Assembly (NCBI GenBank): GCA_017535785.1
Contig: JAFXTN010000025.1
Location: forward strand, 83,361 to 147,360
DNA length: 64,000 nucleotides
Origin: Butyrivibrio sp.
Lineage (GTDB): Bacteria > Bacillota > Clostridia > Lachnospirales > Lachnospiraceae
Reading direction: 5' to 3'
Part shown: positions 1 through 64,000 of the stretch, piece after piece
Numbering within the stretch: the stretch's first letter is position 1
How the letters are laid out: the number at the start of each line of letters is the position of its first letter
The notes under the pieces: model-generated
The model's input: only the letters and a program-made list of their open reading frames with translations
What the model was told of the DNA's origin: nothing
Database searches by the model: none
Program-made: the position numbers and the translations under genes

Positions 1-382
1 CAACAAGAACCTTATTCTCTTTTTTAGGAGGTGCCACATACGGCGGAATATTAGGATTCACGCCCATATTCGGATTCTGGGGCATGCCATAATTCGGATT
101 CTGTGGCCTTCCCATATTGGGATTCATGCCCATGTTCGGATTCTGTGGCGCACCTGTATTCTGAAGCGGAATATACGAACTCTGAGCCGCATTTTCATTT
201 GAAATTGGTCTTGCGCCTTGCTGCGCATTTATATTATCCTGCGCATGATCATTCTGCTGAGCATTCTCATTCTTTGCAGAAGAAGCATCGTGCTCTACCG
301 GTGCTCCGCAATTCGTACAGAATTTCTGATTTTCATTTACCGTCTGCCCGCAAATCTTACAATACAATTTTTCATTCCCCAC
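1..382 (-). CDS. Zinc-ribbon protein with N/P/M-G repeats (partial, C-terminus beyond window)
   Basis: The minus strand reads into a protein that begins with a double CxxC zinc ribbon (YCKICGQ, then about 14 residues on, FCTNCGA), followed by a polar Asn/Gln/Ala-rich linker and a low-complexity stretch repeating PQNPNMG/MNPNMG before a PPKKENKVLV segment that leaves the window. That layout is common for Firmicutes zinc_ribbon membrane proteins, in which a transmembrane part follows the basic KKENK motif, but that part is not visible here. No ATG fits: an in-frame TAG lies two codons upstream of GTG at 382-380. TTG at 367-365 has the better Shine-Dalgarno-like GTGGGG nine bases ahead and would start directly at the first Cys pair, so the true start may be there. 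Function unknown. Confidence 0.6.
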   Translation of the reverse strand, partial: MGNEKLYCKICGQTVNENQKFCTNCGAPVEHDASSAKNENAQQNDHAQDNINAQQGARPISNENAAQSSYIPLQNTGAPQNPNMGMNPNMGRPQNPNYGMPQNPNMGVNPNIPPYVAPPKKENKVLV

Positions 383-439
383 TTTCTAAAAAGCTTATAT
401 TCCTTTTATTTTCGGTATTTATTGTACCATACTTTCCGT

Positions 440-1177
440 TTATTTTATTCCAATAACCTTCTGTATCTGCCTTTCCGTAGCCACCGGATAGATATCATTC
501 ATATGCTTCATGATCCTCTTGGCGGATTCCTGCGGATCCTCTTTATAAGCCTTGGTCACATGCTTGTATCCCCACAGATGCTCAGGGGTACAGTATATCG
601 CGATCGGCCAGCCATACTCTTCTCCAAGCTTATTCTTTCTTTGCCTGAAATCACGGACGCAGAGATATGTCTGCATCTGAAGTCCTGTTATGGTGCCGTC
701 AAAGTTCTTTTCTCCGCCTTTTCCAAAACCTGCCTTTGCCTTAAGCTCATTGGAATAAATCTCGGCGTCTTCATTTTCTTCAGCAAAAAGATTCATGATC
801 TTGCGCTGCTTGGATGAAGCCTTGCCGTCCTCCCAAAGCGCGTCAAAATCATAACCGTCTCTTCTTACGTTGGCAAAATAAGGAAGCCACTTCTTGGAAA
901 TGAAACCGGCTTTTTTGTCAAAAAACTTGCCGTAGGCAACCTTCCCGCTCCTTGCGATAAGCTCACGCCACTCCCACGGATCAACCTCAGGATTGCCGCA
1001 CCACCAGTACTTTGGAACGGTTCGCTCCTCGATTGAAAAGCCGGGAATGTCATTTTTAAAAAGAGGCAAAAAGCCTACTTCATTTATGTAGTCAATTGCC
1101 TCTTCATAGCTGTGCAAACACTCAGGATCGTTCCAAGATACGCCGTACATTATCCATGTTCCGTTTTCATTTGGCAT
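440..1177 (-). CDS. AlkZ-related winged-helix protein
   Basis: A 245-residue soluble protein. The strings WNDPECLHSYEEA, GFLPLFKNDIPGFSIEE, DPWEWRELIARSGKVAYGKFF and FISKKWLPYFANVRRDGYDF match what I remember of Firmicutes proteins annotated AlkZ-related, which are distant relatives of the AlkZ/YcaQ DNA glycosylase fold. The C-terminal half (about 100-230) is consistent with winged-helix DNA-binding segments. Catalytic activity cannot be claimed. The start has a clear GGAGGG seven bases upstream. It stands alone: the zinc-ribbon gene begins 57 bp downstream and a repeat-filled gap lies upstream. The name is by family memory only, the role in DNA repair is inference. Confidence 0.6.
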   Translation of the reverse strand: MPNENGTWIMYGVSWNDPECLHSYEEAIDYINEVGFLPLFKNDIPGFSIEERTVPKYWWCGNPEVDPWEWRELIARSGKVAYGKFFDKKAGFISKKWLPYFANVRRDGYDFDALWEDGKASSKQRKIMNLFAEENEDAEIYSNELKAKAGFGKGGEKNFDGTITGLQMQTYLCVRDFRQRKNKLGEEYGWPIAIYCTPEHLWGYKHVTKAYKEDPQESAKRIMKHMNDIYPVATERQIQKVIGIK

Positions 1178-1543
1178 AAGTCGCCCTCCATATGAGTGAA
1201 ATTCCAGATAATTCTTGTCCTTATATACGTTTTATCTGTGTTTTTCTGGAATAATCCATATAATAACATGAGAACTTCCAGATAAACACACAACATTTGT
1301 AATTCTTATCTGTGTTTTTTATTGAAAATACCACGTCATAAGTCGTATAAACACAGATAACAGGAGCCATTCATGCTTTTTTATCTGTTATTTTCTTAAA
1401 AGCATCCCTAAAAAATCCGGAAAGTCACAGATAAACGCATCATTTATGCAATTCTTATCTGTATTTTCCTCGAATCCTCGACATTAATGGTTTCCGGGGG
1501 CGGGATTATCGGTCCATTTCTTATATCACAGATGCCATTTCTT
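1178..1543. repeat. Gene-free gap with repeated TTATCTGTGTTT / AAACACAGATAA motifs
   Basis: A 366-bp gap without a credible gene. It holds about eight copies of a motif centred on CAGATAA/TTATCTG in both orientations: 1204-1211, 1232-1243, 1278-1288, 1306-1317, 1349-1360, 1381-1388, 1426-1435 and 1455-1464. Pairs of opposite copies form two similar units of about 45 bp (about 1278-1320 and 1425-1467); each begins with CAGATAAAC and ends with AATTCTTATCTGT followed by a T-run, so each can fold into a hairpin. It could be a protein-binding array, a REP-like element or tandem terminators. Confidence 0.75.
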
Positions 1544-1948
1544 TTACGTCCAAAGCGATGTTATAAACATCGGCGATGCATCGGTACTCTTTTCAAAGCC
1601 GCATCTCTCATAGAAATGAGCCTCGTTATCGTACGCAATAACCGCGATGCGCATATAGTCCTTGTAATACTCTTTTATCTTATCAACAAGCGTTCTTCCG
1701 ATCATCTTGCCGTGATAAGCGGGATTAACCAGAAGATAATGAACATATGCGTTCATTATCCCGTCATCCATAGCACAGATCATTCCTACTAGCTTATCAT
1801 CATCCCACGCAGAAATGACTGTCTTAAAATTTTTCATCGCTACTACAAGTTTATCAGGAAAATGTCCTGATGACCAATCAACAGAAAGAAATAAATCCTC
1901 AAGCTGCTCCTTGGTGAAATCTTTAATGTCCTTATATTCAACATTCAT
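1544..1948 (-). CDS. GNAT family N-acetyltransferase
   Basis: A 134-residue single-domain GNAT acetyltransferase, which transfers an acetyl group from acetyl-CoA to an amine. The family core is visible: beta strand LVGMICAMDDG, strand MNAYVHYLLVNPAYHGKMIGRTLVDKI (the P-loop for CoA is GKMIG, a variant of Q/RxxGxG/A), then AVIAYDNEAHFYERCGFEKS, the typical C-terminal FYxxxGF signature. The substrate is not deducible. The start was set at ATG 1948 because AGGAG lies eight bases upstream; an open frame continues further upstream but overlaps the previous gene without a ribosome binding site. It follows the DJ-1/PfpI gene by 22 bp and is probably co-transcribed with it. Confidence 0.85.
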   Translation of the reverse strand: MNVEYKDIKDFTKEQLEDLFLSVDWSSGHFPDKLVVAMKNFKTVISAWDDDKLVGMICAMDDGIMNAYVHYLLVNPAYHGKMIGRTLVDKIKEYYKDYMRIAVIAYDNEAHFYERCGFEKSTDASPMFITSLWT

Positions 1949-1970
1949 CTTTTGCTCCTGCCTTACGTAT

Positions 1971-2552
1971 TTAGTAGCCCATCGCTTTTGAAACCACTTC
2001 TGCCTTTTCTTTCCCGACGAGCATCTCAAGGAGCGTGAATGCTACATCTGCTGCGGTCTCGGGGCAAAAGCTTGTGATAACATTCTTATCAACGACCACT
2101 CTCTGATCGGGGATAACGTTAACTCCAAACTTTGCAAGTTCCTTCTGCCTGTAACCGCCACTCAAGTGATAGGTTGTGGCGTTTCTGCCCTTTAAAACTC
2201 CGCTCTTTCCGATAGGAAGCGCTCCGACACAGATAGATGCGATGATCTTGCCCTGTCTGTCAAACTCTCTGATGAGCTCAAGAAACTTCTCATCATACGC
2301 TTCATCATAGAAGTTCCACTCGTCGAATCCGCCGGGGATCGCAAGCGCGTCATAATCGCTCACGCTGATCTCATCGATCGTCTTATCCATATTTATCTTT
2401 ATATCAAAAGTTGAATTTACAACCTTGGTAAAACCGCATGTCGTGACGTTTACATCGTAGCCGTGGTCGTTTCTGGCCCAGCCCATAACGTCAACAAAAG
2501 GCGCAAACTCCATGTTCTCAAAACCCTTACAGCAAAAAAGTAAAATATTCAT
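1971..2552 (-). CDS. DJ-1/PfpI family protein
   Basis: A 193-residue class I glutamine-amidotransferase-fold protein of the DJ-1/ThiJ/PfpI superfamily. Visible are MNILLFCCKGFENMEF (strand 1 plus the conserved Glu at residue 12 or 15), LAIPGGFDEW, and the nucleophile elbow SICVGALPIGKSG with Cys108. The family contains glyoxalase III/deglycase-like, chaperone and peptidase members, so only the fold and reactive Cys can be asserted. The 4-methyl-5-thiazole phosphate (ThiJ) annotation often given is not supported. It heads a two-gene unit with the GNAT acetyltransferase 22 bp downstream. Confidence 0.85.
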   Translation of the reverse strand: MNILLFCCKGFENMEFAPFVDVMGWARNDHGYDVNVTTCGFTKVVNSTFDIKINMDKTIDEISVSDYDALAIPGGFDEWNFYDEAYDEKFLELIREFDRQGKIIASICVGALPIGKSGVLKGRNATTYHLSGGYRQKELAKFGVNVIPDQRVVVDKNVITSFCPETAADVAFTLLEMLVGKEKAEVVSKAMGY

Positions 2553-2593
2553 AATCGTATAATCTCCTCATATTTTGAAAAAATCCGAAAGGA

Positions 2594-2660
2594 AGTTCTG
2601 CTCTCGCTTTGCTCGCCAGAACTAAGTAGTACAGCACGACTCAAAAAAACTGAGTCTGCT
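2594..2660 (-). terminator. Two hairpins after the racemase gene
   Basis: Immediately after the racemase stop codon the minus strand can form a strong hairpin: CAGCA-GACTCA pairs with TGAGTC-TGCTG (2632-2660, one bulge, loop of A/T). A second inverted repeat GTTCTG...CAGAAC spans 2594-2622. There is no good U-tract directly after the first stem, so they may act as a weak terminator or as an mRNA 3'-stabilising structure between the racemase and DJ-1 genes. Confidence 0.45.
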
Positions 2661-2662
2661 GA

Positions 2663-3352
2663 TTACTTAAGTGCCTCTCTAGCGGCCTCTGTTGCATGGA
2701 TTATAGTCGTGTCGTAAACAGGAAGCACACTATCTTTTTCCTTGATCAACATTCCGATCTCGGTACAGCCGAGGATAACGCCCTCAGCACCTCTATCTTT
2801 CATGTAAGAGATAATTCTCTGATATTCCTTTCTTGATGAATCAAGCACCTTTCCAAGACAAAGCTCGTTAAAGATAACATCGTTAACAAGCTCAATATCT
2901 GCTTCATCGGGGATCATCACTTCAAGTCCCGCATCTACAAGTCTGTCCTTGATAAAGTCCTGAGTCATTGTAAACTTCGTTCCGAGAAGTGCGATCTTTT
3001 TATATCCGTCGCGCTTTATGGCATTTGCCGTCGCATCGGAAATATGAAGGATCGGAACACTTATCTTCTGTTCGATCTGAGGTACAAGCTTGTGCATTGT
3101 GTTTGTCGCGATGACGATGAAATCAGCGCCGGCCTTCTCAAGTCTGACCGCCGCGTCAGTAAGGAGCTGCGCATTGCCGTCCCAGTTGCCTTTACTCATG
3201 TTGTCTTCAAGCTCCGCAAAATCAACGTTGTACATCATGATCTTGGAACTGTGGAATCCACCGAGCTTTGCCACGGTTTCCTTATTGAGGATCTCATAAT
3301 AAGTGATCGTGCTCTCCCAGCTCATTCCACCGATAAGTCCGATAGTCTTCAT
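2663..3352 (-). CDS. ygeA: YgeA-type amino acid racemase (aspartate/glutamate racemase family)
   Basis: A 229-residue Asp/Glu racemase superfamily protein. It starts KTIGLIGGMSWEST and carries the two catalytic regions IATNTMHK and ILGCTEIG. The usual first Cys (CNT) is Thr83 here, the second is Cys196. This Thr/Cys pair, together with LLGTKFTMTQDF and LHISDAT, is the pattern of E. coli YgeA, a broad-specificity racemase, rather than classical aspartate racemase with two Cys. A likely role is production of D-amino acids in the cytosol; the substrate is not deducible. AAGGAGG lies seven bases before the ATG, inside the 3' arm of a hairpin (3353-3409). The gene lies 101 bp downstream of the DXS-like gene. 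Confidence 0.85.
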   Translation of the reverse strand: MKTIGLIGGMSWESTITYYEILNKETVAKLGGFHSSKIMMYNVDFAELEDNMSKGNWDGNAQLLTDAAVRLEKAGADFIVIATNTMHKLVPQIEQKISVPILHISDATANAIKRDGYKKIALLGTKFTMTQDFIKDRLVDAGLEVMIPDEADIELVNDVIFNELCLGKVLDSSRKEYQRIISYMKDRGAEGVILGCTEIGMLIKEKDSVLPVYDTTIIHATEAAREALK

Positions 3353-3409
3353 AAAAAAGCCTCCTTGATGTGTGAATATGATTTGAAACTATATCACTCA
3401 CCAAGGAGG
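3353..3409 (-). terminator. Terminator-like hairpin that contains the racemase ribosome binding site
   Basis: On the minus strand CCTCCTTGGTGAGTGA (3409-3394) is complementary to TCACACATCAAGGAGG (3375-3360), 14 of 16 positions pairing across an 18-nt loop, and is followed by CTTTTTT and then the racemase ATG. The structure resembles an intrinsic terminator for the DXS-like gene, but its 3' arm is also the Shine-Dalgarno AAGGAGG of the next gene. It could therefore both end upstream transcripts and hide the ribosome binding site of read-through transcripts. Confidence 0.65.
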
Positions 3410-3428
3410 AATACAATATATTATTACC

Positions 3429-3442
3429 TTACAATTTTGTAA
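3429..3442. promoter_or_regulatory. 14-bp palindrome TTACAATTTTGTAA
   Basis: A perfect palindrome, TTACAA-TT-TTGTAA, lies just upstream of the racemase hairpin and a few bases after the DXS-like stop codon. Its size and symmetry suit a dimeric repressor site, but no regulator can be assigned. Confidence 0.35.
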
Positions 3443-3453
3443 TGGTGCGGTTT

Positions 3454-5205
3454 TCACATAATATCTTCGACGATCTGCTCAGGTGTGATCCTGTTCATCT
3501 TAAGCACTTCGCTTGAAGAAATGCCGTCATAGAATCTCTTTTCGAAGCCGTAGTTAAGGACCTTAACGTCCTTGCCTCCAAGATATGAAGCGATCTTCTG
3601 GCCAAAGCCGCCCTCAAGGATTCCGTCCTCCAAGGTAACGATGGTCTTATGATCCTTGATAAGGTCATCCAAAAGAGCTTTATCAAGCCCTGAAGCATAT
3701 CTGGGATTAACAAGAGTCGCTTTTTTACCTGTCTTCTCTTCAATAAGCTTAGCTGTCTCGCAGCCGATATTGAAGAAATCTCCGAGAGCAAGAACCGCAA
3801 CGTCAGAGCCCTTCTCGCATACCTGATACTTGTTGATATCGCTGTAATCCGAAGCAACCTCATACTTAGCAGCGTTTACGCCGTCGCAAGGAACCGCGAT
3901 GATAGTGGGATGGTCGTTCTGCTCAATGCTATAGTCAAGCATAGCCATAAACTCCTCGCGATTTGAAGGTGAAAGGTACACGATCCCCGGAATGTTGGTA
4001 AAGATACCCATCGCTGAAATTCCGATATGTGTCGCATCTCCCATTCCAAATATTGATGTGGAGAAAAGAACTATCGTAACAGCGCTCTGATTGAGTCCAA
4101 CATCCTGAGTCACCTGATCATACACTCTCTGTGCAAATGTCGCATTGGTGGTAAATATAGGCTTTCCACCGTTCTTGGCGATACCGGAACACATAGCAAC
4201 CGCCTGCTCCTCAGCAATTCCTACATCGACGTAGTTCTTGCCCATCTTGCCTCTTAACTCAGGTGAAAGTCCTAGAGCACCGGGAACGGCTGCGGTAACG
4301 CATACAACTGAGCTGTCTTTTTTTACCTTATCAAGAATGTATGATGCAAAAATATCCTGATAAGACTCTCCGTCGTAGTTAACCCTCTCACCTGTCTCTC
4401 TGTTGAAAGGAATCGCATAGTGCCACTCCTCTTTGTCCTTCTCAGCAGGTGCATAGCCTTTTCCCTTCTGGGTATGAACATGAACAACTGTCGGATGATC
4501 AATATCTTTTACCTCAGAAAAAGCCTTGATAAGGGCTTGTATATCATTGCCCTCCTCTACATACATATAATCAAGTCCCATTGCTCTGAAAAGATTATTC
4601 TCACAAGTACCTCCGCTCTTTCTGAGCTCCTCGAGATTCTTGTAAAGACCGCCGTGATTCTCGGCAATGGACTGCTCGTTATCATTAACGATGATAATGA
4701 GATTGGAATCCATCTCACCTGCATAATCGATACCCTCAAGGGCCTCACCGCCACTGAGAGATCCGTCACCGATTATCGCTACTACGTTGCCTTTTTTGCC
4801 CGAAACATCTCTGCCCTTGGCTAGTCCTGTCGCAAGGCTGACTGATGTTGAAGTATGGCCGATGTAGAACATGTCATGCTCTGACTCGTTTGGATGAGTA
4901 AATCCGCAAACATCGCCAAAATGTGCATCATCATAGTAAGCCGCCGCTCTGCCTGTAAGCATCTTGTGGGTATAAGTCTGGTGCGCAACGTCAAATACAA
5001 ACTGATCCTTGGGTGAATCAAAAACATAGTGAAGCGCGATCGTAAGCTCAACGGCTCCGAAGTTGGGTCCGAAGTGACCTCCTATCTTTGTTGTTCTGTT
5101 AAAAAGAGCTTCTCTTACTTCCGCTGCAAGCTCGATAAGTTCATCATTTGAAAGCTTTTTTACATCGGCAGGGCCCTGAATATTCTTAAGTAACTTGTAT
5201 TCCAT
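3454..5205 (-). CDS. DXS-like thiamine-diphosphate transketolase
   Basis: A 583-residue enzyme with the layout of 1-deoxy-D-xylulose-5-phosphate synthase: ThDP domain with GGHFGPNFGAVELTIALHYV, DVAHQTYTHKMLTGR and the cofactor motif GDGSLSGGEALEG...NDN, then a pyrimidine domain with VGIAEEQAV (general acid Glu) and RVYDQV, then a C-terminal transketolase domain. True DXS is near 620 residues and has a DRAG motif whose Arg binds glyceraldehyde-3-phosphate phosphate; here that place reads STSIFGMGDATH, and the IAEQH motif reads IAEEQ. I therefore call it DXS-like: it may make deoxyxylulose phosphate or join another acceptor. It starts at ATG with AAAGGAT upstream and is the last gene of a unit with a YczE-like membrane protein (32 bp gap) and an AraC regulator. 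Confidence 0.75.
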   Translation of the reverse strand: MEYKLLKNIQGPADVKKLSNDELIELAAEVREALFNRTTKIGGHFGPNFGAVELTIALHYVFDSPKDQFVFDVAHQTYTHKMLTGRAAAYYDDAHFGDVCGFTHPNESEHDMFYIGHTSTSVSLATGLAKGRDVSGKKGNVVAIIGDGSLSGGEALEGIDYAGEMDSNLIIIVNDNEQSIAENHGGLYKNLEELRKSGGTCENNLFRAMGLDYMYVEEGNDIQALIKAFSEVKDIDHPTVVHVHTQKGKGYAPAEKDKEEWHYAIPFNRETGERVNYDGESYQDIFASYILDKVKKDSSVVCVTAAVPGALGLSPELRGKMGKNYVDVGIAEEQAVAMCSGIAKNGGKPIFTTNATFAQRVYDQVTQDVGLNQSAVTIVLFSTSIFGMGDATHIGISAMGIFTNIPGIVYLSPSNREEFMAMLDYSIEQNDHPTIIAVPCDGVNAAKYEVASDYSDINKYQVCEKGSDVAVLALGDFFNIGCETAKLIEEKTGKKATLVNPRYASGLDKALLDDLIKDHKTIVTLEDGILEGGFGQKIASYLGGKDVKVLNYGFEKRFYDGISSSEVLKMNRITPEQIVEDIM

Positions 5206-5237
5206 AGATCATCCTTTCTTACATGCTATGTCCGGGA

Positions 5238-5915
5238 TTATTTCTTGCCTCTCTCAAGCATCGGTATTGCTATCTTCACATTAAAGAAATCAATGAGCGG
5301 TCCCATAAAGAAAGCGGTGATTATCGTTCCGACACCTGCTATCGTAGGGATCTTGCCGATCGCATTACCTGCCATTACAAATAAAGCGCAACCGAGAGTT
5401 ACACAAACAAGATCTGTGCAGATCCTGATGTACTTGAACTTTCCAAGCTTCCACTTATTGGCCATAACGATCGCAACTGCGTCATATGTAGAAACACCGA
5501 GGTCAGCAGTCATATAAAGTGCTGAACCAAAGCAGATGATCACGATACCGATGATCAGGCAGATGATCCTGAATACCATTGACGGACTCGGAAATACCTT
5601 TTGAAGTGCTGCGTACGTAAATTGTGTGATATATCCCAAGAGAAACAGATTGATAAAGGTTGCGATACCGATGTTATGCCTGTCCGCAACCAAGCTGAAT
5701 ATCAAAAGAATCGCATTTACAATTACATACAAGGTACCGAATTCGATCGGAATGATCGCATCAAGTCCGCTCATAAGAGACTGAAACGGATCGACTCCGA
5801 GCGCGGCCAGCTTAAAGATTCCGACACTTATCGCGCAGATAATGACGCCTGCAAGAGACATGGCGATACGCCTTTTTCTCTCAGACAAAAACTTAATGAT
5901 ATCCGTATTAGACAT
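5238..5915 (-). CDS. YczE/YyaS/YitT-family integral membrane protein
   Basis: About 225 residues with five to six hydrophobic segments (for example SLAGVIICAISVGIF, TLYVIVNAILLIFSLV, ICLIIGIVIICFGSALYM, TDLVCVTLGCALFVM) and the family signature LAALGVDPFQSLMSGL near the N-terminus, repeated in diverged form as ADLGVSTYDAVAI, as in YczE/YitT proteins with two related halves. These proteins are of unknown function; a transport role is plausible. The start was set at ATG 5915 because AGGGAAGGA lies directly upstream. It sits between the AraC regulator (36 bp) and the DXS-like gene (32 bp) and is probably co-transcribed, which hints that it may move the substrate or product of that enzyme. Confidence 0.8.
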   Translation of the reverse strand: MSNTDIIKFLSERKRRIAMSLAGVIICAISVGIFKLAALGVDPFQSLMSGLDAIIPIEFGTLYVIVNAILLIFSLVADRHNIGIATFINLFLLGYITQFTYAALQKVFPSPSMVFRIICLIIGIVIICFGSALYMTADLGVSTYDAVAIVMANKWKLGKFKYIRICTDLVCVTLGCALFVMAGNAIGKIPTIAGVGTIITAFFMGPLIDFFNVKIAIPMLERGKK

Positions 5916-5951
5916 TTCTTTTCCTTCCCTCATAAAAATCATAAAGGCAGG

Positions 5952-6818
5952 TTAACTCTCCTTAATGTACAGATCCCTGTACTCTCCGGGAGCCATGCCC
6001 TTTTCATTGTGAAACACCCTGTTAAAGCTTGGGATACTCTGAAAGCCCGATAACATCGCAACCTCAGTGAGTGTCATTCCCTTGTTGGAAAGAAGCTCTA
6101 TAGCCTTCTCCAGGCGGATCATGTTTAGCCACTTGTTGTAATTCATTCCGGTAACTTCTTTGAACATTCTGGAAAAATAGTCCCTGCTGATGCCGACTCT
6201 TTTTGCCATAGTAGTTTGAGAAAGGTCGTCGGAAGTCAGATTATTCTTGATATAATCAGTAACTCCTATCATCCTCTTCATGACGTCATCCGTATATCCG
6301 TTGTGTGCTCCCGGCTGGATCTCGGGAACAAACTCCTCTCTGTACTCATCAAGTGTCATCATAAACTCCATTAATAGCATGCAACACTTAAGCTCACGGT
6401 CGGGTCCGTCCGAAAAGAATATCTCTTTCATCTTATACGTGATCTCTTTTAGCTTGGCTGCCAGGAGCGGATGCGAATTGATGCAGATGACATGCAGATT
6501 TCTGTAAAAGTGCATGATTCTTTGAAGATCAAAGAGTGAATTGACAAAAGCATTGCTAAACTGAATAACAAGCGCTTCCTCTCTGTCCGCGTCGATTATA
6601 GAGTGCATCTCCATCGGCCATACCAGCACAAAATCACCCTCTACAAGAGTGTACGTATCCTGATTGACCTTATACACATTGGTCTTGCCCGGTCCAACGA
6701 GAATGATCTCGCCGTAGGAATGCCAATGCATCTGGTAGCTGCGCTCCTTAAAGCCCGTAGACATATTAAAAGCGCTCACGTTATCAAAACCGTATGTTTC
6801 GTATTGACTGTAATCCAT
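5952..6818 (-). CDS. AraC family transcriptional regulator with cupin sensor domain
   Basis: A 288-residue regulator. Residues 1-140 look like the AraC N-terminal cupin (MHWHSYGEIILVGPGKTNV, EGDFVLVWPMEMHSI), which in this family binds a sugar or other small ligand. Residues about 180-285 hold the two helix-turn-helix units: DDLSQTTMAKRVGISRDYFSRMFKEVTGM and MTLTEVAMLSGFQSIPSFNRVFHNEKGMAPGEYR. It is the first gene of a three-gene unit with the YczE-like protein and DXS-like enzyme and probably controls it together with itself. The ligand is unknown. GGGTGG precedes the ATG. Confidence 0.9.
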   Translation of the reverse strand: MDYSQYETYGFDNVSAFNMSTGFKERSYQMHWHSYGEIILVGPGKTNVYKVNQDTYTLVEGDFVLVWPMEMHSIIDADREEALVIQFSNAFVNSLFDLQRIMHFYRNLHVICINSHPLLAAKLKEITYKMKEIFFSDGPDRELKCCMLLMEFMMTLDEYREEFVPEIQPGAHNGYTDDVMKRMIGVTDYIKNNLTSDDLSQTTMAKRVGISRDYFSRMFKEVTGMNYNKWLNMIRLEKAIELLSNKGMTLTEVAMLSGFQSIPSFNRVFHNEKGMAPGEYRDLYIKES

Positions 6819-6889
6819 AATCCACCCTTTTACTTCTTATATTTTGACTTTCACACTATCATATTTTGTCCTATTCATTTTATCAAATA

Positions 6890-7063
6890 TCACTCTGCTA
6901 TAGAATACTGCATAAACTCATACTTAAGCTTAGTTCCCACTGCAATACTTTCGGGCAAAAGAGCTCTCGCAACAAGCTTAAGATCGTCTGAATCTATATC
7001 ACATCTCTTAAGATTGGCATAATCTCCGTCAATACTGTCTACTATGTAATACCAGGTTTCCAT
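6890..7063 (-). CDS. Small conserved-looking protein, 57 aa
   Basis: A short protein starting METWYYIVDSIDGDYANL and ending in KLKYEFMQYSIAE. AAGGAGA stands eight bases before ATG 7063, the best ribosome binding site in reach, so the frame upstream of this Met is not used. The pattern VDSIDGDYANLKR...ARALLPESIAVGTKL resembles the small beta-barrel DUF3006-type proteins, but this is only an impression. It is single, minus strand, between the AraC regulator and the nitroreductase-like operon. Function unknown. Confidence 0.6.
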   Translation of the reverse strand: METWYYIVDSIDGDYANLKRCDIDSDDLKLVARALLPESIAVGTKLKYEFMQYSIAE

Positions 7064-7151
7064 AAGTGTTCTCCTTGTCTTTTGCAAAAATATATTTCGT
7101 ATAAATATACTACCATAACTTAAGGGGCGGGGTTAATGATTCATTTTCCTC

Positions 7152-7180
7152 TTGACAATTAATTAAACCAATGGTTTAAT
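7152..7180 (+). promoter_or_regulatory. Promoter of the nitroreductase-like/TetR operon
   Basis: A -35 box TTGACA (7152-7157) and a -10 box TTTAAT (7175-7180) separated by 17 bp form a near-consensus sigma-A promoter, 64 bp before the start codon. The spacer and -10 are covered by a perfect palindrome, so a bound repressor would block polymerase. Confidence 0.8.
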
Positions 7181-7215
7181 TACTACGATGCATCAATTGA
7201 ACTGTTGGTTTAATT
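7160..7215. promoter_or_regulatory. Two TetR-type operator palindromes
   Basis: Site 1 (7160-7182) is perfect: TAATTAAACCA, central A, TGGTTTAATTA. It overlaps the spacer and -10 box. Site 2 (7195-7215) is imperfect, AATTGAACTG-T-TGGTTTAATT, with the right half identical to site 1, and lies downstream of the promoter. The likely ligand is the TetR-family protein encoded by the second gene of this operon, giving autoregulation. Confidence 0.75.
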
Positions 7216-7244
7216 AAATAAATACTTTCAGGAGCTACCCTATT

Positions 7245-8324
7245 ATGAAAAAGAAAACACTGATAGTGCTTATCACAACTACAGTAGTGCTGGTTGCAGC
7301 GCTCACATCATTAATTGTCACAGGGAGGAAAACAAACGTGAATACTGATAAGAATATACAAGGACTTAACGAAGAACTGTCCGAGATTATGTACCTGGGC
7401 TCTCTTGCCCCGAGCTCTCACAACATACAATGTTGGCTTATTGAATTGTACCCGGAAGAAGGAAAGGTTTCGATCGCCGTGGACCCTGAGCGGAAGCTCA
7501 CTGTTGTCGACCCCAAAGAACGCGAACAATTCCTCTCACTCGGATGCTATATACGAACCCTCGAAGAAGCCTTTCTGGCTTACGGGTACAATGTTACTTA
7601 CAGCTATGACGAATCAACGGATACCATGAATCTGTCATACAAAAAGATCTCAGATAAGATCGATCCAAATACAATCGCAAGGATCAAGAAACGTCACACA
7701 GACAAAAGATCTTTTGACATAAGCGATTCTTCCAAAAACGAATACGTTTCAAAGCTTTGCAAAAACATCGGCTGCGAATACTACTCTTTTGACACCAAAG
7801 AATTTGCTATAATAAAAAAAGCAACGTCGGATGCTTATATCAAACAGGCTTACGATGAGGAAACAGCGGAAGAGCTTTCAAATTGGCTTAGGCTCTCCAA
7901 CAAAGAGACAAAAGATAAAAAAGACGGTCTGAGCGCTGAACAGCTTGGTATCACAGGTATCAAAAAGGTCTTCTACTATCTTTTTACCAACCATGAAAAC
8001 GCCAAGGGAAAGACATTCGCAGATCAGGGCATTGCCAATACGGAAAATCAGCTAAACGGATGCATGGGCTTTATCATCGTATCTTCCGGCGATTCCAAAA
8101 AAGAGCTTGTGGAGTGCGGTATCAAGGCAACAGACATCTGGCTTGATCTTACGGAAAACAACATATCCGTTCATCCGATGAGCTATGCGATTGAGGAAGC
8201 CGAATACAAGAGGCAGCTTCCTTCAGAAAATCCGCAGATGCTCCTTCGCGTCGGATGTGTCAAGAAATACGGCGAAAACAACGCTGTCAGAAGGGATTTA
8301 TCAGACTACATAAAGGTACATTAA
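7245..8324 (+). CDS. Membrane-anchored nitroreductase-like protein (Acg family)
   Basis: A 359-residue protein. Residues 4-26 form an uncleaved-looking signal/anchor segment, so the enzyme part probably lies outside the cell. It then shows the nitroreductase-family pattern YLGSLAPSSHNIQCWLI (FMN phosphate region), a long divergent middle, and a C-terminal half with NGCMGFIIVSS, ATDIWLDLTENNISVHPMSYAIEE and MLLRVGCVKKYG, as in the Acg-type FMN-binding enzymes. The reaction is not deducible. AGGAG is 10 bases before the ATG. The gene is two bases ahead of the TetR-family regulator, behind a promoter with two operator palindromes, and is presumably induced by a compound it acts upon. Confidence 0.7.
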   Translation: MKKKTLIVLITTTVVLVAALTSLIVTGRKTNVNTDKNIQGLNEELSEIMYLGSLAPSSHNIQCWLIELYPEEGKVSIAVDPERKLTVVDPKEREQFLSLGCYIRTLEEAFLAYGYNVTYSYDESTDTMNLSYKKISDKIDPNTIARIKKRHTDKRSFDISDSSKNEYVSKLCKNIGCEYYSFDTKEFAIIKKATSDAYIKQAYDEETAEELSNWLRLSNKETKDKKDGLSAEQLGITGIKKVFYYLFTNHENAKGKTFADQGIANTENQLNGCMGFIIVSSGDSKKELVECGIKATDIWLDLTENNISVHPMSYAIEEAEYKRQLPSENPQMLLRVGCVKKYGENNAVRRDLSDYIKVH

Positions 8325-8326
8325 AT

Positions 8327-8923
8327 ATGGGAAGACGAATAAAAGAAGAACCTATAGTACACAGAGAAAGAATCGCAGCTGCGGCCGAAAAGCTTTTTAA
8401 AGAGCAAGACACCGTCAAGGTAACGGTCAGCGACATTGCCAAAGAAGCCGGCTACAGCAAGGCGACTCTATATACCTATTTTGAAAACAAGGACGAGATA
8501 GTCAGCTATCTCGCCCTTAAAAGCATGTCATTATTAAAAAGTGAGATCATCAAAAACACCGATCCTAAAAAGACTGACAAAGAAAATTTCCTCGGTATCT
8601 GCAAGGGTCTTTTGAAATATTATAAAAAATATCCCATGTACTTTGACTTTGCACAAGACACCATCAACGTTGATTTTTCAGAAAACAAATTCTACAACAC
8701 CGACCTCGATACGTATATTGTCGGCCAAGAGATCAGTGCCTATATAAAGGAACTGTTTAAACTCGGCGACGAAGCTTTCGTCACGACCTTCGCGATGTGG
8801 GGCTCACTTTGCGGTGTTATCAAACTTGCCGCCAACAAGGAAGCCTTCATCCAAAAGGAAACCGGAATGAACAACAAAGAATTCCTCGATGCCGTTTTCA
8901 ATATCTTATACAAAGTCGTGTAA
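8327..8923 (+). CDS. TetR/AcrR family transcriptional regulator
   Basis: A 198-residue repressor. Residues 10-56 hold the TetR helix-turn-helix: RERIAAAAEKLFKE, VTVSDIAKEAGYSKATLYTYFENKDEIVSYL. The C-terminal ligand-binding domain (60-195) is helical and unspecific. The start is ATG 8327, two bases after the upstream stop codon. This indicates translational coupling with the nitroreductase-like gene. It most likely binds the two TTAAACCA-type palindromes ahead of the operon and represses it until an unknown ligand arrives. Confidence 0.9.
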   Translation: MGRRIKEEPIVHRERIAAAAEKLFKEQDTVKVTVSDIAKEAGYSKATLYTYFENKDEIVSYLALKSMSLLKSEIIKNTDPKKTDKENFLGICKGLLKYYKKYPMYFDFAQDTINVDFSENKFYNTDLDTYIVGQEISAYIKELFKLGDEAFVTTFAMWGSLCGVIKLAANKEAFIQKETGMNNKEFLDAVFNILYKVV

Positions 8924-8968
8924 AACCGTCCGGGCACCTCGGTCTCCCGTGGCCATTCCTGCGCACGT

Positions 8969-10258
8969 TTAATTGTTGTCGTATATATCCTCGGTGAACG
9001 TCAGACTTCCTCTGTAACCAGCATAAGTACGGTTAAAGATAAGTCTTTCGTTTACAGGGAAAGCTCCCAAGATAAACTGTATCTCTTTTTCCAAAGCAAT
9101 CTCTCGTTCGTTACTGCTTCCGACAAGAAGCGTGATCTCATTCTCTTCTTCTCGTATTGCCTTATTGATCTCGTACTGATCGGTAAGGAAAAGAACCTTC
9201 GGAGGCTTGGCGTACTCAAGATCCTGTATTTCTTTTACTATCCTTTCCTTATCTTCCTGTCTGAAAATAGGCTCTGAAACAATAACAAGCACAGGTGTAA
9301 AGCTGTAGTCATTGGCAAGGTATCTTGTATATCCGACAGCGCTGTTTGCATCGGCTACAACCGCAAATCTCTTCCAGCTGACAACACCGATTGACTGTCC
9401 GAGGTAGTTGTATACATAATCCTCTTCTGCCTCTATCACATCATCCACAAGCTTTTTATCAAGGTTTAGTGCTTCACTGACCTGTCTTATAAACTTGGTA
9501 GTATCGGTAGCTCCGACAAAAAGTCCGGGAATTCTGATACTCGGAACACCGAATTTCTGTTCAAACTTCTTGGCGGGGCCGTTAAAGAGCCAAGGATTGA
9601 CAATGATATTAAGCGCTGCACCGGAGCTCTTTTTAATATCTTCAATTCCCTGATGCTTGGTGAAAAATGTATTGACCTTAAGTCCAAGACCGGAAAGAAT
9701 CCTGTCTATCTCTTCGAGCGTTCCGCTCCAGAAAGGATCGTGATAAGGCACGATTCCGAAGATATTTACAAGCTTATCGTCCTTAGGAACATCTTTTTCT
9801 ATAACCTTATCTATAAATGTATTCCAGATAGTCTCATAACCCAGATTGCTGTCTCCCGCAAAGCCGGGCGTTTCGATGGCATATACTTCGTGACCGTTTT
9901 CTCTGAATTCACTTGTGACGCTCTCAATATCGTCTCCGATGATACCTGCGGTACATCCCGTGAGGACAAAAAACGCATCGGCGTCCATAATGTCTATCGC
10001 GCCCTGTATGGTCGTTCTAAGCTTATTTACTCCGCCGAATACAACCTCTTTTTCCAGCATGTTACTGGACGGGATTGAAACACCGTTTACAAAGCATGAG
10101 TGTTTGTGTCCCGACTGTCCCTGGTCTGCAGCTGTTGTCTGCATACAGCATCCGGGACCCGAATGATAAATTGGGCATACCCTTCCGATAGCTCCAAGTA
10201 CTGAATTTATTCCGGCGAGAACGCATCCGCCCTTTGGATTTTCCATTATCTGTGACAT
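8969..10258 (-). CDS. Nitrogenase component-1-like protein, NifK-like subunit
   Basis: A 429-residue protein of the NifD/NifK/NifE/NifN/BchN superfamily. The three Cys positions that hold the P-cluster half in NifK are present: Cys12 (GGCVLAGINSVLGAIG), Cys37 (HSGPGC, followed by a second Cys38) and Cys102 (TGCTAGIIGDDIESV). Further matches are FAGDSNLGYE and the Rossmann-like C-terminal domain with RFAVVADANSAVGYTRYL. It is shorter than NifK (about 520), as in nitrogenase-like groups that do not fix N2. It overlaps the preceding subunit gene by one base (TAATG), so the two are made together as a heteromer. It is the last gene of an eight-gene operon. The substrate is unknown; no NifH reductase gene is in the window. 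Confidence 0.85.
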   Translation of the reverse strand: MSQIMENPKGGCVLAGINSVLGAIGRVCPIYHSGPGCCMQTTAADQGQSGHKHSCFVNGVSIPSSNMLEKEVVFGGVNKLRTTIQGAIDIMDADAFFVLTGCTAGIIGDDIESVTSEFRENGHEVYAIETPGFAGDSNLGYETIWNTFIDKVIEKDVPKDDKLVNIFGIVPYHDPFWSGTLEEIDRILSGLGLKVNTFFTKHQGIEDIKKSSGAALNIIVNPWLFNGPAKKFEQKFGVPSIRIPGLFVGATDTTKFIRQVSEALNLDKKLVDDVIEAEEDYVYNYLGQSIGVVSWKRFAVVADANSAVGYTRYLANDYSFTPVLVIVSEPIFRQEDKERIVKEIQDLEYAKPPKVLFLTDQYEINKAIREEENEITLLVGSSNEREIALEKEIQFILGAFPVNERLIFNRTYAGYRGSLTFTEDIYDNN

Positions 10259-11712
10259 TAGCCTTCTCCCCCTAAAATATATTTAAACGCATTTTCTTTG
10301 TACCATGAATCCTTGTAAGGGAGCTTAACGTGCTTGGCAAGCTTCTTGTTAAATCCGGGATTTTCAAGCTGATCGGCGATCTTGTTTCCAAGGAAAAGAA
10401 GTCCGTCATAGCCCATCGTAGGCCTCTTTCCGTCAAGTACGTGAGTTGTCGGAATTCCAAGCTTGGCTGCCCACTCAGGAACACCGATAAATGCATCGGG
10501 CTTAAGCTTATTCAAAAGATTCACCTGCTCAAAAGGCTGCATGTTGGCAATATCAACAACGAAATCCTTATGAATCCCGTTCAGGTATTCGATATCAACC
10601 TGCGCATCCGCGTCATATGTGGGTGTCTCAAGTCCGACAAGCTCCATTCCGAAATCATCGATAAGAGCTGCAGCGGCAAATGATCTTCCTGTTCCGCCGC
10701 AGATAAATACTCTTTTTCCCTGAAGCCTTTCTTTTAATTTGGCAACAAGAGGTTCGATTCTCTCATGCTCTGAAGCAATGATCTCTTCAACCTCTTTTTC
10801 TTTTCCTATTACTTTTGCAATTCCTCTGTACCACTTGTCGGTATTTCTTATACCGATGGGCATAACCGTGTGAGAATACGGTATCTCATAATCCTCCCAC
10901 AAGGTCTTCATAAACTCATCGGCGAACACCTTACAAATTGAAGTGGAAGCTTCGGCTGCGGGAATCTTCTTTATCTTTTCAAGCGAACTGTAGAAAGGAA
11001 TATAGTTAACCTTAGCACCCAAGAGAGTTATCATTCTCTCCATCTCTTTTTGATCGGCAAAAGAAACTGTAGTAGGCGCAAAGAGATTTATAAGTCCTTT
11101 CTCTTTTTCCACTTTTTCTTTTTTCAAGATATATTTGTTGATAGAAATAAATGCCGCGTCAAATCCGGAAGCACAAATCTTGGATTTAAAGCCTTCGCAG
11201 TGAATGGGCACCATTATCGTGCCGGGATATTCCGCCTGAAGATCCTGCGCGATCGCATCGATATCATCGCCGATGATACCCGAAGCGCAAGAAGCATAAA
11301 TAAACGCAAGCTTTGGATTGTATCTTTCAACAGCCTTTTGAACCGCATCGCGAAGCTTTTGTTCTCCGCCGAACACAACACTCTTTTGATCTATGTTGGT
11401 GACGATAAGCCTTGGATTCTTAACTGCTTTGATTCCTCTGTGTATCTGACCTACGCGGTACATATCAACAGCCATTATCGCGCATCCGACGCATCCCTGC
11501 GGTGAATGAGAAATAAACACGGAATCTTCCAAAGACATAAGCGCAGCCATGCTGTTGATCTGCTGGCACTGAAGGCCCTGCGCAAAGCTTCTGTCTGCTC
11601 TTTTAAGGCATCCTTTCTTATAATTCTCGGCAACCTCTTTTCCGGTTGATCCAAGATCATTGACTCTTCCCGGTATACTCTCACGTACACCTGAGTATTG
11701 AACGTTAGACAT
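10258..11712 (-). CDS. Nitrogenase component-1-like protein, NifD-like subunit
   Basis: A 484-residue NifD-like protein. Cys35 (KKGCLKRADRSFAQG), Cys74 (SHSPQGC) and Cys142 (ASCASGIIGDDIDAI) sit at the NifD P-cluster ligand places. Cys260 (STSICKVFADEF) and His424 (GIPTTHVLDGKRPTMGYDG) line up with the two FeMo-cofactor ligands Cys275 and His442. By contrast the HCEGFKSKICASGFD stretch puts Cys180 and Phe184 where NifD has Gln191 and His195, residues needed for N2 reduction. This supports a cofactor-bearing reductase with another substrate. Upstream in the operon are an importer for a small organic or oxyanion-like solute and a second ABC exporter-type pair. The alignment was made by eye. Confidence 0.85.
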   Translation of the reverse strand: MSNVQYSGVRESIPGRVNDLGSTGKEVAENYKKGCLKRADRSFAQGLQCQQINSMAALMSLEDSVFISHSPQGCVGCAIMAVDMYRVGQIHRGIKAVKNPRLIVTNIDQKSVVFGGEQKLRDAVQKAVERYNPKLAFIYASCASGIIGDDIDAIAQDLQAEYPGTIMVPIHCEGFKSKICASGFDAAFISINKYILKKEKVEKEKGLINLFAPTTVSFADQKEMERMITLLGAKVNYIPFYSSLEKIKKIPAAEASTSICKVFADEFMKTLWEDYEIPYSHTVMPIGIRNTDKWYRGIAKVIGKEKEVEEIIASEHERIEPLVAKLKERLQGKRVFICGGTGRSFAAAALIDDFGMELVGLETPTYDADAQVDIEYLNGIHKDFVVDIANMQPFEQVNLLNKLKPDAFIGVPEWAAKLGIPTTHVLDGKRPTMGYDGLLFLGNKIADQLENPGFNKKLAKHVKLPYKDSWYKENAFKYILGGEG

Positions 11713-11751
11713 CTCTCTACCTTTCCTTATGACATGTATTACTTAAAAGCA

Positions 11752-12444
11752 TCATGCTCCAAGTTCCGTATAATCAAGCTTCAAATTTATATCCGCAAAA
11801 TCAATTGCTTCACTCTCATGTGAACTGATAATGACTGTACTTCCAAGGTCGCAGAATTTTCTAAGAAGCTTCAAAACGCTCCTGACATTGCCTCTGTCAA
11901 GATTGGCCGTAGGTTCATCCATTATGATAACCTTTGGCTTTGTGACAAGCGCTCTTGCTATCGCGGCTCTTTTGATCTCTCCGCCTGACATATTGCAAGG
12001 AAGCTCATCCTTTAGTGCCGTTAAACCAAGTTCATCCGTGATGAGAGAAAAAAGTTCATCCCCGTCAAAAGACTCATCGTCAGGCACTTTGTTTATCAAA
12101 CATGATATCTTCAGGTTTTCCGATAAAGTCAGATAAGAGATCAAATCGCTTTCCTGAGTCACTATCCCAAGATGATTGTTTCTGAACGAAGAAAGCTCCT
12201 CATCCGAAAGCTTGGTGATATCTTTATTTCCGTAAAAGACACTTCCCGAGCTTGGTTTACTAAGTCCCGAAGCTATATTTAAAAGAGTACTTTTTCCCGC
12301 ACCGCTGTCGCCGCTTATGACAACGAATTTTCCGTACGGAATATCAAGAGATACATTATCAAGCACAACGTTGTCTCTTTTGCCTCTCTTATATTTCTTT
12401 TTAATGTTTTTTATACTGATATCCAAAGTATTATCTGCAGCCAT
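11752..12444 (-). CDS. LolD/MacB-type ABC transporter ATPase
   Basis: A 230-residue ATPase. Walker A GDSGAGKST, Q-loop VTQESDL, signature NMSGGEIKRAAIARAL, Walker B KVIIMDEPTANLD and switch His in ISSHE are all present, so it should be active. It belongs to the LolD/FtsE/MacB branch, which works with FtsX-type permeases rather than with solute-binding proteins. The permease gene ends three bases upstream, and the NifD-like gene starts 39 bp downstream. With DUF4418 and the FtsX permease it forms a second transport system inside the nitrogenase-like operon. Confidence 0.9.
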   Translation of the reverse strand: MAADNTLDISIKNIKKKYKRGKRDNVVLDNVSLDIPYGKFVVISGDSGAGKSTLLNIASGLSKPSSGSVFYGNKDITKLSDEELSSFRNNHLGIVTQESDLISYLTLSENLKISCLINKVPDDESFDGDELFSLITDELGLTALKDELPCNMSGGEIKRAAIARALVTKPKVIIMDEPTANLDRGNVRSVLKLLRKFCDLGSTVIISSHESEAIDFADINLKLDYTELGA

Positions 12445-12447
12445 TCT

Positions 12448-13623
12448 TTACTCCAATACCTCTGTAGGACAGGTTTTCTTGATGTTAAACGCGACACAGG
12501 CAGGTCCTATTATAGCGGTCAAAATAAGTGAGATCAACAACACGATCACCTTTTCATATCCGTAAGGACTTATAAAAGGCAAATTAAGCGTCATTTCTAT
12601 CACTCTGTAGATAAGATCAAAAACAAGAAGTCCGAAAAATGCTCCGAGAACAGCTCCCGGAAAAGAAATCCAAAACGCCTCTTCTATCAGGAATTTTTTG
12701 ACTCCGCTCTTACTTACTCCGACAATTCTCAGTGTCTCAAATTCTTTTTTCCTCTCATTTAAAGTTATGTAGTAAATGATGTATAAAAGCGCTATGCTCA
12801 CAAGAAGAAAAGCAAATGCTATGATCGCATACACCGTTTTCATCCTTCCGATTCCTTGCGATAACTTGGATGAAACAAGATCCGTCGTGACGACGTCAAC
12901 GCCTTCGATACTCGAAAGTTTTCCGACAAGTCTTTGAATATCATCTTTATCCGCGGCCTTTATAAGCACCGCGGATATATCTTTTCCGGTTATTTCTTTT
13001 ACAATGCCCTGTCCCGCTTCTCTTGCATCGGTTATGAGCGTGTCCATATAATCACGACTTACAAAAACGGTGACATCCATGGAAGATCCGCTCTCATCAA
13101 GTACGGCGGCAACATTGTATTTTTTACCGAACATCTGAAAAGTCTTGTCTTCTTTGACTCCCACATTACTTCCGACAATTATCTCACCGTTATCAATTGC
13201 ATTTAAAAAGCTCTTGTCTATCCAAGGTTTAACGGTAAAATCACTGTCTGTATCTATACCGATTATCTGAACCGGCTGATCGCAGCAGGAAGCTTCCAGT
13301 GTCATAAGGAAGGTCTGAGGTGATACTTTCTCAACCCCTTCAATCTCTCCGATCCTATCAAGCACGGAATCATCCATGTAAAAAAAGCTCTTCTTTGCGG
13401 TAATAAGCATGCCTTCCATCTCATCACCATGGCCGTCGGGAACAATGATAAGATCTGCTCCCAGCCTTTCAACCATGTTCTTTCCGCCGTGCTCCGTTCC
13501 AAGAAGGATCAGGCCGATAAGAACGATTGCTGTTGACAAAAGCACTCCTATCAAAGCAATTCCCAAACTTCTGTATAATCTTGAGCTTATGCTTTTTGAA
13601 ATAAGTTTGTGTGTTCCCGACAT
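12448..13623 (-). CDS. FtsX/MacB-type ABC transporter permease
   Basis: A 391-residue permease: one membrane segment at about 20-43, a large extracytoplasmic domain (45-265, with ADLIIVPDGHGDEMEG and ASCCDQPVQIIGID), then three membrane segments at the C-terminus (about 268-290, 320-345, 360-385) with the FtsX signature ETLRIVGVSKSGVKKFLIEEA. The adjacent CC and HGD residues in the outer domain could bind a metal, which is speculation. It works with the LolD-like ATPase encoded three bases downstream, and follows the DUF4418 gene by 11 bp. Its cargo is unknown. Confidence 0.85.
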   Translation of the reverse strand: MSGTHKLISKSISSRLYRSLGIALIGVLLSTAIVLIGLILLGTEHGGKNMVERLGADLIIVPDGHGDEMEGMLITAKKSFFYMDDSVLDRIGEIEGVEKVSPQTFLMTLEASCCDQPVQIIGIDTDSDFTVKPWIDKSFLNAIDNGEIIVGSNVGVKEDKTFQMFGKKYNVAAVLDESGSSMDVTVFVSRDYMDTLITDAREAGQGIVKEITGKDISAVLIKAADKDDIQRLVGKLSSIEGVDVVTTDLVSSKLSQGIGRMKTVYAIIAFAFLLVSIALLYIIYYITLNERKKEFETLRIVGVSKSGVKKFLIEEAFWISFPGAVLGAFFGLLVFDLIYRVIEMTLNLPFISPYGYEKVIVLLISLILTAIIGPACVAFNIKKTCPTEVLE

Positions 13624-13634
13624 TTCTTTTAACC

Positions 13635-14027
13635 TCAGGCTTTTTTGGTAACTATCAAAATATCAACCAGATAAACGGCTGTGATCACAATTCCTACGAT
13701 GATAAGGAACGGTCTTGTAACTACGTTGCAGTGCATGGTCTTCATATCGCAGACAGGCTTTATCACGGGTGAAAGAGCAAGAAGAATTCCGCCGATCACC
13801 TGAACTATCGAAAGAATGAGCTTGGAGTTTTTGATATCGATAGCAAGCTGTCCAAGAGAAAGAATTCCGAGAATGATGCTAAGTGTAACTGCTAATGCTC
13901 TTGTAGCATGGCACTTTGCCTCCATCTCTCCCATGTCTCCGCATACATGTGCAAATGTATAAACTCCGATGATTACGAATATTGCTGCTAAAAGAGCTGC
14001 GATGTTAAGTATTTTATGTGCTTTCAT
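13635..14027 (-). CDS. DUF4418 family membrane protein
   Basis: A 130-residue protein with four predicted membrane helices (about 8-27, 44-62, 68-88, 104-126). Between helices 1 and 2 it has HVCGDMGEMEAKCHATRAL, and between 3 and 4 CDMKTMHCNVVTRP. Paired CH and HC motifs on the same face are typical of DUF4418 and suggest redox or metal binding, although no function is established. It sits between the solute-binding protein (51 bp) and the FtsX permease (11 bp) in the nitrogenase-like operon and probably belongs functionally to the FtsX/LolD pair. Confidence 0.8.
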   Translation of the reverse strand: MKAHKILNIAALLAAIFVIIGVYTFAHVCGDMGEMEAKCHATRALAVTLSIILGILSLGQLAIDIKNSKLILSIVQVIGGILLALSPVIKPVCDMKTMHCNVVTRPFLIIVGIVITAVYLVDILIVTKKA

Positions 14028-14078
14028 TTTTAGGTTGGCCTTTCTTTTTTAGTCTTTTTTATCTAATAGAATTATCGT

Positions 14079-15158
14079 TTATGATTGTTCCTTAAACTCT
14101 TTGGTGTTCGGATCATAAACAAATGTCTCGGGAACTCCCTCAAGATCGGGGAATACCTTCTTTGTAAAATCATCGAGATTCAAATTGGGATCAAGATCTC
14201 CCGTCTTCTGAAGATCCTTAAATGACGCCGTAAAAGTCTCGCGTCCGAGTGTAACGGAAGGCTCATAGTTAAGGCTTGCAAGGATCTCTCCGTATCTTAC
14301 GATATCCTCATCACTCTCCGAAGGCATGTATCCGTTTTCAACCTGAAGTCTTGCTGCTTCCTCGGGAAGCGCCTGAACAAACGCTGCGGCCTTCTGAATT
14401 CCTCTTGCATAAGCTGCGGCGCCCTCGGGGTTGTTCTCAATGAGCTCCTGAGATACATAAGCCTGGCAGCAATATTCCTGTGAAAAGACTTCATCTTCGC
14501 CGATATCAAGTATCTTGATAAAGTCATAGTTCTTTTCCGCGTTGTAAGCTACGGGATCGTGAATACCGATAGCATCTACCGCGCCGTTATCAAGCGCTGT
14601 CGGAAGATCGGTCATTGCATAAGTTACAAACTGAATGTCTGCGTCGGCTCCGTTTACATTAAATCCGAGACTAAAGAGCTTTCTCTTTAGCTGGATGGGT
14701 GCGGAATCCGAAAGAGATGCAACACCGATTGTTTTTCCTTTAAGATCTTCAAGACTCTTAACGCTGCTTCCGTTCTTGGAATAGAACTTGGTGCAGCCTC
14801 TGTGAAGTCCGGTAACGAAAGAGATCGCAAGTCCGTTGGAAATGGGCTGCATAAGTGTTCCCGTAAGCCCGTAGCCTGCATTTATCTCTCCACTCGTTAT
14901 CTGCTCCGTTACGGTATCTATGTTGGAATTAACGATCTCGTACTTCTGTCCTATCGCCGCAAATTCCTCATCAAAATATCCGTTTATTATCGCGATGTGT
15001 ACAGGTGCAAGGCAAAGGCTCTCTTTGTTATTAAGGATCTTTACGACCTGCTTTTCGCCTTCCGCTTTCGCGGATCCTTTACCCTGACATCCGACAAGCA
15101 TACTCATTGTCAAAACAAGACAAAGTATTATTGATATAAGTGCTTTTCCTTTTTTCAT
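14079..15158 (-). CDS. NitT/TauT-type ABC transporter substrate-binding lipoprotein
   Basis: A 359-residue lipoprotein: signal peptide with lipobox LVGC (Cys24), then a periplasmic-binding fold of the SsuA/NMT1-like kind (LAPVHIAIINGYFDEEF, SGEINAGYGLTGTLMQPI, LEDLKGKTIGVASLSDSAP, GAVDAIGIHDPVAYN). This family binds sulfonates, taurine, nitrate, or thiamine precursors, so the ligand is probably a small anion or organosulfur or nitrogen compound. The acidic IGIHDP motif and the CCQAY stretch may lie at the binding cleft. It lies 44 bp after the ATPase gene and presumably delivers the substrate of the nitrogenase-like enzyme, which is inference from context. Confidence 0.85.
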   Translation of the reverse strand: MKKGKALISIILCLVLTMSMLVGCQGKGSAKAEGEKQVVKILNNKESLCLAPVHIAIINGYFDEEFAAIGQKYEIVNSNIDTVTEQITSGEINAGYGLTGTLMQPISNGLAISFVTGLHRGCTKFYSKNGSSVKSLEDLKGKTIGVASLSDSAPIQLKRKLFSLGFNVNGADADIQFVTYAMTDLPTALDNGAVDAIGIHDPVAYNAEKNYDFIKILDIGEDEVFSQEYCCQAYVSQELIENNPEGAAAYARGIQKAAAFVQALPEEAARLQVENGYMPSESDEDIVRYGEILASLNYEPSVTLGRETFTASFKDLQKTGDLDPNLNLDDFTKKVFPDLEGVPETFVYDPNTKEFKEQS

Positions 15159-15202
15159 TTTCTTTTTCTCCCTGATTAGTGCAATCGCCTATAGTACGGC
15201 AA

Positions 15203-15982
15203 TTATAAGTAGTACTCCGGCTCTCTGTTCTCTCCGGCATAATTTAGGATCTCAAGTATCTTGGTCCTGTATTTAAGGAAGTCGTTGCTTCCCCTTGACC
15301 TGGGTCGTCCCAGCTCTATATCGATAACCTGCTCAATCTTGGCCGGTCTCGGTGTCATGATAACAACCTGATCAGACATATAAACCGCCTCATCAACATC
15401 ATGAGTTACCATGATCATTGTCATTTGCTGCTCTTTCCAGATTCTCAGGATCTCGTCCTGCATATTCATTCTGGTAAAAGCATCAAGTGCTCCCAAGGGC
15501 TCATCAAGTAGCAGCACCTTCGGATGTCCGACCAGCGCTCTCGCAAGAGAAGCTCTCTGATTCATACCGCCTGAAAGCTGATGTGGGTAAGAGTTTTCGA
15601 ATCCCTTTAGTCCCACCATTTCAATGTACTCTTTTACATCCTCCTTCTTTTGCTTGTATACTCCTCTGGCCTTAAGACCAAAAGAAATATTTTTTTCTAT
15701 AGAAAGCCATGGATAAAGATTGGCCTGCTGGAATGCAAAGCCTCTGTCATGTCCGGGACCTTTTACCAATTCTCCGTCCAGATATACCGCCCCCGAGTCC
15801 GCAAGATTCAGTCCCGCGATTGCTCGAAGGAGCGTTGTTTTACCGCATCCGGATGGACCTATAAGTGAGATAAAAGAACCTGCTTTTACATTAAGGTCTA
15901 TCTCGTTAAGAGCATTCACAACACCGCCATCTGCATTGATAAAGCTCTTTGAAACTTTTTCTATATTGATCTCGCCTACCAT
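15203..15982 (-). CDS. NitT/TauT-type ABC transporter ATPase (SsuB-like)
   Basis: An approximately 259-residue import ATPase: Walker A GPSGCGKTT at 42-50, Q-loop FAFQQANLYPWL, signature QLSGGMNQRASLARAL, Walker B VLLLDEPLGALDA, and switch MVTHDVDEAV. The start was set at ATG 15982 rather than further upstream: AAGGGAG lies seven bases ahead and the ATG overlaps the last seven bases of the permease gene (ATGGTAG). This overlap indicates coupling. It energises the permease and binding lipoprotein encoded on either side. Confidence 0.9.
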   Translation of the reverse strand: MVGEINIEKVSKSFINADGGVVNALNEIDLNVKAGSFISLIGPSGCGKTTLLRAIAGLNLADSGAVYLDGELVKGPGHDRGFAFQQANLYPWLSIEKNISFGLKARGVYKQKKEDVKEYIEMVGLKGFENSYPHQLSGGMNQRASLARALVGHPKVLLLDEPLGALDAFTRMNMQDEILRIWKEQQMTMIMVTHDVDEAVYMSDQVVIMTPRPAKIEQVIDIELGRPRSRGSNDFLKYRTKILEILNYAGENREPEYYL

Positions 15983-16929
15983 TTGATAACTCCCTTCTGC
16001 CATCCGAGCACTTTGTCTTTGAATTTAAACAAAAGCGTGATGATGAAATTACACAAAACAGCCAAAAGAATGAGTCCTGCATATACATTGGCATACAGCA
16101 TCATGCTCTTTTGCCAGTTAAGATACCAGCCTATACCGGATTTGCATCCGAACATCTCAGCCGTTACGAGAGTTACAAAAGATCCTGTCGTCGCATAAAA
16201 AAATCCGAGGAAAACACTCGGAAGTGCAGCCGGAATTCCAACTTTAAATATTTTGCAGAGCTTGCCTGCTCCCAATGTGTCGGCAACTTCAAAATATGTC
16301 TGCTGCACATTTTGAATTCCGTTGCTCGTCATGACCGTGATCGGAAACCACACGGACAATGCGATCATAAATACCGCCGCCTGATATGATGTGCTAAAAA
16401 GTGAAAGTACAAGCGGTGACCATGATGTCGCGGGTATCGGTCCTATTATCTTGGTAAAAGGATTGACCCAATAAGCTATTTTTTTGTTAAAGCCGATCAG
16501 TATACCTGTTGTAAAACCAAGTATCGCACCTACCGCAAATCCAATGATAAGAAGCTTTCCGGATGAAAGAATACATTCAATGATCAGCGGAAGATCGTTT
16601 ACAAAAACTCCGAATACTCTGTCGAGCGACGGAAAAAACAAAACCGGCAAAAGCGAAAACTTACTGCAAACAAGATTTATTATCGTAAGAAGCAGTGCTC
16701 CTCCCGCAAAGAGCGGACCTTTTTCTTCCAGTTTGTCTGCCGCTTTTTTATTCAAAAAAGAATATCCGTAGAAAGCAACAAATATGACACCTACAATAAA
16801 AAGAAAATATGTAAAGTACGGTGCCTGCGCCTGTGGCTGAATAGTCGAATTCGGAATAAGAACCTGAATCAGGATCGCGAATATAAGCGAAGCGATCACA
16901 CTGAGCCGTTTAGTCTGTTTAAGTAGCAA
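15976..16929 (-). CDS. NitT/TauT-type ABC transporter permease (SsuC-like)
   Basis: A 317-residue membrane protein with about seven hydrophobic helices and the BPD_transp_1 EAA-like loop EVADTLGAGKLCKIFKVGIPAALPSVFLG. The N-terminal 90 residues carry two to three extra helices not found in the shortest SsuC proteins. The start is a TTG at 16929 with GAGGAGG nine bases upstream. An ATG closer to the same ribosome binding site is out of frame and stops after five codons. It is the first gene of the nitrogenase-like operon, following a leader hairpin at 16955-17000. Confidence 0.85.
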   Translation of the reverse strand: MLLKQTKRLSVIASLIFAILIQVLIPNSTIQPQAQAPYFTYFLFIVGVIFVAFYGYSFLNKKAADKLEEKGPLFAGGALLLTIINLVCSKFSLLPVLFFPSLDRVFGVFVNDLPLIIECILSSGKLLIIGFAVGAILGFTTGILIGFNKKIAYWVNPFTKIIGPIPATSWSPLVLSLFSTSYQAAVFMIALSVWFPITVMTSNGIQNVQQTYFEVADTLGAGKLCKIFKVGIPAALPSVFLGFFYATTGSFVTLVTAEMFGCKSGIGWYLNWQKSMMLYANVYAGLILLAVLCNFIITLLFKFKDKVLGWQKGVIKW

Positions 16930-16959
16930 TTTTCATAGCCTCCTCATGTTGTTATAAAA

Positions 16960-17003
16960 CAAAAACCAGAAGGGATTAATTCATCACCTCTGGTTTTCCA
17001 GTC
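16960..17003 (-). terminator. Leader hairpin ahead of the nitrogenase-like operon
   Basis: The minus strand reads AAAACCAGAGG, a 12-nt loop, CCCTTCTGGTTTTTGTTTT, which is an intrinsic-terminator shape with nine base pairs plus a U-rich tail. It sits 110 bases after the flavoprotein stop codon and about 30 bases before the permease start. The upstream part of the stem can alternatively pair as CTGG-AAAA-CCAG, so it might be an attenuator controlling the operon rather than only the flavoprotein terminator. I recognise no known riboswitch class in the 110 bases before it. Confidence 0.6.
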
Positions 17004-17113
17004 AGCTCTCTCTGATTTAAGTTAAGCAAAGCATAGCATATATCAGTAAAGCTGCATATTTAATAAATTTTATCAGCTGCAATCAGTAATACTTATCACT
17101 GCCGAAAGTATTC

Positions 17114-17743
17114 TTATTTTCCGTCAGGGAAGCTTGTAAATGCGCCGCTCTCAAGCGTAGGAAGTCCGTACTTCTCCTTAGCATCGCCGATAGCTTTTAT
17201 CATAAACGCCATGTTGCGGGCAAGATTTCTCATTGTCTGAAGGCCTTCCTTGTCCTTAAGAACATCTTCCGCCGTATGACCGTGCACCTGATTCCAATAT
17301 GTCGAAGAAGCAACAGGCATTCCGCTTATAGTAAAGTACTTATTAAGTACGTCAAAGGTCGCAGTATTGCCACCTCTTCTGCAGCTTGTAACAGCCGCTC
17401 CGACTTTCATCTGCTTGGAAAAATGTGAGCTAAAAAATAATCTGTCCAAGAACGAAAGAATTGTTCCGTTTGGTGAAGCGTAGTAAACAGGGCTTCCCAC
17501 GATAAGTCCGTCTGCCTCTTCAAACTTCCTTGCAACTTCATTTACAAGATCATCATCAAATACACATTTTCCTGTGTTTCCGCAAGAACCGCAGCATACG
17601 CAGCCTCTTACGGCCTTGTTGCCGACATGTATAAGCTCAGTATCTATTCCTTCTTCATTCAAAACCTTTATAACCTCAGCGAGCGCTGTCGCTGTGCAGC
17701 CGTTAGCCTTGGGGCTGCCGTTTAATAAAATAACCTTAGCCAT
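17114..17743 (-). CDS. Iron-sulfur flavoprotein / NADPH-dependent FMN reductase family
   Basis: A 209-residue flavodoxin-fold protein. The FMN phosphate loop is LLNGSPKANGCTATAL and the substrate/flavin loop is GSPVYYASPNGTILSFLDRL. A cluster of four Cys, GCVCCGSCGNTGKCVFDDD (about 47-65), is typical of iron-sulfur flavoproteins binding a 4Fe-4S cluster, or of the related reductases. It lies directly upstream, same strand, of the nitrogenase-like operon and could donate electrons to it, but a terminator-like hairpin separates them. A strong AGGAGG stands before the ATG. Divergent from rqcH, with 178 bp between. Confidence 0.85.
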   Translation of the reverse strand: MAKVILLNGSPKANGCTATALAEVIKVLNEEGIDTELIHVGNKAVRGCVCCGSCGNTGKCVFDDDLVNEVARKFEEADGLIVGSPVYYASPNGTILSFLDRLFFSSHFSKQMKVGAAVTSCRRGGNTATFDVLNKYFTISGMPVASSTYWNQVHGHTAEDVLKDKEGLQTMRNLARNMAFMIKAIGDAKEKYGLPTLESGAFTSFPDGK

Positions 17744-17921
17744 AATAAAAACCTCCTATCTTTTTAATGTTATTATTTTAAAAGGATCCGGTCAAAGCAA
17801 ATCTTGTCCCGATGATAATCATTTTTTGTTAAACGTTATAATATCTGTTCACTTTGACCTTTTACCTTTCGCAGAATATAATTAAACAGACTCTTTTTAA
17901 TAAACGGAGATATTGATAATT

Positions 17922-19700
17922 ATGGCATTTGACGGTATTACAATTGCAAATCTTACCAAAGATTTCAGCGACCGCTTAACAGGCGGCCGTATATATAAAA
18001 TTGCACAGACTGAGAGCGACGAGCTTCTTATCACAGTTAAGCTCTCCTACGAGAATATTGATAAATACAGCATTAAGCAGGCCAAGATCCTGATGTCTGC
18101 AGGCGCTTCTCTTCCCCTCATCTATGAGACAGACGAGACCAAGCCTTCACCAATGACCGCGCCCAATTTCTGCATGCTCCTTCGTAAGCACATCCAGAAC
18201 GGCCGCATCATCAGCATCACACAGCCGGGACTTGAAAGGATCATACGCTTTGAGATCGAGCACCTCGATGAAATGGGCGACCTTCGCCACAAAACTCTTC
18301 TCATCGAGATCATGGGTAAATACAGCAACATCATCTTTGTAGACGAGAACAACGTCATAATCGACAGCATCAAGCACATCCCCGCATCTGTAAGCTCAGT
18401 CCGCGAGGTTCTTCCCGGAAGAGAATACTTTATCCCTTCCCAGGAAAAAGAGAATCCGCTTGAAACAAACGCAGATGTCTTCTCGTCATGTGTTCTATCA
18501 AAAGGAATGCCTGTTTTTAAAGCAATCTACTCTGCTTACACAGGTCTTTCTCCCATCATTTCACAGGAAATCTGCCACAGAGCGGGAGTCGACGCAGATA
18601 AATCCGCGATCAGTCTTGAAACCAAAGAGGCGATCGCACTTTATAAATCTTTTGATGAGATTGTTCAGAATATTAAAGAAGGCTCTTTTACTCCCTGCAT
18701 CGCATATGAAAACGACACTCCCAAGGAGTACGCTTCAATTCCTCTGTCCATCTACGAGGACTCAGAAGGCGCCGAGCTTGTATATCCCGAGACCATCTCT
18801 TCTCTTATCATGCAGTATTATCTTGAGAAGAACATAGTCACAAGGATCCGACAGAAGTCGGTTGACCTTCGTAAGATCGTCCAGACCGCTCTTGAGCGTA
18901 ACGTTCGTAAATATGACCTTCAACTCAAGCAGATGAAGGATGCCGAGAAGAAAGATAAATACCGCGTTTACGGAGAGCTCCTAACTGTATACGGTTACAG
19001 CGCAGAGCCCGGTGCCGAGAAGATAACGGTCAATGACTATAACTCGGGAAAAGATGTGACTATAACACTCGACCCTACTCTTACTCCCGCTCAGAATGCA
19101 AAAAAATATTTTGATAAATACACCAAGCTCAAAAGAACCGCAGAGGCTCTCGAAGAGCAGATGAAGGAAACAAAAGAAGCGATCGATCAGCTTGAATCGG
19201 TTGAAACCGCTCTTGAGATCGCAAAAGAAGAAGCCGACCTTGTTCAGATAAAGCAGGAGCTCCAGCAGACAGGCTATATCAAGGCTCACTATCAGGGCAA
19301 GAACGCAAGAAAGGAAAAGGTTGTAAGTAAACCCTTCCACTACCTTTCAAGCGACGGCTTTGATATCTATGTAGGAAAAAATAATCTGCAGAACGATGAG
19401 CTCACTTTTAAGACCGCAAACGGCGGCGACTGGTGGTTCCACGCCAAGAAGATCCCCGGTTCTCACGTCGTTCTTCTTACCGGTGGAAAAGAGGTTCCGG
19501 ACAGGGCCTTCGAAGAAGCCGCAGCTCTTGCAGCTTACTACTCAAAAGGTAAGAATCAGGAGAAAGTCGAGATTGATTATCTAAAAAGAAAAGATGTCAA
19601 AAAGCCTAACGGCGCCAAGCCCGGCTTTGTAGTTTACTACACCAACTACTCTCTTGCCATCGCACCCGATATATCAAGCTTAAAGCTTATAAGTGAGTAA
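17922..19700 (+). CDS. rqcH: Rqc2 homologue RqcH (NFACT protein)
   Basis: A 592-residue NFACT protein, the bacterial Rqc2 homologue that binds obstructed 50S subunits and adds C-terminal alanine tails to stalled chains. Order: NFACT-N (1-200, MAFDGITIANLTKDFSDRLTGGRIYKI, NFCMLLRKHIQNGRI), two HhH-like middle region, a long coiled coil (about 290-430), and NFACT-R (PFHYLSSDGFDIYVGKNNLQNDELT, DWWFHAKKIPGSHV). The Asp-Arg pair important in B. subtilis RqcH appears as Glu-Arg here (GLERIIRF). The start was set at ATG 17922 because CGGAGA is 11 bases ahead; a TTG at 17913 is too close to it. Complete and single, ended by a bidirectional terminator. Confidence 0.9.
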   Translation: MAFDGITIANLTKDFSDRLTGGRIYKIAQTESDELLITVKLSYENIDKYSIKQAKILMSAGASLPLIYETDETKPSPMTAPNFCMLLRKHIQNGRIISITQPGLERIIRFEIEHLDEMGDLRHKTLLIEIMGKYSNIIFVDENNVIIDSIKHIPASVSSVREVLPGREYFIPSQEKENPLETNADVFSSCVLSKGMPVFKAIYSAYTGLSPIISQEICHRAGVDADKSAISLETKEAIALYKSFDEIVQNIKEGSFTPCIAYENDTPKEYASIPLSIYEDSEGAELVYPETISSLIMQYYLEKNIVTRIRQKSVDLRKIVQTALERNVRKYDLQLKQMKDAEKKDKYRVYGELLTVYGYSAEPGAEKITVNDYNSGKDVTITLDPTLTPAQNAKKYFDKYTKLKRTAEALEEQMKETKEAIDQLESVETALEIAKEEADLVQIKQELQQTGYIKAHYQGKNARKEKVVSKPFHYLSSDGFDIYVGKNNLQNDELTFKTANGGDWWFHAKKIPGSHVVLLTGGKEVPDRAFEEAAALAAYYSKGKNQEKVEIDYLKRKDVKKPNGAKPGFVVYYTNYSLAIAPDISSLKLISE

Positions 19701-19737
19701 AAAAAGAGGGACCGAAATAATCCGGTCCCTCAAATCT
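19701..19737. terminator. Bidirectional terminator between rqcH and a lipoprotein gene
   Basis: GAGGGACCG (19706-19714) and CGGTCCCTC (19723-19731) form a nine-pair GC-rich stem. On the minus strand it is followed by at least seven U, an excellent terminator for the lipoprotein gene; on the plus strand a weaker CAAATCTGTTTT follows, serving rqcH. The two genes are convergent. Confidence 0.9.
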
Positions 19738-19740
19738 GTT

Positions 19741-20415
19741 TTATTCAACTATATTAAAGTCTTTACTATAATCCTCAATTGTGATCTTATTTTCATTACT
19801 GTAACCATAAGGACGCTCAAAGCTACTTGACGCACTATATGGTTCACTACTGGTCAGATCATAAGGCATACTTGGAGTCCAATGAAAGACTGCCCAAGAA
19901 TATCCGCTTAATTCAATTCTATAATATTCATTGTCATCTTCTGATATCTTCTCAAAAGAAACTATCTCAGATTTCTCTTTTTCCTTAGTATAACTATCAG
20001 GCCAATCAACACCTTCGGTAATAGCTGTATAATGTGTCACTTCTTTTCCATCAAACACATAAAGATTCGCCGGCTTATAGTTTGTCTCCCAAACTCCGCC
20101 GATCTGCTCAAGTACCCACTGTTCTTCTTCCTCTGCGCTGCTAAATTCAGGAACCGAAATAGCTGTTGCTGCATTGTCAGCAGAAGCAGATTCACCGGAA
20201 ACAGCCTCTGTACTCTCATCACTACTTGCAGTATCAGCGCTATCCAATCCTTCGGAACCGCTTGCTTCTGCATCGGAAGCTACATCCACTTCCTCCGTTG
20301 AAGCTTCTACACTAACCTCCGCACCTGCGCTTGAAGCTGCTTCCCCACAGCCAGCAAGCATCATACTCGCAGCTACTAATGTTGCCGGTAACAATATTAA
20401 GTTTTTCCTCTTCAT
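19741..20415 (-). CDS. Lipoprotein of unknown function
   Basis: A 224-residue lipoprotein: signal peptide with lipobox LAGC (Cys23), then about 70 residues of acidic, Ser/Ala/Asp/Glu-rich low-complexity spacer (EASTEEVDVASDAEASGSEG and onward), and a globular C-terminal domain (about 100-224) with WVLEQIGGVWETNYKP, HYTAITEGVDWPDSY and SYTWAVFHW-like strands. The end domain could be a small lipocalin-like beta-barrel of the kind seen in Firmicutes lipoproteins, but I do not recognise it. It lies 28 bp after the MurJ/SpoVB-like gene and ends at a strong terminator. Confidence 0.75.
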   Translation of the reverse strand: MKRKNLILLPATLVAASMMLAGCGEAASSAGAEVSVEASTEEVDVASDAEASGSEGLDSADTASSDESTEAVSGESASADNAATAISVPEFSSAEEEEQWVLEQIGGVWETNYKPANLYVFDGKEVTHYTAITEGVDWPDSYTKEKEKSEIVSFEKISEDDNEYYRIELSGYSWAVFHWTPSMPYDLTSSEPYSASSSFERPYGYSNENKITIEDYSKDFNIVE

Positions 20416-20443
20416 TTCTCTTTCCTCTTTCCTTTTTCTTTTA

Positions 20444-22096
20444 TTACAGTATTCTAAGTTTTTTCAAGATCCTTGCAATCCCGGTCCCCTTCGGGAATCT
20501 CTTGATATCTTCCTCAGATGCTCCGCCTGATTTTATCAGCACAGCAAAATACACAAACATTGCTACCATAACAGCGATCATTGTCGCAAACAGATTACAG
20601 AAATATGCGCTTCCAATGAACAGCTTAAAGAGCTTTTCAAATATCATATGGATACAGAATGCCACTATTCCCATGACAAGTGCCGATATCACAGGAAGCA
20701 GATATGTCTTCCTAAAATCGTATTTGATGGGGATGTGCTTCTTCATGACAATATTATTTAGTATGCACATCATAAATGAATATATGATAGTAACTATACA
20801 AAGCGATATGTCATTCAGATTCGTATAGTAAAGAAGTAACGTAAGTATTCCTGTCTGCGGGATCAAGGAGATCGCAGCGTTTATAACAGGTGCATTTACA
20901 AGTCCAACACCCTGAAGTACCGCATTGGTAAGTGTAGATACCGAGTAAAATACGACTGTTATAGAAAGTATCATAAGCAGCAATGCTGCTCTTGGTATAG
21001 TATTACTTGGACGCGGGAACAGGATCATAGTTACAGGTCTTGCAAGCACTAATAATCCTACTGCCGCAGGTATGGAAATCATAAGGATGACTCTCATAAC
21101 CTTTGAAACCGTATTGCCCGCTTCTTCTTTTTTGCCCTGTGCAAAAGCAGTTGAAACCTCAGGGATCATCGCCATAGCGGCGGCACTTGAAAGCGCGATC
21201 GGAAGATTGGATATGACCATCGCTTCTCCCTTAAATATACCAAACAAGGATGTGATCGAATCTTCATCCATTCCCCTTAAATGTACAAGGACATAGTTAA
21301 ATATATTCGTATTCAGGAAACTGGATATATTATAAATCGCAGTGCTTAGGATGAACGGAGTGACAATAAGTAATATAAGCTTAAAAGCTTCTCCGTTACC
21401 GATATCCGGATGGATATCCCTGTCTATCCTCTTATATATTCCTTTTCTGTTTACGCGATAAACAAAGAGCATAAACAAAAGAGCTATCAAAACTCCCGAG
21501 CCTGTACCGAGAGCACTTCCTATAGCTCCGTACATCGCTCTTTTTGATTCTTCTTCAACGCTGATAAGATTTGTCAGAGTATATGCTCCGCCGATACTTA
21601 CCACGGCGTTAAATATCTGCTCAAGTATCTGTGAGATAGAGGTCGGGATCATATTCCTGTGAGCCTGAACATAACCTCTGAGCACTCCCAAAAATCCGAA
21701 AAAGAAAATCGTGGGAGCGAAAAATTTAAGTACTGTACCTGCCTGCTTAGGAATAGGAAGTACACTCGCTCCGAAAAACGCAAGCAAGCTTCCCACACCG
21801 CCGACGATCGTAACATAAATGAGCGCACATTTAAATATCCTGTGCGCATTCCTATATTCTTTTACAGCCAGCTTTCCGGAAATGATCTTAGACATAGCAG
21901 AAGGTATGCTATATGCGGAAATCAAAAGAACAATTGAATATACATCATAAGCCGCACTGTAATATCCATTACCCAAAGGACCGATAATGGCTGTAAGCGG
22001 ACTTCTGTATAACAGGCCGATAACCCTCGATAGCACTCCTGCTATCGCCAGAAAACCGACCTGTTTATATAAACCTTTTTTAGACTCAGAACTCAT
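20444..22096 (-). CDS. MurJ/SpoVB-type polysaccharide flippase (MOP superfamily)
   Basis: A 550-residue membrane protein with about 14 hydrophobic helices. The N-terminus KQVGFLAIAGVLSRVIGLLYRSPLTAIIGPLGNGYYSAAYDVYSI is the typical start of SpoVB/YtgP/MurJ-like flippases, which move lipid-linked cell-wall or exopolysaccharide precursors across the membrane. Other family motifs are GVLRGYVQAHRNMIPTSISQILEQ and LTNAVLQGVGLVNAPV. Whether it moves lipid II or another glycan precursor cannot be told. It is followed after 28 bp by a lipoprotein gene. The C-terminus is basic (FKRFP-like, RILKKLRIL), cytoplasmic. Confidence 0.85.
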   Translation of the reverse strand: MSSESKKGLYKQVGFLAIAGVLSRVIGLLYRSPLTAIIGPLGNGYYSAAYDVYSIVLLISAYSIPSAMSKIISGKLAVKEYRNAHRIFKCALIYVTIVGGVGSLLAFFGASVLPIPKQAGTVLKFFAPTIFFFGFLGVLRGYVQAHRNMIPTSISQILEQIFNAVVSIGGAYTLTNLISVEEESKRAMYGAIGSALGTGSGVLIALLFMLFVYRVNRKGIYKRIDRDIHPDIGNGEAFKLILLIVTPFILSTAIYNISSFLNTNIFNYVLVHLRGMDEDSITSLFGIFKGEAMVISNLPIALSSAAAMAMIPEVSTAFAQGKKEEAGNTVSKVMRVILMISIPAAVGLLVLARPVTMILFPRPSNTIPRAALLLMILSITVVFYSVSTLTNAVLQGVGLVNAPVINAAISLIPQTGILTLLLYYTNLNDISLCIVTIIYSFMMCILNNIVMKKHIPIKYDFRKTYLLPVISALVMGIVAFCIHMIFEKLFKLFIGSAYFCNLFATMIAVMVAMFVYFAVLIKSGGASEEDIKRFPKGTGIARILKKLRIL

Positions 22097-22224
22097 ATTT
22101 AAATAATGCCTTATCTTTTATAGTTTTCAGCTTTATTCAGTATAACACATATGCGTCGGAATTATCTTAAGACACCACATCATTCTAATATAAGCCAAAA
22201 ACGATTGCAAGGAACAAGCCCGTG

Positions 22225-23136
22225 TCAGCTTACCTTTGGAAGCTCCTTGCTTGTCCATGAAGCATCATTCGTATAGAAATTACTCTGCTTATAACCGTTT
22301 AACTGTAAATATATCCTTCCGTCAGTTGAAAGTATAGCAGTGTAACGTTCAGGCATATCTGAGAAATAACACTCTACATACTTACAAGTAATTCCGCTTT
22401 CCAAAGTTTTTTCCGATGATTCCAAAATGAAAGTTTCTGTACATTCAAGGAACGGATACTTATAAGCTTCATCTCCGATAAGCTCGCGGATAGAATCAAG
22501 CTCGTCCTGCGTATAAGTATCCAAATTATCATCACTCTTATAAACAGGCTCACCCTGAGTATATTTATTATTGGGCGTTACAGACATCCCCATGCTGCCA
22601 AGCCCGAAGTCGGAATTAACGTAAAGTGAACCATTCTCAAGATAAAAGACCATGTATCCTTCGTCACACATAGATTCTGCAACATCATCCTGATTACAGA
22701 TTGCCATATTAGGCGCCACGAAATGAGCCACACCTTCCATTTGTCCGGTGCGGTATCCATACAAGAAATCCCCTGTAAAACTAAATCCATCGCTTGTCTG
22801 GTCCGTGATATCAAAATTGCCCGAAACAGCATAAAGACAATCTGTTGCTTTCCACTCTCCTTCAAAATTGTCAGCATCTTCTACTTTAGTGATATTCTTG
22901 TATAAAGACTTCATGTCCAAGCCATATACATTATTCCAAGGATCATCCGCTAAAGACATTTCCTCAGATGCGTTTGAGACACCTGCATCGATCTCCCCTT
23001 TGATCGATACGAGCTCAGTAGCATTTTGAACACCTACATCCGCAGGCATGATACTGTCATCGGGATCTTCCCCACATCCCATAAGAAATACCCCTAGCAT
23101 CAATACCAATGCCGGTATTCCTATAACTTTTTTCAT
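22225..23136 (-). CDS. Lipoprotein of unknown function
   Basis: A 303-residue lipoprotein with signal peptide and lipobox LMGC (Cys21), an acidic linker, then a domain starting near residue 75 (YKNITKVEDADNFEGEWKATDCLY) that reads as a lipocalin-like barrel (FSFTGDFLYGYRTGQMEG, YMVFYLENGSLYVNSD) and a second similar part near the C-terminus (RYTAILSTDGRIYLQLNGYKQSNFY). I do not recognise a named family. Its style resembles the lipoprotein at 19741-20415. It is alone on its strand between the flippase and the sugar-esterase operon. Confidence 0.75.
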   Translation of the reverse strand: MKKVIGIPALVLMLGVFLMGCGEDPDDSIMPADVGVQNATELVSIKGEIDAGVSNASEEMSLADDPWNNVYGLDMKSLYKNITKVEDADNFEGEWKATDCLYAVSGNFDITDQTSDGFSFTGDFLYGYRTGQMEGVAHFVAPNMAICNQDDVAESMCDEGYMVFYLENGSLYVNSDFGLGSMGMSVTPNNKYTQGEPVYKSDDNLDTYTQDELDSIRELIGDEAYKYPFLECTETFILESSEKTLESGITCKYVECYFSDMPERYTAILSTDGRIYLQLNGYKQSNFYTNDASWTSKELPKVS

Positions 23137-23227
23137 TTTTACTCTCTCCTTATTTTCCTCTCCTTTTATAATTATTTAACATTTCATTAACATTCTAACA
23201 CATAATTTTTATAAAATCAAATTTGCA

Positions 23228-24334
23228 TCACTTTTTGAAAATCAGAGTGGCAAAATCTCTTATGCTCTTTCGCCATACATTCCAGTCATGAATACCTTCG
23301 TAAACATTCCTGATCTGCTTAATGTTCTTTGCTTCAAGGAGCTTATCGTCGTGTGCAAAGTTCTCCCAGAATAGGTCCTTATCTCCCATCGATCTAAAGA
23401 AAACATCAAAAAGAGAATTAAACTTCTCGCTATCCTCAAGTATCTCAAGGTGCTTGTTATCGCTTTTTCCTCTTCCGGGCATATCAAGCTCCGAGCCCTG
23501 AATGATATCTGTAACAAAACCACTGAATACACCAAGGCAGCTAAAAAGCTCCGGATGAGAAAATCCGATCAGTGAAGTCTGAAGCGATCCCATGGAAAGA
23601 CCTGCCATTCCTCTGAGCTCTTTGCAGCCTCCGACTCTAAATTTACTCTCCGCAAATGGAATGATATCTTTTATCAGATACTCTTCAAAGAGCTTAAAAT
23701 CAACAACTCTGTTTCCGTCTTTATCAAGAGTCTGTACCATTCCGTTGTTCATTACGATCACGAACGGTACGGCGTTTCCTTCCGCGATAAGGTTATCCAT
23801 GATGAAGTTAACCTTACCTGCTGCCGTCCATCCCATCTCATTCTCGCCGTGACCGTGCTGAAGATAAAGCACCGGATAAGTATCCGTGGACTCATCATAT
23901 CCGGGAGGCGTATAAACTACGCAGCTCTCCCACTCACCGGTAACAGATGAAGGGAAATACTCTTTTCTGACGCTTCCGTGAGGAACGTCCTTGATACCGT
24001 AAAAATCATCGTTCGTCTCCAGCTCAACATAGTTGTACGGCCTTGAATATCCGTATGATATCGGAAGCATAGGCGTAATGAGCTCCACTCCGTCTACTAT
24101 AAGCTGCACGTAGTTGATCGCGCCTTCCGCCGTATACGGAGTCTTCCAGATCCCATCCTCACCCTTTGTGCAAAGATGATCTTCCTCATTGTATCTGAAG
24201 TTTACTTCCAAAGCCTTCGGTGCTCTTATCTGAAGGAAGCATTTTCCCTTCTCAAATGTAACGCACTCCACCTGTCCCTCGTACGGAAGGACTCTGTCAA
24301 AAGCCAGTGCCTGAAACGATGTATTGTATCTCAT
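23228..24334 (-). CDS. Cytoplasmic alpha/beta-hydrolase esterase with N-terminal Ig-like domain
   Basis: A 368-residue esterase without a signal peptide. Residues 1-105 resemble the early-set/Ig-like module of enterochelin-esterase and GH10-linked esterases (VNFRYNEEDHLCTKGEDGIW). Residues 120-368 form a CE1/Fes-type hydrolase: VYTPPGYDESTDTYPVLYLQHGHGENE, the nucleophile elbow AGLSMGSLQTS, and the catalytic His in EGIHDWNVW. Such enzymes cut feruloyl, acetyl or similar esters on sugars. Its ATG overlaps the stop of the GH13 gene (ATGA). It is the last gene of the six-gene operon and shares the IHDWNxW motif with the other esterase, suggesting a shared substrate type. Confidence 0.8.
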   Translation of the reverse strand: MRYNTSFQALAFDRVLPYEGQVECVTFEKGKCFLQIRAPKALEVNFRYNEEDHLCTKGEDGIWKTPYTAEGAINYVQLIVDGVELITPMLPISYGYSRPYNYVELETNDDFYGIKDVPHGSVRKEYFPSSVTGEWESCVVYTPPGYDESTDTYPVLYLQHGHGENEMGWTAAGKVNFIMDNLIAEGNAVPFVIVMNNGMVQTLDKDGNRVVDFKLFEEYLIKDIIPFAESKFRVGGCKELRGMAGLSMGSLQTSLIGFSHPELFSCLGVFSGFVTDIIQGSELDMPGRGKSDNKHLEILEDSEKFNSLFDVFFRSMGDKDLFWENFAHDDKLLEAKNIKQIRNVYEGIHDWNVWRKSIRDFATLIFKK

Positions 24335-25860
24335 ATTATTCTCTCTCTGTCCTTATCTTTTGCCACGATCACAAAATCATAATTTTCAAGATTAAGCATA
24401 AGCGTAGTTGAATACTCACCCTTGCTCCATCCAATCATGATCTTCTTATCTTGAGCGCTTGCTACTATCTCACTGTCAAAAGAGAATGCTTCGAACTCGT
24501 TTCTGAATCTCAAAAGCTCAAGCTGTCTCTTCACAACATCTTTTTCCAAAGCTTTCTCTATCATTTCCTTGGAATAATTTGTTCTGTTGATCTCCTTGTG
24601 ACCACCTGCGCCTGCTGCCTTTACAGCCTCATGATCATTCTTGCCCGCAAGAAGATCGAGATACCAAACCTGAGGCTTACCCGGCATAAAGAGCTGAAGC
24701 GCTCTTGCCGCAAGCATCTTCTTATCATCCTCGCCAAGCGCGGAATAATAAGTCGCATTTACCTGATAGTACATATTCTTGGCGCCATGGAGATCCTTTA
24801 CATAGCCTCCTCTTGATACAACGGTATCTATAAGGCTCTGTATCTGCTCCTCGCTTATAAGTCCCTTAAGATCGAGAAGCGGGATGCCGTCGTGGCAACC
24901 AAGCATATTTACTGTTCTTATCTTCTTATCTATTAGCTCATTGGCCCACTTAACAATAGTATCGCCGTACTTATTCTCGAACGCATCGATTATAAGTCCG
25001 GGAAGGAAGAAGTCGTAAGTCATATAACCCTTGTCGGCTATAGTCTCATATATCTTCTCTGAATATGATGCATGGATCTCGGGCAAAAGAGTAAGTGAAT
25101 ACTTATCAGCAAGCTCTCTTACCTTAGACAAAAGATCCCATGTACCGGGCTCATTAAGGAAATTCTTTTCACCGGGCTCCTTGGGAGCATATGCAAAGGC
25201 ATCAAGTCTTACGATGCTTGCTCCGTAATCCGAGATCTTATGTAGTGTATCATCATAGAAATCCCAAACGAGATCCGATTTGATGTTAAGATCCATCTGT
25301 CCAAGATACTTCAGGCCCTCAGGAGTCTCTTTTACCTCCTGATAAAAGGTATTCCAGTAAGGCACCTTCTTTCCGTCAGGCATAGTGACCATAAGGATCG
25401 GGAGTCCCGGCTTTCTAAAGAACATATCCTTGATATACTCTTCATCAGGCTGGATATAGCCCTCTTCCGTAAGCTTTCCTTTGCCCTCCCAGAACTTGTT
25501 CCAGTTGATAAAGAAATCCTTATATACGGACTTCTCACCGTTTTTTACAAGGTCCTGAAACTGAGGAGACTGAACGGATGCGTGATTTAATATAAAATCA
25601 AGCTTAAGGTCTATATTCATGCTCCTAAGCTTATCCAGGTCTTCCTTGGTAGCAAGGCTATTCTCAAGACCGTAGTCTATTACAGAGAAACCTCTGTCCA
25701 GATCCGTGTGATAGAGACTGGGAAGGATATAGAATGATGAAAATGTATCCTTGGTCTCATCCTTGGAAAGAAATTCCGTAATATCCTTGAGCGTTCCGCC
25801 AAGGCTGTCGGGATATGCATTTAACATAGGTTTGTTATTGGCACTTACTGACTTACTCAT
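24331..25860 (-). CDS. Sucrose-phosphorylase-like GH13_18 enzyme
   Basis: A 509-residue GH13 subfamily 18 protein. It begins PMLNAYPDSLGGTLKDITEF, like GtfA sucrose phosphorylases. The nucleophile is Asp220 (IVRLDAFAYAPKE), the acid/base Glu261 (LLPEIHASYS), and the third acid Asp324 (LGCHDGIP). QVNATYYSALGEDDKKM, LLAGKNDHEA and EINRTNYS are further family strings. Family members split sucrose, sucrose phosphate, glucosylglycerol or glucosylglycerate with phosphate to give glucose-1-phosphate; the true acceptor cannot be read. No signal peptide: cytosolic. It lies two bases after a P-loop kinase and overlaps an esterase gene, so intake of an acylated alpha-glucoside is a plausible role. Confidence 0.85.
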   Translation of the reverse strand: MSKSVSANNKPMLNAYPDSLGGTLKDITEFLSKDETKDTFSSFYILPSLYHTDLDRGFSVIDYGLENSLATKEDLDKLRSMNIDLKLDFILNHASVQSPQFQDLVKNGEKSVYKDFFINWNKFWEGKGKLTEEGYIQPDEEYIKDMFFRKPGLPILMVTMPDGKKVPYWNTFYQEVKETPEGLKYLGQMDLNIKSDLVWDFYDDTLHKISDYGASIVRLDAFAYAPKEPGEKNFLNEPGTWDLLSKVRELADKYSLTLLPEIHASYSEKIYETIADKGYMTYDFFLPGLIIDAFENKYGDTIVKWANELIDKKIRTVNMLGCHDGIPLLDLKGLISEEQIQSLIDTVVSRGGYVKDLHGAKNMYYQVNATYYSALGEDDKKMLAARALQLFMPGKPQVWYLDLLAGKNDHEAVKAAGAGGHKEINRTNYSKEMIEKALEKDVVKRQLELLRFRNEFEAFSFDSEIVASAQDKKIMIGWSKGEYSTTLMLNLENYDFVIVAKDKDRERII

Positions 25861-25862
25861 AA

Positions 25863-26666
25863 TTACTTCTCTGACTCCATAAGTTTGGTATATTCATCAA
25901 AGCTGAGGATCTCTCCCTGCTTTGATACGATTATCTTGGCCTTGTGAGCCTGGTTCTTTATCATACCCTGCTCGATCTCAAGTACCATAGTTGTAAACGG
26001 GCTGTCTGTAGCTCCGTCTCTGTTTCTTGCTCTTCTGTGCTCCAATGTCTCCTTGGGAGTGCTGTTGAGTAATATCGGGATATCAACGCCCTTGTAGTTG
26101 TCGCTGTTTCCGTGAGTCCACTCTATGATGAGCACATCGGTATCTGAGAAATCAACGACTTCATGCCACAGCTCGTCTTCTTTTCTACCCATTCTCTTAA
26201 GGCTGATATTCTTTTCTCCTGCCTTAAAATCAAGAGCTATCTTTTCTATCTCAGCAAAGTCGATCTCTTTATCGGAGCCGAGGTAGTCCTCAAGACCTTC
26301 TCTTCCAAGCTCCTCATACACGCGAAGTCTCTCCGCATCGTTGTGCATAGGTATGCGTCTTGGATAATTGTCTCCCGATAATGTATAGCTCTTTATTCCT
26401 CCCTTTGTGAGGTAATAAGAAAGGATTGAAGCTATCTCAGACTTACCTACTCCGGAGCCGCCGCATACGGTTATAACAACCTTTTCTTTTCCCTTATTGG
26501 CTTCCTCTTCAAGAAGCTGTAAAAGCTTAGGGAAAATGATATTTGCTTTCTTTATATGTCCTTCGTTTATCTCTACCTTATCTCCGGGCATATCTCCATG
26601 TGGGATATTCTTTGGAAGCTCGGGAGCTGTCCATGAATCGAGTTTTTTGATCTTATCTATAAGCAT
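25863..26666 (-). CDS. P-loop kinase (adenylylsulfate/uridine-kinase-like)
   Basis: A 267-residue P-loop enzyme. Walker A is GGSGVGKS at 69-76, followed by LSGDNYPRRIPMHNDAERL, the place where related kinases bind the acceptor, and WTHGNSDNY plus RARNRDGATDSPF, with an Arg-rich lid. The fold is nearest to adenylylsulfate kinase and uridine/pantothenate-kinase types, but no cysteine-biosynthesis genes are nearby. Its place between an esterase (no gap) and a sucrose-phosphorylase-like gene (two bases) suggests that it phosphorylates the sugar or acid released there. The substrate is inference. Confidence 0.65.
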   Translation of the reverse strand: MLIDKIKKLDSWTAPELPKNIPHGDMPGDKVEINEGHIKKANIIFPKLLQLLEEEANKGKEKVVITVCGGSGVGKSEIASILSYYLTKGGIKSYTLSGDNYPRRIPMHNDAERLRVYEELGREGLEDYLGSDKEIDFAEIEKIALDFKAGEKNISLKRMGRKEDELWHEVVDFSDTDVLIIEWTHGNSDNYKGVDIPILLNSTPKETLEHRRARNRDGATDSPFTTMVLEIEQGMIKNQAHKAKIIVSKQGEILSFDEYTKLMESEK

Positions 26667-27467
26667 TTATTCTTCCTCCAGTGCCCACTTGATCGCAGGC
26701 TCCAAGTATTGATTCCAGAAGTTCCAGTCATGTATTCCGGGACTCTCTTTATATGTGAGATCTACCTTTTTCTCAAGTAAGAAATCTCTGAACTCTCTGT
26801 TGTTCTCAATAAGGAAATCCTCAGATCCGCATGCCATAAATACAGGCTGGATCTTATCTTCCTTACTAAGTCTTTCTTTTACGATGAATTCGGGATCGTT
26901 AGTAGTCTCTTTTACCTTCTTAAGATCTCCGAATACATGGCAGTAATAATCATAATCAGCTATATCATCCTTGGCACCGGGCTGGATGTCTCCGAGCTTA
27001 TTTATGATAAGCGCAGAGGAAAGTCCGATTATCTTGCTGTATTTCTCGGGATGCTCAAGTCCCGCATGGATTGCACCAAAGCCTCCCATTGAAAGACCTG
27101 CTATAAATGTATCCTTAGCATCCTTGGAGAGATTAAATGTCTCTCTTACATAATCAAGAAGCTCAAAGCCTACAAAATCAGCATATTTGTAGCAGCAGCC
27201 CGCTGCATTTGTATAAAAGCTGTTATCTCCTGAGGGCATGATCACCGCGAGATTATATCTGAGTGAAATATCTGAGATAAGACTTCCCAAAGGCCAATCG
27301 AAAGTATTTCCTGAATAGCCCTGTAAAAGCATAAGTGTCTTCATCGGTCTGTCATAATTTATATTGCCCATCTTCATCTCGGGCGGAACATCATTGGGAA
27401 GACATACATGAAAAACAGTCTGTCTCCAGATGGATGTTGAAAAATAACTCATTTGTACAAAAGCCAT
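26667..27467 (-). CDS. Cytoplasmic esterase (tributyrin esterase / EstA-like)
   Basis: A 266-residue alpha/beta-hydrolase without signal peptide. It starts MAFVQMSYFSTSIWRQTVFHVCLP, like tributyrin/EstA esterases, has the oxyanion region LLQGYSGNTFDW, the elbow AGLSMGGFGAIHA (nucleophile Ser), an Asp in CGSEDFL and the catalytic His in PGIHDWNFW. The start was set at ATG 27467 with GAGGAG upstream; the frame extends as far as a TTG without a ribosome binding site. It likely removes acyl groups from an imported compound. The stop codon abuts the kinase start. Confidence 0.85.
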   Translation of the reverse strand: MAFVQMSYFSTSIWRQTVFHVCLPNDVPPEMKMGNINYDRPMKTLMLLQGYSGNTFDWPLGSLISDISLRYNLAVIMPSGDNSFYTNAAGCCYKYADFVGFELLDYVRETFNLSKDAKDTFIAGLSMGGFGAIHAGLEHPEKYSKIIGLSSALIINKLGDIQPGAKDDIADYDYYCHVFGDLKKVKETTNDPEFIVKERLSKEDKIQPVFMACGSEDFLIENNREFRDFLLEKKVDLTYKESPGIHDWNFWNQYLEPAIKWALEEE

Positions 27468-27484
27468 GGTAAAAAAATCTCCTC

Positions 27485-27886
27485 TCAATCAATCTTAAAA
27501 ATATGTATTATGCAGCCATCACCTATGGGTTCTATCGTACCCTTAAGATACGCTTCCTCCATCCAGGCAAGGCTCTTTGAATCTGTTATGATCTTGGGCG
27601 TTGTATGATCAAGCTTCTTGTCACTGCCAAGGACCGCCTCATTCTCTATAAAGATGCGGCAATTCTTTCCCTTGTCATCTATTCCCTCAAGGATATATCT
27701 CGCAGATAATGTCCTGTTCTGGGGATAGAATTCCTTCTGCGTATCAACGCCTCCGGGAAGTACATTTCCGTTAAAGTATCTTCCTTTGCAGTTGCCGGTA
27801 AAATTTATCATTACGGCTTCCGCTGTTTTTCCTTTGACCTCAAAGATATCCATGAGGTCGATGTATATTGTAAGAATCTCTTCCAT
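27485..27886 (-). CDS. DUF3237 family protein
   Basis: A 133-residue protein, DUF3237-like by its pattern: EAVMINFTGNCKGRYFNGNVLPGGVDTQ, TLSARYILEGIDDKGKNCRIFIENEA, and TPKIITDSKSLAWMEEAYLKGTI. The family is a small beta-barrel with no known function. AGGAG precedes its ATG. It is 12 bp after the NIF3-like gene and 17 bp before the esterase, as the second gene of the operon. Context suggests a binding or isomerase-like role in the same pathway, but this cannot be shown. Confidence 0.75.
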   Translation of the reverse strand: MEEILTIYIDLMDIFEVKGKTAEAVMINFTGNCKGRYFNGNVLPGGVDTQKEFYPQNRTLSARYILEGIDDKGKNCRIFIENEAVLGSDKKLDHTTPKIITDSKSLAWMEEAYLKGTIEPIGDGCIIHIFKID

Positions 27887-27898
27887 AACGATCTCCTG

Positions 27899-28732
27899 TT
27901 AAACCAAGTAAGTAAAAGGCTCTTTGGCATCTACAAAGCTTACGGGAATATCTCCCACTATGCTCTTAAGCCAGGCGGGCAGGTGCTTCATTCCGCACTC
28001 TTCGCTTCTCTCATGTCCAAGGACTATCATTGCCTTATCCATTCCAAGCTGGGCTGCATCCCTTACATATGCTGAAAGTGTCCACTCTGTGATATCTCCG
28101 CATACGCAGACATCTATGTTTTGCTCTTTCATATAGATCATCGGAAGGTTCTCTGTTCCAAGTCCAAGGCTTCCGCCTCCTACCAAAACGCCCACTCTTT
28201 CAACGTTCATATCAGGATTTCCTACAAGCTGAATGACCTGCATATCAAGCTTATCTTTAAAAAACTTAGCAAGCTCTGAAAGAGTGGTCTTGGGAATAAC
28301 ATAAGTTGCTCCAAACCAGCTTGTTTTGACATCGGGGCTTGGCTTTTCTCTGTACTTGCCCCATCCGAATTCCTCATCAAAGCCTCTGTATATGCCGTCT
28401 TCGGTTCCCGCATGCATGTGATCGTGGAATCTCCAGACTGCAATATTTTTTTCCTTAAGAAGCTTTCTTTTCGCGAGATAAACGGGATCGTCCGAAAGCC
28501 AGTCCTCTTTATCTATACCCGTAAACCATGTAGGCTCATGGGTTATTATCATATTTGCTCCGAGGCGGGCCGCCTCATTTATAACATCTACGGTAGCCAT
28601 AAACGTTGTGACTATACCGGTTATTTCCATGTTCTCATCGCCGATCATAAGGTGGTCGCATGTCTCCTCGTAGGAAAATCTCTTGCTTCCGCTCTTTGTA
28701 ATGATGGCTTCTATCAGTTCTTTTACGGTCAT
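27899..28732 (-). CDS. NIF3-like dinuclear metal protein
   Basis: A 277-residue NIF3 family (GTP cyclohydrolase I type 2 / YbgI) protein. Metal-ligand strings are MIITHEPTWFTG in the first half and VLGHERSEECGMKHL near the C-terminus, with VGVLVGGGSLGLGTENLP and VCVCGDITEWT between. The NIF3 ligand motif usually reads HHP; HEP is a variant used in this branch. The start was set at ATG 28732 with GAGAGGA eight bases upstream rather than at the upstream in-frame codons. It is the first gene of the six-gene operon, divergent from an AraC regulator (91 bp apart). Role in the pathway unknown. Confidence 0.8.
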   Translation of the reverse strand: MTVKELIEAIITKSGSKRFSYEETCDHLMIGDENMEITGIVTTFMATVDVINEAARLGANMIITHEPTWFTGIDKEDWLSDDPVYLAKRKLLKEKNIAVWRFHDHMHAGTEDGIYRGFDEEFGWGKYREKPSPDVKTSWFGATYVIPKTTLSELAKFFKDKLDMQVIQLVGNPDMNVERVGVLVGGGSLGLGTENLPMIYMKEQNIDVCVCGDITEWTLSAYVRDAAQLGMDKAMIVLGHERSEECGMKHLPAWLKSIVGDIPVSFVDAKEPFTYLV

Positions 28733-28823
28733 GATATATCCTCTCATGCTGATGCATTTGTTCCATGACACCTCGAAACGATTTTGTGCTATCATAGTGT
28801 ATGTGTTTCAATCGGAGGTTGTC

Positions 28824-29645
28824 ATGACTGATTTTTATGAATCCAACAACGATATTTTTAATCTATTGCCTGTACAGGTATACCGTCACGACCTGCAGGG
28901 CAATCTTATATATTCCCCGCTTCACTGGCATAGGAGCTTGGAGCTCACTGTCACGCTTACGGGAGATATCCGTTTTAATTCGGGTAGCAGCCATTTTGAC
29001 ATGAAAGAATCCGATTGGATCTTAGTAAACAGCTGCGAGCTTCACTCCTGCAGTTATCTTTCTTTGAACGATCACTTCACGGGGATCAGCTTTATCATCT
29101 CCAACCCTTTTATCGAAAAGTGGCTGGGTAAAAATCTGTTCTTTTATAACCCCGGCAATAAACAGGTCACAAAAGAGATAAAGAAGATAGCTCAAATAGT
29201 CTATGACCTTGATCCTGATTCGGAAGACTATCCTTTTCTTCTTATGAGCAACACTTATGCTCTTCTTGGTATCCTTTTTAAATACTGTAAATCGGAAGGA
29301 GTTTCATCCAAAGCTGGTATGAATAACTCCGATATCACAGTGCGCTTTACTGAATATATTGAAGATCACTATCGCGAAGATCTCTCTTACGAAACAATGG
29401 CCGATCACTTCAAATACAATCCGACTTACTTTTCAAGACTCTTTAAGGAGTCACTTGGTGTGAACTTCCATTCATATCTTAATTTCGTGCGCGCAAGTCA
29501 TGCCGCAGAGCAGTTGTCATCGGGAAAGATGAGCCTTACCGACTGTGCTTTCGATAACGGTTTTCCCAATGTAAAGTCCTTTATCACAACCTTTAAAAAG
29601 CTCTACGGATGCACGCCGGGCGCTTTTATGCAGAGTAAAAAGTGA
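28824..29645 (+). CDS. AraC family transcriptional regulator
   Basis: A 273-residue AraC regulator: N-terminal cupin (HWHRSLELTVTLTGDIRF, ESDWILVNSCELHSC), C-terminal double helix-turn-helix (DLSYETMADHFKYNPTYFSRLFKESLG, MSLTDCAFDNGFPNVKSFITTFKKLYGCTPG). The start is ATG 28824 with CGGAGG seven bases upstream. It is divergent from the NIF3/esterase/GH13 operon and tail to tail with the sugar-permease gene, with the two stop codons abutting in TGATCA. Its position predicts control of that operon by the imported sugar. Confidence 0.9.
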   Translation: MTDFYESNNDIFNLLPVQVYRHDLQGNLIYSPLHWHRSLELTVTLTGDIRFNSGSSHFDMKESDWILVNSCELHSCSYLSLNDHFTGISFIISNPFIEKWLGKNLFFYNPGNKQVTKEIKKIAQIVYDLDPDSEDYPFLLMSNTYALLGILFKYCKSEGVSSKAGMNNSDITVRFTEYIEDHYREDLSYETMADHFKYNPTYFSRLFKESLGVNFHSYLNFVRASHAAEQLSSGKMSLTDCAFDNGFPNVKSFITTFKKLYGCTPGAFMQSKK

Positions 29646-30476
29646 TCAACCCTTTACACTTCCTGCCACAACGCCTTCGATAATGTACTTCTGTCCGATA
29701 AGATAGAAAGCAAGTACAGGCAAGATTCCAAGCAACAGTCCTGCCATCATGGGTGAATACTCAGCCGAATGATTGGTAAGGAACGTCTTGATGGCAATCG
29801 CCAATGTCTTTGAATATGATTTTGTAAGGAACAGACTGGACATAAGGTAGTCGTTCCAAACTCCCATTGCAACGAACACGGTTACAGTGATAATAATTGG
29901 TTTGAGAAGAGGCATTATTATCCTGAAAAAGGTAAGTGCAAATCCGCAGCCGTCAATTCTTGCAGCCTCATCAAGTTCTTCCGGGATTCCTTCCGTAAAT
30001 CCCTTGTAAAGAAATACCGCAAAAGGAAGATTCAGGCCAACAGCAATATATACAACCATAAGAAGGTTGTTAGAAAGTCCGAACATTCCCGCATATATTT
30101 TAACGAGAGGTATCATGTACACCTGGAAAGGTGCGACCATGGATGCGAGGAACATTCCGAAAACGATCTTATTTAATTTCCATTTTTTTCTTGCAAAAAG
30201 ATATCCCGTCATGCTTCCGATGAACATATTTATGATAACGGTGAGAACAGTGATCGTTGCCGTATTTGTAAGGGCCTTCCAGAAGTCCATTCTCTTTATG
30301 GCAATGGCATAGTTCTCAAGCGTAAAGTTCTTGGGAAGTGCAAACGGTGTCTTGATAAATTCGGGTGTAGGTTTAAATGTATTGTTTATAAGCACAAAGA
30401 ACGGAACCATGAAGAGGATCATGACTATTGCTGTGATAACGAACACCAATGTCTTTTTATCTTTTCTTTTCATCAT
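29646..30476 (-). CDS. Carbohydrate ABC transporter permease (MalG/MsmG type)
   Basis: A 276-residue permease with six helices and the EAA loop EELDEAARIDGCGFALTFFRIIMPLLKPI. It begins KKTLVFVITAIVMILFMVPFFVLI, the usual MalG-type start. It overlaps the previous permease gene by four bases (ATGA), and ends exactly where the convergent AraC gene ends. It forms one importer with the permease at 30473 and the binding protein at 31476. An ATPase gene is missing, so a shared MsmK-like ATPase elsewhere is expected. Confidence 0.9.
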   Translation of the reverse strand: MMKRKDKKTLVFVITAIVMILFMVPFFVLINNTFKPTPEFIKTPFALPKNFTLENYAIAIKRMDFWKALTNTATITVLTVIINMFIGSMTGYLFARKKWKLNKIVFGMFLASMVAPFQVYMIPLVKIYAGMFGLSNNLLMVVYIAVGLNLPFAVFLYKGFTEGIPEELDEAARIDGCGFALTFFRIIMPLLKPIIITVTVFVAMGVWNDYLMSSLFLTKSYSKTLAIAIKTFLTNHSAEYSPMMAGLLLGILPVLAFYLIGQKYIIEGVVAGSVKG

Positions 30477-31360
30477 TGTTCATCTACCCCCTTCCTTGTG
30501 AAATAAACCTGCAAAAGCGAAATGATCGCTACGATCACGAAAAGAACGATCGCCTGCGCCTGGCCTTTACCGAACTCCATGCTGGTAAATGCCGTCTGAT
30601 AAATCTTGTATGCGATGAGCTCTGTTGATTTGTACGGTCCTCCTGCTGTAAGTGAGAGGTTCATATCAAAGGACATGAAAGTTCTTGATATGGAGAGGAA
30701 AATACAGATCGCTGTAGAGTTCTTTATGAGAGGAAGCTTTACGTTCTTTATGACATCAAAGCCTGTTGCTCCGTCTACATAAGCAGCCTCGATGAGTTCT
30801 CTGGGAACACTTGTAAGACCGGCGATATAGATTACCATAAGATATCCAGAAAGCTGCCATGCGCTTACGATGATAAGTGCTATAAGAGCTCTTGTGGGAT
30901 TGGTGAGCCATGAAGTGGACATCCAATCAACACCTATGCTCTTTCCGAATGAAGTAAGTGCATATGAAAAGATGAAGTTCCAGATATATCCAAGGATGAT
31001 TCCGCCGATGATATTGGGAGTGAAAAATCCTGTTCTGAAGAAGTTCTGTCCCTTTATACCGCTTGTAACGGCAAGTGCAAGGAGAAATCCTATAAGGTTA
31101 CTTGCAACAACCGTAAAGAACGCATATATTACTGTCTTTAAGAATGAAGTGATAAAAGTCGCGTCCGAAAATACATCGATATAATTCTTTATACCGACAT
31201 AATTGATCTGCATTGCAAGACCGTTCCAATCTGTAAATGTGATCCAAATTCCGTAGATAAAAGGAACAAGGACAACACTAGCCCAGATCACCAAAGCCGG
31301 TAATCCGAATCCCGCAAATGAAAAAATATCACTTAATCTTCTTCTGTAATTCTTAGTCAT
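30473..31360 (-). CDS. Carbohydrate ABC transporter permease (MalF/MsmF type)
   Basis: A 295-residue permease with six helices and EAA loop RELIEAAYVDGATGFDVIKNVKLPLIKN. The N-terminus FAGFGLPALVIWASVVLVPFIYGIWITFTDWNG is typical of MalF/UgpA-type sugar permeases. It starts 115 bp downstream of the binding-protein gene; the gap holds hairpins that may lower permease expression relative to the binding protein. It overlaps the next permease gene by four bases. Confidence 0.9.
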   Translation of the reverse strand: MTKNYRRRLSDIFSFAGFGLPALVIWASVVLVPFIYGIWITFTDWNGLAMQINYVGIKNYIDVFSDATFITSFLKTVIYAFFTVVASNLIGFLLALAVTSGIKGQNFFRTGFFTPNIIGGIILGYIWNFIFSYALTSFGKSIGVDWMSTSWLTNPTRALIALIIVSAWQLSGYLMVIYIAGLTSVPRELIEAAYVDGATGFDVIKNVKLPLIKNSTAICIFLSISRTFMSFDMNLSLTAGGPYKSTELIAYKIYQTAFTSMEFGKGQAQAIVLFVIVAIISLLQVYFTRKGVDEQ

Positions 31361-31369
31361 AGTTTTTCC

Positions 31370-31470
31370 TTTTAAAGAAGCGGGAAGCCTACGACTCCCC
31401 GCTTTATGATTTTTCTCCGGCGAAGCCCCGCAGATGGACTAACATCCATCCGCAGGAACCGGTGGGTTTA
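31370..31470 (-). terminator. Hairpins between binding-protein and permease genes
   Basis: On the minus strand AGCGGGGAG...TTCCCGCT (about 31377-31405) is followed by TCTTT, and ahead of it GATGGATGTTAGTCCATC with flanking CTGCGG/CTGCGG and GGCTTCGCC make a chain of hairpins. Such a partial terminator or processing site is common between a binding-protein gene and its permeases, and would give more of the binding protein. Inferred from sequence only. Confidence 0.6.
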
Positions 31471-31475
31471 ACAGA

Positions 31476-32864
31476 TTATCTCTTCTCCTGATGTGACCAA
31501 TACTCGTCAAGCTTGGAAGCAAGTGTTTTTCTGTCTGTCTGACCTGCAAGATACTCGCACATATATGCTCCGCACTCATACCAAATATCTGAAGGAGCAA
31601 GGTTGGGTGTTCCATAGAAGTCATATGTAAGACCCTTTGCGATGTAGTTAGCTGTTGAAAGTCCAAGAGGGCTCTCGATCTCAACCTGGCAGTTCTTGTA
31701 AGGAAGAGCCTGTCCTGTAACCTTTACCATCTGCTCAAGTGCATATGTATCTGATGTGATGAACTCGATGAACTTAAGTCCTGCAGCCTGCTGAGCCTCT
31801 GTGTTCTGGCTCTTATCGATGCAGTATCCCTTAGCATATGATGTTGCGATGCTCTGGTTGAGAACGTCGCTGGGATCATCGCTGTGAGGAACAGGGAGAA
31901 GTCCGAACTCCTGACCTTCTGAAACGATAGGTCCAAGGAATGTCCATGCCCAGTCACCCATGAACCATGTTCCGCACTCACCTGCTGCAAGTGCCTGAGC
32001 GTCGATGTTTACGTCGCCTACAAGGGGATCTGCCGCATTGTGATTGTACTTAGCCATCATATCGAATGTATCCATATATCCGTTGAATACGTCGTTGTCG
32101 ATCTCTTTTGTCTTTCCTTCGATGATGCTGTTTACATAATCAACTCTGTCCTGTGTTGATCCGATAGCACCGCCGTATGCCTGGCAAAGCCAGTGTGAAC
32201 CAAGTGACCAGTTAACACCTGTAAAGCATGTAGCGTCAACGCCTGTAGCCTCGATCTTCTTGAAGAGATCTTCAAGATCTGATCTTGTCTTGATAGTTGA
32301 AGGATCGAAATCTCCGCCTACAGCCTTGTCACAAACTTCCTTGTTGTAAAGGATTCCAACGCCTGCAGCAGTCTGAGGAACAGCGTAGATCTTGCCGTCA
32401 AATGTCATTGTGCTGAGTGCGTTCTCTTCGATGTTGGCAATAACAGGCTCGTTTGTGAGCTCAAGCATTCTCTCCTGGTTCTCCCAGATGTTGATGGGAT
32501 CCATAAGTGAAACTGTAGGGCCTTCATTACTTGCGTAAAGAGCCATCCACTGCTGAAGCTGATCATCACCTGCTGCGATGTACTCAACTGTGATGTTGGG
32601 ATTAAGTCTCTCAAACTCAGCGATGATGTCCTGGAACATCTGATCCTTACCTGTCTCTGTTGTGTAGAATGAGATATCTACATCTTCAACAGGTCCTGCT
32701 GATTCAGGTGCTGCCTGAGTCTCAGTCTCGGCTGCGTCGCTTGTCTCTGCGGGCTGTGTATCAGCTTTTGATTCGAATGAATCAGCGTTCTGAACGCCGC
32801 ATCCGGCAAGGGCTGTCATTACCATAGACATTCCCAAAACCATAGATAATAATTTCTTTTTCAT
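31476..32864 (-). CDS. Sugar ABC transporter substrate-binding lipoprotein
   Basis: A 462-residue extracellular solute-binding protein (family 1). Signal peptide and lipobox LAGC (Cys22), a 40-residue acidic spacer (ESKADTQPAETSDAAETE), then VDISFYTTETGKDQMFQDIIAEFERLNPNI and the typical NWSLGSHWLCQAYGG, GTWFMGDWAW and AKGYCIDKSQ regions with aromatic residues for sugar stacking. It precedes two permease genes. The operon next door encodes sucrose-phosphorylase-like and esterase enzymes, so a sucrose-like or acylated di-glucoside is a possible ligand, unproven. Confidence 0.9.
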   Translation of the reverse strand: MKKKLLSMVLGMSMVMTALAGCGVQNADSFESKADTQPAETSDAAETETQAAPESAGPVEDVDISFYTTETGKDQMFQDIIAEFERLNPNITVEYIAAGDDQLQQWMALYASNEGPTVSLMDPINIWENQERMLELTNEPVIANIEENALSTMTFDGKIYAVPQTAAGVGILYNKEVCDKAVGGDFDPSTIKTRSDLEDLFKKIEATGVDATCFTGVNWSLGSHWLCQAYGGAIGSTQDRVDYVNSIIEGKTKEIDNDVFNGYMDTFDMMAKYNHNAADPLVGDVNIDAQALAAGECGTWFMGDWAWTFLGPIVSEGQEFGLLPVPHSDDPSDVLNQSIATSYAKGYCIDKSQNTEAQQAAGLKFIEFITSDTYALEQMVKVTGQALPYKNCQVEIESPLGLSTANYIAKGLTYDFYGTPNLAPSDIWYECGAYMCEYLAGQTDRKTLASKLDEYWSHQEKR

Positions 32865-32981
32865 GTAAAAGTATCCTCCTTTGTGAAATACCCCGATTAT
32901 TTTATAATCTGATTGTATTAACTAACACTCTTTCAATCTTCCCTTTATTTAACCTTTGGATTGTCAAAAATTATCTTTTTC

Positions 32982-33866
32982 TCAACCCTTGACAGCGCCC
33001 ACTATTACACCCTTTACAAGGTATTTTTGTACAAAAGGATAAATAAGGACAATAGGTAGTATTCCGATAACAGCCATAGCCATTCGTACCGATGTGCTCG
33101 GAAGCTCAACCGCGCCTGTTCCAAGGAGTGATGCGTTTGAGTTTGAACGAAGTGCCTGGATGTTACTCATGATCTTCATAAGTAGCTGTTGGATGCTGTA
33201 AAACTTCTCGTTGTTTATGTAGTACAGACCGTTGGTCCAGTCATTCCAATATGCTATTCCGGTAAAAAGACTTATCGTAGCAACAGCAGGTATCGCAAGC
33301 GGAAGCATTACTTTGAAAAAGATCCTGAATTCGCTCGCTCCGTCAAGCTGCGCCGCTTCTATAAGAGAATCCGGAACGCTGTTTTGGAAGTAGTTTTTTA
33401 CAAGTATTACGTTAAAAGCGGTAACCAGATAGTTAGGGATCATAAGAGCCCAGATCGTATCCTTGATATGGAAAAATCTGGTCCACATGATGTATGAAGG
33501 TACGATTCCGCCGTTAAAAAGCATTGTGAAGAACACAAAAAACGCAAGTACGTTTCTGTATTTGTATGATTTCCTCGACATAGGATAAGCGAGCATGGTT
33601 GTCAAAAGAACGCTTATCGCCGTGCCTGCGAAGGTTACAAGGAAAGATATCCCGTATGATCTAAGGATCAATCTTCCCTGCTTAAGCATGTAGTAATAGG
33701 CATTTAAGCTGAACTCTTTTGGAATAAATCTGTATCCGTCTCTTACAAGAGCTGTCTCAGCCGTAAAAGAAGCTACTACGATCAAAACTATCGGGAGCAT
33801 GGCGAATACAACGAGAATAGCCAGTATAGCCGTGGAAACTCTGTTAAATGTTTTACTCTCTGTCAT
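32982..33866 (-). CDS. lplC: Lpl-type ABC sugar transporter permease (LplC/YtcP-like)
   Basis: A 294-residue permease of the polysaccharide/oligosaccharide type: six helices, EAA loop DSLIEAAQLDGASEFRIFFKVMLPLAIPA, and the family feature of a binding-protein-dependent pair with LplB. The start was set at ATG 33866 because AAGGAG ends six bases upstream; the preceding ATG codons overlap the LplB stop or have no spacing. It ends with KYLVKGVIVGAVKG, as usual for LplC. It is the third gene of the LplABC unit and 117 bp ahead of a second binding-protein gene. Confidence 0.85.
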   Translation of the reverse strand: MTESKTFNRVSTAILAILVVFAMLPIVLIVVASFTAETALVRDGYRFIPKEFSLNAYYYMLKQGRLILRSYGISFLVTFAGTAISVLLTTMLAYPMSRKSYKYRNVLAFFVFFTMLFNGGIVPSYIMWTRFFHIKDTIWALMIPNYLVTAFNVILVKNYFQNSVPDSLIEAAQLDGASEFRIFFKVMLPLAIPAVATISLFTGIAYWNDWTNGLYYINNEKFYSIQQLLMKIMSNIQALRSNSNASLLGTGAVELPSTSVRMAMAVIGILPIVLIYPFVQKYLVKGVIVGAVKG

Positions 33867-33876
33867 CTCCATCTCC

Positions 33877-34806
33877 TTAGAAAAGTGCATTGTCCGGATC
33901 TATCTTACGGACAGTAAAATTAGCCAAAAGAACTAAGATAAAACCTACAAACGACTGGTATAAGCCCGCAGCGGCAGACATTCCGACGTCGTTGAGTTCC
34001 ATAAGTCCTCTGTAAACATAAGTATCGATAGTCTGAGTTACGTTAAAGAGTGCACCGGAATTCTGGGGAACCTGATAAAACAGTCCGAAATCCGAATAGA
34101 ATATCCTTCCGATCGACATAAGCACGAGTGTGATGATCGTAGGCTTAAGAAGCGGAAGTGTGATCTTGAAGATCTGTGTCATCTTATCTGCGCCGTCGAT
34201 AGCTGCAGCCTCATAGATAGACTTATCTATACCGGAGATGCTGGCCATATATACGATTGACTGATATCCCATATTCTTCCAGAGAAATACGATGATAAGG
34301 ATCGCAGGCCAGGGACCTGTTGTAGCGTACCAGGACACCGGATTGATTCCGAGTGTCCTAAGTACGGTATTGTTCACAAAACCCGAATCGGCATTTAAAA
34401 ACGCATAAACAATGAATCCTATAACAACCCAGGATAAAAGATTGGGTAATAGCAAAAGAGCCTGAAAGCCTTTTACTCTCTTCCTGTCTCCGAGCTCACA
34501 CATCATAACGGCAACGGCTATAGCAAGTATCGTTCCGATGATGATGAATGCCACGTTGTAAAGGACTGTATTCCTAGTCATGATGAGAGCATCTTTGGTC
34601 TTAAAGAGGAATTTAAAGTTATCCCATCCGCAGAAATCACTTCCGAAGATTCCCTTCTTTAAGCTGTATTTCTTGAATGCAAGAAATACTCCGAACATGG
34701 GTATGTAGTTGTTTATAAGAAGATAGATCACTCCGGGCAGTGCTATCAAAGAAAGGGGAAGATTTTTAAATCTCTTCTTTTTGCTTTTCATAGCTTTCTC
34801 TTTCAC
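33877..34806 (-). CDS. lplB: Lpl-type ABC sugar transporter permease (LplB/YteP-like)
   Basis: A 309-residue permease with six helices and EAA loop IYEAAAIDGADKMTQIFKITLPLLKPT. The N-terminus PGVIYLLINNYIPMFGVFLAFKKYS is the LplB signature. The start codon is GTG at 34806 with GGAGGG seven bases upstream, an ATG five codons later being less well placed. Works with LplC and the Lpl binding protein, and no ATPase gene is adjacent. YesMN upstream presumably controls it. Confidence 0.9.
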   Translation of the reverse strand: MKEKAMKSKKKRFKNLPLSLIALPGVIYLLINNYIPMFGVFLAFKKYSLKKGIFGSDFCGWDNFKFLFKTKDALIMTRNTVLYNVAFIIIGTILAIAVAVMMCELGDRKRVKGFQALLLLPNLLSWVVIGFIVYAFLNADSGFVNNTVLRTLGINPVSWYATTGPWPAILIIVFLWKNMGYQSIVYMASISGIDKSIYEAAAIDGADKMTQIFKITLPLLKPTIITLVLMSIGRIFYSDFGLFYQVPQNSGALFNVTQTIDTYVYRGLMELNDVGMSAAAGLYQSFVGFILVLLANFTVRKIDPDNALF

Positions 34807-34826
34807 TTATTTACCCTCCAAAGTCA

Positions 34827-36365
34827 TTACTTGGAAGCCTTCCAGGCATCAAGCTGTGTCTGCTTCTCTTTGAGGATATCCTGATATCCCGCATCGTTAA
34901 GTGCCTGAATGAACTTATCGATCTCAGTGTCGGGATCAAGACTTCCGCAGATAAGTCCGGGAAGGTACTGTGATATTACGTTGAGCACTGCTGTGTACTG
35001 TGTCTTTACGTTACTTGAGTCAAAGGTGAAGCCCATAGCGGGTGACATCTTTGCATTCTTGTTCTGGTCAAGCTCCCACTGAAGTGACTCAGGGTTAGCT
35101 ACGCCCATCTGGTACATATTGAAGAAGTTTCCGAGTGTTCCGCATGAAAGCTGAGCTGTATAAGGAACTGTAGCAGCATCCTGTCCCTCGGGATAAGAAA
35201 CTGATCCGTCTTCGTTCTTTACATAGTCTCTTCCCTCGATACCGTAGATAAGAAGGTTGATAACCTCGGGATCTGTGTATGTAAGATCGAGGAACTTAAG
35301 TGCAGCTTCGGGAACGTCTGTTGTTGAAGCGATCATAAATGTGATCGCATTGATATCACTTGTTGAAAGATATGCATCGCCAATGATCTTGGCACCGAGG
35401 TCGTAACCTGCAACCTGTGCCTCAAGTGAAACGGCTGTATCCTCTTCGGGATAGCTGTAAGCGGCGAGATATCCGAAGTAGTTACCTGAGCTCATTGTCT
35501 CTGCTGCAGCTGAGTTTGTTGTTGCTGCATCCTGCATAACAAGGCCGTTATTGTACCAGCATCTTACAAGCTTGCAGAGCTCTCTGAAATGATCTGTTCC
35601 GTAGAGGTCTGTAACTGTGAGATCGTCACCAACAAGAACACCGATGGGCTTATATCTGTCGTCGTTAAGGAAATCAACTTCACCGTAGTTTGTTGAAAGA
35701 CCGATCTCGCCTGTCTGAACAGCAGCAAGAGGGATCATCTCGGGATGAGCAGCCTTAACTGTCTCAAGAACTGAAGTTACATCCTCGATAGAATTAACCT
35801 TGCTGATATCGATTCCAAGCTCGTCGGCAATGTCCTGACGATAGATGAGCATAGGTGTAAGTGCGATAGGTTTCATTGTGGGGATACCATAGAGAACTCC
35901 GTTAGACTTGCAAGCCTCAAGCCAGCTGTCGCCGACTATCTCTTTTGCACCGGGAGCATAGGTATCGATCATGTCAGTGATGTCATAGCACATGTCTGTT
36001 GAAACATATGAACCGAAATCACCGAGTGACTCAAAGATATCAATCTTCTCTCCGCCCTGGAGTGCAAGATTGATCTTGCTGGAATATTCGAAGATCTGGA
36101 TAGGCATAAGAGTTATCTCTGCGCCGATCTTCTCTCTTGTGATCTTGTTGATGGCCTCTTCTACCTCATCAAGATCCTCTTCTGTAGGAATATTGTTGAA
36201 AGTGCAATAAGCATAAGTAACCTGGTCATAAGAACCGGGCTCCTTGGAAGCTGCGGCATCAGCTGAACTAGCTTCGGGCTGAGCCGTAGGGTCTGAACAT
36301 GCAACAGCCGAAAATGCCATTGCTGCTGTAAGAATCAATGCCAGAATGCGTTTTATGTTTCTCAT
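34827..36365 (-). CDS. lplA: Lpl-type ABC sugar transporter binding lipoprotein
   Basis: A 512-residue lipoprotein: lipobox VAC with Cys23, short Ala/Ser/Glu spacer, then a long binding domain (EEDLDEVEEAINKITREKIGAEITLMPI, KIDIFESLGDFGSYVSTDMCYDITDMID, LIYGIEGRDYVK) and a C-terminal part like DUF3502. This type binds oligosaccharides such as rhamnogalacturonan or mannan fragments in LplABC systems of Firmicutes. The gene has a strong GGGAGG upstream and lies 109 bp after the YesN gene, with LplB 20 bp downstream. The ligand is not deducible. Confidence 0.9.
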   Translation of the reverse strand: MRNIKRILALILTAAMAFSAVACSDPTAQPEASSADAAASKEPGSYDQVTYAYCTFNNIPTEEDLDEVEEAINKITREKIGAEITLMPIQIFEYSSKINLALQGGEKIDIFESLGDFGSYVSTDMCYDITDMIDTYAPGAKEIVGDSWLEACKSNGVLYGIPTMKPIALTPMLIYRQDIADELGIDISKVNSIEDVTSVLETVKAAHPEMIPLAAVQTGEIGLSTNYGEVDFLNDDRYKPIGVLVGDDLTVTDLYGTDHFRELCKLVRCWYNNGLVMQDAATTNSAAAETMSSGNYFGYLAAYSYPEEDTAVSLEAQVAGYDLGAKIIGDAYLSTSDINAITFMIASTTDVPEAALKFLDLTYTDPEVINLLIYGIEGRDYVKNEDGSVSYPEGQDAATVPYTAQLSCGTLGNFFNMYQMGVANPESLQWELDQNKNAKMSPAMGFTFDSSNVKTQYTAVLNVISQYLPGLICGSLDPDTEIDKFIQALNDAGYQDILKEKQTQLDAWKASK

Positions 36366-36474
36366 TATTATAGAACCTCCCTTTTTTGATGGTTTAAGAG
36401 TATCATTCGAAAAAAAGTGATTCTTTAAAAAATGCGATAATAATTTTCAAAAAAACGCCTTAGATTATTTCTGT

Positions 36475-38070
36475 TTATTTCTTCTTGTATTTTGTTGGCG
36501 AGATCCCCTCAAGCTTTTTAAACGTAGTGGAAAAATAGGTAAAGTTGTCGAAACCCACCTTTTCTGCGACATCGCTGACTCTCTCCCCCCTATCAAGCAA
36601 AAGCTTTGCCTGCTCAACTCTGCAAGCGGCTATTGCCTCGTTGATAGAGATACCGGTTTCCTTTTTATAGACTTTGGAAAGATACTCGGGAGTAAGGAAA
36701 AACTCCTCCGCTATCTCATTTCTTCCAATATGTTCTTTGTAATGTTGACGAATATACGTATTTATTTTATCACAAATAGTGAAACTTTTGAGAATTTTCT
36801 TTTCATACTCAAAAGTGGCATCAAGGAGGTATCCTGCCCACTTTAGCATGTCTATAACGGATTTTGTCGCATTCTTTTCAAGACCTGCCAAGGTTTCATC
36901 CTCGATAAGTCCGACTGCGCCGATCTGTTTTTTGCCAAGATAAGTATATACGACCTGCTGAACTTCTTTTACCAGCCTGTTAAGGGCATCTGCGGTAAGA
37001 GAATTGCCCTTAGATATCTCATTTAGACAGGTTTTGAGCATGCTCATAAACTCCATCTTCTTATTCTCGGAAAGAAGTGCTTCGAGCTTTGCCGCATCAA
37101 GGTTAATGCCAAAAGAGCTGCGGTTTTCCGCTACATCCTCCTCACAAAATGCCGTTCCGTAATATGAAACGTTCTTTTCCATGAGGCTTCGCTCTTTCTG
37201 ATAAGCATCGTAGAATTCATGCATGTACACGCATCTTCCGATGCAGACAGTCATTTCAGAGAAAAGGATCTTCTTTTGCTCCTTAAGTAACGTTCCGGTC
37301 GCCTCTAGGATCTCTCGTTTTGATGAGTCCTCGCTTCCGCTCTTTATAGGAACAACCGATACGATTATTATCTCTCCGCCGACTTCAAAGCCTGTGACAA
37401 AGTTAGCCTGCGGATCTCCCAAAAGAACCTCCATATGGATATTCTCAAGGATAAAGAGGATAAGACTCGTGCTGATGCGCTCTCTGTCCTTCTCGATACC
37501 CGTAAGTCTGGATACGACAAGCCTGTATGTCCCCTTAGGATCGATATCAAGGCGCCTTGAAGCTATCTCTTTTCCTATCTCGGATGCACTTGGCGCAATC
37601 TTGGAAGTAAGGATATCTATCCAGAAATTGTTGTAGAGTCTTGATGTGTTCTTCTTGGCCCACTTTCCGAGTTCGCTTGTTTCCATGAGACTTCTTTTGT
37701 TCAAAAGATCTCCGATCATCTTGCGGAGCGTTGCTTCCATAACATGAACATCGAAGGGCTTAAGGAGATACTCAAAAACGTGGAGCTTCATTGCACTTGT
37801 AGCATAATCAAAGCTTTCATGGCACGTCAAAAAGAGGAACTCTCCGTCAAGTTCCTGTTCCCTATACCATTTTAAAAGCTCAATACCGCTTCCCTTGGGC
37901 ATCTCAATGTCACTGATGACAATATCGATAGGCTCATCCGAAAGGATTTTCTTGGCTTCTTTGATATTGTACGCGATGAAAACATCGTCCACATCAAGTG
38001 ATGACCAATCCACGGTATCTCTGATGACATCTACTGTTGCAATGTCATCGTCAACAATAAGTACTCTCAT
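36475..38070 (-). CDS. yesN: YesN-type response regulator with AraC DNA-binding domain
   Basis: A 531-residue regulator. Residues 1-120 form the receiver (acidic pocket DDD at 7-9, phospho-acceptor Asp54 in VISDIEMPKG, and Lys in LLKPFDV). A long middle region (125-425) of helical structure is typical of YesN proteins. The C-terminus (about 430-531) is an AraC double helix-turn-helix: HIGRNEIAEEFFLTPEYLSKVYKKETGI, RVSDVAEKVGFDNFTYFSTTFKKLEGISPTKYK. It follows the YesM kinase by nine bases, and precedes the Lpl importer it probably activates. Confidence 0.9.
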   Translation of the reverse strand: MRVLIVDDDIATVDVIRDTVDWSSLDVDDVFIAYNIKEAKKILSDEPIDIVISDIEMPKGSGIELLKWYREQELDGEFLFLTCHESFDYATSAMKLHVFEYLLKPFDVHVMEATLRKMIGDLLNKRSLMETSELGKWAKKNTSRLYNNFWIDILTSKIAPSASEIGKEIASRRLDIDPKGTYRLVVSRLTGIEKDRERISTSLILFILENIHMEVLLGDPQANFVTGFEVGGEIIIVSVVPIKSGSEDSSKREILEATGTLLKEQKKILFSEMTVCIGRCVYMHEFYDAYQKERSLMEKNVSYYGTAFCEEDVAENRSSFGINLDAAKLEALLSENKKMEFMSMLKTCLNEISKGNSLTADALNRLVKEVQQVVYTYLGKKQIGAVGLIEDETLAGLEKNATKSVIDMLKWAGYLLDATFEYEKKILKSFTICDKINTYIRQHYKEHIGRNEIAEEFFLTPEYLSKVYKKETGISINEAIAACRVEQAKLLLDRGERVSDVAEKVGFDNFTYFSTTFKKLEGISPTKYKKK

Positions 38071-38079
38071 ATTGCTCCT

Positions 38080-39807
38080 TTAATCTATGTTTATCCTACT
38101 TCGCTCATCGACTTCGTGCTTGGGCGTTTTAGGTATATACATCGTGTTTTTACAGCCGTGCGGCTCGATATTTCCGATCTCAAAAAGATCCGTTCTTTCA
38201 TACATGATCTCGAGAATTCTCTTGATGCTAAAGAGTCCCACTCTGCTTCCGTCCTTAGGTGTAGTCGATAAGCTGTTGTTAAATTCATCAAGGATATTCT
38301 CGGGGTATCCGCTTCCGTCGTCCTCAATCACGATCCTAAGCATTTCCTCGTTATCTCTTTTTACCGGTTCTGCCTTGATCAGGATCGTCAGCATCGAGTT
38401 AATGTCGACGGCGTATTTGTACTCGTTCTCGATCACCGTATGAATGAGCATCTGCGGGATATTCCAGTCTCTTACATCGTCCGCTGCATCAATGTAGAAA
38501 AAGACACAGCCCGGATATTTAAGCTCCTGCATTTCAAAATAGTTCTCAACGTGCCTTATCTCTTCATCAAGCGTAACCGTATGAAGTCCCGATCTGAACA
38601 TATATCTGATGTTCTTGGATAAAGAGTCTATGTAGCGCCTTATTTCCTCATTTTTGCCCTGCTGCGAAAGACTTGATATAGTTGTCATCGCATTCAGGAA
38701 AAAGTGAGGTCTTATCTGAAGTTTAACGGCTTTAAGTTCAGTCTCCTGAAGCGTTATCTGCTTCTCATAAGACTTGATCTTAAGTCCCATGATCTCATCC
38801 ATAAGCTTATTGAACGTGTTCTTTAAAAGATTGAACTCCTTGCTTCGGAATTCATCGGATATTCTAAGCTCATAGTCGCCGAGCTGTATCTTTTCCATGT
38901 TTCTTTGAAGCTTTCCGACCGGCTTTATGATGCTCTTTCTAAGGTGTCTTATCATGAACATTGTATAAGCAAAGAGGATCAGGATAATCGTCAGCATCGC
39001 CCATACATCAAGCTGAAGGAATTTAAAGCTGAAAGTTTCCTTGGCGTACGCTCTTATGCGGTAGTTCTCGGCGCCGAGCACATATTCTTTTCCCCTGGGG
39101 GCAAATTCCGTGATATCAACAAGCTTATCTCCCTCCTTGACGTCACCCGGCTTTTCACCAAATATCCCCCAGATCACCTTGCTTTCGGGCTCGTAAAGCA
39201 CAATCGCCATCTCTGAGAGGTCACCTGTATTACCTGTCCCCAAAAAACTATTCATGGAAATATATACGGCCGCCGCTTCATTCTGCCATACGTAAATCTT
39301 ATAAAGGTATGATGCATCTCCTATCTTTTCAATCTTCCAGTCGGCTTTCGCGCGTCCCAAAGACGCTTTTTCCATGGTAAAAGATCTCAGATAATCCCTG
39401 TCTTTATAGCTTATTGTAGTGTTGGAAAAATCAAGACAAGTATTGTAGGTACTCTCCGCGATAACAAAAGTAACTTTGTTTTGATTGGCAGATACAGCCT
39501 CCTCCATCATCTCTTTTAACCTGACGGAGGCGTAGTATCTGTCGGATTCCTTGCCACTCTTAAGCATGCTGTAATTGTCGTTTTTGTAGATCATCTGCTC
39601 AAGGAGCATGTCGGCGTACTGTATCCTATTGTCCAGCTCGCGCCCATACACCTCAACAAGATTCTCAGCCGAAGAAACCTGCGAACTTCTGATGTTTCTG
39701 TACGAATTGTTGACGTACACTCCAAAAACGGCAGCAATAAGAATGCTTTGGATAACTATGAATATTATGGTCTTACGAATGACCGAAGATTCGCTCTTAA
39801 TGCGCAT
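38080..39807 (-). CDS. yesM: YesM-type sensor histidine kinase
   Basis: A 575-residue sensor kinase: membrane segment at 12-30, large extracellular sensing domain (31-265), second segment at 267-287, HAMP (290-342), His_kinase region with the phospho-acceptor in QIRPHFFLNAMTTI (His368), and an HATPase domain with NEYKYAVDINSML and DDGSGYPENIL and SRVGLFSIKRI. This is the 5TM-free LytS/YesM layout that senses extracellular sugars or carbohydrate-loaded binding proteins. It lies nine bases ahead of the YesN gene. Confidence 0.9.
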   Translation of the reverse strand: MRIKSESSVIRKTIIFIVIQSILIAAVFGVYVNNSYRNIRSSQVSSAENLVEVYGRELDNRIQYADMLLEQMIYKNDNYSMLKSGKESDRYYASVRLKEMMEEAVSANQNKVTFVIAESTYNTCLDFSNTTISYKDRDYLRSFTMEKASLGRAKADWKIEKIGDASYLYKIYVWQNEAAAVYISMNSFLGTGNTGDLSEMAIVLYEPESKVIWGIFGEKPGDVKEGDKLVDITEFAPRGKEYVLGAENYRIRAYAKETFSFKFLQLDVWAMLTIILILFAYTMFMIRHLRKSIIKPVGKLQRNMEKIQLGDYELRISDEFRSKEFNLLKNTFNKLMDEIMGLKIKSYEKQITLQETELKAVKLQIRPHFFLNAMTTISSLSQQGKNEEIRRYIDSLSKNIRYMFRSGLHTVTLDEEIRHVENYFEMQELKYPGCVFFYIDAADDVRDWNIPQMLIHTVIENEYKYAVDINSMLTILIKAEPVKRDNEEMLRIVIEDDGSGYPENILDEFNNSLSTTPKDGSRVGLFSIKRILEIMYERTDLFEIGNIEPHGCKNTMYIPKTPKHEVDERSRINID

Positions 39808-39853
39808 ATGGGAACGCCCTCATAATCTGCTTATAATCTTATAATAGCTACAA

Positions 39854-39889
39854 AAGACACTTTCCCCTTGCCCCCGGAAAAGTGTCTTA
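39854..39889. terminator. Terminator-like hairpin after the repeat protein gene
   Basis: AAGACACTTTCC (39854-39865) pairs with GGAAAAGTGTCTT (39876-39888) around a C-rich loop. On the minus strand the stem ends in TCTTTTG, giving a modest U-tract after the secreted-repeat-protein gene at 39984. It may also insulate the YesM gene start from that transcript. Confidence 0.7.
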
Positions 39890-39983
39890 ATTATAAACGT
39901 CTATATTCAATTATTATCACAAATAAGATTATCCGACAAGCGGATCATTCATTTCAATTTGCTTCGAATATAAACATATTATG

Positions 39984-41942
39984 CTATTTTTCAGTACCGC
40001 CGTAGTACTTGATAAGATTTAAGAATCCGCAATATCCCTCTTCATTGCAAAGATCCAACGGCTTTATCTTGGTATTTCCGGGAATTACTGTGTTGTATCT
40101 ATGACCTTTGTAGGCAAAAGATACTGTGATAGGTACTCCGTAATCGGATATCTTCTCGATCAGCGCGTATGTCTTCTTATTCAAACAAATCCAGTTACCT
40201 GTTTCAAGTGTAATCCCCTTTGAAATAAGAGCATTTAGTCCCTCTGTATCTCCCGCTTCCATCAAAGCTTCTATCTTCTTTAAGTAAGCTTCAAGAGTAT
40301 TGTTCGTCTGAGCAAGAAAAGCTGCAAATTCCTCACTTGAAGTAGGAATGTCTTTAATCTCTGAATTTTCCTCATATGATGTATGGTCTGAAGATCCGCC
40401 GTCAAATTCGATTAATGATTCTATTGCAGAATCGGATTCAGAGTCTACGGTATGATTCGATTCAGGGTCTACGGTATGATTCGATTCAGGTTTTAAGATA
40501 CCCCGGACCATACTAATAGGCTGGACATTACCCTTACGGATATCATCGATTGTCGTACCCGGCGGATAATATGATATAACTACGCTGTCATAAAGTCGGG
40601 AAATATTGGGATTAACTTCTTCACCATTATCCGTGCCTAATTGCATCCCACTACCTATTCCGGCGCCATGGTAGTCAATTCCAGAAAAAACACACTCCCC
40701 GCCGGCAACCATAACTTTTGCAGAATTACTTACACTTATATCTGCTCCGTTACCGTTTCTTCCGCCGCCGATTCCGGCCCCGCATACATCACTAACGGAT
40801 ATTACCGTTCCACCGCTTATACTAATATTCGCTCCGTTACCGTTTCTTCCGCCACCAATTCCGGCTCCATCGTATACTCCGGTAGCATATACATTGCCCC
40901 CGGTTATGGTAATATCTGATCCGCTACCACGATCTCCTCCGCCGATTCCGGCTCCGGTTGCCCTGCCGTTCGCTGTTACATTTCCGCCTGTAATCTTAAT
41001 ATTATTTCCGTTACCGTTTCTTCCGCCGCCGATTCCAGCTCCTTCAACTCCATCTGCAACTACCGTTCCTCCGGTTATGGTAATATCTGATCCGCTACCA
41101 CAATCTCCTCCGCCGATTCCGGCTCCGGTTCCCACTGTAACTTCTGCAGTTACCGTTCCTCCGGTTATGGTAATGTCTGATCCGTTACCATCTCTTCCTC
41201 CGCCGATTCCGGCTCCGTTTCCCACTGTAACTTCTGCAGTTACCGTTCCTCCGGTTATGGTAATGTCTGATCCGTTACCATCTCTTCCTCCGCCGATTCC
41301 GGCTCCTTCACTTCCTCCTAAAACATGAACATTGCCTCCACTTATGGTTATTCCGGTTCCGTCTCCACCATATCCGCCGCCGATTCCGGCTGCAGATTGC
41401 CCGCCATACGCTGTGATATTTCCTCCGGTTATAATGATATCATCCACATCCTGACCATCATGACCACCGATTCCGGCACCTCTTCTTCCACCGGTCGCTT
41501 CCAAATAAGCATTACTACTACCGGAAGATATGGTCAGTGATCCGTTATTTCCTTTTTCAATACCGGCATATGTATCTCCACTGGTGACATGATTATCACC
41601 GACAAGTTCTATTTCTACAGATCCAGCGCCATCTGTTTGAATTGCCGCCACAGATGAAGCAATGTTCACATCACTGATGGTTACATGCGCAGTACTGCCT
41701 TCATCCGCTCTAATACTCACATGATTATCGGAAGCTGCATTCCCTTCATTAGTTATAACCGGATCGTTATCCACATATTCCTGACCACCTTGCCGAACCT
41801 TCTGCTCACTATCCGTTGCATGAACAGATATATCACCATCTTCTATATGGTAGGGTCCTCCTGCAAGCGCATAGATAGGAAATTGCAGGAGCATTATAGC
41901 TGATACCAATACTCCCAATAATTCTCTTGCTACTTTTTTCAT
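39984..41942 (-). CDS. Secreted Gly-rich beta-helix repeat protein
   Basis: A 652-residue protein with a signal peptide (1-27, LLGVLVSAIMLLQFPIYALAGG). Residues 100-150 are a carbohydrate-binding-like strand region, followed by about ten repeats of GAGIGGGxxGxGxxIxITGGxVxA (about 150-412), each near 24-30 residues, which read as rungs of a right-handed beta-helix. Then comes an acidic stretch with the 8-residue repeat PESNHTVD/SESNHTVD, a helical part (EFAAFLAQTNNTLEAYLKKIEALMEAG) and a C-terminal domain (TVSFAYKGHRYNTVIPG, KYYGG). No sortase motif or transmembrane end is visible. Function unknown: possibly adhesion or polysaccharide binding. It is single between two terminators. Confidence 0.8.
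   Translation of the reverse strand: MKKVARELLGVLVSAIMLLQFPIYALAGGPYHIEDGDISVHATDSEQKVRQGGQEYVDNDPVITNEGNAASDNHVSIRADEGSTAHVTISDVNIASSVAAIQTDGAGSVEIELVGDNHVTSGDTYAGIEKGNNGSLTISSGSSNAYLEATGGRRGAGIGGHDGQDVDDIIITGGNITAYGGQSAAGIGGGYGGDGTGITISGGNVHVLGGSEGAGIGGGRDGNGSDITITGGTVTAEVTVGNGAGIGGGRDGNGSDITITGGTVTAEVTVGTGAGIGGGDCGSGSDITITGGTVVADGVEGAGIGGGRNGNGNNIKITGGNVTANGRATGAGIGGGDRGSGSDITITGGNVYATGVYDGAGIGGGRNGNGANISISGGTVISVSDVCGAGIGGGRNGNGADISVSNSAKVMVAGGECVFSGIDYHGAGIGSGMQLGTDNGEEVNPNISRLYDSVVISYYPPGTTIDDIRKGNVQPISMVRGILKPESNHTVDPESNHTVDSESDSAIESLIEFDGGSSDHTSYEENSEIKDIPTSSEEFAAFLAQTNNTLEAYLKKIEALMEAGDTEGLNALISKGITLETGNWICLNKKTYALIEKISDYGVPITVSFAYKGHRYNTVIPGNTKIKPLDLCNEEGYCGFLNLIKYYGGTEK
40435..40495 (-). 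repeat. Short tandem repeat coding (P/S)ESNHTVD
   Basis: A 24-bp unit, read on the plus strand as GGTCTACGGTATGATTCGAT-type, is repeated in tandem (first unit diverged). It codes for the linker of the secreted repeat protein, and is prone to length change by slippage. Confidence 0.6.
41129..41306 (-). repeat. Two identical 88-bp copies in a 90-bp-period repeat
   Basis: Bases 41129-41216 and 41219-41306 appear identical, and the copy before them (about 41039-41128) is close. Together with further diverged units from about 40730 to 41400 they encode the GAGIGGG rungs. The identity points to recent duplication or gene-conversion in the rung array. Confidence 0.8.
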
Positions 41943-42000
41943 ACGATTGTCCCTTTCATTTCAGAATTCAAATAAACTCTTATATATTATTATAGACACA

Positions 42001-42047
42001 AAAAAACGAAAAATTCCTAAGTGAAATTTGGAATTTTTCGTTTTTTA
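42001..42047. terminator. Bidirectional terminator after glgA
   Basis: AAAAAACGAAAAATTCC (42001-42017) and GGAATTTTTCGTTTTTT (42030-42046) are perfectly complementary over 17 bp with a 12-nt loop, and each strand ends in six U. It ends the cbiD-trpS-glgA unit and shields the repeat protein gene promoter that starts right below it. Confidence 0.9.
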
Positions 42048-42063
42048 TCATTCTTTATTATTA

Positions 42064-43509
42064 TCATCCAACAAGCCAGTCGTACATTTCCTGATATTTC
42101 TCGGCTGAAACCTTCCATGAGAAATCAACGGCCATGGCTCTGTCGATCATCTTGTTCCACTCACGCTTTTTGTCATAGAATACATGCTCTGCCTGGCGGA
42201 TAGTATCAAGCATCTCGTGGGCGTTGTAATTAAGGAATCCAAAGCCGGTTCCGGTTCCTTCGTACTTGTTATAAGGCTCAACGGTGTCGATAAGTCCGCC
42301 TGTCTGTCTTACGATGGGGATCGTACCGTATCTTAGAGCCATGAGCTGTGAAAGCCCACAGGGCTCAAAAAGCGATGGCATAAGGAATACATCGGATGCA
42401 GCGTAGATCTTGTGTGACATAGGCTCCGAATAATAGATATTAGCGGAAACCTTGTCATTGTACTTCCAGTCGAAGTGACGGAAAGAATTCTCGTACTGCT
42501 CTTCACCTGTTCCGAGAACTACAAGCTGGATCGCATCCTGACAGAGTTCATCGAGGATACAGTTGATAAGATCAAAGCCCTTTTGATCGGTAAGTCTTGA
42601 AACAATTCCGATCATCATGCACTTGTCGTCTTCCTTTAAGCCGAGCTCCTTTTGAAGTGCTCTTTTATTCTTGATCTTCTCCTTGCGGAAGTTGATCGCA
42701 TTGTATTTGTAAGGGATATACTCATCGGTCTCGGGATTGAACTCATTATAATCGATGCCGTTGACTATACCGCGAAGATCGCCTGCTCTGGCTCTTAAAA
42801 GGCCATCAAGATCTTCTCCGTAAAACTCGGTCTTTATCTCCTCAGCATAAGCAACACTTACGGTTGTTACAGCATCGGAATAAACGATACCGCCCTTCAA
42901 AAGATCGGCATCCTTAAACAGTCCGAGCTTATCTGATGTGAAGTAATAATCGGGAAGTCCCGTGATATCCTGAACAGTCTTAATATCCCATTTACCCTGG
43001 AACTTAAGATTGTGGATCGTCATAATGGCTTTAATGCCTCTGTAGAACTCACTTCCCTGGAATCTCTCCTTGAGATAAACGGGAACAAGTCCTGTCTGCC
43101 AGTCATGGCAGTGAATGATATCGGGTCTGAAATCGATCACGGGAAGGATTGAAAGCGCTGCCTTGGAAAAATAGGCATACTTCTCAATCTCAAATACCGT
43201 ATCATCGCCGTAGGGCTTCATTCCGTTAAAATAGAACTCATTGTCAATAAAATAGTACTTAATGCCGTCAACTTCAGCTTTGAAGATTCCTACATACTCA
43301 TTTTTCCAATGAAAATCCATGTAGAAATTGGAGACATACTCCATTTTGTCCTTCATCTGCTGGCTTATACATTTGTACAAAGGTAAAATGACACGAACGT
43401 CAAAGTATCTTTTATCTATCTCTTTGGGAAGAGATCCGACTACGTCGGCAAGTCCACCCGTTTTGATAAAAGGCACTCCTTCGGAAGCCACAAACAGGAT
43501 ATTTTTCAT
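42064..43509 (-). CDS. glgA: Glycogen synthase (ADP-glucose type)
   Basis: A 481-residue GT5 glycosyltransferase that extends alpha-1,4-glucan with ADP-glucose. The N-terminal KTGGLADV motif (16-23) binds the nucleotide-sugar; HCHDWQTGLVPVYL, GIVNGIDYNEFNP and the C-terminal SLFEPCGLSQLMALRYGTIPIVRQTGGL with its Glu are all present at usual length. It overlaps the trpS gene by one base (TAATG) and ends at a strong terminator. The pairing of glgA with trpS is odd by function, and other glg genes are not in the window. Confidence 0.95.
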   Translation of the reverse strand: MKNILFVASEGVPFIKTGGLADVVGSLPKEIDKRYFDVRVILPLYKCISQQMKDKMEYVSNFYMDFHWKNEYVGIFKAEVDGIKYYFIDNEFYFNGMKPYGDDTVFEIEKYAYFSKAALSILPVIDFRPDIIHCHDWQTGLVPVYLKERFQGSEFYRGIKAIMTIHNLKFQGKWDIKTVQDITGLPDYYFTSDKLGLFKDADLLKGGIVYSDAVTTVSVAYAEEIKTEFYGEDLDGLLRARAGDLRGIVNGIDYNEFNPETDEYIPYKYNAINFRKEKIKNKRALQKELGLKEDDKCMMIGIVSRLTDQKGFDLINCILDELCQDAIQLVVLGTGEEQYENSFRHFDWKYNDKVSANIYYSEPMSHKIYAASDVFLMPSLFEPCGLSQLMALRYGTIPIVRQTGGLIDTVEPYNKYEGTGTGFGFLNYNAHEMLDTIRQAEHVFYDKKREWNKMIDRAMAVDFSWKVSAEKYQEMYDWLVG

Positions 43510-44603
43510 TATTCGCCCATCTCCTCATACTTTGCGGATTGCATAGCTATAAGTTCTTTATCGTCGAAATAATTGATTCTCATTGCATTCTTAACATCGG
43601 AAAGAGTCTGCGCAGCAACTTCCTTGGCTACCTCGCTACCCTTTCTGAGTACTTCGTATACATAAGGAATATCCTTCTGGAATTCTTTTCTTCTTGTTCT
43701 GATGGGCTCAAGCTCAGTCTGAAGCACGTTGTTGAGGAACTTCTTAACCTTAACGTCTCCGAGACCGCCTCTCTTGTAATGGTCCTTCATCTCCTGAAGG
43801 CAGCTGTACTCGGGAGCAAACTCTGCAAAATGCTCATCCTTTGAAAAAGCATCAAGATAGATGAATACAGGGTTACCCTCAACTTCACCGGGATCCTCCA
43901 CTCTGAGGTGATTGGGATCGGTGAACATGCTCATTACCTTCTTCTTGATAGAATCGGGCTCTTCGGAAAGATAGATGCAGTTTCCGAGTGACTTACTCAT
44001 CTTGGCCTTTCCGTCAATACCGGGAAGACGAAGACATGCAGCGTTGTCGGGAAGAAGGATCTCGGGTTCAACAAGAGCTTCTCCGTATGTAGAATTGAAC
44101 TTTCTTACTATCTCCTTGCACTGCTCAAGCATGGGCTCCTGATCTTCTCCGACAGGAACGGTCGTAGCCTTAAATGCAGTGATATCAGCAGCCTGGCTGA
44201 TAGGATATGTAAAGAATCCGACAGGTATACTTGTTCCGAAGTTTCTCATCTGAAGTTCGGTCTTAACTGTAGGATTTCTCTGAAGTCTTGATACAGTTAC
44301 GAGATTCATGTAGTAAAATGACAGTTCTGTCAGTTCAGGAATCTGTGACTGAATAAAGAGTGTAGACTTAGCAGGATCAAGTCCTGCCGCAAGATAATCA
44401 AGCGCTACCTCAATGATATTCTGACGAACCTTCTCCGGGTTGTCGGCGTTATCCGTAAGAGCCTGTGCGTCGGCGATCATAATAAAAATCTTATCGAACT
44501 CGCCGGAATTCTGAAGCTCCACTCTTCTCCTTAAAGAGCCTACGTAATGTCCTACATGGAGCTTGCCTGTAGGGCGATCTCCGGTCAAAATAATCTTACT
44601 CAT
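43509..44603 (-). CDS. trpS: Tryptophanyl-tRNA synthetase
   Basis: A 364-residue class I tRNA synthetase. It shows [18 protein letters not shown] (HIGH-type motif), [35 protein letters not shown] and the KMSKS motif in [11 protein letters not shown]; length normal for the Lachnospiraceae type, slightly longer than E. coli. It attaches Trp to its tRNA in the cytosol. Upstream 51 bp is the cbiD-like gene, downstream glgA overlaps. I see no T-box element ahead of it, unlike many Firmicutes trpS genes. Confidence 0.95.
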
Positions 44604-44654
44604 CTTGTGTGAATCTCCTAATGATCTAGTTTAAAAATGTATATATAGAATACC

Positions 44655-45860
44655 TTATTTTAACTTTAGTGACAATGCGTATTGATCTTGCGAAACTTTA
44701 ATTATCACATTTCTGGTATTCTTGGTAGTTCCGAGAAGTCCAAACTCCTCAGAGAACAGGGCTACGCCGAATTTGAGCTTGCCATGGCATCTGTTTTCGA
44801 CAGCCTTGTCAATTTCATTCATGATACTGCCCATGACTCTGTCTCTGAGTCCCCAGGTATCAAGAAGCGACAATATCTCGTCAACGGTAACGCACGCCAT
44901 TACAGTTCTTACCTGGCTTGAGGTTCCTCCTACAATGGCTGTGTGAGCCGCAAATATCTCTCTTCTTCCGTCTGAAGCATAGGAATTGGTATTCATGATA
45001 CCTGCCGCAAGCTTAACAAGCTTACCTGCATTTCCAACAAGCAGTATGCTCTCTATCCCCGCATTAACGGCAGCGTCGATCGCAAATCCGGGGAAATTGA
45101 AGCAATATATTGATGTATCAAGCGATACATGAAGATTCTTGTATACCTGATCGGCACAGTAATTACCGGGAGAAATGATGAGATTATTGACTCCCAGTGC
45201 TGTCTGCTTCTCAATCTGATTCTCGATAGATCCGACGATATCTCTCTGGTGAACCGTTGAAACACTGCCGCATTCTCCCATAATGGTGATACCACCTGCA
45301 AAAGCAGTCTGACCTACAGTCTGTTTGGCAGCGATCATCATACCTTCGGGACAGCTTACCGTAATAAGAAGAAGCTGTGCTCCGTCCGCGGTCTCACATA
45401 CGCTTCCCACTGAGTCAAAGATCATGTTTCTTGCTTCCTGCTCAATGAGTGCATCACCTCTTTTAAATCCGGGTGTTCCGTCAAAAGCAACACCGATGCC
45501 TTCTCCGCCCTTCATAAAGAGATTGCCGTATCTTGTATCGATATGTACACTGTCTCCTAGACTGCGTAGATCGGTTATCTTGGTAACATCAACGTGGATC
45601 TCTGCTCTGTCTCTTATGTCGGGAGCAGCTCCGCCTTCCATGATCGCATAGTAATGAGCGTGGTTCTCATCACAGTCTTCCTCGACCTTGTATACGGAAA
45701 TTGTCCTTGAATTACCGCCTTTATGTTTTATCGTTACAAATTCATATTCGATTCTGAAAAGCAAACAAGCCGCAGCCGCTCTTGCAGCAGCTGCAGCACA
45801 ATCTCCAGTTGTAAGTGGGCTAAGAATCAACCCCGCGTTTCTAGCCACATTACTATCCAT
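44655..45860 (-). CDS. cbiD: CbiD-like cobalt-precorrin-5B C1-methyltransferase
   Basis: A 401-residue protein of the CbiD family, which methylates C-1 of cobalt-precorrin-5B in anaerobic cobalamin synthesis. The N-terminal SPLTTGDCAAAAARAAA matches the family GxTTGxCAAAA signature, and further strings are IVGSIENQIEKQTALG, ILLVGNAGKLVKLAAGIMNTNS and REIFAAHTAIVGGTSSQV. No other cobalamin gene and no cobalamin riboswitch lies near it; the neighbours are trpS and glgA. It may be an orphan copy with another role or part of a scattered pathway. Plus-strand transcripts start divergently from the upstream gap. Confidence 0.8.
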   Translation of the reverse strand: MDSNVARNAGLILSPLTTGDCAAAAARAAAACLLFRIEYEFVTIKHKGGNSRTISVYKVEEDCDENHAHYYAIMEGGAAPDIRDRAEIHVDVTKITDLRSLGDSVHIDTRYGNLFMKGGEGIGVAFDGTPGFKRGDALIEQEARNMIFDSVGSVCETADGAQLLLITVSCPEGMMIAAKQTVGQTAFAGGITIMGECGSVSTVHQRDIVGSIENQIEKQTALGVNNLIISPGNYCADQVYKNLHVSLDTSIYCFNFPGFAIDAAVNAGIESILLVGNAGKLVKLAAGIMNTNSYASDGRREIFAAHTAIVGGTSSQVRTVMACVTVDEILSLLDTWGLRDRVMGSIMNEIDKAVENRCHGKLKFGVALFSEEFGLLGTTKNTRNVIIKVSQDQYALSLKLK

Positions 45861-45978
45861 ACGTTATCCTCGCAAACATTATTTTTTGCTTGTTTTCTTG
45901 ATAAAATTATACTATATTTCGTTTGTAAGTTATTTATTATTTCGACTTACTTTATGCTTAATTTATAATTTGTCCATA

Positions 45979-46007
45979 CTTTGTACAAATCTATTACTTA
46001 ATATAAT
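45979..46007 (+). promoter_or_regulatory. Promoter of the candidate small RNA
   Basis: A perfect -10 box TATAAT lies at 46002-46007. A -35-like CTTTGT at 45979-45984 gives 17-bp spacing (TTGTAC at 45981-45986 gives 15). Transcription would start near 46013, the first base of the first hairpin. Confidence 0.6.
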
Positions 46008-46012
46008 ACTAT

Positions 46013-46131
46013 CAGAAGTGAAAACTTCTGACTCCCCCAACAAAACTTTTTTCATACCGGGTCGATTGGCTCCCCACCGGTCGACCCCTCCTCCCAAAAT
46101 TCCGCACCTAACCGATAGGTGCGTTTTTTTT
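46013..46131 (+). ncRNA. Candidate small regulatory RNA with C-rich unpaired segments
   Basis: No protein fits here. About 119 nt downstream of a TATAAT box can fold into three stems: CAGAAGT-gaaa-ACTTCTG (46013-46030), GGGTCGA...TCGACCC (46059-46087, loop with CTCCCC), and CGCACCTA-accga-TAGGTGCG (46103-46123) followed by eight U, a perfect intrinsic terminator on the plus strand. Unpaired CTCCCCC (46032-46037), the loop CTCCCC and CCTCCTCCC (46087-46095) are complementary to Shine-Dalgarno sequences (GGGAGG/GGAGG). This is how Firmicutes sRNAs such as RsaE/RoxS block translation. It is read divergently from cbiD and convergent to the 96-aa protein gene. Confidence 0.65.
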
Positions 46132-46136
46132 GTAGA

Positions 46137-46220
46137 GCACTTGCTGAGGTATTTTCGAAGCTAGTGCGAACAACGCAACTACACTTAACGAGGTTCTTTC
46201 GAGTTTAGTGTGGCTTGCGT
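46137..46220. repeat. Two related hairpins with conserved loop
   Basis: Hairpin A (46137-46167) GCACT-T-GCT...AGC-T-AGTGC and hairpin B (46181-46211) ACACT-T-AAC...GTT-T-AGTGT share a loop GAGGTNYTTTCGA and a T opposite T in the stem, while paired bases differ together. Hairpin B has an outer stem ACGCAA/TTGCGT (46173-46178, 46215-46220). They lie after the stop of the gene at 46228 and after the sRNA terminator. This looks like a repeat family or paired 3' structures. Confidence 0.65.
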
Positions 46221-46227
46221 CTCCTTA

Positions 46228-46518
46228 TCACGCTGTAAGCGCCTGAGCTGCATCGGGAGTCTCTTTGTTCTCATCTACAGATATCTGATCCGACTTTCTG
46301 GGTGCTCTTACTCCGAAGCTTCCGTTATATCTGATCTCTTTGAGGATCTTACGTACGTTCTTGGTATCCTTGGAAATAAGGTCAGCACTCTCACATACTA
46401 CAGTGGGAACACCGCTTGAACTCATCTCTACACGAAGGCCTGCGTCCTTAAGAGCCTTGAATGCCTTTAATTTATCTGTGGTACTTATCTGATCTAATTC
46501 GTTATTGTTCTTTGCCAT
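46228..46518 (-). CDS. Small protein of unknown function, 96 aa
   Basis: A highly charged protein beginning MAKNNNELDQISTTDKLKAF with a compact central part (KALKDAGLRVEMSSSGVPTVVC, KNVRKILKEIRYNGSFGVRAP) and an acidic tail ending ALTA. No signal peptide or membrane segment. The start was set at ATG 46518; AAAGGC nine bases ahead is a modest ribosome binding site, and the frame continues upstream with another Met (46536). It follows the papain-like peptidase gene by 37 bp. I recognise no family. Confidence 0.65.
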   Translation of the reverse strand: MAKNNNELDQISTTDKLKAFKALKDAGLRVEMSSSGVPTVVCESADLISKDTKNVRKILKEIRYNGSFGVRAPRKSDQISVDENKETPDAAQALTA

Positions 46519-46555
46519 ATATATTGTGCCTTTCATATTTTCTACACACAATATA

Positions 46556-48451
46556 TCACATTCCACCCGCTTTTTCAAACGTTTGTTCTACAAAATTAGT
46601 ATATGCTTTTATAAAGAAATCCTTGTCGCTGCTGCTCTCCAAAGCCGTGCCGTCATCAGACAGATAAAAGCTGTTCCCGCTCGCCGAATAATTATTGTCA
46701 AAGCTGCCTGTCAGGTTTTTCCACTCATCATAGTTTTTATCGCTGATATTATCAGCCGCAGCCTCAAACACCAGTCTTTCCGCGTGTGCCGGCTTTATTA
46801 CAACAAGGAAGTTTTCTCCCTTTTTGACATCTATGCCGCTTTCCGTTTCAGCTTCGGCATCCGTCTTTGCATCTTTATCTTCATCGTCCTGCATATCAAG
46901 CGCAAATGTGTGGAAGCCCGCGCTCACAGCCGAGATCTTCTGCTTATGAGAAGGCTCTTTTAACTTATCAAGTTCTATCTTGCCGTCTGTAATCTCCACG
47001 TTCTTGTAGATCTCAAGCTCATACTGCCCGTAGCAATCTATACTCATAAGTCCGACTGCCTTAAGCAGCTCATCCTCCTGCGCTTCGTAAAGAACCGCAT
47101 AGGGCTTCTCGGATCTGTTGTAAGCAAAAACGGTGTTTTGTGAATCATCGAGGGCGTTGGACAAATTGGTAAGAAAGGCCGCAACCTGATAATTGTTATC
47201 GTAATAATCGTCATCTCCCTTTGCAGCGACGCTGTAAGCAGAGATACTGTCGATCTCCAAGGTGTCGTCATAATACGAAAGATAGAAATAGCCCTTGCTT
47301 CCGGCTGTTTCGCCCCAGCTGTTCTTGCACAGCCACGCTCCGCTTCCGAACGGTCTTGAACTGAAATTGTCAGGGCTGTAATCGTCGTCCCAACCGATTA
47401 TCGAAATTTCGTGATCTGCTGTCGGAACCTTTTCATCTTCAAAAAATGAGTAAAGCGAGCCGTGTTTGTTCTTCCAGAATTTCTCATCGGAATTCACACC
47501 CGCGGTTACCGAACCGTGCGCAAGTATCATTCTTTTTATCAGCTCGTTATTAGCGATGTCTCCTTTTACCTGGCTGACTCCCTGCACATGGAAATCTGCT
47601 TCGAAGGCTCCTGAAGGCTTGTCCTTATTGTCTTTAAACAGGAACTCGCTTCCGTAAAGACTCTTAAAGGCATCGGTTCCTTTTTCATATACAGGGCCCT
47701 TCCATGCAGTAAGAAGGCTTATGCAATAATCCGTAACGCCGCCGACTGCAACATATCCGGTATCATAATCAAAAACCCATGCGTCCTTTTCATTGTCGGG
47801 ATTAACGAGTTCTCTGTAATCATCGTCTATATATCCACCCGTTGAACCAGCGGTCTTGTGCACGTTGTAATATGCAAGATGCTTCTCGGAAAGATCCAGA
47901 TCTTTGTATGAGATCTCGGGATGCTTTTTGAGGATGTCACTCTCAACGGCGCCCAGTGCGGCATATGCCCAGCAAAGATAGGAATAACCCTGATCTTCTA
48001 TAGCTGTCACATAACATTTTCCGTTGTCGTTTCTTGCATCGTATTCACTTGGAAGTGGCGTATTCAAAAGATATTCCGAATCAACGGGAGTAACATCTTT
48101 AAAATCTTCGTTTGAAAGATAAGCTTCTTTTCCCTCCTCGGACACGGTCAGAGCTTCATTTATGATGCATATGTCATCGGAATCCATCTGATAAGCAACC
48201 TCTTTTCCGGACTGACTTCCGGAAAACGAACCGCTTACCTTGTCTGCAGACTCGGCCCCCGTGCTTGTCTCTTCTCCGGATACCAATGAAAGCTGGTCAT
48301 CGTCCGGAGCATCGACTACCTTCACCTCTCCGTCTCTTCTAGCGGGATTGAAAGGTTTTCGGTCTTCATGCATATTCATAGAAATTCCCGCAGCGATCGC
48401 TGCTATGAGAATAACAGATATTACTAACGCTAAAACCGCCTTTTTCTTCAA
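46556..48451 (-). CDS. Membrane-anchored papain-like (C1) cysteine peptidase
   Basis: A 631-residue protein. Residues 5-24 form a signal anchor, then an acidic Ser-rich linker to about 130. The peptidase domain carries LPSEYDARNDNG, oxyanion Gln154 and nucleophile Cys160 (EDQGYSYLCWAYAALGAVE), catalytic His in ADHEISIIGWDDDY, and Asn in CKNSWGE: a complete C1A triad. After about 450 comes a beta-rich lectin-like domain (NTVFAYNRSEKPYAVLYEAQ, YELEIYKNVEITDGKIELDKL). This architecture is found in surface cysteine peptidases of Lachnospiraceae. It lies 21 bp after a C39-like gene, so both are probably made together. Confidence 0.85.
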   Translation of the reverse strand: MKKKAVLALVISVILIAAIAAGISMNMHEDRKPFNPARRDGEVKVVDAPDDDQLSLVSGEETSTGAESADKVSGSFSGSQSGKEVAYQMDSDDICIINEALTVSEEGKEAYLSNEDFKDVTPVDSEYLLNTPLPSEYDARNDNGKCYVTAIEDQGYSYLCWAYAALGAVESDILKKHPEISYKDLDLSEKHLAYYNVHKTAGSTGGYIDDDYRELVNPDNEKDAWVFDYDTGYVAVGGVTDYCISLLTAWKGPVYEKGTDAFKSLYGSEFLFKDNKDKPSGAFEADFHVQGVSQVKGDIANNELIKRMILAHGSVTAGVNSDEKFWKNKHGSLYSFFEDEKVPTADHEISIIGWDDDYSPDNFSSRPFGSGAWLCKNSWGETAGSKGYFYLSYYDDTLEIDSISAYSVAAKGDDDYYDNNYQVAAFLTNLSNALDDSQNTVFAYNRSEKPYAVLYEAQEDELLKAVGLMSIDCYGQYELEIYKNVEITDGKIELDKLKEPSHKQKISAVSAGFHTFALDMQDDEDKDAKTDAEAETESGIDVKKGENFLVVIKPAHAERLVFEAAADNISDKNYDEWKNLTGSFDNNYSASGNSFYLSDDGTALESSSDKDFFIKAYTNFVEQTFEKAGGM

Positions 48452-48472
48452 GTCTTTATCCCCTTATGTCGA

Positions 48473-49114
48473 TCATTTTGCCATTTTTAAGATAGTAGTG
48501 TTAAACGAACCGAATATTGACTGAGTGATATCTTTTGCAAAAGCTTCGTAATCAAGGTAGTGAAAACCGCTCTTCCAGCCGTCGACAACCTGAAGTATAG
48601 GATATTCCCTGTTTCCAATCTTCCAGATACTGTAGCCGGCAACAACTATCGTGTGATCCTTGTAAAAGCCTCTTGCTATGTTCATGATAACGGGTCTTCC
48701 GCTATCGATCTCTTTCTTTATATGCCTTTCAAAGCTGAAAATATAATGACCTTTGCATTTAGCCTTGATACCGTATCCCTTAAAAGCTTCTCTTGAGATT
48801 CCGGAAATAAAAAACGGAACGGTTCCCCTTTTATCCGAGTAGCCGTAAGCTTCCGCTATCTCCTCAACGTTTTTGTAGATCGCCTTTATGTCCTTAGGAA
48901 TACTCTCTATCCCATTGTTTAGTCTGTAGTAATCAATGACTCTCGTAACGGCGACCACAGAGCAGTTTCTGGTGCGTCTTCCGCTGATGAGTTCCATTGA
49001 TTCTGTGTTGATAGTGATAAGACGGCCTCTGTTGACCATTGTCCCCATCTTTCCGTACTGCTCCAAAAGATAATGTGGAACACTGATAATTCCGCCGTAT
49101 GGTTTCTTTTTCAT
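48473..49114 (-). CDS. C39-like papain-fold peptidase
   Basis: A 213-residue protein without signal peptide. Cys51 in RTRNCSVVAVTRVIDYYRL is at the nucleophile place, His154 in FYKDHTIVVAGYS is the catalytic His, and an Asp in QVVDGW may be the third residue. This is the C39_2-like arrangement. GRPVIMNIARGFY is the common strand before the His. The protein may process a secreted peptide, or be an inactive relative; no exporter gene is adjacent. It is the first gene of a three-gene unit with the C1 peptidase and the 96-aa protein. An AGGGA-like site precedes the ATG. Confidence 0.65.
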   Translation of the reverse strand: MKKKPYGGIISVPHYLLEQYGKMGTMVNRGRLITINTESMELISGRRTRNCSVVAVTRVIDYYRLNNGIESIPKDIKAIYKNVEEIAEAYGYSDKRGTVPFFISGISREAFKGYGIKAKCKGHYIFSFERHIKKEIDSGRPVIMNIARGFYKDHTIVVAGYSIWKIGNREYPILQVVDGWKSGFHYLDYEAFAKDITQSIFGSFNTTILKMAK

Positions 49115-49227
49115 GCCTGTTTTCCCTATAAAATCATTGTTGTTAATATTGATTATAGCTCAAATCGTGGATAAATATGATTATTTTGTGATTTTTTTGC
49201 GAACTTTATGTTTTTTCGGGAGTTTCT

Positions 49228-50631
49228 ATGTATAATGAAATCAGCTTAAATGCATTACTTAATAGGGAAGGAAGCGAGGGGAATAACTCTATGAACGTAT
49301 CGCCAAGATCCTCAGATTCAGTTAGCCTCGGTTTGAATACTTATCACGATATCATTAAAGCTCCGGCAGTAGACCCTTTGACCGGTTTATGTTCCAAGGA
49401 ACAATTTTTCTTACTAGCTAAAGACTTTGATAGGAAGCACCCTCTCGAGGGCGTCGACGCTATAGTTCTTAATTACAATAAATTCCACCTTATCAATGAG
49501 TTATACGGAAGAAAGTTTGGAGATAAAGTTCTTTGTGCGATTGCTGATTGCGTATCCGAAACAGCCAAGGAACACGGGGGCATTGCCTGCAGATATGATG
49601 CGGATAAGTTCTACATGTACATAAAGCATCAGAAGAACTACGATTTTTTGATCCATCAGGTTTCAGATAAATTAGCACACATGATGAAGACTCCTGACAT
49701 TCGCGTTAGGATAGGTATCTACCCAGATCTTTTCAAGGATGCAACCATTGAGCAGCGCTTTGACAGAGCAATGCAGGCTTGCAATTCCATTAGTAAGTTC
49801 AGTCACGCTACTTCTTACGAAATCTATGATTCCAAGATGCACGAAAAAGAAATGTTTGAGGCAAGGCTGTTAGACAGCATTGGCTCTGCTTTTGCTGAGA
49901 ATCAGTTCTCTCTTGCTTTTCAGCCTAAGTACAACGTGCACGGTAATCACCCCAAGCTTACAAGCGCTGAGGTCCTGATCCGTTGGAAGCACCCGGAATT
50001 CGGTCTCGTAAAGCCTGATTTCTTCATTCCTCTCTTTGAGGAAAACGGACTTATCAGACAGCTCGACAGATATGTATGGCGTGAGGCTGCAGCACAGATC
50101 CGCAGATGGAAGGATGAGCTCGGTTATTCCATTCCTGTTTCCGTCAACGTATCAAGAGTAGATATCTTCGATCCCGACATCATTGATTATCTCAAGCAGC
50201 TTATAACAGATTACGGGATCGAAACCAACGATCTTCATCTTGAGATCACTGAGACAGCTTACACAGACAACGTTGAACAGATCGTTTCTGTGGTAAAAGA
50301 GCTCCAGAGAGAAGGCTTCATGGTTGAAATGGATGACTTCGGAAAAGGCTACTCTTCCATCAACATGCTCACCAATCTTCCGCTCGATGCTCTTAAGCTT
50401 GATATAGGATTTATAAAAGATATCACCGAGAATAATAAAGGTAAGAACTTGCTCGGATGCATTCTTGAGATCGCTAAGCTCCTTAACCTCACGGTCATCG
50501 CCGAGGGTGTTGAGAATTCTAAGCAGTATTTCCTTCTTAAGAACGCAGGCTGCGACGAGATCCAAGGCTTCTATTTCTCTAAGCCTCTGGCCTCTACAGA
50601 ATTTAGAAATCTTCTTGTTGCAGAAGCATGA
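49228..50631 (+). CDS. Cyclic-di-GMP phosphodiesterase (degenerate GGDEF + EAL)
   Basis: A 467-residue signalling protein with no membrane segment. The GGDEF domain (48-205) has lost its motif: RYDADKF (122-128) stands in place of GGDEF, so no cyclase activity is expected, though it may bind GTP. The EAL domain (about 213-465) reads EVL at 248-250 and keeps the residues for metal and catalysis: NVSRVD, EITETAYTD, MDDFGKGYSS, LKLDIGFIKD, AEGVEN, QGFYFSKP. It should therefore hydrolyse c-di-GMP. CGGGAG precedes the ATG. A hairpin terminator is 15 bp downstream. Single gene. Confidence 0.9.
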   Translation: MYNEISLNALLNREGSEGNNSMNVSPRSSDSVSLGLNTYHDIIKAPAVDPLTGLCSKEQFFLLAKDFDRKHPLEGVDAIVLNYNKFHLINELYGRKFGDKVLCAIADCVSETAKEHGGIACRYDADKFYMYIKHQKNYDFLIHQVSDKLAHMMKTPDIRVRIGIYPDLFKDATIEQRFDRAMQACNSISKFSHATSYEIYDSKMHEKEMFEARLLDSIGSAFAENQFSLAFQPKYNVHGNHPKLTSAEVLIRWKHPEFGLVKPDFFIPLFEENGLIRQLDRYVWREAAAQIRRWKDELGYSIPVSVNVSRVDIFDPDIIDYLKQLITDYGIETNDLHLEITETAYTDNVEQIVSVVKELQREGFMVEMDDFGKGYSSINMLTNLPLDALKLDIGFIKDITENNKGKNLLGCILEIAKLLNLTVIAEGVENSKQYFLLKNAGCDEIQGFYFSKPLASTEFRNLLVAEA

Positions 50632-50645
50632 TAAGACATAGTCAA

Positions 50646-50672
50646 AGCCAACGGGATATGATCTCGTTGGCT
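50646..50672. terminator. Terminator between EAL gene and cation exporter gene
   Basis: AGCCAACG (50646-50653) pairs with CGTTGGCT (50665-50672), with GTTTCTGTTTC following on the plus strand. On the minus strand the tail is TTTGAC. The two genes are convergent, so it probably serves both, better for the plus-strand one. Confidence 0.75.
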
Positions 50673-50691
50673 GTTTCTGTTTCATATCTTT

Positions 50692-51798
50692 TTATTCTGA
50701 GAAATTGTAATCGATCTGGATATCTACATTATGATCAGGATACATTTCTCTTGCTTTCTTAAGCACCTCGGCATGCGTAGCAAGCTTATTCTTCGCTTCA
50801 ATATTTATTACCATATCAAAACGTATTTCTTTTGCATCGCTGTTCATATAAAAACCGTGGATTGAAAGAACGTCCTTATAATCTTTCACAAGCTCTTTCA
50901 TCTTGGCATATGCTTCTTTTGCCTGAGTATCCTGTGTGTTTGAGGAATAGATCGATATTCCCGTCATTGAGATACCGTTTTCAAGGTAAACCTTCTTGGT
51001 TATATCACGCTCTATGCGATCGATCGCAACGGCATTCATTGTGTCGTCAACTTCGATATGCGCTGAACCCATGAGCTTCTCTGAGCCGTAGTTGTGTACG
51101 ACAAGGTCATACACACCTCTTACGCCTTCAACGCTCTTGATCGTGCGCTTGATCTCTTTTGACATCTCATGAGTTATTCTCTCACCAAGCAGTTCACTGA
51201 TAGTATCCTTAAGTGTCTCGTAGCCTGTCTTAATAATAATAAAAGCAATGATCACACCGATATATGCCTCTATGCTGAGTCCTGTTGTGATAAAGATGAT
51301 CGCTGCCGCGAGAGTTGCCGTGGAAATGATCGAATCGTTAAGTGCATCTTTTCCCGATGCTACAAGAGAATCAGAGTTAACCTTCTCTCCCGTCTTCTTG
51401 GTATAAAGGCCAAGCGCGATCTTAACCACGATAGCCGCAGCTACTATTATAAGTGCGGGCACGCCGTAATCAGGTGCCTCCGGATGTATTATCTTTTTAA
51501 CTGATTCAATAAGTGAAGTGATTCCGGCGTAAAGGATGATAACGCCGATTACTACCGCAGACATGTACTCTATCCTGCCGTAGCCGAAAGGATGCTTCTT
51601 GTCGGGTTCCTTAGCAGAGAGCTTAGCTCCTATTATAGTGATAATGGATGACATCGCATCGCTTAAGTTGTTTACCGCATCCATTGTGATCGCGACCGAA
51701 TTGGAAAGTATTCCCACGAATGCCTTAAATGCCGATAAAACAAGGTTCGCTATGATGCCTATTATTCCCGTTCTAACAATTGTCTTCGTTCTGTCCAT
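50692..51798 (-). CDS. Cation diffusion facilitator (CDF) metal exporter
   Basis: A 368-residue CDF transporter that exports divalent metal by proton exchange. Six helices lie in the first 215 residues. The metal site is made of DAVNNLSDAMSS in helix 2 and ASGKDALNDSIIS in helix 5, which reads DxxxD instead of HxxxD, a pattern of Mn/Fe-type CDFs rather than zinc-type. GRIEYMSAVVIG and LGERITHEMSKEIKRTIKSVEGVRGVYDLV (cytosolic domain start) follow. The C-terminal 80 residues hold an extra ACT-like extension (SIHGFYMNSDAKEIRFDMVINIEA). Metal choice is inferred from motif only. Divergent from the methyltransferase gene. Confidence 0.9.
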   Translation of the reverse strand: MDRTKTIVRTGIIGIIANLVLSAFKAFVGILSNSVAITMDAVNNLSDAMSSIITIIGAKLSAKEPDKKHPFGYGRIEYMSAVVIGVIILYAGITSLIESVKKIIHPEAPDYGVPALIIVAAAIVVKIALGLYTKKTGEKVNSDSLVASGKDALNDSIISTATLAAAIIFITTGLSIEAYIGVIIAFIIIKTGYETLKDTISELLGERITHEMSKEIKRTIKSVEGVRGVYDLVVHNYGSEKLMGSAHIEVDDTMNAVAIDRIERDITKKVYLENGISMTGISIYSSNTQDTQAKEAYAKMKELVKDYKDVLSIHGFYMNSDAKEIRFDMVINIEAKNKLATHAEVLKKAREMYPDHNVDIQIDYNFSE

Positions 51799-51867
51799 AA
51801 TGTACGCTCCTTTTCATGCTTCACACAGTATATCACATTTAACGTACCGGCGGCATCTCAAAACAAC

Positions 51868-51896
51868 TTGAAAAAAAGTATGCAACCCACGATAAT
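51868..51896 (+). promoter_or_regulatory. Promoter placed right before the methyltransferase ATG
   Basis: TTGAAA (51868-51873), 17 bp, GATAAT (51891-51896), and only six bases TATTCT before ATG 51903. No Shine-Dalgarno sequence lies in the 35 bases before the ATG. The start of transcription is predicted to fall on or next to the A of the ATG, giving a leaderless mRNA. Confidence 0.65.
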
Positions 51897-51902
51897 TATT
51901 CT

Positions 51903-53993
51903 ATGGACAAAAAGGCTGAAGACATAATTCTAACTTCAAAAGAAGCCGCGGAAATGCTCGGAATATCCAGGGCAACTGTTGCCAACTGGATCAAACTCGG
52001 AAAGCTGTCCGGCAAGAAAGAGGGAGAAAGATACATTCTCCCGTTGTCCGCTGTCCAAAAAGCAAAGAGATCACTGAGTTCATCTTCTCTCCTGCAATCA
52101 AGGAGAAACAAGAGCCTTTCGGAAAAGAACTTCATTCCGAAATCATATATAAACACAAAATCCCCGACTTACAATCTGATCAAAAAGCTCATTTCATATA
52201 TCATGCTGGAAGATCCCGCTATCACCGTAGCAGATCTTATAACTTTCTACGCCCTTAAGATGCTTGATCACAGCGGCGTAGACCCGGATATTTACAAGAA
52301 GCTCATCTATGACCTCATACCTGTAAAAAGAGCCAGCTTCGGAACCGATGCTGAATATGAAGCCGAAATAGATCAGCACATCATTATCATAAAAGAATGG
52401 GAAGACACTCTAAACGAGTTTCCTCTATCTTATATAGACGGCGAAGATACTCTCGGAATGCTCTACATCTCACTTCGTAGACTCCGTGATAAGAAATCCA
52501 AAGGGGCATATTATACTCCTTTCTACGCCGTTGATACCTGCCTTGATGAGTTAAAAGATACATCATTAAAAACCTCTGCGATCCTCGATCCCGCATGCGG
52601 AAGCGGAAATTTCCTTATAAGACTTCCAAAAGATGTACCTCTTAAAAACATATACGGCTGCGATATCGACCATATCTCGGTATGCATCGCAAGGATCAAT
52701 CTCGCGCTCAAATATAGGCTCAGATCGTCCGAAAACGCCGATATCCTTATGAACAACTTAAGGGCTATGGATTTTCTTACTGATGATACCGCGGGCAAAA
52801 GAGCCGGCTTCAAGCCGTTCTCTCCCAAAAACGGTTTTGACATCATCGTTGGAAACCCTCCGTGGGGCTATTCTTACAGCTCATCCGACATAAAAAAGCT
52901 TAAGAAGAATTTCCCTTCTATTTCAACAAGCACAAGGCCGGAGTCATTCGCTCTTTTTATAGAAAAAGGATTATCAGTTTTAAAAGAAAACGGAATGCTG
53001 ACTTTCCTTCTTCCCGAGACGATCCTTGGGTCTGATATGTATCTTTCCATAAGAAAAAAGATACTGGAAAATAGCCGTGTAACAGGCATTTCCTACCTCG
53101 GAGACATCTTTGACAAGGTCCAGTGCCCGTGTGTTATCCTGTCGATGGTCAAAAAGCGTAAAGACTTGGCAGCCCCCAAAAATGATAAAGCCATTTCGAT
53201 CTCTTTTTACAAACGAATGGCGGGAATCACGCAGACAGACAGCTTTGAAGCTTCTTCAGACAGATTGTCCGAAAGCTCTTTTCATATCTTATGTGATAAC
53301 GAAGACTATGAGCTCATCAATAAAATTGAAAGCTCAGCGCATTTTACGTTAAAAGATAAGGCCGAGTTTGCACTTGGGATAGTTACCGGAAACAATAAAG
53401 ATCTGCTTATATCTGAACATAAAAGGGGCTATGAGCCGATCGCTAAAGGCAGTGATATAGAACCTTACGTGATCTCGTCTCCCGCTTCATATATCAAATT
53501 TGATCCGGATTCGTTTCAGCAGTGTGCGGACAAATACTATTACAGGGCAAAAGAAAGACTGTTATACCGTTTCATCAGTCGCGGTCCGATATTTGCATAC
53601 GATGACACCGGACTACTTACACTCAACAGCGCAAATATACTTATACCGAAGGTTAAGGGCTACAGCACTCTGTATATACTCTGCGTCCTCAATTCTCCGG
53701 TCATAAGCTACTATTACAGATACTCTTTTAAGAACATGAAGGTACTGCGCTCAGCTATAGAGGCACTTCCTATACCAAAATGTGACAGAAAGACTATGGA
53801 TGAGATAACGGGGCTGGCAAAAGAGCTTTTGATATCCATAAAGAATGATGATCCGGAGAAAGACCTGTCATCGCTCAGTCTTCCTATCATCTATGAGATC
53901 AACAAGAAGATTGCATATTTATACGGTCTGAGTCCGGAAGAATACGTCTATATCTGTGAAAATGCAGGAAATAAGATTATTTATAAAAATTAG
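51903..53993 (+). CDS. N6-adenine DNA methyltransferase with N-terminal helix-turn-helix
   Basis: A 696-residue protein. Residues 10-55 form a MerR/excisionase-like helix-turn-helix (TSKEAAEMLGISRATVANWI). A helical spacer follows, then a type IIG/Eco57I-like methyltransferase: motif X KGAYYTP (201-207), SAM motif I DPACGSGNF (230-238), GCDID (253-257), motif IV NPPW (319-322), FLLPETIL. From about 460 to 640 lies a TaqI-like target-recognition domain (ALGIVTGNNKDLLI, YEPIAKGSDIEPYV, LNSANILIPKV, LCVLNSPVISYYY). No nuclease motif PD-(D/E)xK is visible, and no restriction gene is next to it, so it may be an orphan or regulatory methyltransferase. Recognition site unknown. Confidence 0.8.
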   Translation: MDKKAEDIILTSKEAAEMLGISRATVANWIKLGKLSGKKEGERYILPLSAVQKAKRSLSSSSLLQSRRNKSLSEKNFIPKSYINTKSPTYNLIKKLISYIMLEDPAITVADLITFYALKMLDHSGVDPDIYKKLIYDLIPVKRASFGTDAEYEAEIDQHIIIIKEWEDTLNEFPLSYIDGEDTLGMLYISLRRLRDKKSKGAYYTPFYAVDTCLDELKDTSLKTSAILDPACGSGNFLIRLPKDVPLKNIYGCDIDHISVCIARINLALKYRLRSSENADILMNNLRAMDFLTDDTAGKRAGFKPFSPKNGFDIIVGNPPWGYSYSSSDIKKLKKNFPSISTSTRPESFALFIEKGLSVLKENGMLTFLLPETILGSDMYLSIRKKILENSRVTGISYLGDIFDKVQCPCVILSMVKKRKDLAAPKNDKAISISFYKRMAGITQTDSFEASSDRLSESSFHILCDNEDYELINKIESSAHFTLKDKAEFALGIVTGNNKDLLISEHKRGYEPIAKGSDIEPYVISSPASYIKFDPDSFQQCADKYYYRAKERLLYRFISRGPIFAYDDTGLLTLNSANILIPKVKGYSTLYILCVLNSPVISYYYRYSFKNMKVLRSAIEALPIPKCDRKTMDEITGLAKELLISIKNDDPEKDLSSLSLPIIYEINKKIAYLYGLSPEEYVYICENAGNKIIYKN

Positions 53994-54022
53994 TTTACTT
54001 TTACAGTTTAAAGTGTTATAGT
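53994..54022 (+). promoter_or_regulatory. Promoter of the DAHP synthase gene
   Basis: TTTACT (53994-53999), 17 bp, TATAGT (54017-54022), 35 bp before the ATG, with GGAGG near 54043 as the ribosome binding site. The -35 starts right behind the stop codon of the methyltransferase gene. Confidence 0.65.
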
Positions 54023-54057
54023 GTAAATCGAACGTTTTATATGGAGGTAATTTTTTA

Positions 54058-55086
54058 ATGTCTTTTGAATATATACAAAAGCTTCCCACACCCGATGAGA
54101 TAAGGGACGAGATGCCTTTATCCAATGATCTTGCAGCTATCAAGACTGAGAGAGATGCGATGATCTCGGATGTGTTTACAGGTAAGAGTGATAAATTCCT
54201 TGTTATTGTAGGACCTTGTTCTGCAGATAATGAGGACGCTGTATGCGACTATGTATCAAGACTCGGCAAACTTAATGACAAGGTTAAGGACAGACTTATC
54301 CTTATTCCCAGAATTTATACCAACAAGCCTCGTACAACAGGCGATGGCTACAAGGGAATCACTTCACAGCCCGATCCCGAAGGAAAGACTGATTTCCGCG
54401 CAGGTCTCATCGCTATGAGACATATGCAGATCAAAGCTATCGAGGAGTCAGGACTTACAGCAGCCGATGAGATGCTCTATCCCGAGAACTGGGGATACAT
54501 GGCAGACATCCTCTCCTACGTTGCTATAGGTGCACGTTCCGTTGAGGATCAGGAACATCGTATGACAGCCAGCGGATTTGATGTTCCCGCCGGAATGAAG
54601 AATCCTACAAGCGGAACCTTCAGTGTCATGCTCAATTCCGTATATGCTGCTCAGCAGTCTCACTCTTTCGTATACAGAGGCTACGAAGTAAGGACTAACG
54701 GTAATCCTCTTGCACACTGCGTACTCAGAGGTTCAAGCAATAAGCACGGACAGTCGATCCCCAACTATCACTACGAGGATCTTAGTCTCCTCCTCTCACT
54801 TTATGAGGAGCGCAATATTGTAAATCCCGCAGCTATCATTGATGCTAACCACAACAACTCCAACAAGCAGTACAAGGAGCAGGTTCGTATCGTGAAAGAG
54901 GTGCTTCATTCAAGAAACCACAACCCTGAGATCAAGAAGCTTGTAAAGGGTGTTATGATCGAGAGCTACATCGAGGAAGGTTGCCAGAAGATCGGCGACG
55001 GTGTATACGGTAAATCCATCACGGATCCTTGCCTTGGATGGGCCGACACAGAGAAACTTCTTCTTGATATAGCAGAAACAGTTTAA
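54058..55086 (+). CDS. aroF: 3-deoxy-7-phosphoheptulonate synthase (class I)
   Basis: A 342-residue class Ialpha DAHP synthase, joining phosphoenolpyruvate and erythrose-4-phosphate, the first step to aromatic amino acids. Seen are VIVGPCSADNEDAV, IPRIYTNKPRTTGDGYKG, AADEMLYPENWGYMADI, GARSVEDQEHRMTASG, MKNPTSGTF, CVLRGSSNKH, IIDANHNNSNK and MIESYIEEG, with metal residues in place. The N-terminal 40 residues carry the regulatory tail, so feedback control by an aromatic amino acid is likely; which one is not readable. GGAGG stands before the ATG, promoter and terminator make it a single-gene unit. Confidence 0.95.
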   Translation: MSFEYIQKLPTPDEIRDEMPLSNDLAAIKTERDAMISDVFTGKSDKFLVIVGPCSADNEDAVCDYVSRLGKLNDKVKDRLILIPRIYTNKPRTTGDGYKGITSQPDPEGKTDFRAGLIAMRHMQIKAIEESGLTAADEMLYPENWGYMADILSYVAIGARSVEDQEHRMTASGFDVPAGMKNPTSGTFSVMLNSVYAAQQSHSFVYRGYEVRTNGNPLAHCVLRGSSNKHGQSIPNYHYEDLSLLLSLYEERNIVNPAAIIDANHNNSNKQYKEQVRIVKEVLHSRNHNPEIKKLVKGVMIESYIEEGCQKIGDGVYGKSITDPCLGWADTEKLLLDIAETV

Positions 55087-55101
55087 TATGCATAAATTAA
55101 A

Positions 55102-55130
55102 GGCGGTGAATTGATTCACCGCCCTTTTTT
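55102..55130 (+). terminator. Terminator of the DAHP synthase gene
   Basis: GGCGGTGAAT and ATTCACCGCC form a ten-pair stem with two-base loop followed by CTTTTTT on the plus strand, 15 bases after the stop codon. Confidence 0.95.
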
Positions 55131-55161
55131 ATTGTCTAAATCTTATTTATTTAATTATCTG

Positions 55162-56058
55162 TCATCTTAATCTTGCCCATTCGTATGGGTCTCCGGCTTT
55201 CTCTTCTTTATCTATATATCTTGAGAGTGTATTACTGTCGTTAAAACCAAGCATATCCTGTATGGATGCTATATCCGCGCCGTTATCGACAAGGTGTGCT
55301 GCAAACGAATGTCTAAGTGAATATGGCGTTATATCCGAGCTTATGCCGGCTTTTTTGACATAGGTCTTTATAAGCTTCCAAAGGCCCTGACGACTCATTG
55401 GATTTCCGTCACAGTTAAGGAATACGGTCTTTATCTTATCAACATCCTCTCCTTCACAAAGCTTGGCTCTTGCGTCCAGAAGATAATGCATCAAAGCATC
55501 TTTTGCCATCTTACCGAAAGGAATGATCCTTTCAGCCGATTTTTCTTTTCCCTTATTAAGTCTTAAACAGCCGATGCTAAGATCGATGTTTGAAAGCTCA
55601 AGTGAAACAAGCTCGCCCGCTTTGAGGCCGGTAGCATATAAGAGTTCTAAAATAGCCTTATCCCTGACGCCTTTGGCATTCTCGGGAAAGTTCTGAGACA
55701 AAAGTGCCTGCACTTCCGCTTCCGAAAGGACTCTCGGCTTAGATACGGTCGCCTTGGGACTCTTTAATACAACGGTAGGATCGTCTATGATATTGCCGTT
55801 CTCTATCATGTATTTGAAAAAAGCCTTCATGGAAGTATTGTGTCTTATTATGGATGTCGGCGCAAAATTCTCTTCCCGAAGGCTCGCAGCATAATCCATG
55901 AGACGATCGCCGGTGATATCGGAAACGGAAGTGATTCCGCGCTTTTCCATATATCCGGCCATCCTCTCCAGATCACGCTTATATGAAATTATCGTATTGG
56001 TTGAAGTCTTTTTTACACCTAAGAGGTAATTTACAAATTCTTCAATCTGATCATTCAT
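55162..56058 (-). CDS. XerC/D-like tyrosine recombinase with degenerate active site
   Basis: A 298-residue protein of full XerD length: SAM-like N-terminal core-binding domain (1-100) and catalytic domain (105-298). The tyrosine Y281 (NTLSRYIDKEE) and R249 (SLRHSF) are in place, and Lys in the LNKGKEKS hairpin. Three others are not: the Arg of ATGLR is Lys146 (YATGLKAGEL), the His of HxLRH is Tyr246 (TPYSLRHSF), and the His of LGH is Phe272 (MLGFNDSN). It may be inactive in cleavage or be a new subtype. It is the last gene of the hisH-hisF-ung-lysA run, directly behind lysA (5 bp). Whether a canonical XerD exists elsewhere is not visible. Confidence 0.85.
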   Translation of the reverse strand: MNDQIEEFVNYLLGVKKTSTNTIISYKRDLERMAGYMEKRGITSVSDITGDRLMDYAASLREENFAPTSIIRHNTSMKAFFKYMIENGNIIDDPTVVLKSPKATVSKPRVLSEAEVQALLSQNFPENAKGVRDKAILELLYATGLKAGELVSLELSNIDLSIGCLRLNKGKEKSAERIIPFGKMAKDALMHYLLDARAKLCEGEDVDKIKTVFLNCDGNPMSRQGLWKLIKTYVKKAGISSDITPYSLRHSFAAHLVDNGADIASIQDMLGFNDSNTLSRYIDKEEKAGDPYEWARLR

Positions 56059-56063
56059 ACAGT

Positions 56064-57347
56064 TTAGTTCTCTTCAACAATCTTGCAGATCTTAGGATAT
56101 ACATTGAGACAATCGAAGGTTGCAAAATAGTCCATGGGTTTCTCAGCTCTTCTTATAAGCTTGAAGCTTCCGTCCTTCTGAAGAAGAACCTCTGCGCTCT
56201 TAAGCTTACCGTTATAATTGTAACCCATTGCATATCCGTGAGCACCTGTGTCATGAATAAAGAGATAATCTCCTTTTTCAATCTCGGGAAGTTTTCTGTC
56301 GATAGCGAATTTATCGTTGTTCTCGCAAAGTGAACCTGTTACGTCATATACATGATCGCAAGGAGCATCCTCTTTTCCGAGAACAGTAACGTGGTGATAA
56401 GCACCGTACATAGCGGGTCTCATAAGGTTTACAGCGCATGCGTCCACACCGATGTACTCCTTGTATGTGTGCTTCTCGTGAATAGCCTTTGTCACAAGTC
56501 CGCCGTAAGGTCCCATCATGAATCTTCCCATCTCGGTATAGATCGCGATATCGTCCATTCCTGCAGGAACAAGGATCTTCTCATACTGCTCTTTTACTCC
56601 CTGTCCGATAACACGGATATCATTGGGCTCCTGATCGGGAAGATAAGGGATACCTACGCCGCCTGAAAGATTGATAAATGCAACCTTGGCGCCTGTCTTT
56701 TTCTGGATATCAACCGCAAGCTCAAAGAGCTGTCCTGCGAGCTTGGGATAATACTCGTTGGTAACTGTGTTACTTGCAAGGAAAGCGTGGATACCGAATC
56801 TCTTTGCACCCTTCTCCTTGAGGATCTTGAATGCCTCATAGAGCTGCTCTGTTGTAAGTCCGTACTTGGCATCTCCGGGGTTATCCATGATACCGTTACT
56901 CATCTGGAATACTCCGCCGGGATTGTATCTGCATGAGATCGTCTCAGGGATCTTTCCGATCGTCTTCTCAAGGAAATCAATATGTGTGAAATCATCAAGG
57001 TTGATGATAGCTCCGAGCTTATCGGCAAGAACAAACTCTTCTGCGGGTGTATCGTTGGATGAGAACATGATCTCATGTCCCTCTGCTCCTACAGCTCCGC
57101 TAAGTAAAAGCTCTGTCTTGGATGAACAGTCAAAACCGCAGCCTGCCTGCCTTAAAAGATCAAGTAATACAGGGTTGGGATTGGCCTTAACCGCAAAGTA
57201 CTCCTTAAATCCTTTATTCCATGAAAATGCCTCATAAACAGCCTTGGCATTCTCTACAATTCCTTTCTCATCATAGAGATGAAACGGAGTCGGGATCTTC
57301 TTTACGATCTCTTCGACTTTCTCTTTGGTCACGAATGGTTTTTTCAT
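56064..57347 (-). CDS. lysA: Diaminopimelate decarboxylase
   Basis: A 427-residue fold type III PLP enzyme, the last step of lysine synthesis. Lys54 in EYFAVKANPNP carries PLP; GCGFDCSSKTELLLSGAVG, FGIHAFLASNTV, INLSGGVGIPY, YTEMGRFMMGPYG and VTGSLCENNDKFAID (the Cys and Glu of the second subunit) are present. AVYEAF is not a second domain. The gene has AGGGAGG upstream of the ATG. It is 15 bp after ung. The order hisH-hisF-ung-lysA links unrelated anabolic and repair genes. Confidence 0.9.
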   Translation of the reverse strand: MKKPFVTKEKVEEIVKKIPTPFHLYDEKGIVENAKAVYEAFSWNKGFKEYFAVKANPNPVLLDLLRQAGCGFDCSSKTELLLSGAVGAEGHEIMFSSNDTPAEEFVLADKLGAIINLDDFTHIDFLEKTIGKIPETISCRYNPGGVFQMSNGIMDNPGDAKYGLTTEQLYEAFKILKEKGAKRFGIHAFLASNTVTNEYYPKLAGQLFELAVDIQKKTGAKVAFINLSGGVGIPYLPDQEPNDIRVIGQGVKEQYEKILVPAGMDDIAIYTEMGRFMMGPYGGLVTKAIHEKHTYKEYIGVDACAVNLMRPAMYGAYHHVTVLGKEDAPCDHVYDVTGSLCENNDKFAIDRKLPEIEKGDYLFIHDTGAHGYAMGYNYNGKLKSAEVLLQKDGSFKLIRRAEKPMDYFATFDCLNVYPKICKIVEEN

Positions 57348-57362
57348 AATTTCCTCCCTGTA

Positions 57363-58040
57363 TTAAATATTCTCTATTTGCCAATCTATCGGCGATAAAC
57401 CGTTATTAACTAAAAATTCGTTGCACTTACTGAAGTGCTTGCATCCAAAGAATCCTCTGTATGCAGAAAGAGGACTCGGATGAGGTGCTTCCAATATTAA
57501 ATGCTTGGGATTGTTTAACATAGACTTTTTCATCTGTGCGGGCTTACCCCATAGCATGTATACGATGGGTCTGTCCTGCTCGTTTACAGCCTTTATTATA
57601 GCATCCGTAAACTGTTCCCATCCTTTTCCCTTGTGAGAATTGGCCTGATGGGCCCTGACGGTAAGAACCGTGTTCAAAAGAAGTACTCCCTGATCCGCCC
57701 ATTTCTTTAGATAACCGTTATTGGGAACATAGCATCCAAGATCATCGGAAAGCTCCTTGTAGATATTTACAAGTGAAGGCGGTGTATCCGCTTTCTCGGG
57801 AAGCACGGAAAAAGATAATCCGTGTGCCTGCCCGGGCTCATGATACGGATCCTGGCCCAATACGAGGACTTTCACCTTATCAAGGGGCGTTAAGTGAAGT
57901 GCGTTAAAAATATCCTCTGAAGGCGGATATATAACGTTTTTACTGTATTCATCTTTTATAAAGCTGTAAAGCTCTTTATAATATGGCTTTTTGAACTCAT
58001 CGGAAAGAGCATCAAGCCACATACCGGTTATCATCGACAT
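57363..58040 (-). CDS. ung: Uracil-DNA glycosylase
   Basis: A family 1 UDG that cuts uracil from [21 protein letters not shown] holds the catalytic Asp, [11 protein letters not shown] binds uracil, and [17 protein letters not shown] holds the catalytic His. The frame runs up to a TTG overlapping the end of hisF. ATG 58040 is 15 bases after the hisF stop codon and gives about 225 residues; CGGAAAA upstream is only a weak ribosome binding site, so the start is uncertain by a few codons (ATG also three and seven codons on). Coupled to hisF. Confidence 0.9.
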
Positions 58041-58054
58041 AAGTTTGTTTTCCG

Positions 58055-58819
58055 TCAGCAAGGTCTGACAGGAACTCCCTTTCCTTTAAGATAATTTTTT
58101 ACTTCGGAAATCTCAAGCTCTTTGTAATGGAATAAAGAAGCTGCAAGTGCCGCATCAGCCTTTCCCTCTGTAAGAGCATCATAGAAGTGCTCCAAAGTGC
58201 CTGCTCCGCCCGAAGCTATAACAGGAACGTCAACTGCCTCGGCGATCCTTCTTGTAAGCTCTATATCATAGCCGGCCTTGGTTCCGTCGCAGTCCATGCT
58301 GGTAAGAAGGATTTCTCCCGATCCAAGCTCTACCGCTTTCTTGGCCCACTCGATCGCGTCGATACCGACATCGATCCTTCCGCCGTGCTTATATATGTTC
58401 CATCCGCTTCCGTCTGCTCTTCTCTTGGCATCGATCGCTACAACCACGCACTGACTTCCGAACTTGTCGGCAGCCTCTGCGATGAGCTCAGGTCTGTCTA
58501 TTGCTGCGGAGTTCATTGAAACTTTGTCAGCGCCCTCTCTTAAGATCGCTCTGACATCATCAACTGTTCTGATACCGCCGCCTACAGTAAACGGGATGAA
58601 GACTTTTTTGGCAACCTCTCTAACCATGTCTGCTACGGTCGCACGTCTTTCATTGGAAGCCGTGATATCAAGGAAAACAAGCTCATCAGCGCCCGCTTTG
58701 GAATAAGCTTCTCCGACGCTCACAGGGTCGCCTGCATCCTTAAGATTAACAAAATTTATTCCTTTTACAACTCTGCCGTTATTAACATCAAGACAGGGGA
58801 TAATTCTCTTAGTAAGCAT
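58055..58819 (-). CDS. hisF: Imidazole glycerol phosphate synthase, cyclase subunit
   Basis: A 254-residue beta/alpha barrel, complete. Catalytic Asp11 ([12 protein letters not shown]) and the second Asp (VVVAIDAKR, near 130) are present, as are [40 protein letters not shown] and [10 protein letters not shown]. It uses ammonia from HisH and PRFAR to give imidazole glycerol phosphate and AICAR. It follows hisH by 13 bp. Other his genes are not in the window. Confidence 0.95.
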
Positions 58820-58832
58820 ATCTTCTCCTCAT

Positions 58833-59450
58833 TTATACAGCAAGAAAGTTCTTGAGTATCTGCATTCCGACTTCAGCACTCTTCTCGGGGTGGAACTGGC
58901 AGGCAAATACATTGCCGCTCTCAACGGATGCGTCTATCGTAACGGAATAATCTGTTGTTGCGGTAACTATACCTTTATCAGCTGCATTAAGATAATGGGA
59001 ATGAACAAAATAAACATAAGGATCTTCGGGAAGGTTCTTAAAGAGCTTACCTTCTCTCGGGAACTTAAGACAATTCCAACCGATCTGAGGAACCTTGTAA
59101 GCATTTCCTTCACTGTCGGTACTTGGAATAAGCTGTATTTTTCCACGCAAAATGCCCAGACCTTCAGCTCCTCCGAGTTCATCACTTGAATCGAATAACA
59201 GCTGAAGTCCCAGGCATATTCCTAAGAACGGAATCTCTTTATCGACTACCTCGCGGATCGATTCTCTGATTCCGTATTGATCTATTCTCTTCATGGCATC
59301 GGCAAAAGCACCGACACCCGGAAGTACCACGCGATCGGCTTTAAATATCTCCTTGGGGTCTCTTGTTACGACAGTATCCGCACCAAGGTACTGAAAAGCT
59401 TTCTCAACGCTCTTTATATTTCCTGCATCATAGTCTATTATTGCAACCAT
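58833..59450 (-). CDS. hisH: Imidazole glycerol phosphate synthase, glutaminase subunit
   Basis: A 205-residue class I amidotransferase. It shows IIDYDAGNIKSVEKAFQYLG, LPGVGAFADAM, nucleophile Cys in LGICLGLQLLF, and His/Glu in FACQFHPEKSAEVG; length normal. It releases ammonia for HisF. The Shine-Dalgarno AAGGAG lies in the loop of a hairpin formed by GATGCCT (59478-59484) and AGGCATC (59452-59458), with the ATG directly after the stem. First of the his-ung-lysA genes; the acidic membrane protein gene ends 53 bp upstream. Confidence 0.95.
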   Translation of the reverse strand: MVAIIDYDAGNIKSVEKAFQYLGADTVVTRDPKEIFKADRVVLPGVGAFADAMKRIDQYGIRESIREVVDKEIPFLGICLGLQLLFDSSDELGGAEGLGILRGKIQLIPSTDSEGNAYKVPQIGWNCLKFPREGKLFKNLPEDPYVYFVHSHYLNAADKGIVTATTDYSVTIDASVESGNVFACQFHPEKSAEVGMQILKNFLAV

Positions 59451-59451
59451 T

Positions 59452-59484
59452 AGGCATCCGACTCCTTATTTTCTTTCGATGCCT
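59452..59484 (-). promoter_or_regulatory. Hairpin around the hisH ribosome binding site
   Basis: AGGCATC (59452-59458) and GATGCCT (59478-59484) can pair in the mRNA with AAGGAG in the 19-nt loop. The structure may expose or hide the ribosome binding site of hisH. Confidence 0.45.
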
Positions 59485-59503
59485 TCTGTATGCAAGCTTA
59501 GCG

Positions 59504-61741
59504 TCATGATTCCTCTAAGCCGACTATTTCAATAAGTTTGATAGTATAATCTCTATCCTTCTTGATAGAGTTGATCTCCGCAATATCTTCTTCGGAAAGA
59601 CCATAGTTCTCTGAAAGCAACGATTCTATACTATCGTACACGCTCTGAACTTGAATTTCAACATTAAACTTCTGAGCTTCATTCAATATTTCTTCCTTAT
59701 TGCGTTTTGCCATAAGGAGCATGTCCAAAGCTTCCTTATCCATGTTCATTGCGACATAATTCTGATATCCGTCAAGATATCTGTTTGCCCAGGCGATGAC
59801 CCTTGACTGCTCATACATTGTGCTCTGCTCGGCGGTCTGCTTCTTGCCGTACAAAAGCTTGTATGTCGTCTTATAATCGCCTTTCATATATGCATTTGAA
59901 GCTCTCTGCGAATATATTTTCTCAGGAAGAAGGAACGCAGGAAGACACACAAGTATTCCAAGGCTCGCAGCAAAGATCGAAGACAAAATGATCTTCTTCG
60001 GTGCCATTGCCTTCTCGGGAACACCGGGCTCCTTCGGCGGCTTGGGCTTCTTCTCCTTCTTGGGCTTCGGAGGCTTCTCCTTCTTAGGTTTCTTCTCCTT
60101 CGGCGGTTTTTCCTTCTTGGGCTTTTTCTCTTTTTTCTTTTTCTTGGGCTTATCCCCTTCCTCACCAAGCTCGTCAAGAACCTGCTGATTCTCATCGGTA
60201 AGGCTCGCCAGCTCTCCGCCTGCGGGAACTTCTTCATCTTCCTCAGTAAGAGTCTTTAAAAGCTTGGTCAAAAGACCTTCCTTCTTAGCCCTACTTGAAG
60301 AATGCGGCGAAGGTAATCCGATATCTGCACCGACAGAAGTCCCTTCCTCAGAAAGCTCTGTGATCGCGGAAAGTCCGGGATCGGAACCAAGATCATCAAG
60401 ACCTTGCTCTGTGAGAGCTCCGAGGATATCGTTCTTGGATAGATCGGACTCTTCCGGTATTCCAAGCTCTTCATCAAGATGAGCGGTGTTCTCTATATCT
60501 TCAACCTCGTCGTTGGCAAGGCTGTTCATAAGCGCATCAAGATCGGGAATGGAAATATCCCCGTCCGTGTCGGTTCCGCCGATAGGCTCTTCATCTTCCG
60601 AACTATCGGGCATTTCGGGAGTATCCGCGCCTACAAGTTCAGCGATCTCTCCGTCTAAAGAAGATCTGCTTCCGGTATCCGTCTCAATAAGTTCATCAAG
60701 ACTCGCCTCAAGATCATCGAGGTTGATATCGTCCTCGGATATCGCATCAAGACCGGACAAAAGAGAATTATCAACCGTTACTACCTCGGCATCCTCCGTA
60801 ATGGCAATACCGGGCGTAACGCCGCTTGTTGCAGCTACTTCAGGCTCTGCCCCGGCTTCCTCTTCGCTTGCTCCGCTGTCTTCTGAAGCTTCGGTATTTG
60901 CACTTTCTTCGCCGGCCTCACTGTTTTCGGGAGCCGGTTCTTCACTAAAAGATTCCATAAGTGCACCAAGATCCGATATCTCATCGGTATCATCGATCGG
61001 ATCGCTTGCTACCGATTCCTCTCCGAATTCCTGCTCCTGCTCTTTATCAAGAACATCACTAAGGCTCTCTGTTCCGGGCTCTGTTGCCTCTGTAAGGCTG
61101 TTTCCCGGCATATCATCAAGAAGATCCGTAAGAATCTCTTCAGGTGTCTGATCGGCATCGGATTCCTTTTCCGTAGCAACTCCACCGTCATCGGGAAGTG
61201 TGATCTCGGGTGCCATCTCGAGCAAAGAATCTGTTTCTTCCGACTCGTCTATTATAGGAGCTTTAGCCGCTTCCGGCTCCTCCTCTTTTTTCTGTGTCAG
61301 ATCGATATCAAAATTTTCGAAAGTACCGTTTTTTATACTTTCATCCATGCGCTCGGCATCGGCTATAGCTTCATCTAAGGCTATTTCCTCCGGATCCCTG
61401 ACATCCTCTGTCGTAGGTTCTTCTCCAACCTTAAACGCAGGCAACGTGTCATCTGAAGGCTTAGCTATATCATCAAGAAGCTTAGCCATATCATCATCAA
61501 TGACCTCATCAGCATCAAGCTTATTTAGAAGATCACCGATCTCTTTGATATCCTGATTGCCGTTTGCATTATCTATAAGCGCACCAATATCCCCTGATCC
61601 GTCACTTGATGCCGAACCCGGGGTACTCTGCTTTGATTTGGAAGCCATTCTGCTAAGGGCTGATTGAGGATTATTATTATTTGATTGTGCCGAATTCAAT
61701 AAGCTGTCGAGATATTCCTCATCATTAGACTTCATAGTCAT
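59504..61741 (-). CDS. Acidic low-complexity single-pass membrane protein
   Basis: A 745-residue protein. About 525 residues at the N-terminus are strongly acidic and largely disordered (Asp/Glu/Ser-rich, with short motifs like LDALMNSLAN, LDDLLDDM and EIGDLLNKLD repeated as helical patches). Residues about 527-580 are a Lys/Pro/Glu-rich basic run with PKKEKPPK-type repeats, ending at one membrane helix (584-605). About 140 residues follow outside with TPR-like helices (RASNAYMKGDYKTTYKLLYG, KEALDMLLMAKRNKEEIL). The cytosolic acidic tail could be a docking scaffold. ATG overlaps the stop of the SIR2-like gene (ATGA). I do not recognise a named family. Confidence 0.8.
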   Translation of the reverse strand: MTMKSNDEEYLDSLLNSAQSNNNNPQSALSRMASKSKQSTPGSASSDGSGDIGALIDNANGNQDIKEIGDLLNKLDADEVIDDDMAKLLDDIAKPSDDTLPAFKVGEEPTTEDVRDPEEIALDEAIADAERMDESIKNGTFENFDIDLTQKKEEEPEAAKAPIIDESEETDSLLEMAPEITLPDDGGVATEKESDADQTPEEILTDLLDDMPGNSLTEATEPGTESLSDVLDKEQEQEFGEESVASDPIDDTDEISDLGALMESFSEEPAPENSEAGEESANTEASEDSGASEEEAGAEPEVAATSGVTPGIAITEDAEVVTVDNSLLSGLDAISEDDINLDDLEASLDELIETDTGSRSSLDGEIAELVGADTPEMPDSSEDEEPIGGTDTDGDISIPDLDALMNSLANDEVEDIENTAHLDEELGIPEESDLSKNDILGALTEQGLDDLGSDPGLSAITELSEEGTSVGADIGLPSPHSSSRAKKEGLLTKLLKTLTEEDEEVPAGGELASLTDENQQVLDELGEEGDKPKKKKKEKKPKKEKPPKEKKPKKEKPPKPKKEKKPKPPKEPGVPEKAMAPKKIILSSIFAASLGILVCLPAFLLPEKIYSQRASNAYMKGDYKTTYKLLYGKKQTAEQSTMYEQSRVIAWANRYLDGYQNYVAMNMDKEALDMLLMAKRNKEEILNEAQKFNVEIQVQSVYDSIESLLSENYGLSEEDIAEINSIKKDRDYTIKLIEIVGLEES

Positions 61742-62550
61742 CTACTCTCCTGCAAAATATAATCAACGGAATTCATTTTGATCGAATCCGTTTTTTCTTT
61801 TATTTCAGGTGTTGCCTGGTAGAGCTTCTCATGTACTCTGACTAGATGTGCTTTCTTATTAAGTGATACAACATTCTCAAACGGAAGTCTCACAACGGTC
61901 GGATACTCAAGTCCTACTCCGAGCTCAAGCATTACGAGCTTAAAATTGAGAGTTCGCGAAAGAAAAGTAAGATAATCGCTCCATCTATCTTTGTACGCTA
62001 TTTCGTTATAATTAATTTTACTATATTCAGAACGTTTTTGGTTAATATATAACTCATTTCCTTCAAAAAATGGTTTTTTAAAAGAAATATCTTTTTCCAA
62101 AACGCCGTTTTTCTCGGTTATTATCTCATGAATACGATTTACGATCCCCATAAACTCGGGATTTTTATCTGCGGCGTAAAGCTCGCCCTCAGCGTTGTCA
62201 GTCTGAAGATACATGTAATTTCCGCATGGATATACGCATTTTTCAACGTCAAATCCGTACATCGGTGCATCCCAAAGTGCAATATCGCTTACCAAAAAGA
62301 ACTTTTTATCACCTATGAGCTTAAGAAGTCCCTTATAGGCCTGTTCTATCTTTTCATCATTATTGTAATAAGCATATTCATATTCAACGATAGGTCGAAG
62401 CCAACTGTTCTCGTCTTTCTCGCAATATGCCGATATTTCATTATATCTATCGTCTTTTTTGATCCCGTTCTTAACCCAGTTCCACTCACTGCCTATGCCG
62501 ATGATCAAACGATCGGCATCAGCGATGAGCTCTTTTAAATTACTACTCAT
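61738..62550 (-). CDS. Divergent SIR2-like protein
   Basis: A 270-residue protein with a Rossmann-like start (LKELIADADRLIIGIGSEWNWV) and a late strand LVMLELGVGLEYPTVVRLPFENVV, both of which recur in Firmicutes SIR2-family proteins of the NAD-dependent type; the middle FFLVSDIALWDAPMYGFDVEKCVYPCGNYMYLQ lines up with their TTNVDxxFxxAGFD...QGD stretch, without the canonical GAGIS or QNID motifs and without a clear zinc site. Activity cannot be claimed; it might bind NAD or another nucleotide. The start was set at ATG 62550; GGAG lies 12 bases upstream within the CheV terminator tail. Its stop overlaps the acidic membrane protein gene, implying coupling. Confidence 0.55.
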   Translation of the reverse strand: MSSNLKELIADADRLIIGIGSEWNWVKNGIKKDDRYNEISAYCEKDENSWLRPIVEYEYAYYNNDEKIEQAYKGLLKLIGDKKFFLVSDIALWDAPMYGFDVEKCVYPCGNYMYLQTDNAEGELYAADKNPEFMGIVNRIHEIITEKNGVLEKDISFKKPFFEGNELYINQKRSEYSKINYNEIAYKDRWSDYLTFLSRTLNFKLVMLELGVGLEYPTVVRLPFENVVSLNKKAHLVRVHEKLYQATPEIKEKTDSIKMNSVDYILQESR

Positions 62551-62566
62551 AAAAATATTATACTCC

Positions 62567-62635
62567 AAAAAAATACTCCCTTTATCGAAACAGTCACTGA
62601 AAACGTGTTTTCATAACTGAGCCAACAAAGGGAGT
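62567..62635 (-). terminator. Terminator of cheV
   Basis: On the minus strand ACTCCCTTT (62635-62627) pairs with AAAGGGAGT (62583-62575), with an inner hairpin GAAAAC-ac-GTTTTC in the loop, and is followed by ATTTTTTT. The U-tract runs into the GGAG of the SIR2-like gene start. Confidence 0.85.
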
Positions 62636-62650
62636 TTAAGTCAGATATTA

Positions 62651-63556
62651 TTAACCAGCTTCAGATGCATTAACAAGTTCGTCGATTACTGATACAAGAT
62701 TTCCGATCTCAGGCTTGGAAAGCTGTCTGTCAGCTCCAAGAGATTCGCCTTTTCTTCTCATTTCCTCATTTACAAGTGATGAGAATATGATAAGAGGAAT
62801 CTTCTTTGTAGCATCGTCATCTTTAACAAGCTTGGTGAGTCTGTGTCCATCCATGATGGGCATCTCGATATCGGTGATGATACATTTGATCTGATCAAGT
62901 TCGCCTCTATCCTTACACTGTTTGATGTAATCATAAGCAAGCTTACCGTTCTCAAAATGTCTTACGTTGTTATAGCCTGCTTTATTGAGGGAATCAACAA
63001 TAAGCTTATTAAGAAGCTGTGAATCCTCTGCAAGAACAATAGGCACTTCGTTTCTGGGACGTGTTCCGATGTCCGCAAGAGCGTCCATATTAAGTCCCGT
63101 ATTAGGATTGATATCTGAAACTATCTTCTCGAAATCGAGAATGATTATAAGCTGATTCTCAAACTTGATGATACCTGTTGAAATGCTCTCCTCAGCTTTA
63201 GATATAGTAGCATTGGGTTTGATGATATCAGCCCAAGATACTCTGTGAATACCTACAACTGAATCAACATGGAAAGCGATATCAAGTTTGTTGAAGTTGG
63301 TAACAATGAAGAGTCCGCCGGGCTTTGAAGCGCCTCTCTGCAGACAGTTTCTAAGATCGATCGCAGTGATCATAGTATCACGCGGCATAAATATGCCTTC
63401 AATACTAGGATGAGCGTTAGGAACTGGCGTCACCTCCTGGTATACAATTATTTCCTTGATCTTAGCAACGTTGATACCATAGCAATGGTCATCAATCTTA
63501 AACTCAAGGACTTCTAATTCGTTAGTTCCGTTTTCAAGCAGGATTTTTGATTCCAT
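62651..63556 (-). CDS. cheV: Chemotaxis coupling protein CheV (CheW + receiver)
   Basis: A 301-residue protein. Residues 12-155 form a CheW domain (LEFKIDDHCYGINVAKIKEI, TMITAIDLRNCL, FIVTNFNKLDIAFHVDSVVGIHRV, IIILDFEKIV); residues 170-295 form a receiver with acidic pair in VLAEDSQ, phospho-acceptor Asp229 (IITDIEMPIMDGHRLT), Ser in IIFSSLV and Lys in LSKPE. CheV couples receptors to CheA and tunes adaptation. It suggests a motile cell, but no other chemotaxis gene is in the window. GAGGTGAGAGA precedes the ATG. It is a single gene between the rRNA operon end and its own terminator. Confidence 0.95.
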   Translation of the reverse strand: MESKILLENGTNELEVLEFKIDDHCYGINVAKIKEIIVYQEVTPVPNAHPSIEGIFMPRDTMITAIDLRNCLQRGASKPGGLFIVTNFNKLDIAFHVDSVVGIHRVSWADIIKPNATISKAEESISTGIIKFENQLIIILDFEKIVSDINPNTGLNMDALADIGTRPRNEVPIVLAEDSQLLNKLIVDSLNKAGYNNVRHFENGKLAYDYIKQCKDRGELDQIKCIITDIEMPIMDGHRLTKLVKDDDATKKIPLIIFSSLVNEEMRRKGESLGADRQLSKPEIGNLVSVIDELVNASEAG

Positions 63557-63680
63557 TCTCTCACCTCACGTGTCATAATGTATTGAATTGTGATTATTAA
63601 TTCATTAAAAAAAATACTTTATTACGACTTTAAATGAATTCAATATCTTAATTTAGTATAGCATAGTTTTCTGAAAATAA

Positions 63681-63722
63681 ATATAAAAAAACGAAAAAGA
63701 CGGGCATTTGACCGTCTTTTAA
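63681..63722 (-). terminator. rRNA operon terminator
   Basis: On the minus strand AAAAGACGG (63720-63712) pairs with CCGTCTTTT (63703-63695), followed by TCGTTTTTTT. It lies about 110 bases after the 23S 3' end and should end the rRNA transcript. Confidence 0.9.
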
Positions 63723-63833
63723 GAATTCATTTATAAGTTTTTTATATTTTTCTTTATTTGTTCAAAAAAGGCAAAAAAAATCTTGTACCTTCAAAACCGA
63801 ACACTGAATTTCTCCAGATCTATACATCTTTAT
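63723..63833 (-). other. Spacer after 23S rRNA, no 5S gene
   Basis: On the minus strand this runs from the 23S 3' end to the terminator. It contains TTCAGTGTTCGGTTTTGAAGG, a stretch like that often found after 23S in clostridia, and T-runs. No 5S rRNA sequence (no ACGGG/CCGAACA-type 5S core of about 117 nt) is present. Confidence 0.7.
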
Positions 63834-64000
63834 GGATAAGCCCTCGACCTATTAGTACACATCAGCTGAACATGTTACCATGCTTACACCTTGTGCCTAT
63901 CTAACCTCATACTCTCTAAGGGGTCTTACTGGACAAACCAGGGATATCTCATCTTGAGGGGGGCTTCACGCTTAGATGCCTTCAGCGTTTATCCCTTCCG
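63834..64000 (-). rRNA. rrl: 23S rRNA, 3' end (partial)
   Basis: The minus strand ends with GTACTAATAGGTCGAGGGCT, the conserved 3' terminus of 23S rRNA, preceded by the helix 98-101 region with AAGATGAGATATCCCTGGTT-like sequence and CTAAAGGGATAAACGC-type core. The rest of the gene lies beyond the window. The exact mature 3' end (about 63831-63836) is estimated from the conserved GGGCTTATCC. Confidence 0.95.

Follow-up and report, generated by a model that had tools for sequence, protein, structure and literature searches.

A Group IV nitrogenase-like subunit pair of Butyrivibrio, its probable NifH partner elsewhere in the genome, and a proposed role in sulfur assimilation

Nitrogenase-like subunits encoded beside an importer raise two questions: which protein feeds them electrons, and which compound they reduce. 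Both arise from a stretch of 64,000 nucleotides of DNA from a rumen-type Butyrivibrio sp. (the window, located on contig C4), in which a PF00142 profile search found no NifH. Eight minus-strand open reading frames span positions 8969-16929, with adjacent frames overlapping or separated by at most 51 nt, and both the list of reading frames and Pfam agree with the initial annotation of a tightly packed cluster with a NifD/NifK-like pair. K1 (NifK/MarK-like, 429 aa, 8969-10258; PF00148, Oxidored_nitro, E 4e-71) and D1 (NifD/MarD-like, 484 aa, 10258-11712; PF00148, E 1e-79) are followed, in coordinate order, by a LolD/FtsE-type ABC ATPase (11752-12444), for which the NCBIfam matches listed all remain below cut-off, an FtsX-like permease (12448-13623; PF02687, E 1e-15) and a DUF4418 membrane protein (13635-14027; PF14387, E 2e-17). 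The importer consists of a lipoprotein substrate-binding protein of the SsuA/NMT1 class (SBP, 14079-15158; Pfam NMT1 and NCBIfam), an ATPase of the SsuB/TauB class (15203-16003; best NCBIfam match SaoA with 281 bits, below the cut-off of 360) and a permease of the SsuC/TauC class (15976-16929; PF00528, BPD_transp_1, E 2e-19) with an uncertain TTG start. The Pfam matches of the cluster (Oxidored_nitro, FtsX, DUF4418, NMT1, BPD_transp_1) are too strong for chance. Profile matches place the importer in the SsuA/TauA/NrtA class, confirming the earlier NitT/TauT-type call, and the binding-protein model of the SBP gives a tie between nitrate/bicarbonate and sulfonate binders.

We aligned D1 and K1 with their relatives. 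The six P-cluster cysteines had been named by eye; D1 Cys74 and Cys142 and K1 Cys12, Cys37 and Cys102 were retained, but the remaining one in D1 is Cys49 and not Cys35. In the MAFFT alignment the Cys49 column is occupied by Cys without exception in the MarD, NifD, NifE and related rows, and position 35 is Cys only in D1 and X-clade rows. The three K1 cysteines, aligned over 47 K rows, are kept in 19/19 K1 rows, and a K1 of at least 70% identity accompanies D1 in 79 of the 80 loci. D1 Cys260 falls in the cofactor Cys column (MarD Cys270, NifD Cys275). D1 His424 occupies the NifD His442 column as far as sequence columns tell; it pairs with the NifD and NifE His in profile alignments and is shifted relative to the shorter alternative NifD loop. 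Compared with Mo, V and Fe nitrogenases, D1 shares the Cys275 and His442 columns and differs at Gln191, His195 and Lys426: the first two columns are Cys and Phe in 19/19 D1 rows (D1 Cys180 takes the place of NifD Gln191 and MarD Trp195), and the homocitrate Lys426 region reads GVPEWAA. The loop-I pair Arg428-His429, proposed as hallmark of the methylthio-alkane reductase Mar (MarBHDK, Rhodospirillum rubrum; PMC12552129), is missing from all 19 D1 rows, and is kept in 15/15 D2 rows, 9/9 MarD and Mar-like rows and 3/3 third-type rows.

MarD is the best PDB sequence match of D1 (about 32% identity) and MarK that of K1 (9d9u_C, E 7.5e-71), and D1 reaches only 141 bits against the NifD model, for which the cut-off is 654. 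From 26 NifD, alternative NifD and NifE loci (L118-L137, L142-L147), 23 were taken up and 14 usable reference rows obtained; 8 loci contained no usable reading frame and L132 was dropped as the wrong one. In the final tree, which includes 7 of these 14 rows and a subset of those for D1 and D2, a 100/100 branch splits D1 from NifD, alternative NifD and NifE. D1 forms a clade of its own (support 100/100) with members from gut Firmicutes and Treponema, outside the Arg-His-loop clade (100/99). By its profile matches and tree position, D1 belongs to the Group IV nitrogenase-like proteins (Nfl), outside Nif and NifE. Placement in a characterized Mar or CfbD clade, which had been considered as a source of a known function, is not what we find: D1 lies outside the Mar clade, and K1 adjoins D1, whereas CfbD is a D subunit alone and has no K homologue (PMC11423573). 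A search of PMC full text returned no paper on the D1 clade.

The first question can be approached from the rest of the genome. The description of the operon as NifH-less holds for the operon and the 64-kb window, but not for the genome, where PF00142 has four matches (contigs C16, C23, C6 and C25). The one on C16 is a full NifH (TIGR01287, 465 bits, cut-off 394), which fits the earlier suggestion that the pair may depend on an orphan NifH encoded outside the window. It belongs to a run in the order CysK, PatB C-S lyase, transsulfuration enzyme, NifB, NifX, NifH, CysK-like, D2, K2, NifX and importer, so that the genome-wide search for NifH and NifB suggested by the initial annotation locates both on C16, the NifB-like protein scoring 270 bits, below its cut-off of 344. 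CysK (445 bits, cut-off 351) and the PatB-family C-S lyase (459 bits, cut-off 340) exceed their thresholds; the transsulfuration-family enzyme stays under the cut-off of every model among the matches listed. A MalY label was discarded, the gene being a PatB-family C-S lyase, and O-acetylhomoserine sulfhydrylase (Met17), considered for the gene at 7410-8588 of locus L005, was not confirmed beyond transsulfuration-family enzyme. The genome contains no NifD/K/E/N-like genes beyond D1, K1, D2 and K2, and matches neither PF01077 (sulfite reductase) nor PF01507; sulfate and sulfite therefore seem unusable via known routes. With a genome completeness of 91%, these absences are provisional. Strong matches to PF01507 are present in two genomes of Butyrivibrio hungatei.

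Relatives connect the two loci. In a sample of 150 genomes of the family, 6 carry D1 and 10 carry D2. All six D1 genomes possess NifH (91-100% identity) and D2 (81-100% identity); of the 10 D2 genomes, 4 have no D1. Constant co-occurrence of NifH, which had been named as the finding that would remove the NifH-less aspect, is thus seen in this sample but not in 13 further D1 genomes, since 8 of them, all MAGs, have no NifH above 50% identity. D2 or K2 accompanies D1 in 68 of 80 genomes or loci (37 of 50 searched genome-wide; by their flanks, 1 more and 30 not genome-searched). D1K1 comes after NifB-NifX-NifH-(CysK)-D2-K2-NifX in many relatives, so by gene order the window holds a displaced portion of a sulfur operon that has two DK pairs but a single NifH. 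In other relatives D1K1 stands amid genes for a CymR/Rrf2-like regulator, NifS, NifU, serine acetyltransferase and CysK, and loci L065 and L194 combine NifB-NifX-NifH-CysK-NifX-importer with D1-K1 and are without D2K2, no D2 being detected in the rest of their genomes either. An importer is found near D1K1 in some relatives only: an SBP counterpart of at least 40% identity is present in 16 of 80 D1 loci, and none of the importer genes lies between flavoprotein and D1 in L010, a close relative.

As the probable NifH partner is located amid cysteine-making genes, D1K1 most likely liberates sulfur in usable form from some compound rather than fixing N2, and this neighbourhood supports the sulfur-type role guessed earlier. 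Membership in Group IV alone does not imply sulfur, since Group IV-A proteins of Endomicrobium are reported as N2-fixing (PMC11257099, PMC9147875). We give a probability of roughly 55% to the reading that D1K1 is an ATP-driven reductase which supplies CysK with sulfide, or with a thiol, released from a small imported molecule. D1K1, probably an alpha2beta2 assembly, would form the catalytic component of a sulfur-assimilating reductase of the nitrogenase-like Group IV. The NifB-like protein of C16 may build an [Fe8S9C] cluster, which would be bound by D1 Cys260 and probably also His424; the single NifH encoded on C16 would pass electrons, with ATP, to D1K1, where the six-Cys P-cluster could relay them onto this cluster. 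The SsuABC-type importer might take up a small anion or organosulfur compound and deliver it to D1K1 for reductive cleavage, and CysK or the transsulfuration-family enzyme would capture the released sulfide or thiol. The route from sulfide to CysK is drawn from the CysK profile match. Besides the C16 run and the gene orders of relatives, this reading draws on the missing PF01077 and PF01507 matches and on the distribution of PF01077 in the family given below. Against it speak the tie in the SBP model, the presence of an importer near D1K1 in part of the relatives only, the eight D1 MAGs with no NifH above 50% identity and the PF01507 matches of B. hungatei.

A different substrate would be an oxidised sulfur compound (sulfite, or a sulfonate completely), which D1K1 would reduce to sulfide in place of the missing siroheme sulfite reductase, possibly as one of two successive steps shared with D2K2. 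The sulfonate class of the importer and the linkage to CysK fit this idea, as does the distribution of PF01077, which is absent from the window's genome and present in 0/10 D2 and 0/6 D1 genomes against 70/150 in the family (P 0.0014 and 0.021, kinship uncorrected). We consider it unlikely: sulfite is a presumed substrate, kinship may account for the missing PF01077, and PF01077 is present in the D1 genome G333 and in three genomes of the family (G024, G099, G103) whose Group IV D proteins are of other kinds. We are similarly doubtful about a wider proposal, in which D1K1 represents an undescribed reductase clade that holds its [Fe8S9C] cluster by a nitrogenase-like Cys/His pair instead of the Mar loop and shares NifH and NifB with the Mar-like D2K2. 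Together the two pairs would convert a sulfur compound taken up by import, organic or oxidised, fully to sulfide and so substitute for siroheme sulfite reductase in Lachnospiraceae and Treponema of the rumen.

NifEN maturases have a K-like subunit with a reduced cysteine set. A NifEN-like function of D1K1, as assembly platform for the D2K2 cluster, would agree with the frequent company of D2 or K2, the NifX-type genes adjoining both DK pairs and the His that all four Bacillota NifE rows share at the NifD His442 column. It seems improbable to us as K1 keeps all three P-cluster cysteines and D2 is found without D1. A pure maturase role is further opposed by two MAGs (G340, G341) with D1K1 and NifBXH in which D2 was not detected, although as MAGs they may carry a D2 elsewhere, and the characterized Mar enzyme has one DK pair (PMC12552129). 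That D1K1 is an N2-fixing nitrogenase of the Nfa (IV-A) kind is very unlikely. Cys260 and His424 would suit it, and Endomicrobium NfaDK reportedly has every ligand for N2 reduction (PMC9147875), but the Cys/Phe columns, the GVPEWAA stretch, the lack of further NifD/K/E/N-like genes and the sulfur genes as neighbours speak against it. Hardly any weight is left for a system running without NifH, via the flavoprotein or another donor, which the NifH-free window and seven D1-bearing MAGs with neither NifH orthologue nor D2 detected might suggest, since those MAGs may be incomplete, the genome has a full NifH that co-occurs with D1 in the family sample, and the flavoprotein (FMN_red family, PF03358, 17114-17743, minus strand), which had been proposed as donor and adjoins the cluster with a weak link, has a counterpart of at least 50% identity in just 2 of 80 loci and thus does not qualify as a conserved electron donor. 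The flavoprotein also adjoins D1 in L010.

The statement that no function was described for this gene set needs a restriction, because related Group IV enzymes are characterized; it stands insofar as D1 lies outside the Mar clade and differs from the Isr cysteine pattern. The sulfur-releasing reductase proposed here resembles Mar (PMC12552129), an enzyme that releases methanethiol and a hydrocarbon from methylthio compounds, in its closest PDB sequences, NifB/NifH-type partners, sulfur role, six P-cluster cysteines and cofactor Cys; it differs in clade, in the lost Arg-His pair, in Cys at Trp195 and His at the NifD His442 column, and in a genome with two DK pairs and one NifH. The isethionate reductase Isr (IsrBHDK, Rhodobacter capsulatus; PMC11423573) likewise joins a nitrogenase-like reductase, an SsuCAB importer and a radical SAM partner in sulfur assimilation. 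IsrD, known to us by its published description, retains a single P-cluster Cys and lacks both Cys275 and His442, and IsrB does not resemble NifB, whereas D1 has three P-cluster Cys and both ligand columns in a genome with a NifB-like protein. Heliophilum fasciatum (PMC9147875), compared by description only, carries several DK pairs (NflDK1-5) together with a single NifH-like and a single NifB-like gene, one pair with a proposed sulfur role, and no classical sulfite reductase. NifDK-like proteins with Cys275 were linked to cysteine synthase by Dos Santos 2012 (PMC3464626), a linkage and a cysteine pattern of the sort seen for D1K1; His442 was in none of the alpha-like sequences analyzed there, in contrast to the D1 clade.

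Nitrogenase-like enzymes with big Fe-S clusters form a short list. A clade without the Mar ligand loop but with His in the nitrogenase ligand column is relevant to a question left open in PMC12552129, namely the identity of the second cofactor ligand in the ancestor that Mar and nitrogenase share. Operons with a shared NifH suggest that rumen bacteria may release sulfur through nitrogenase-type chemistry. In the importer, Cys49, His119, Cys122, Cys230 and Cys231 of the SBP are invariant together with the lipobox Cys24 (full-length numbering), and in the DUF4418 protein Cys29, Cys39, Cys93, Met98 and Cys100 are near-invariant in a 17-row alignment that counts the window protein twice.

All eight minus-strand genes proposed in the initial annotation are present and open; adjacent genes overlap or are separated by no more than 51 nt. 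Pfam and NCBIfam models confirmed their families, in the 5' to 3' order permease, ATPase, binding lipoprotein, DUF4418, FtsX, LolD, D1 and K1, the last two being the NifD- and NifK-like subunits. D1 and K1 each fall far below the curated cut-offs of all 18 matching nitrogenase, NifE/N, Bch and CfbD-type models. Of the proteins with solved structures, the methylthio-alkane reductase (Mar) subunits match them best: MarD for D1 (E 1.9e-68, next distinct protein 3e-32) and MarK for K1 (E 7.5e-71, next distinct protein 2e-26). Downstream of D1K1, four Butyrivibrio loci (L010, L011, L014, L015) have a counterpart of the gene at 3454-5205, which was judged transketolase-like by eye (local synteny). 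The minus strand at 63832-64000 matches the 3' end of the bacterial 23S rRNA model at the window edge.

The operon had also been described as lacking NifH, which holds for the window but not for the genome (90.8% complete and 3.3% contaminated, in 39 contigs). All four PF00142 matches lie outside the window, and contig C16 carries a full NifH (E 1.4e-130; TIGR01287 above cut-off). It belongs to a same-strand run of CysK, PatB C-S lyase, transsulfuration-family enzyme, NifB-like, NifX-type, NifH, CysK-like, D2, K2, NifX-type, substrate-binding protein, permease and ATPase genes, in which D2 and K2 form a second, Mar-like pair. As the four PF00148 matches of the genome are D1, K1, D2 and K2, the two DK pairs have a single NifH and a single NifB-like protein to draw on, and we infer that the C16 NifH serves D1K1. 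In Heliophilum, according to excerpts of PMC9147875, a single NifH-like gene accompanies several NflDK. D1K1 is a real, conserved nitrogenase-like member and not a NifH-less curiosity.

Among 150 family genomes D1 (88-100%) occurs in six, all of which also carry D2 (81-100%) and NifH (91-100%); D2 (77-100%) occurs in ten, four of them without D1. A contig scan gave 168 relatives of D1, and the best 80 were retained (83-96% identity); these belong to Butyrivibrio, other Lachnospiraceae, Ruminococcus-labelled MAGs, Ruminiclostridium hungatei and Treponema, many from rumen or gut judged by record titles. D2 or K2 was found in 68 of these 80 D1 genomes: by genome-wide search in 37 of 50 (D2 at 77% or above), at a contig edge in G344 (K2, L047), and by flank only in all remaining 30. 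Of the 13 searched genomes without a D2 match, a NifH orthologue at 89-97% is present in five (one of these is partial), and eight, all MAGs by title and including G344, have none above 50%; NifH is present in the two D2-positive genomes given a genome-wide NifH search (G299, G304).

Within the fetched flanks of the best 80 of 168, NifH (at least 85%) occurs in 20 loci and D2 or K2 in 38; where at least 9 kb lies upstream of D1 (n=42), 17 loci have NifH on that side and 25 have K2. A frequent order is CysK-NifB-NifX-NifH-(CysK)-D2-K2-NifX-D1-K1. In both G340 and G341 a single contig holds NifB-NifX-NifH-CysK-NifX-importer together with D1K1, and D2 was not detected in the genome. Neither NifH nor D2 lies near D1 in Butyrivibrio L010-L015; elsewhere in the genome, D2 is present in five of the six. 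Locus L171 of a genus mate (G291) reads CysK-MalY-Met17-NifB-NifX-NifH-CysK-K-D, where MalY and Met17 are labels for the PatB C-S lyase and the transsulfuration-family enzyme and the K-D pair is from another clade. Next come a permease and an ATPase like those of the window's importer, then DUF4418-FtsX-ATPase, so the window's transporter module goes with nitrogenase-like systems of this kind.

Cys49, Cys74, Cys142 and Cys260 of D1 and the three Cys of K1 are kept in 19/19 rows. The loop-I Arg-His, a proposed Mar hallmark, occurs in 0/19 D1 rows, 15/15 D2 rows and 9/9 MarD and Mar-like rows; four rows of X, another nitrogenase-like D clade, have the His and lack the Arg. In the column of MarD Trp195, D1 has Cys180. 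The NifD His442 column holds D1 His424, ten residues ahead of a shared Gly-aromatic; in a profile alignment with a shorter alternative NifD loop the two were not paired. Excerpts of PMC3464626 give His442 as absent throughout the NifD-like set analysed there, and link Cys275-bearing NifD-like proteins to cysteine synthase. The identity of D1 with MarD is 31.6% and with D2 30.2%; two X rows share 31-37% with it, and single rows of NifD and NifE 23-24%. In two trees of D subunits only (65 and 52 sequences) D1 forms its own clade (100/100). It adjoins the Arg-His-loop clade, a placement that is moderately supported (89/51 and 93/87, respectively), and X lies outside. Profile scores rank X nearest to D1, then Mar, D2 and NifD, so that the deep branching is not settled.

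The transporter proteins carry conserved residues of their own. In the binding lipoprotein (14079-15158) Cys49, Cys122, Cys230, Cys231 and His119 are invariant in 16/16 aligned homologues, besides the lipobox Cys. Four such Cys and a His are unusual for this binding-protein class, and the ligand could conceivably be a thiol or a metal. DUF4418 (13635-14027), which accompanies FtsX-LolD in several nitrogenase-like operons, has near-invariant Cys29, Cys39, Cys93, Met98 and Cys100 and may possibly handle metals or soft ligands.

A sulfur job of D1K1 is plausible. Recurrent neighbours of D1 are CymR/Rrf2-like regulator, NifS, NifU, serine acetyltransferase, rhodanese-ThiF and CysK-like genes, as well as polar-amino-acid-type ABC sets named by eye. 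When one representative per gene was scanned against models, NifS and NifU reached an equivalog cut-off, as did serine acetyltransferase (150.6 bits with the EpsC model, cut-off 150); CymR, NifB and the second CysK did not. The window's genome has no match to PF01077 or PF01507. PF01077 occurs in 70/150 family genomes, in 0/10 with D2 (hypergeometric P 0.0014), 0/6 with D1 (P 0.021) and 3/18 with any D match (G024, G099, G103; P 0.0055), kinship being ignored in all three values. Among 27 chosen D1, D2 or X carriers one (G333) has it, and PF01507 matched in 6/14 genomes, strongly in two (G301, G303).

Mar, isethionate reductase and a group IV nitrogenase of Endomicrobium are described in PMC12552129, PMC11423573 and PMC11257099, respectively. 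In PMC full-text searches we recognised no paper on the D1 clade, most matches being judged by title and abstract opening. The new part is the D1 clade with its ligand pattern; substrate and mechanism we infer.

Further DK types occur in relatives. In three genomes with D1 (L168, L169, L170) there is a third type, which has the Arg-His loop and neighbours polar-amino-acid-type ABC genes. Ruminiclostridium hungatei G333 (L191, L192, L193, L074) has five types, namely D1, D2, Mar (73% to MarD), Mar-like and X. The annotation of Treponema saccharophilum plasmid pTS2 (L196) shows CysK, radical SAM, NifX-type and NifH genes together with one for an O-acetylhomoserine enzyme, as well as two nitrogenase-component-1 pairs placed around an importer.
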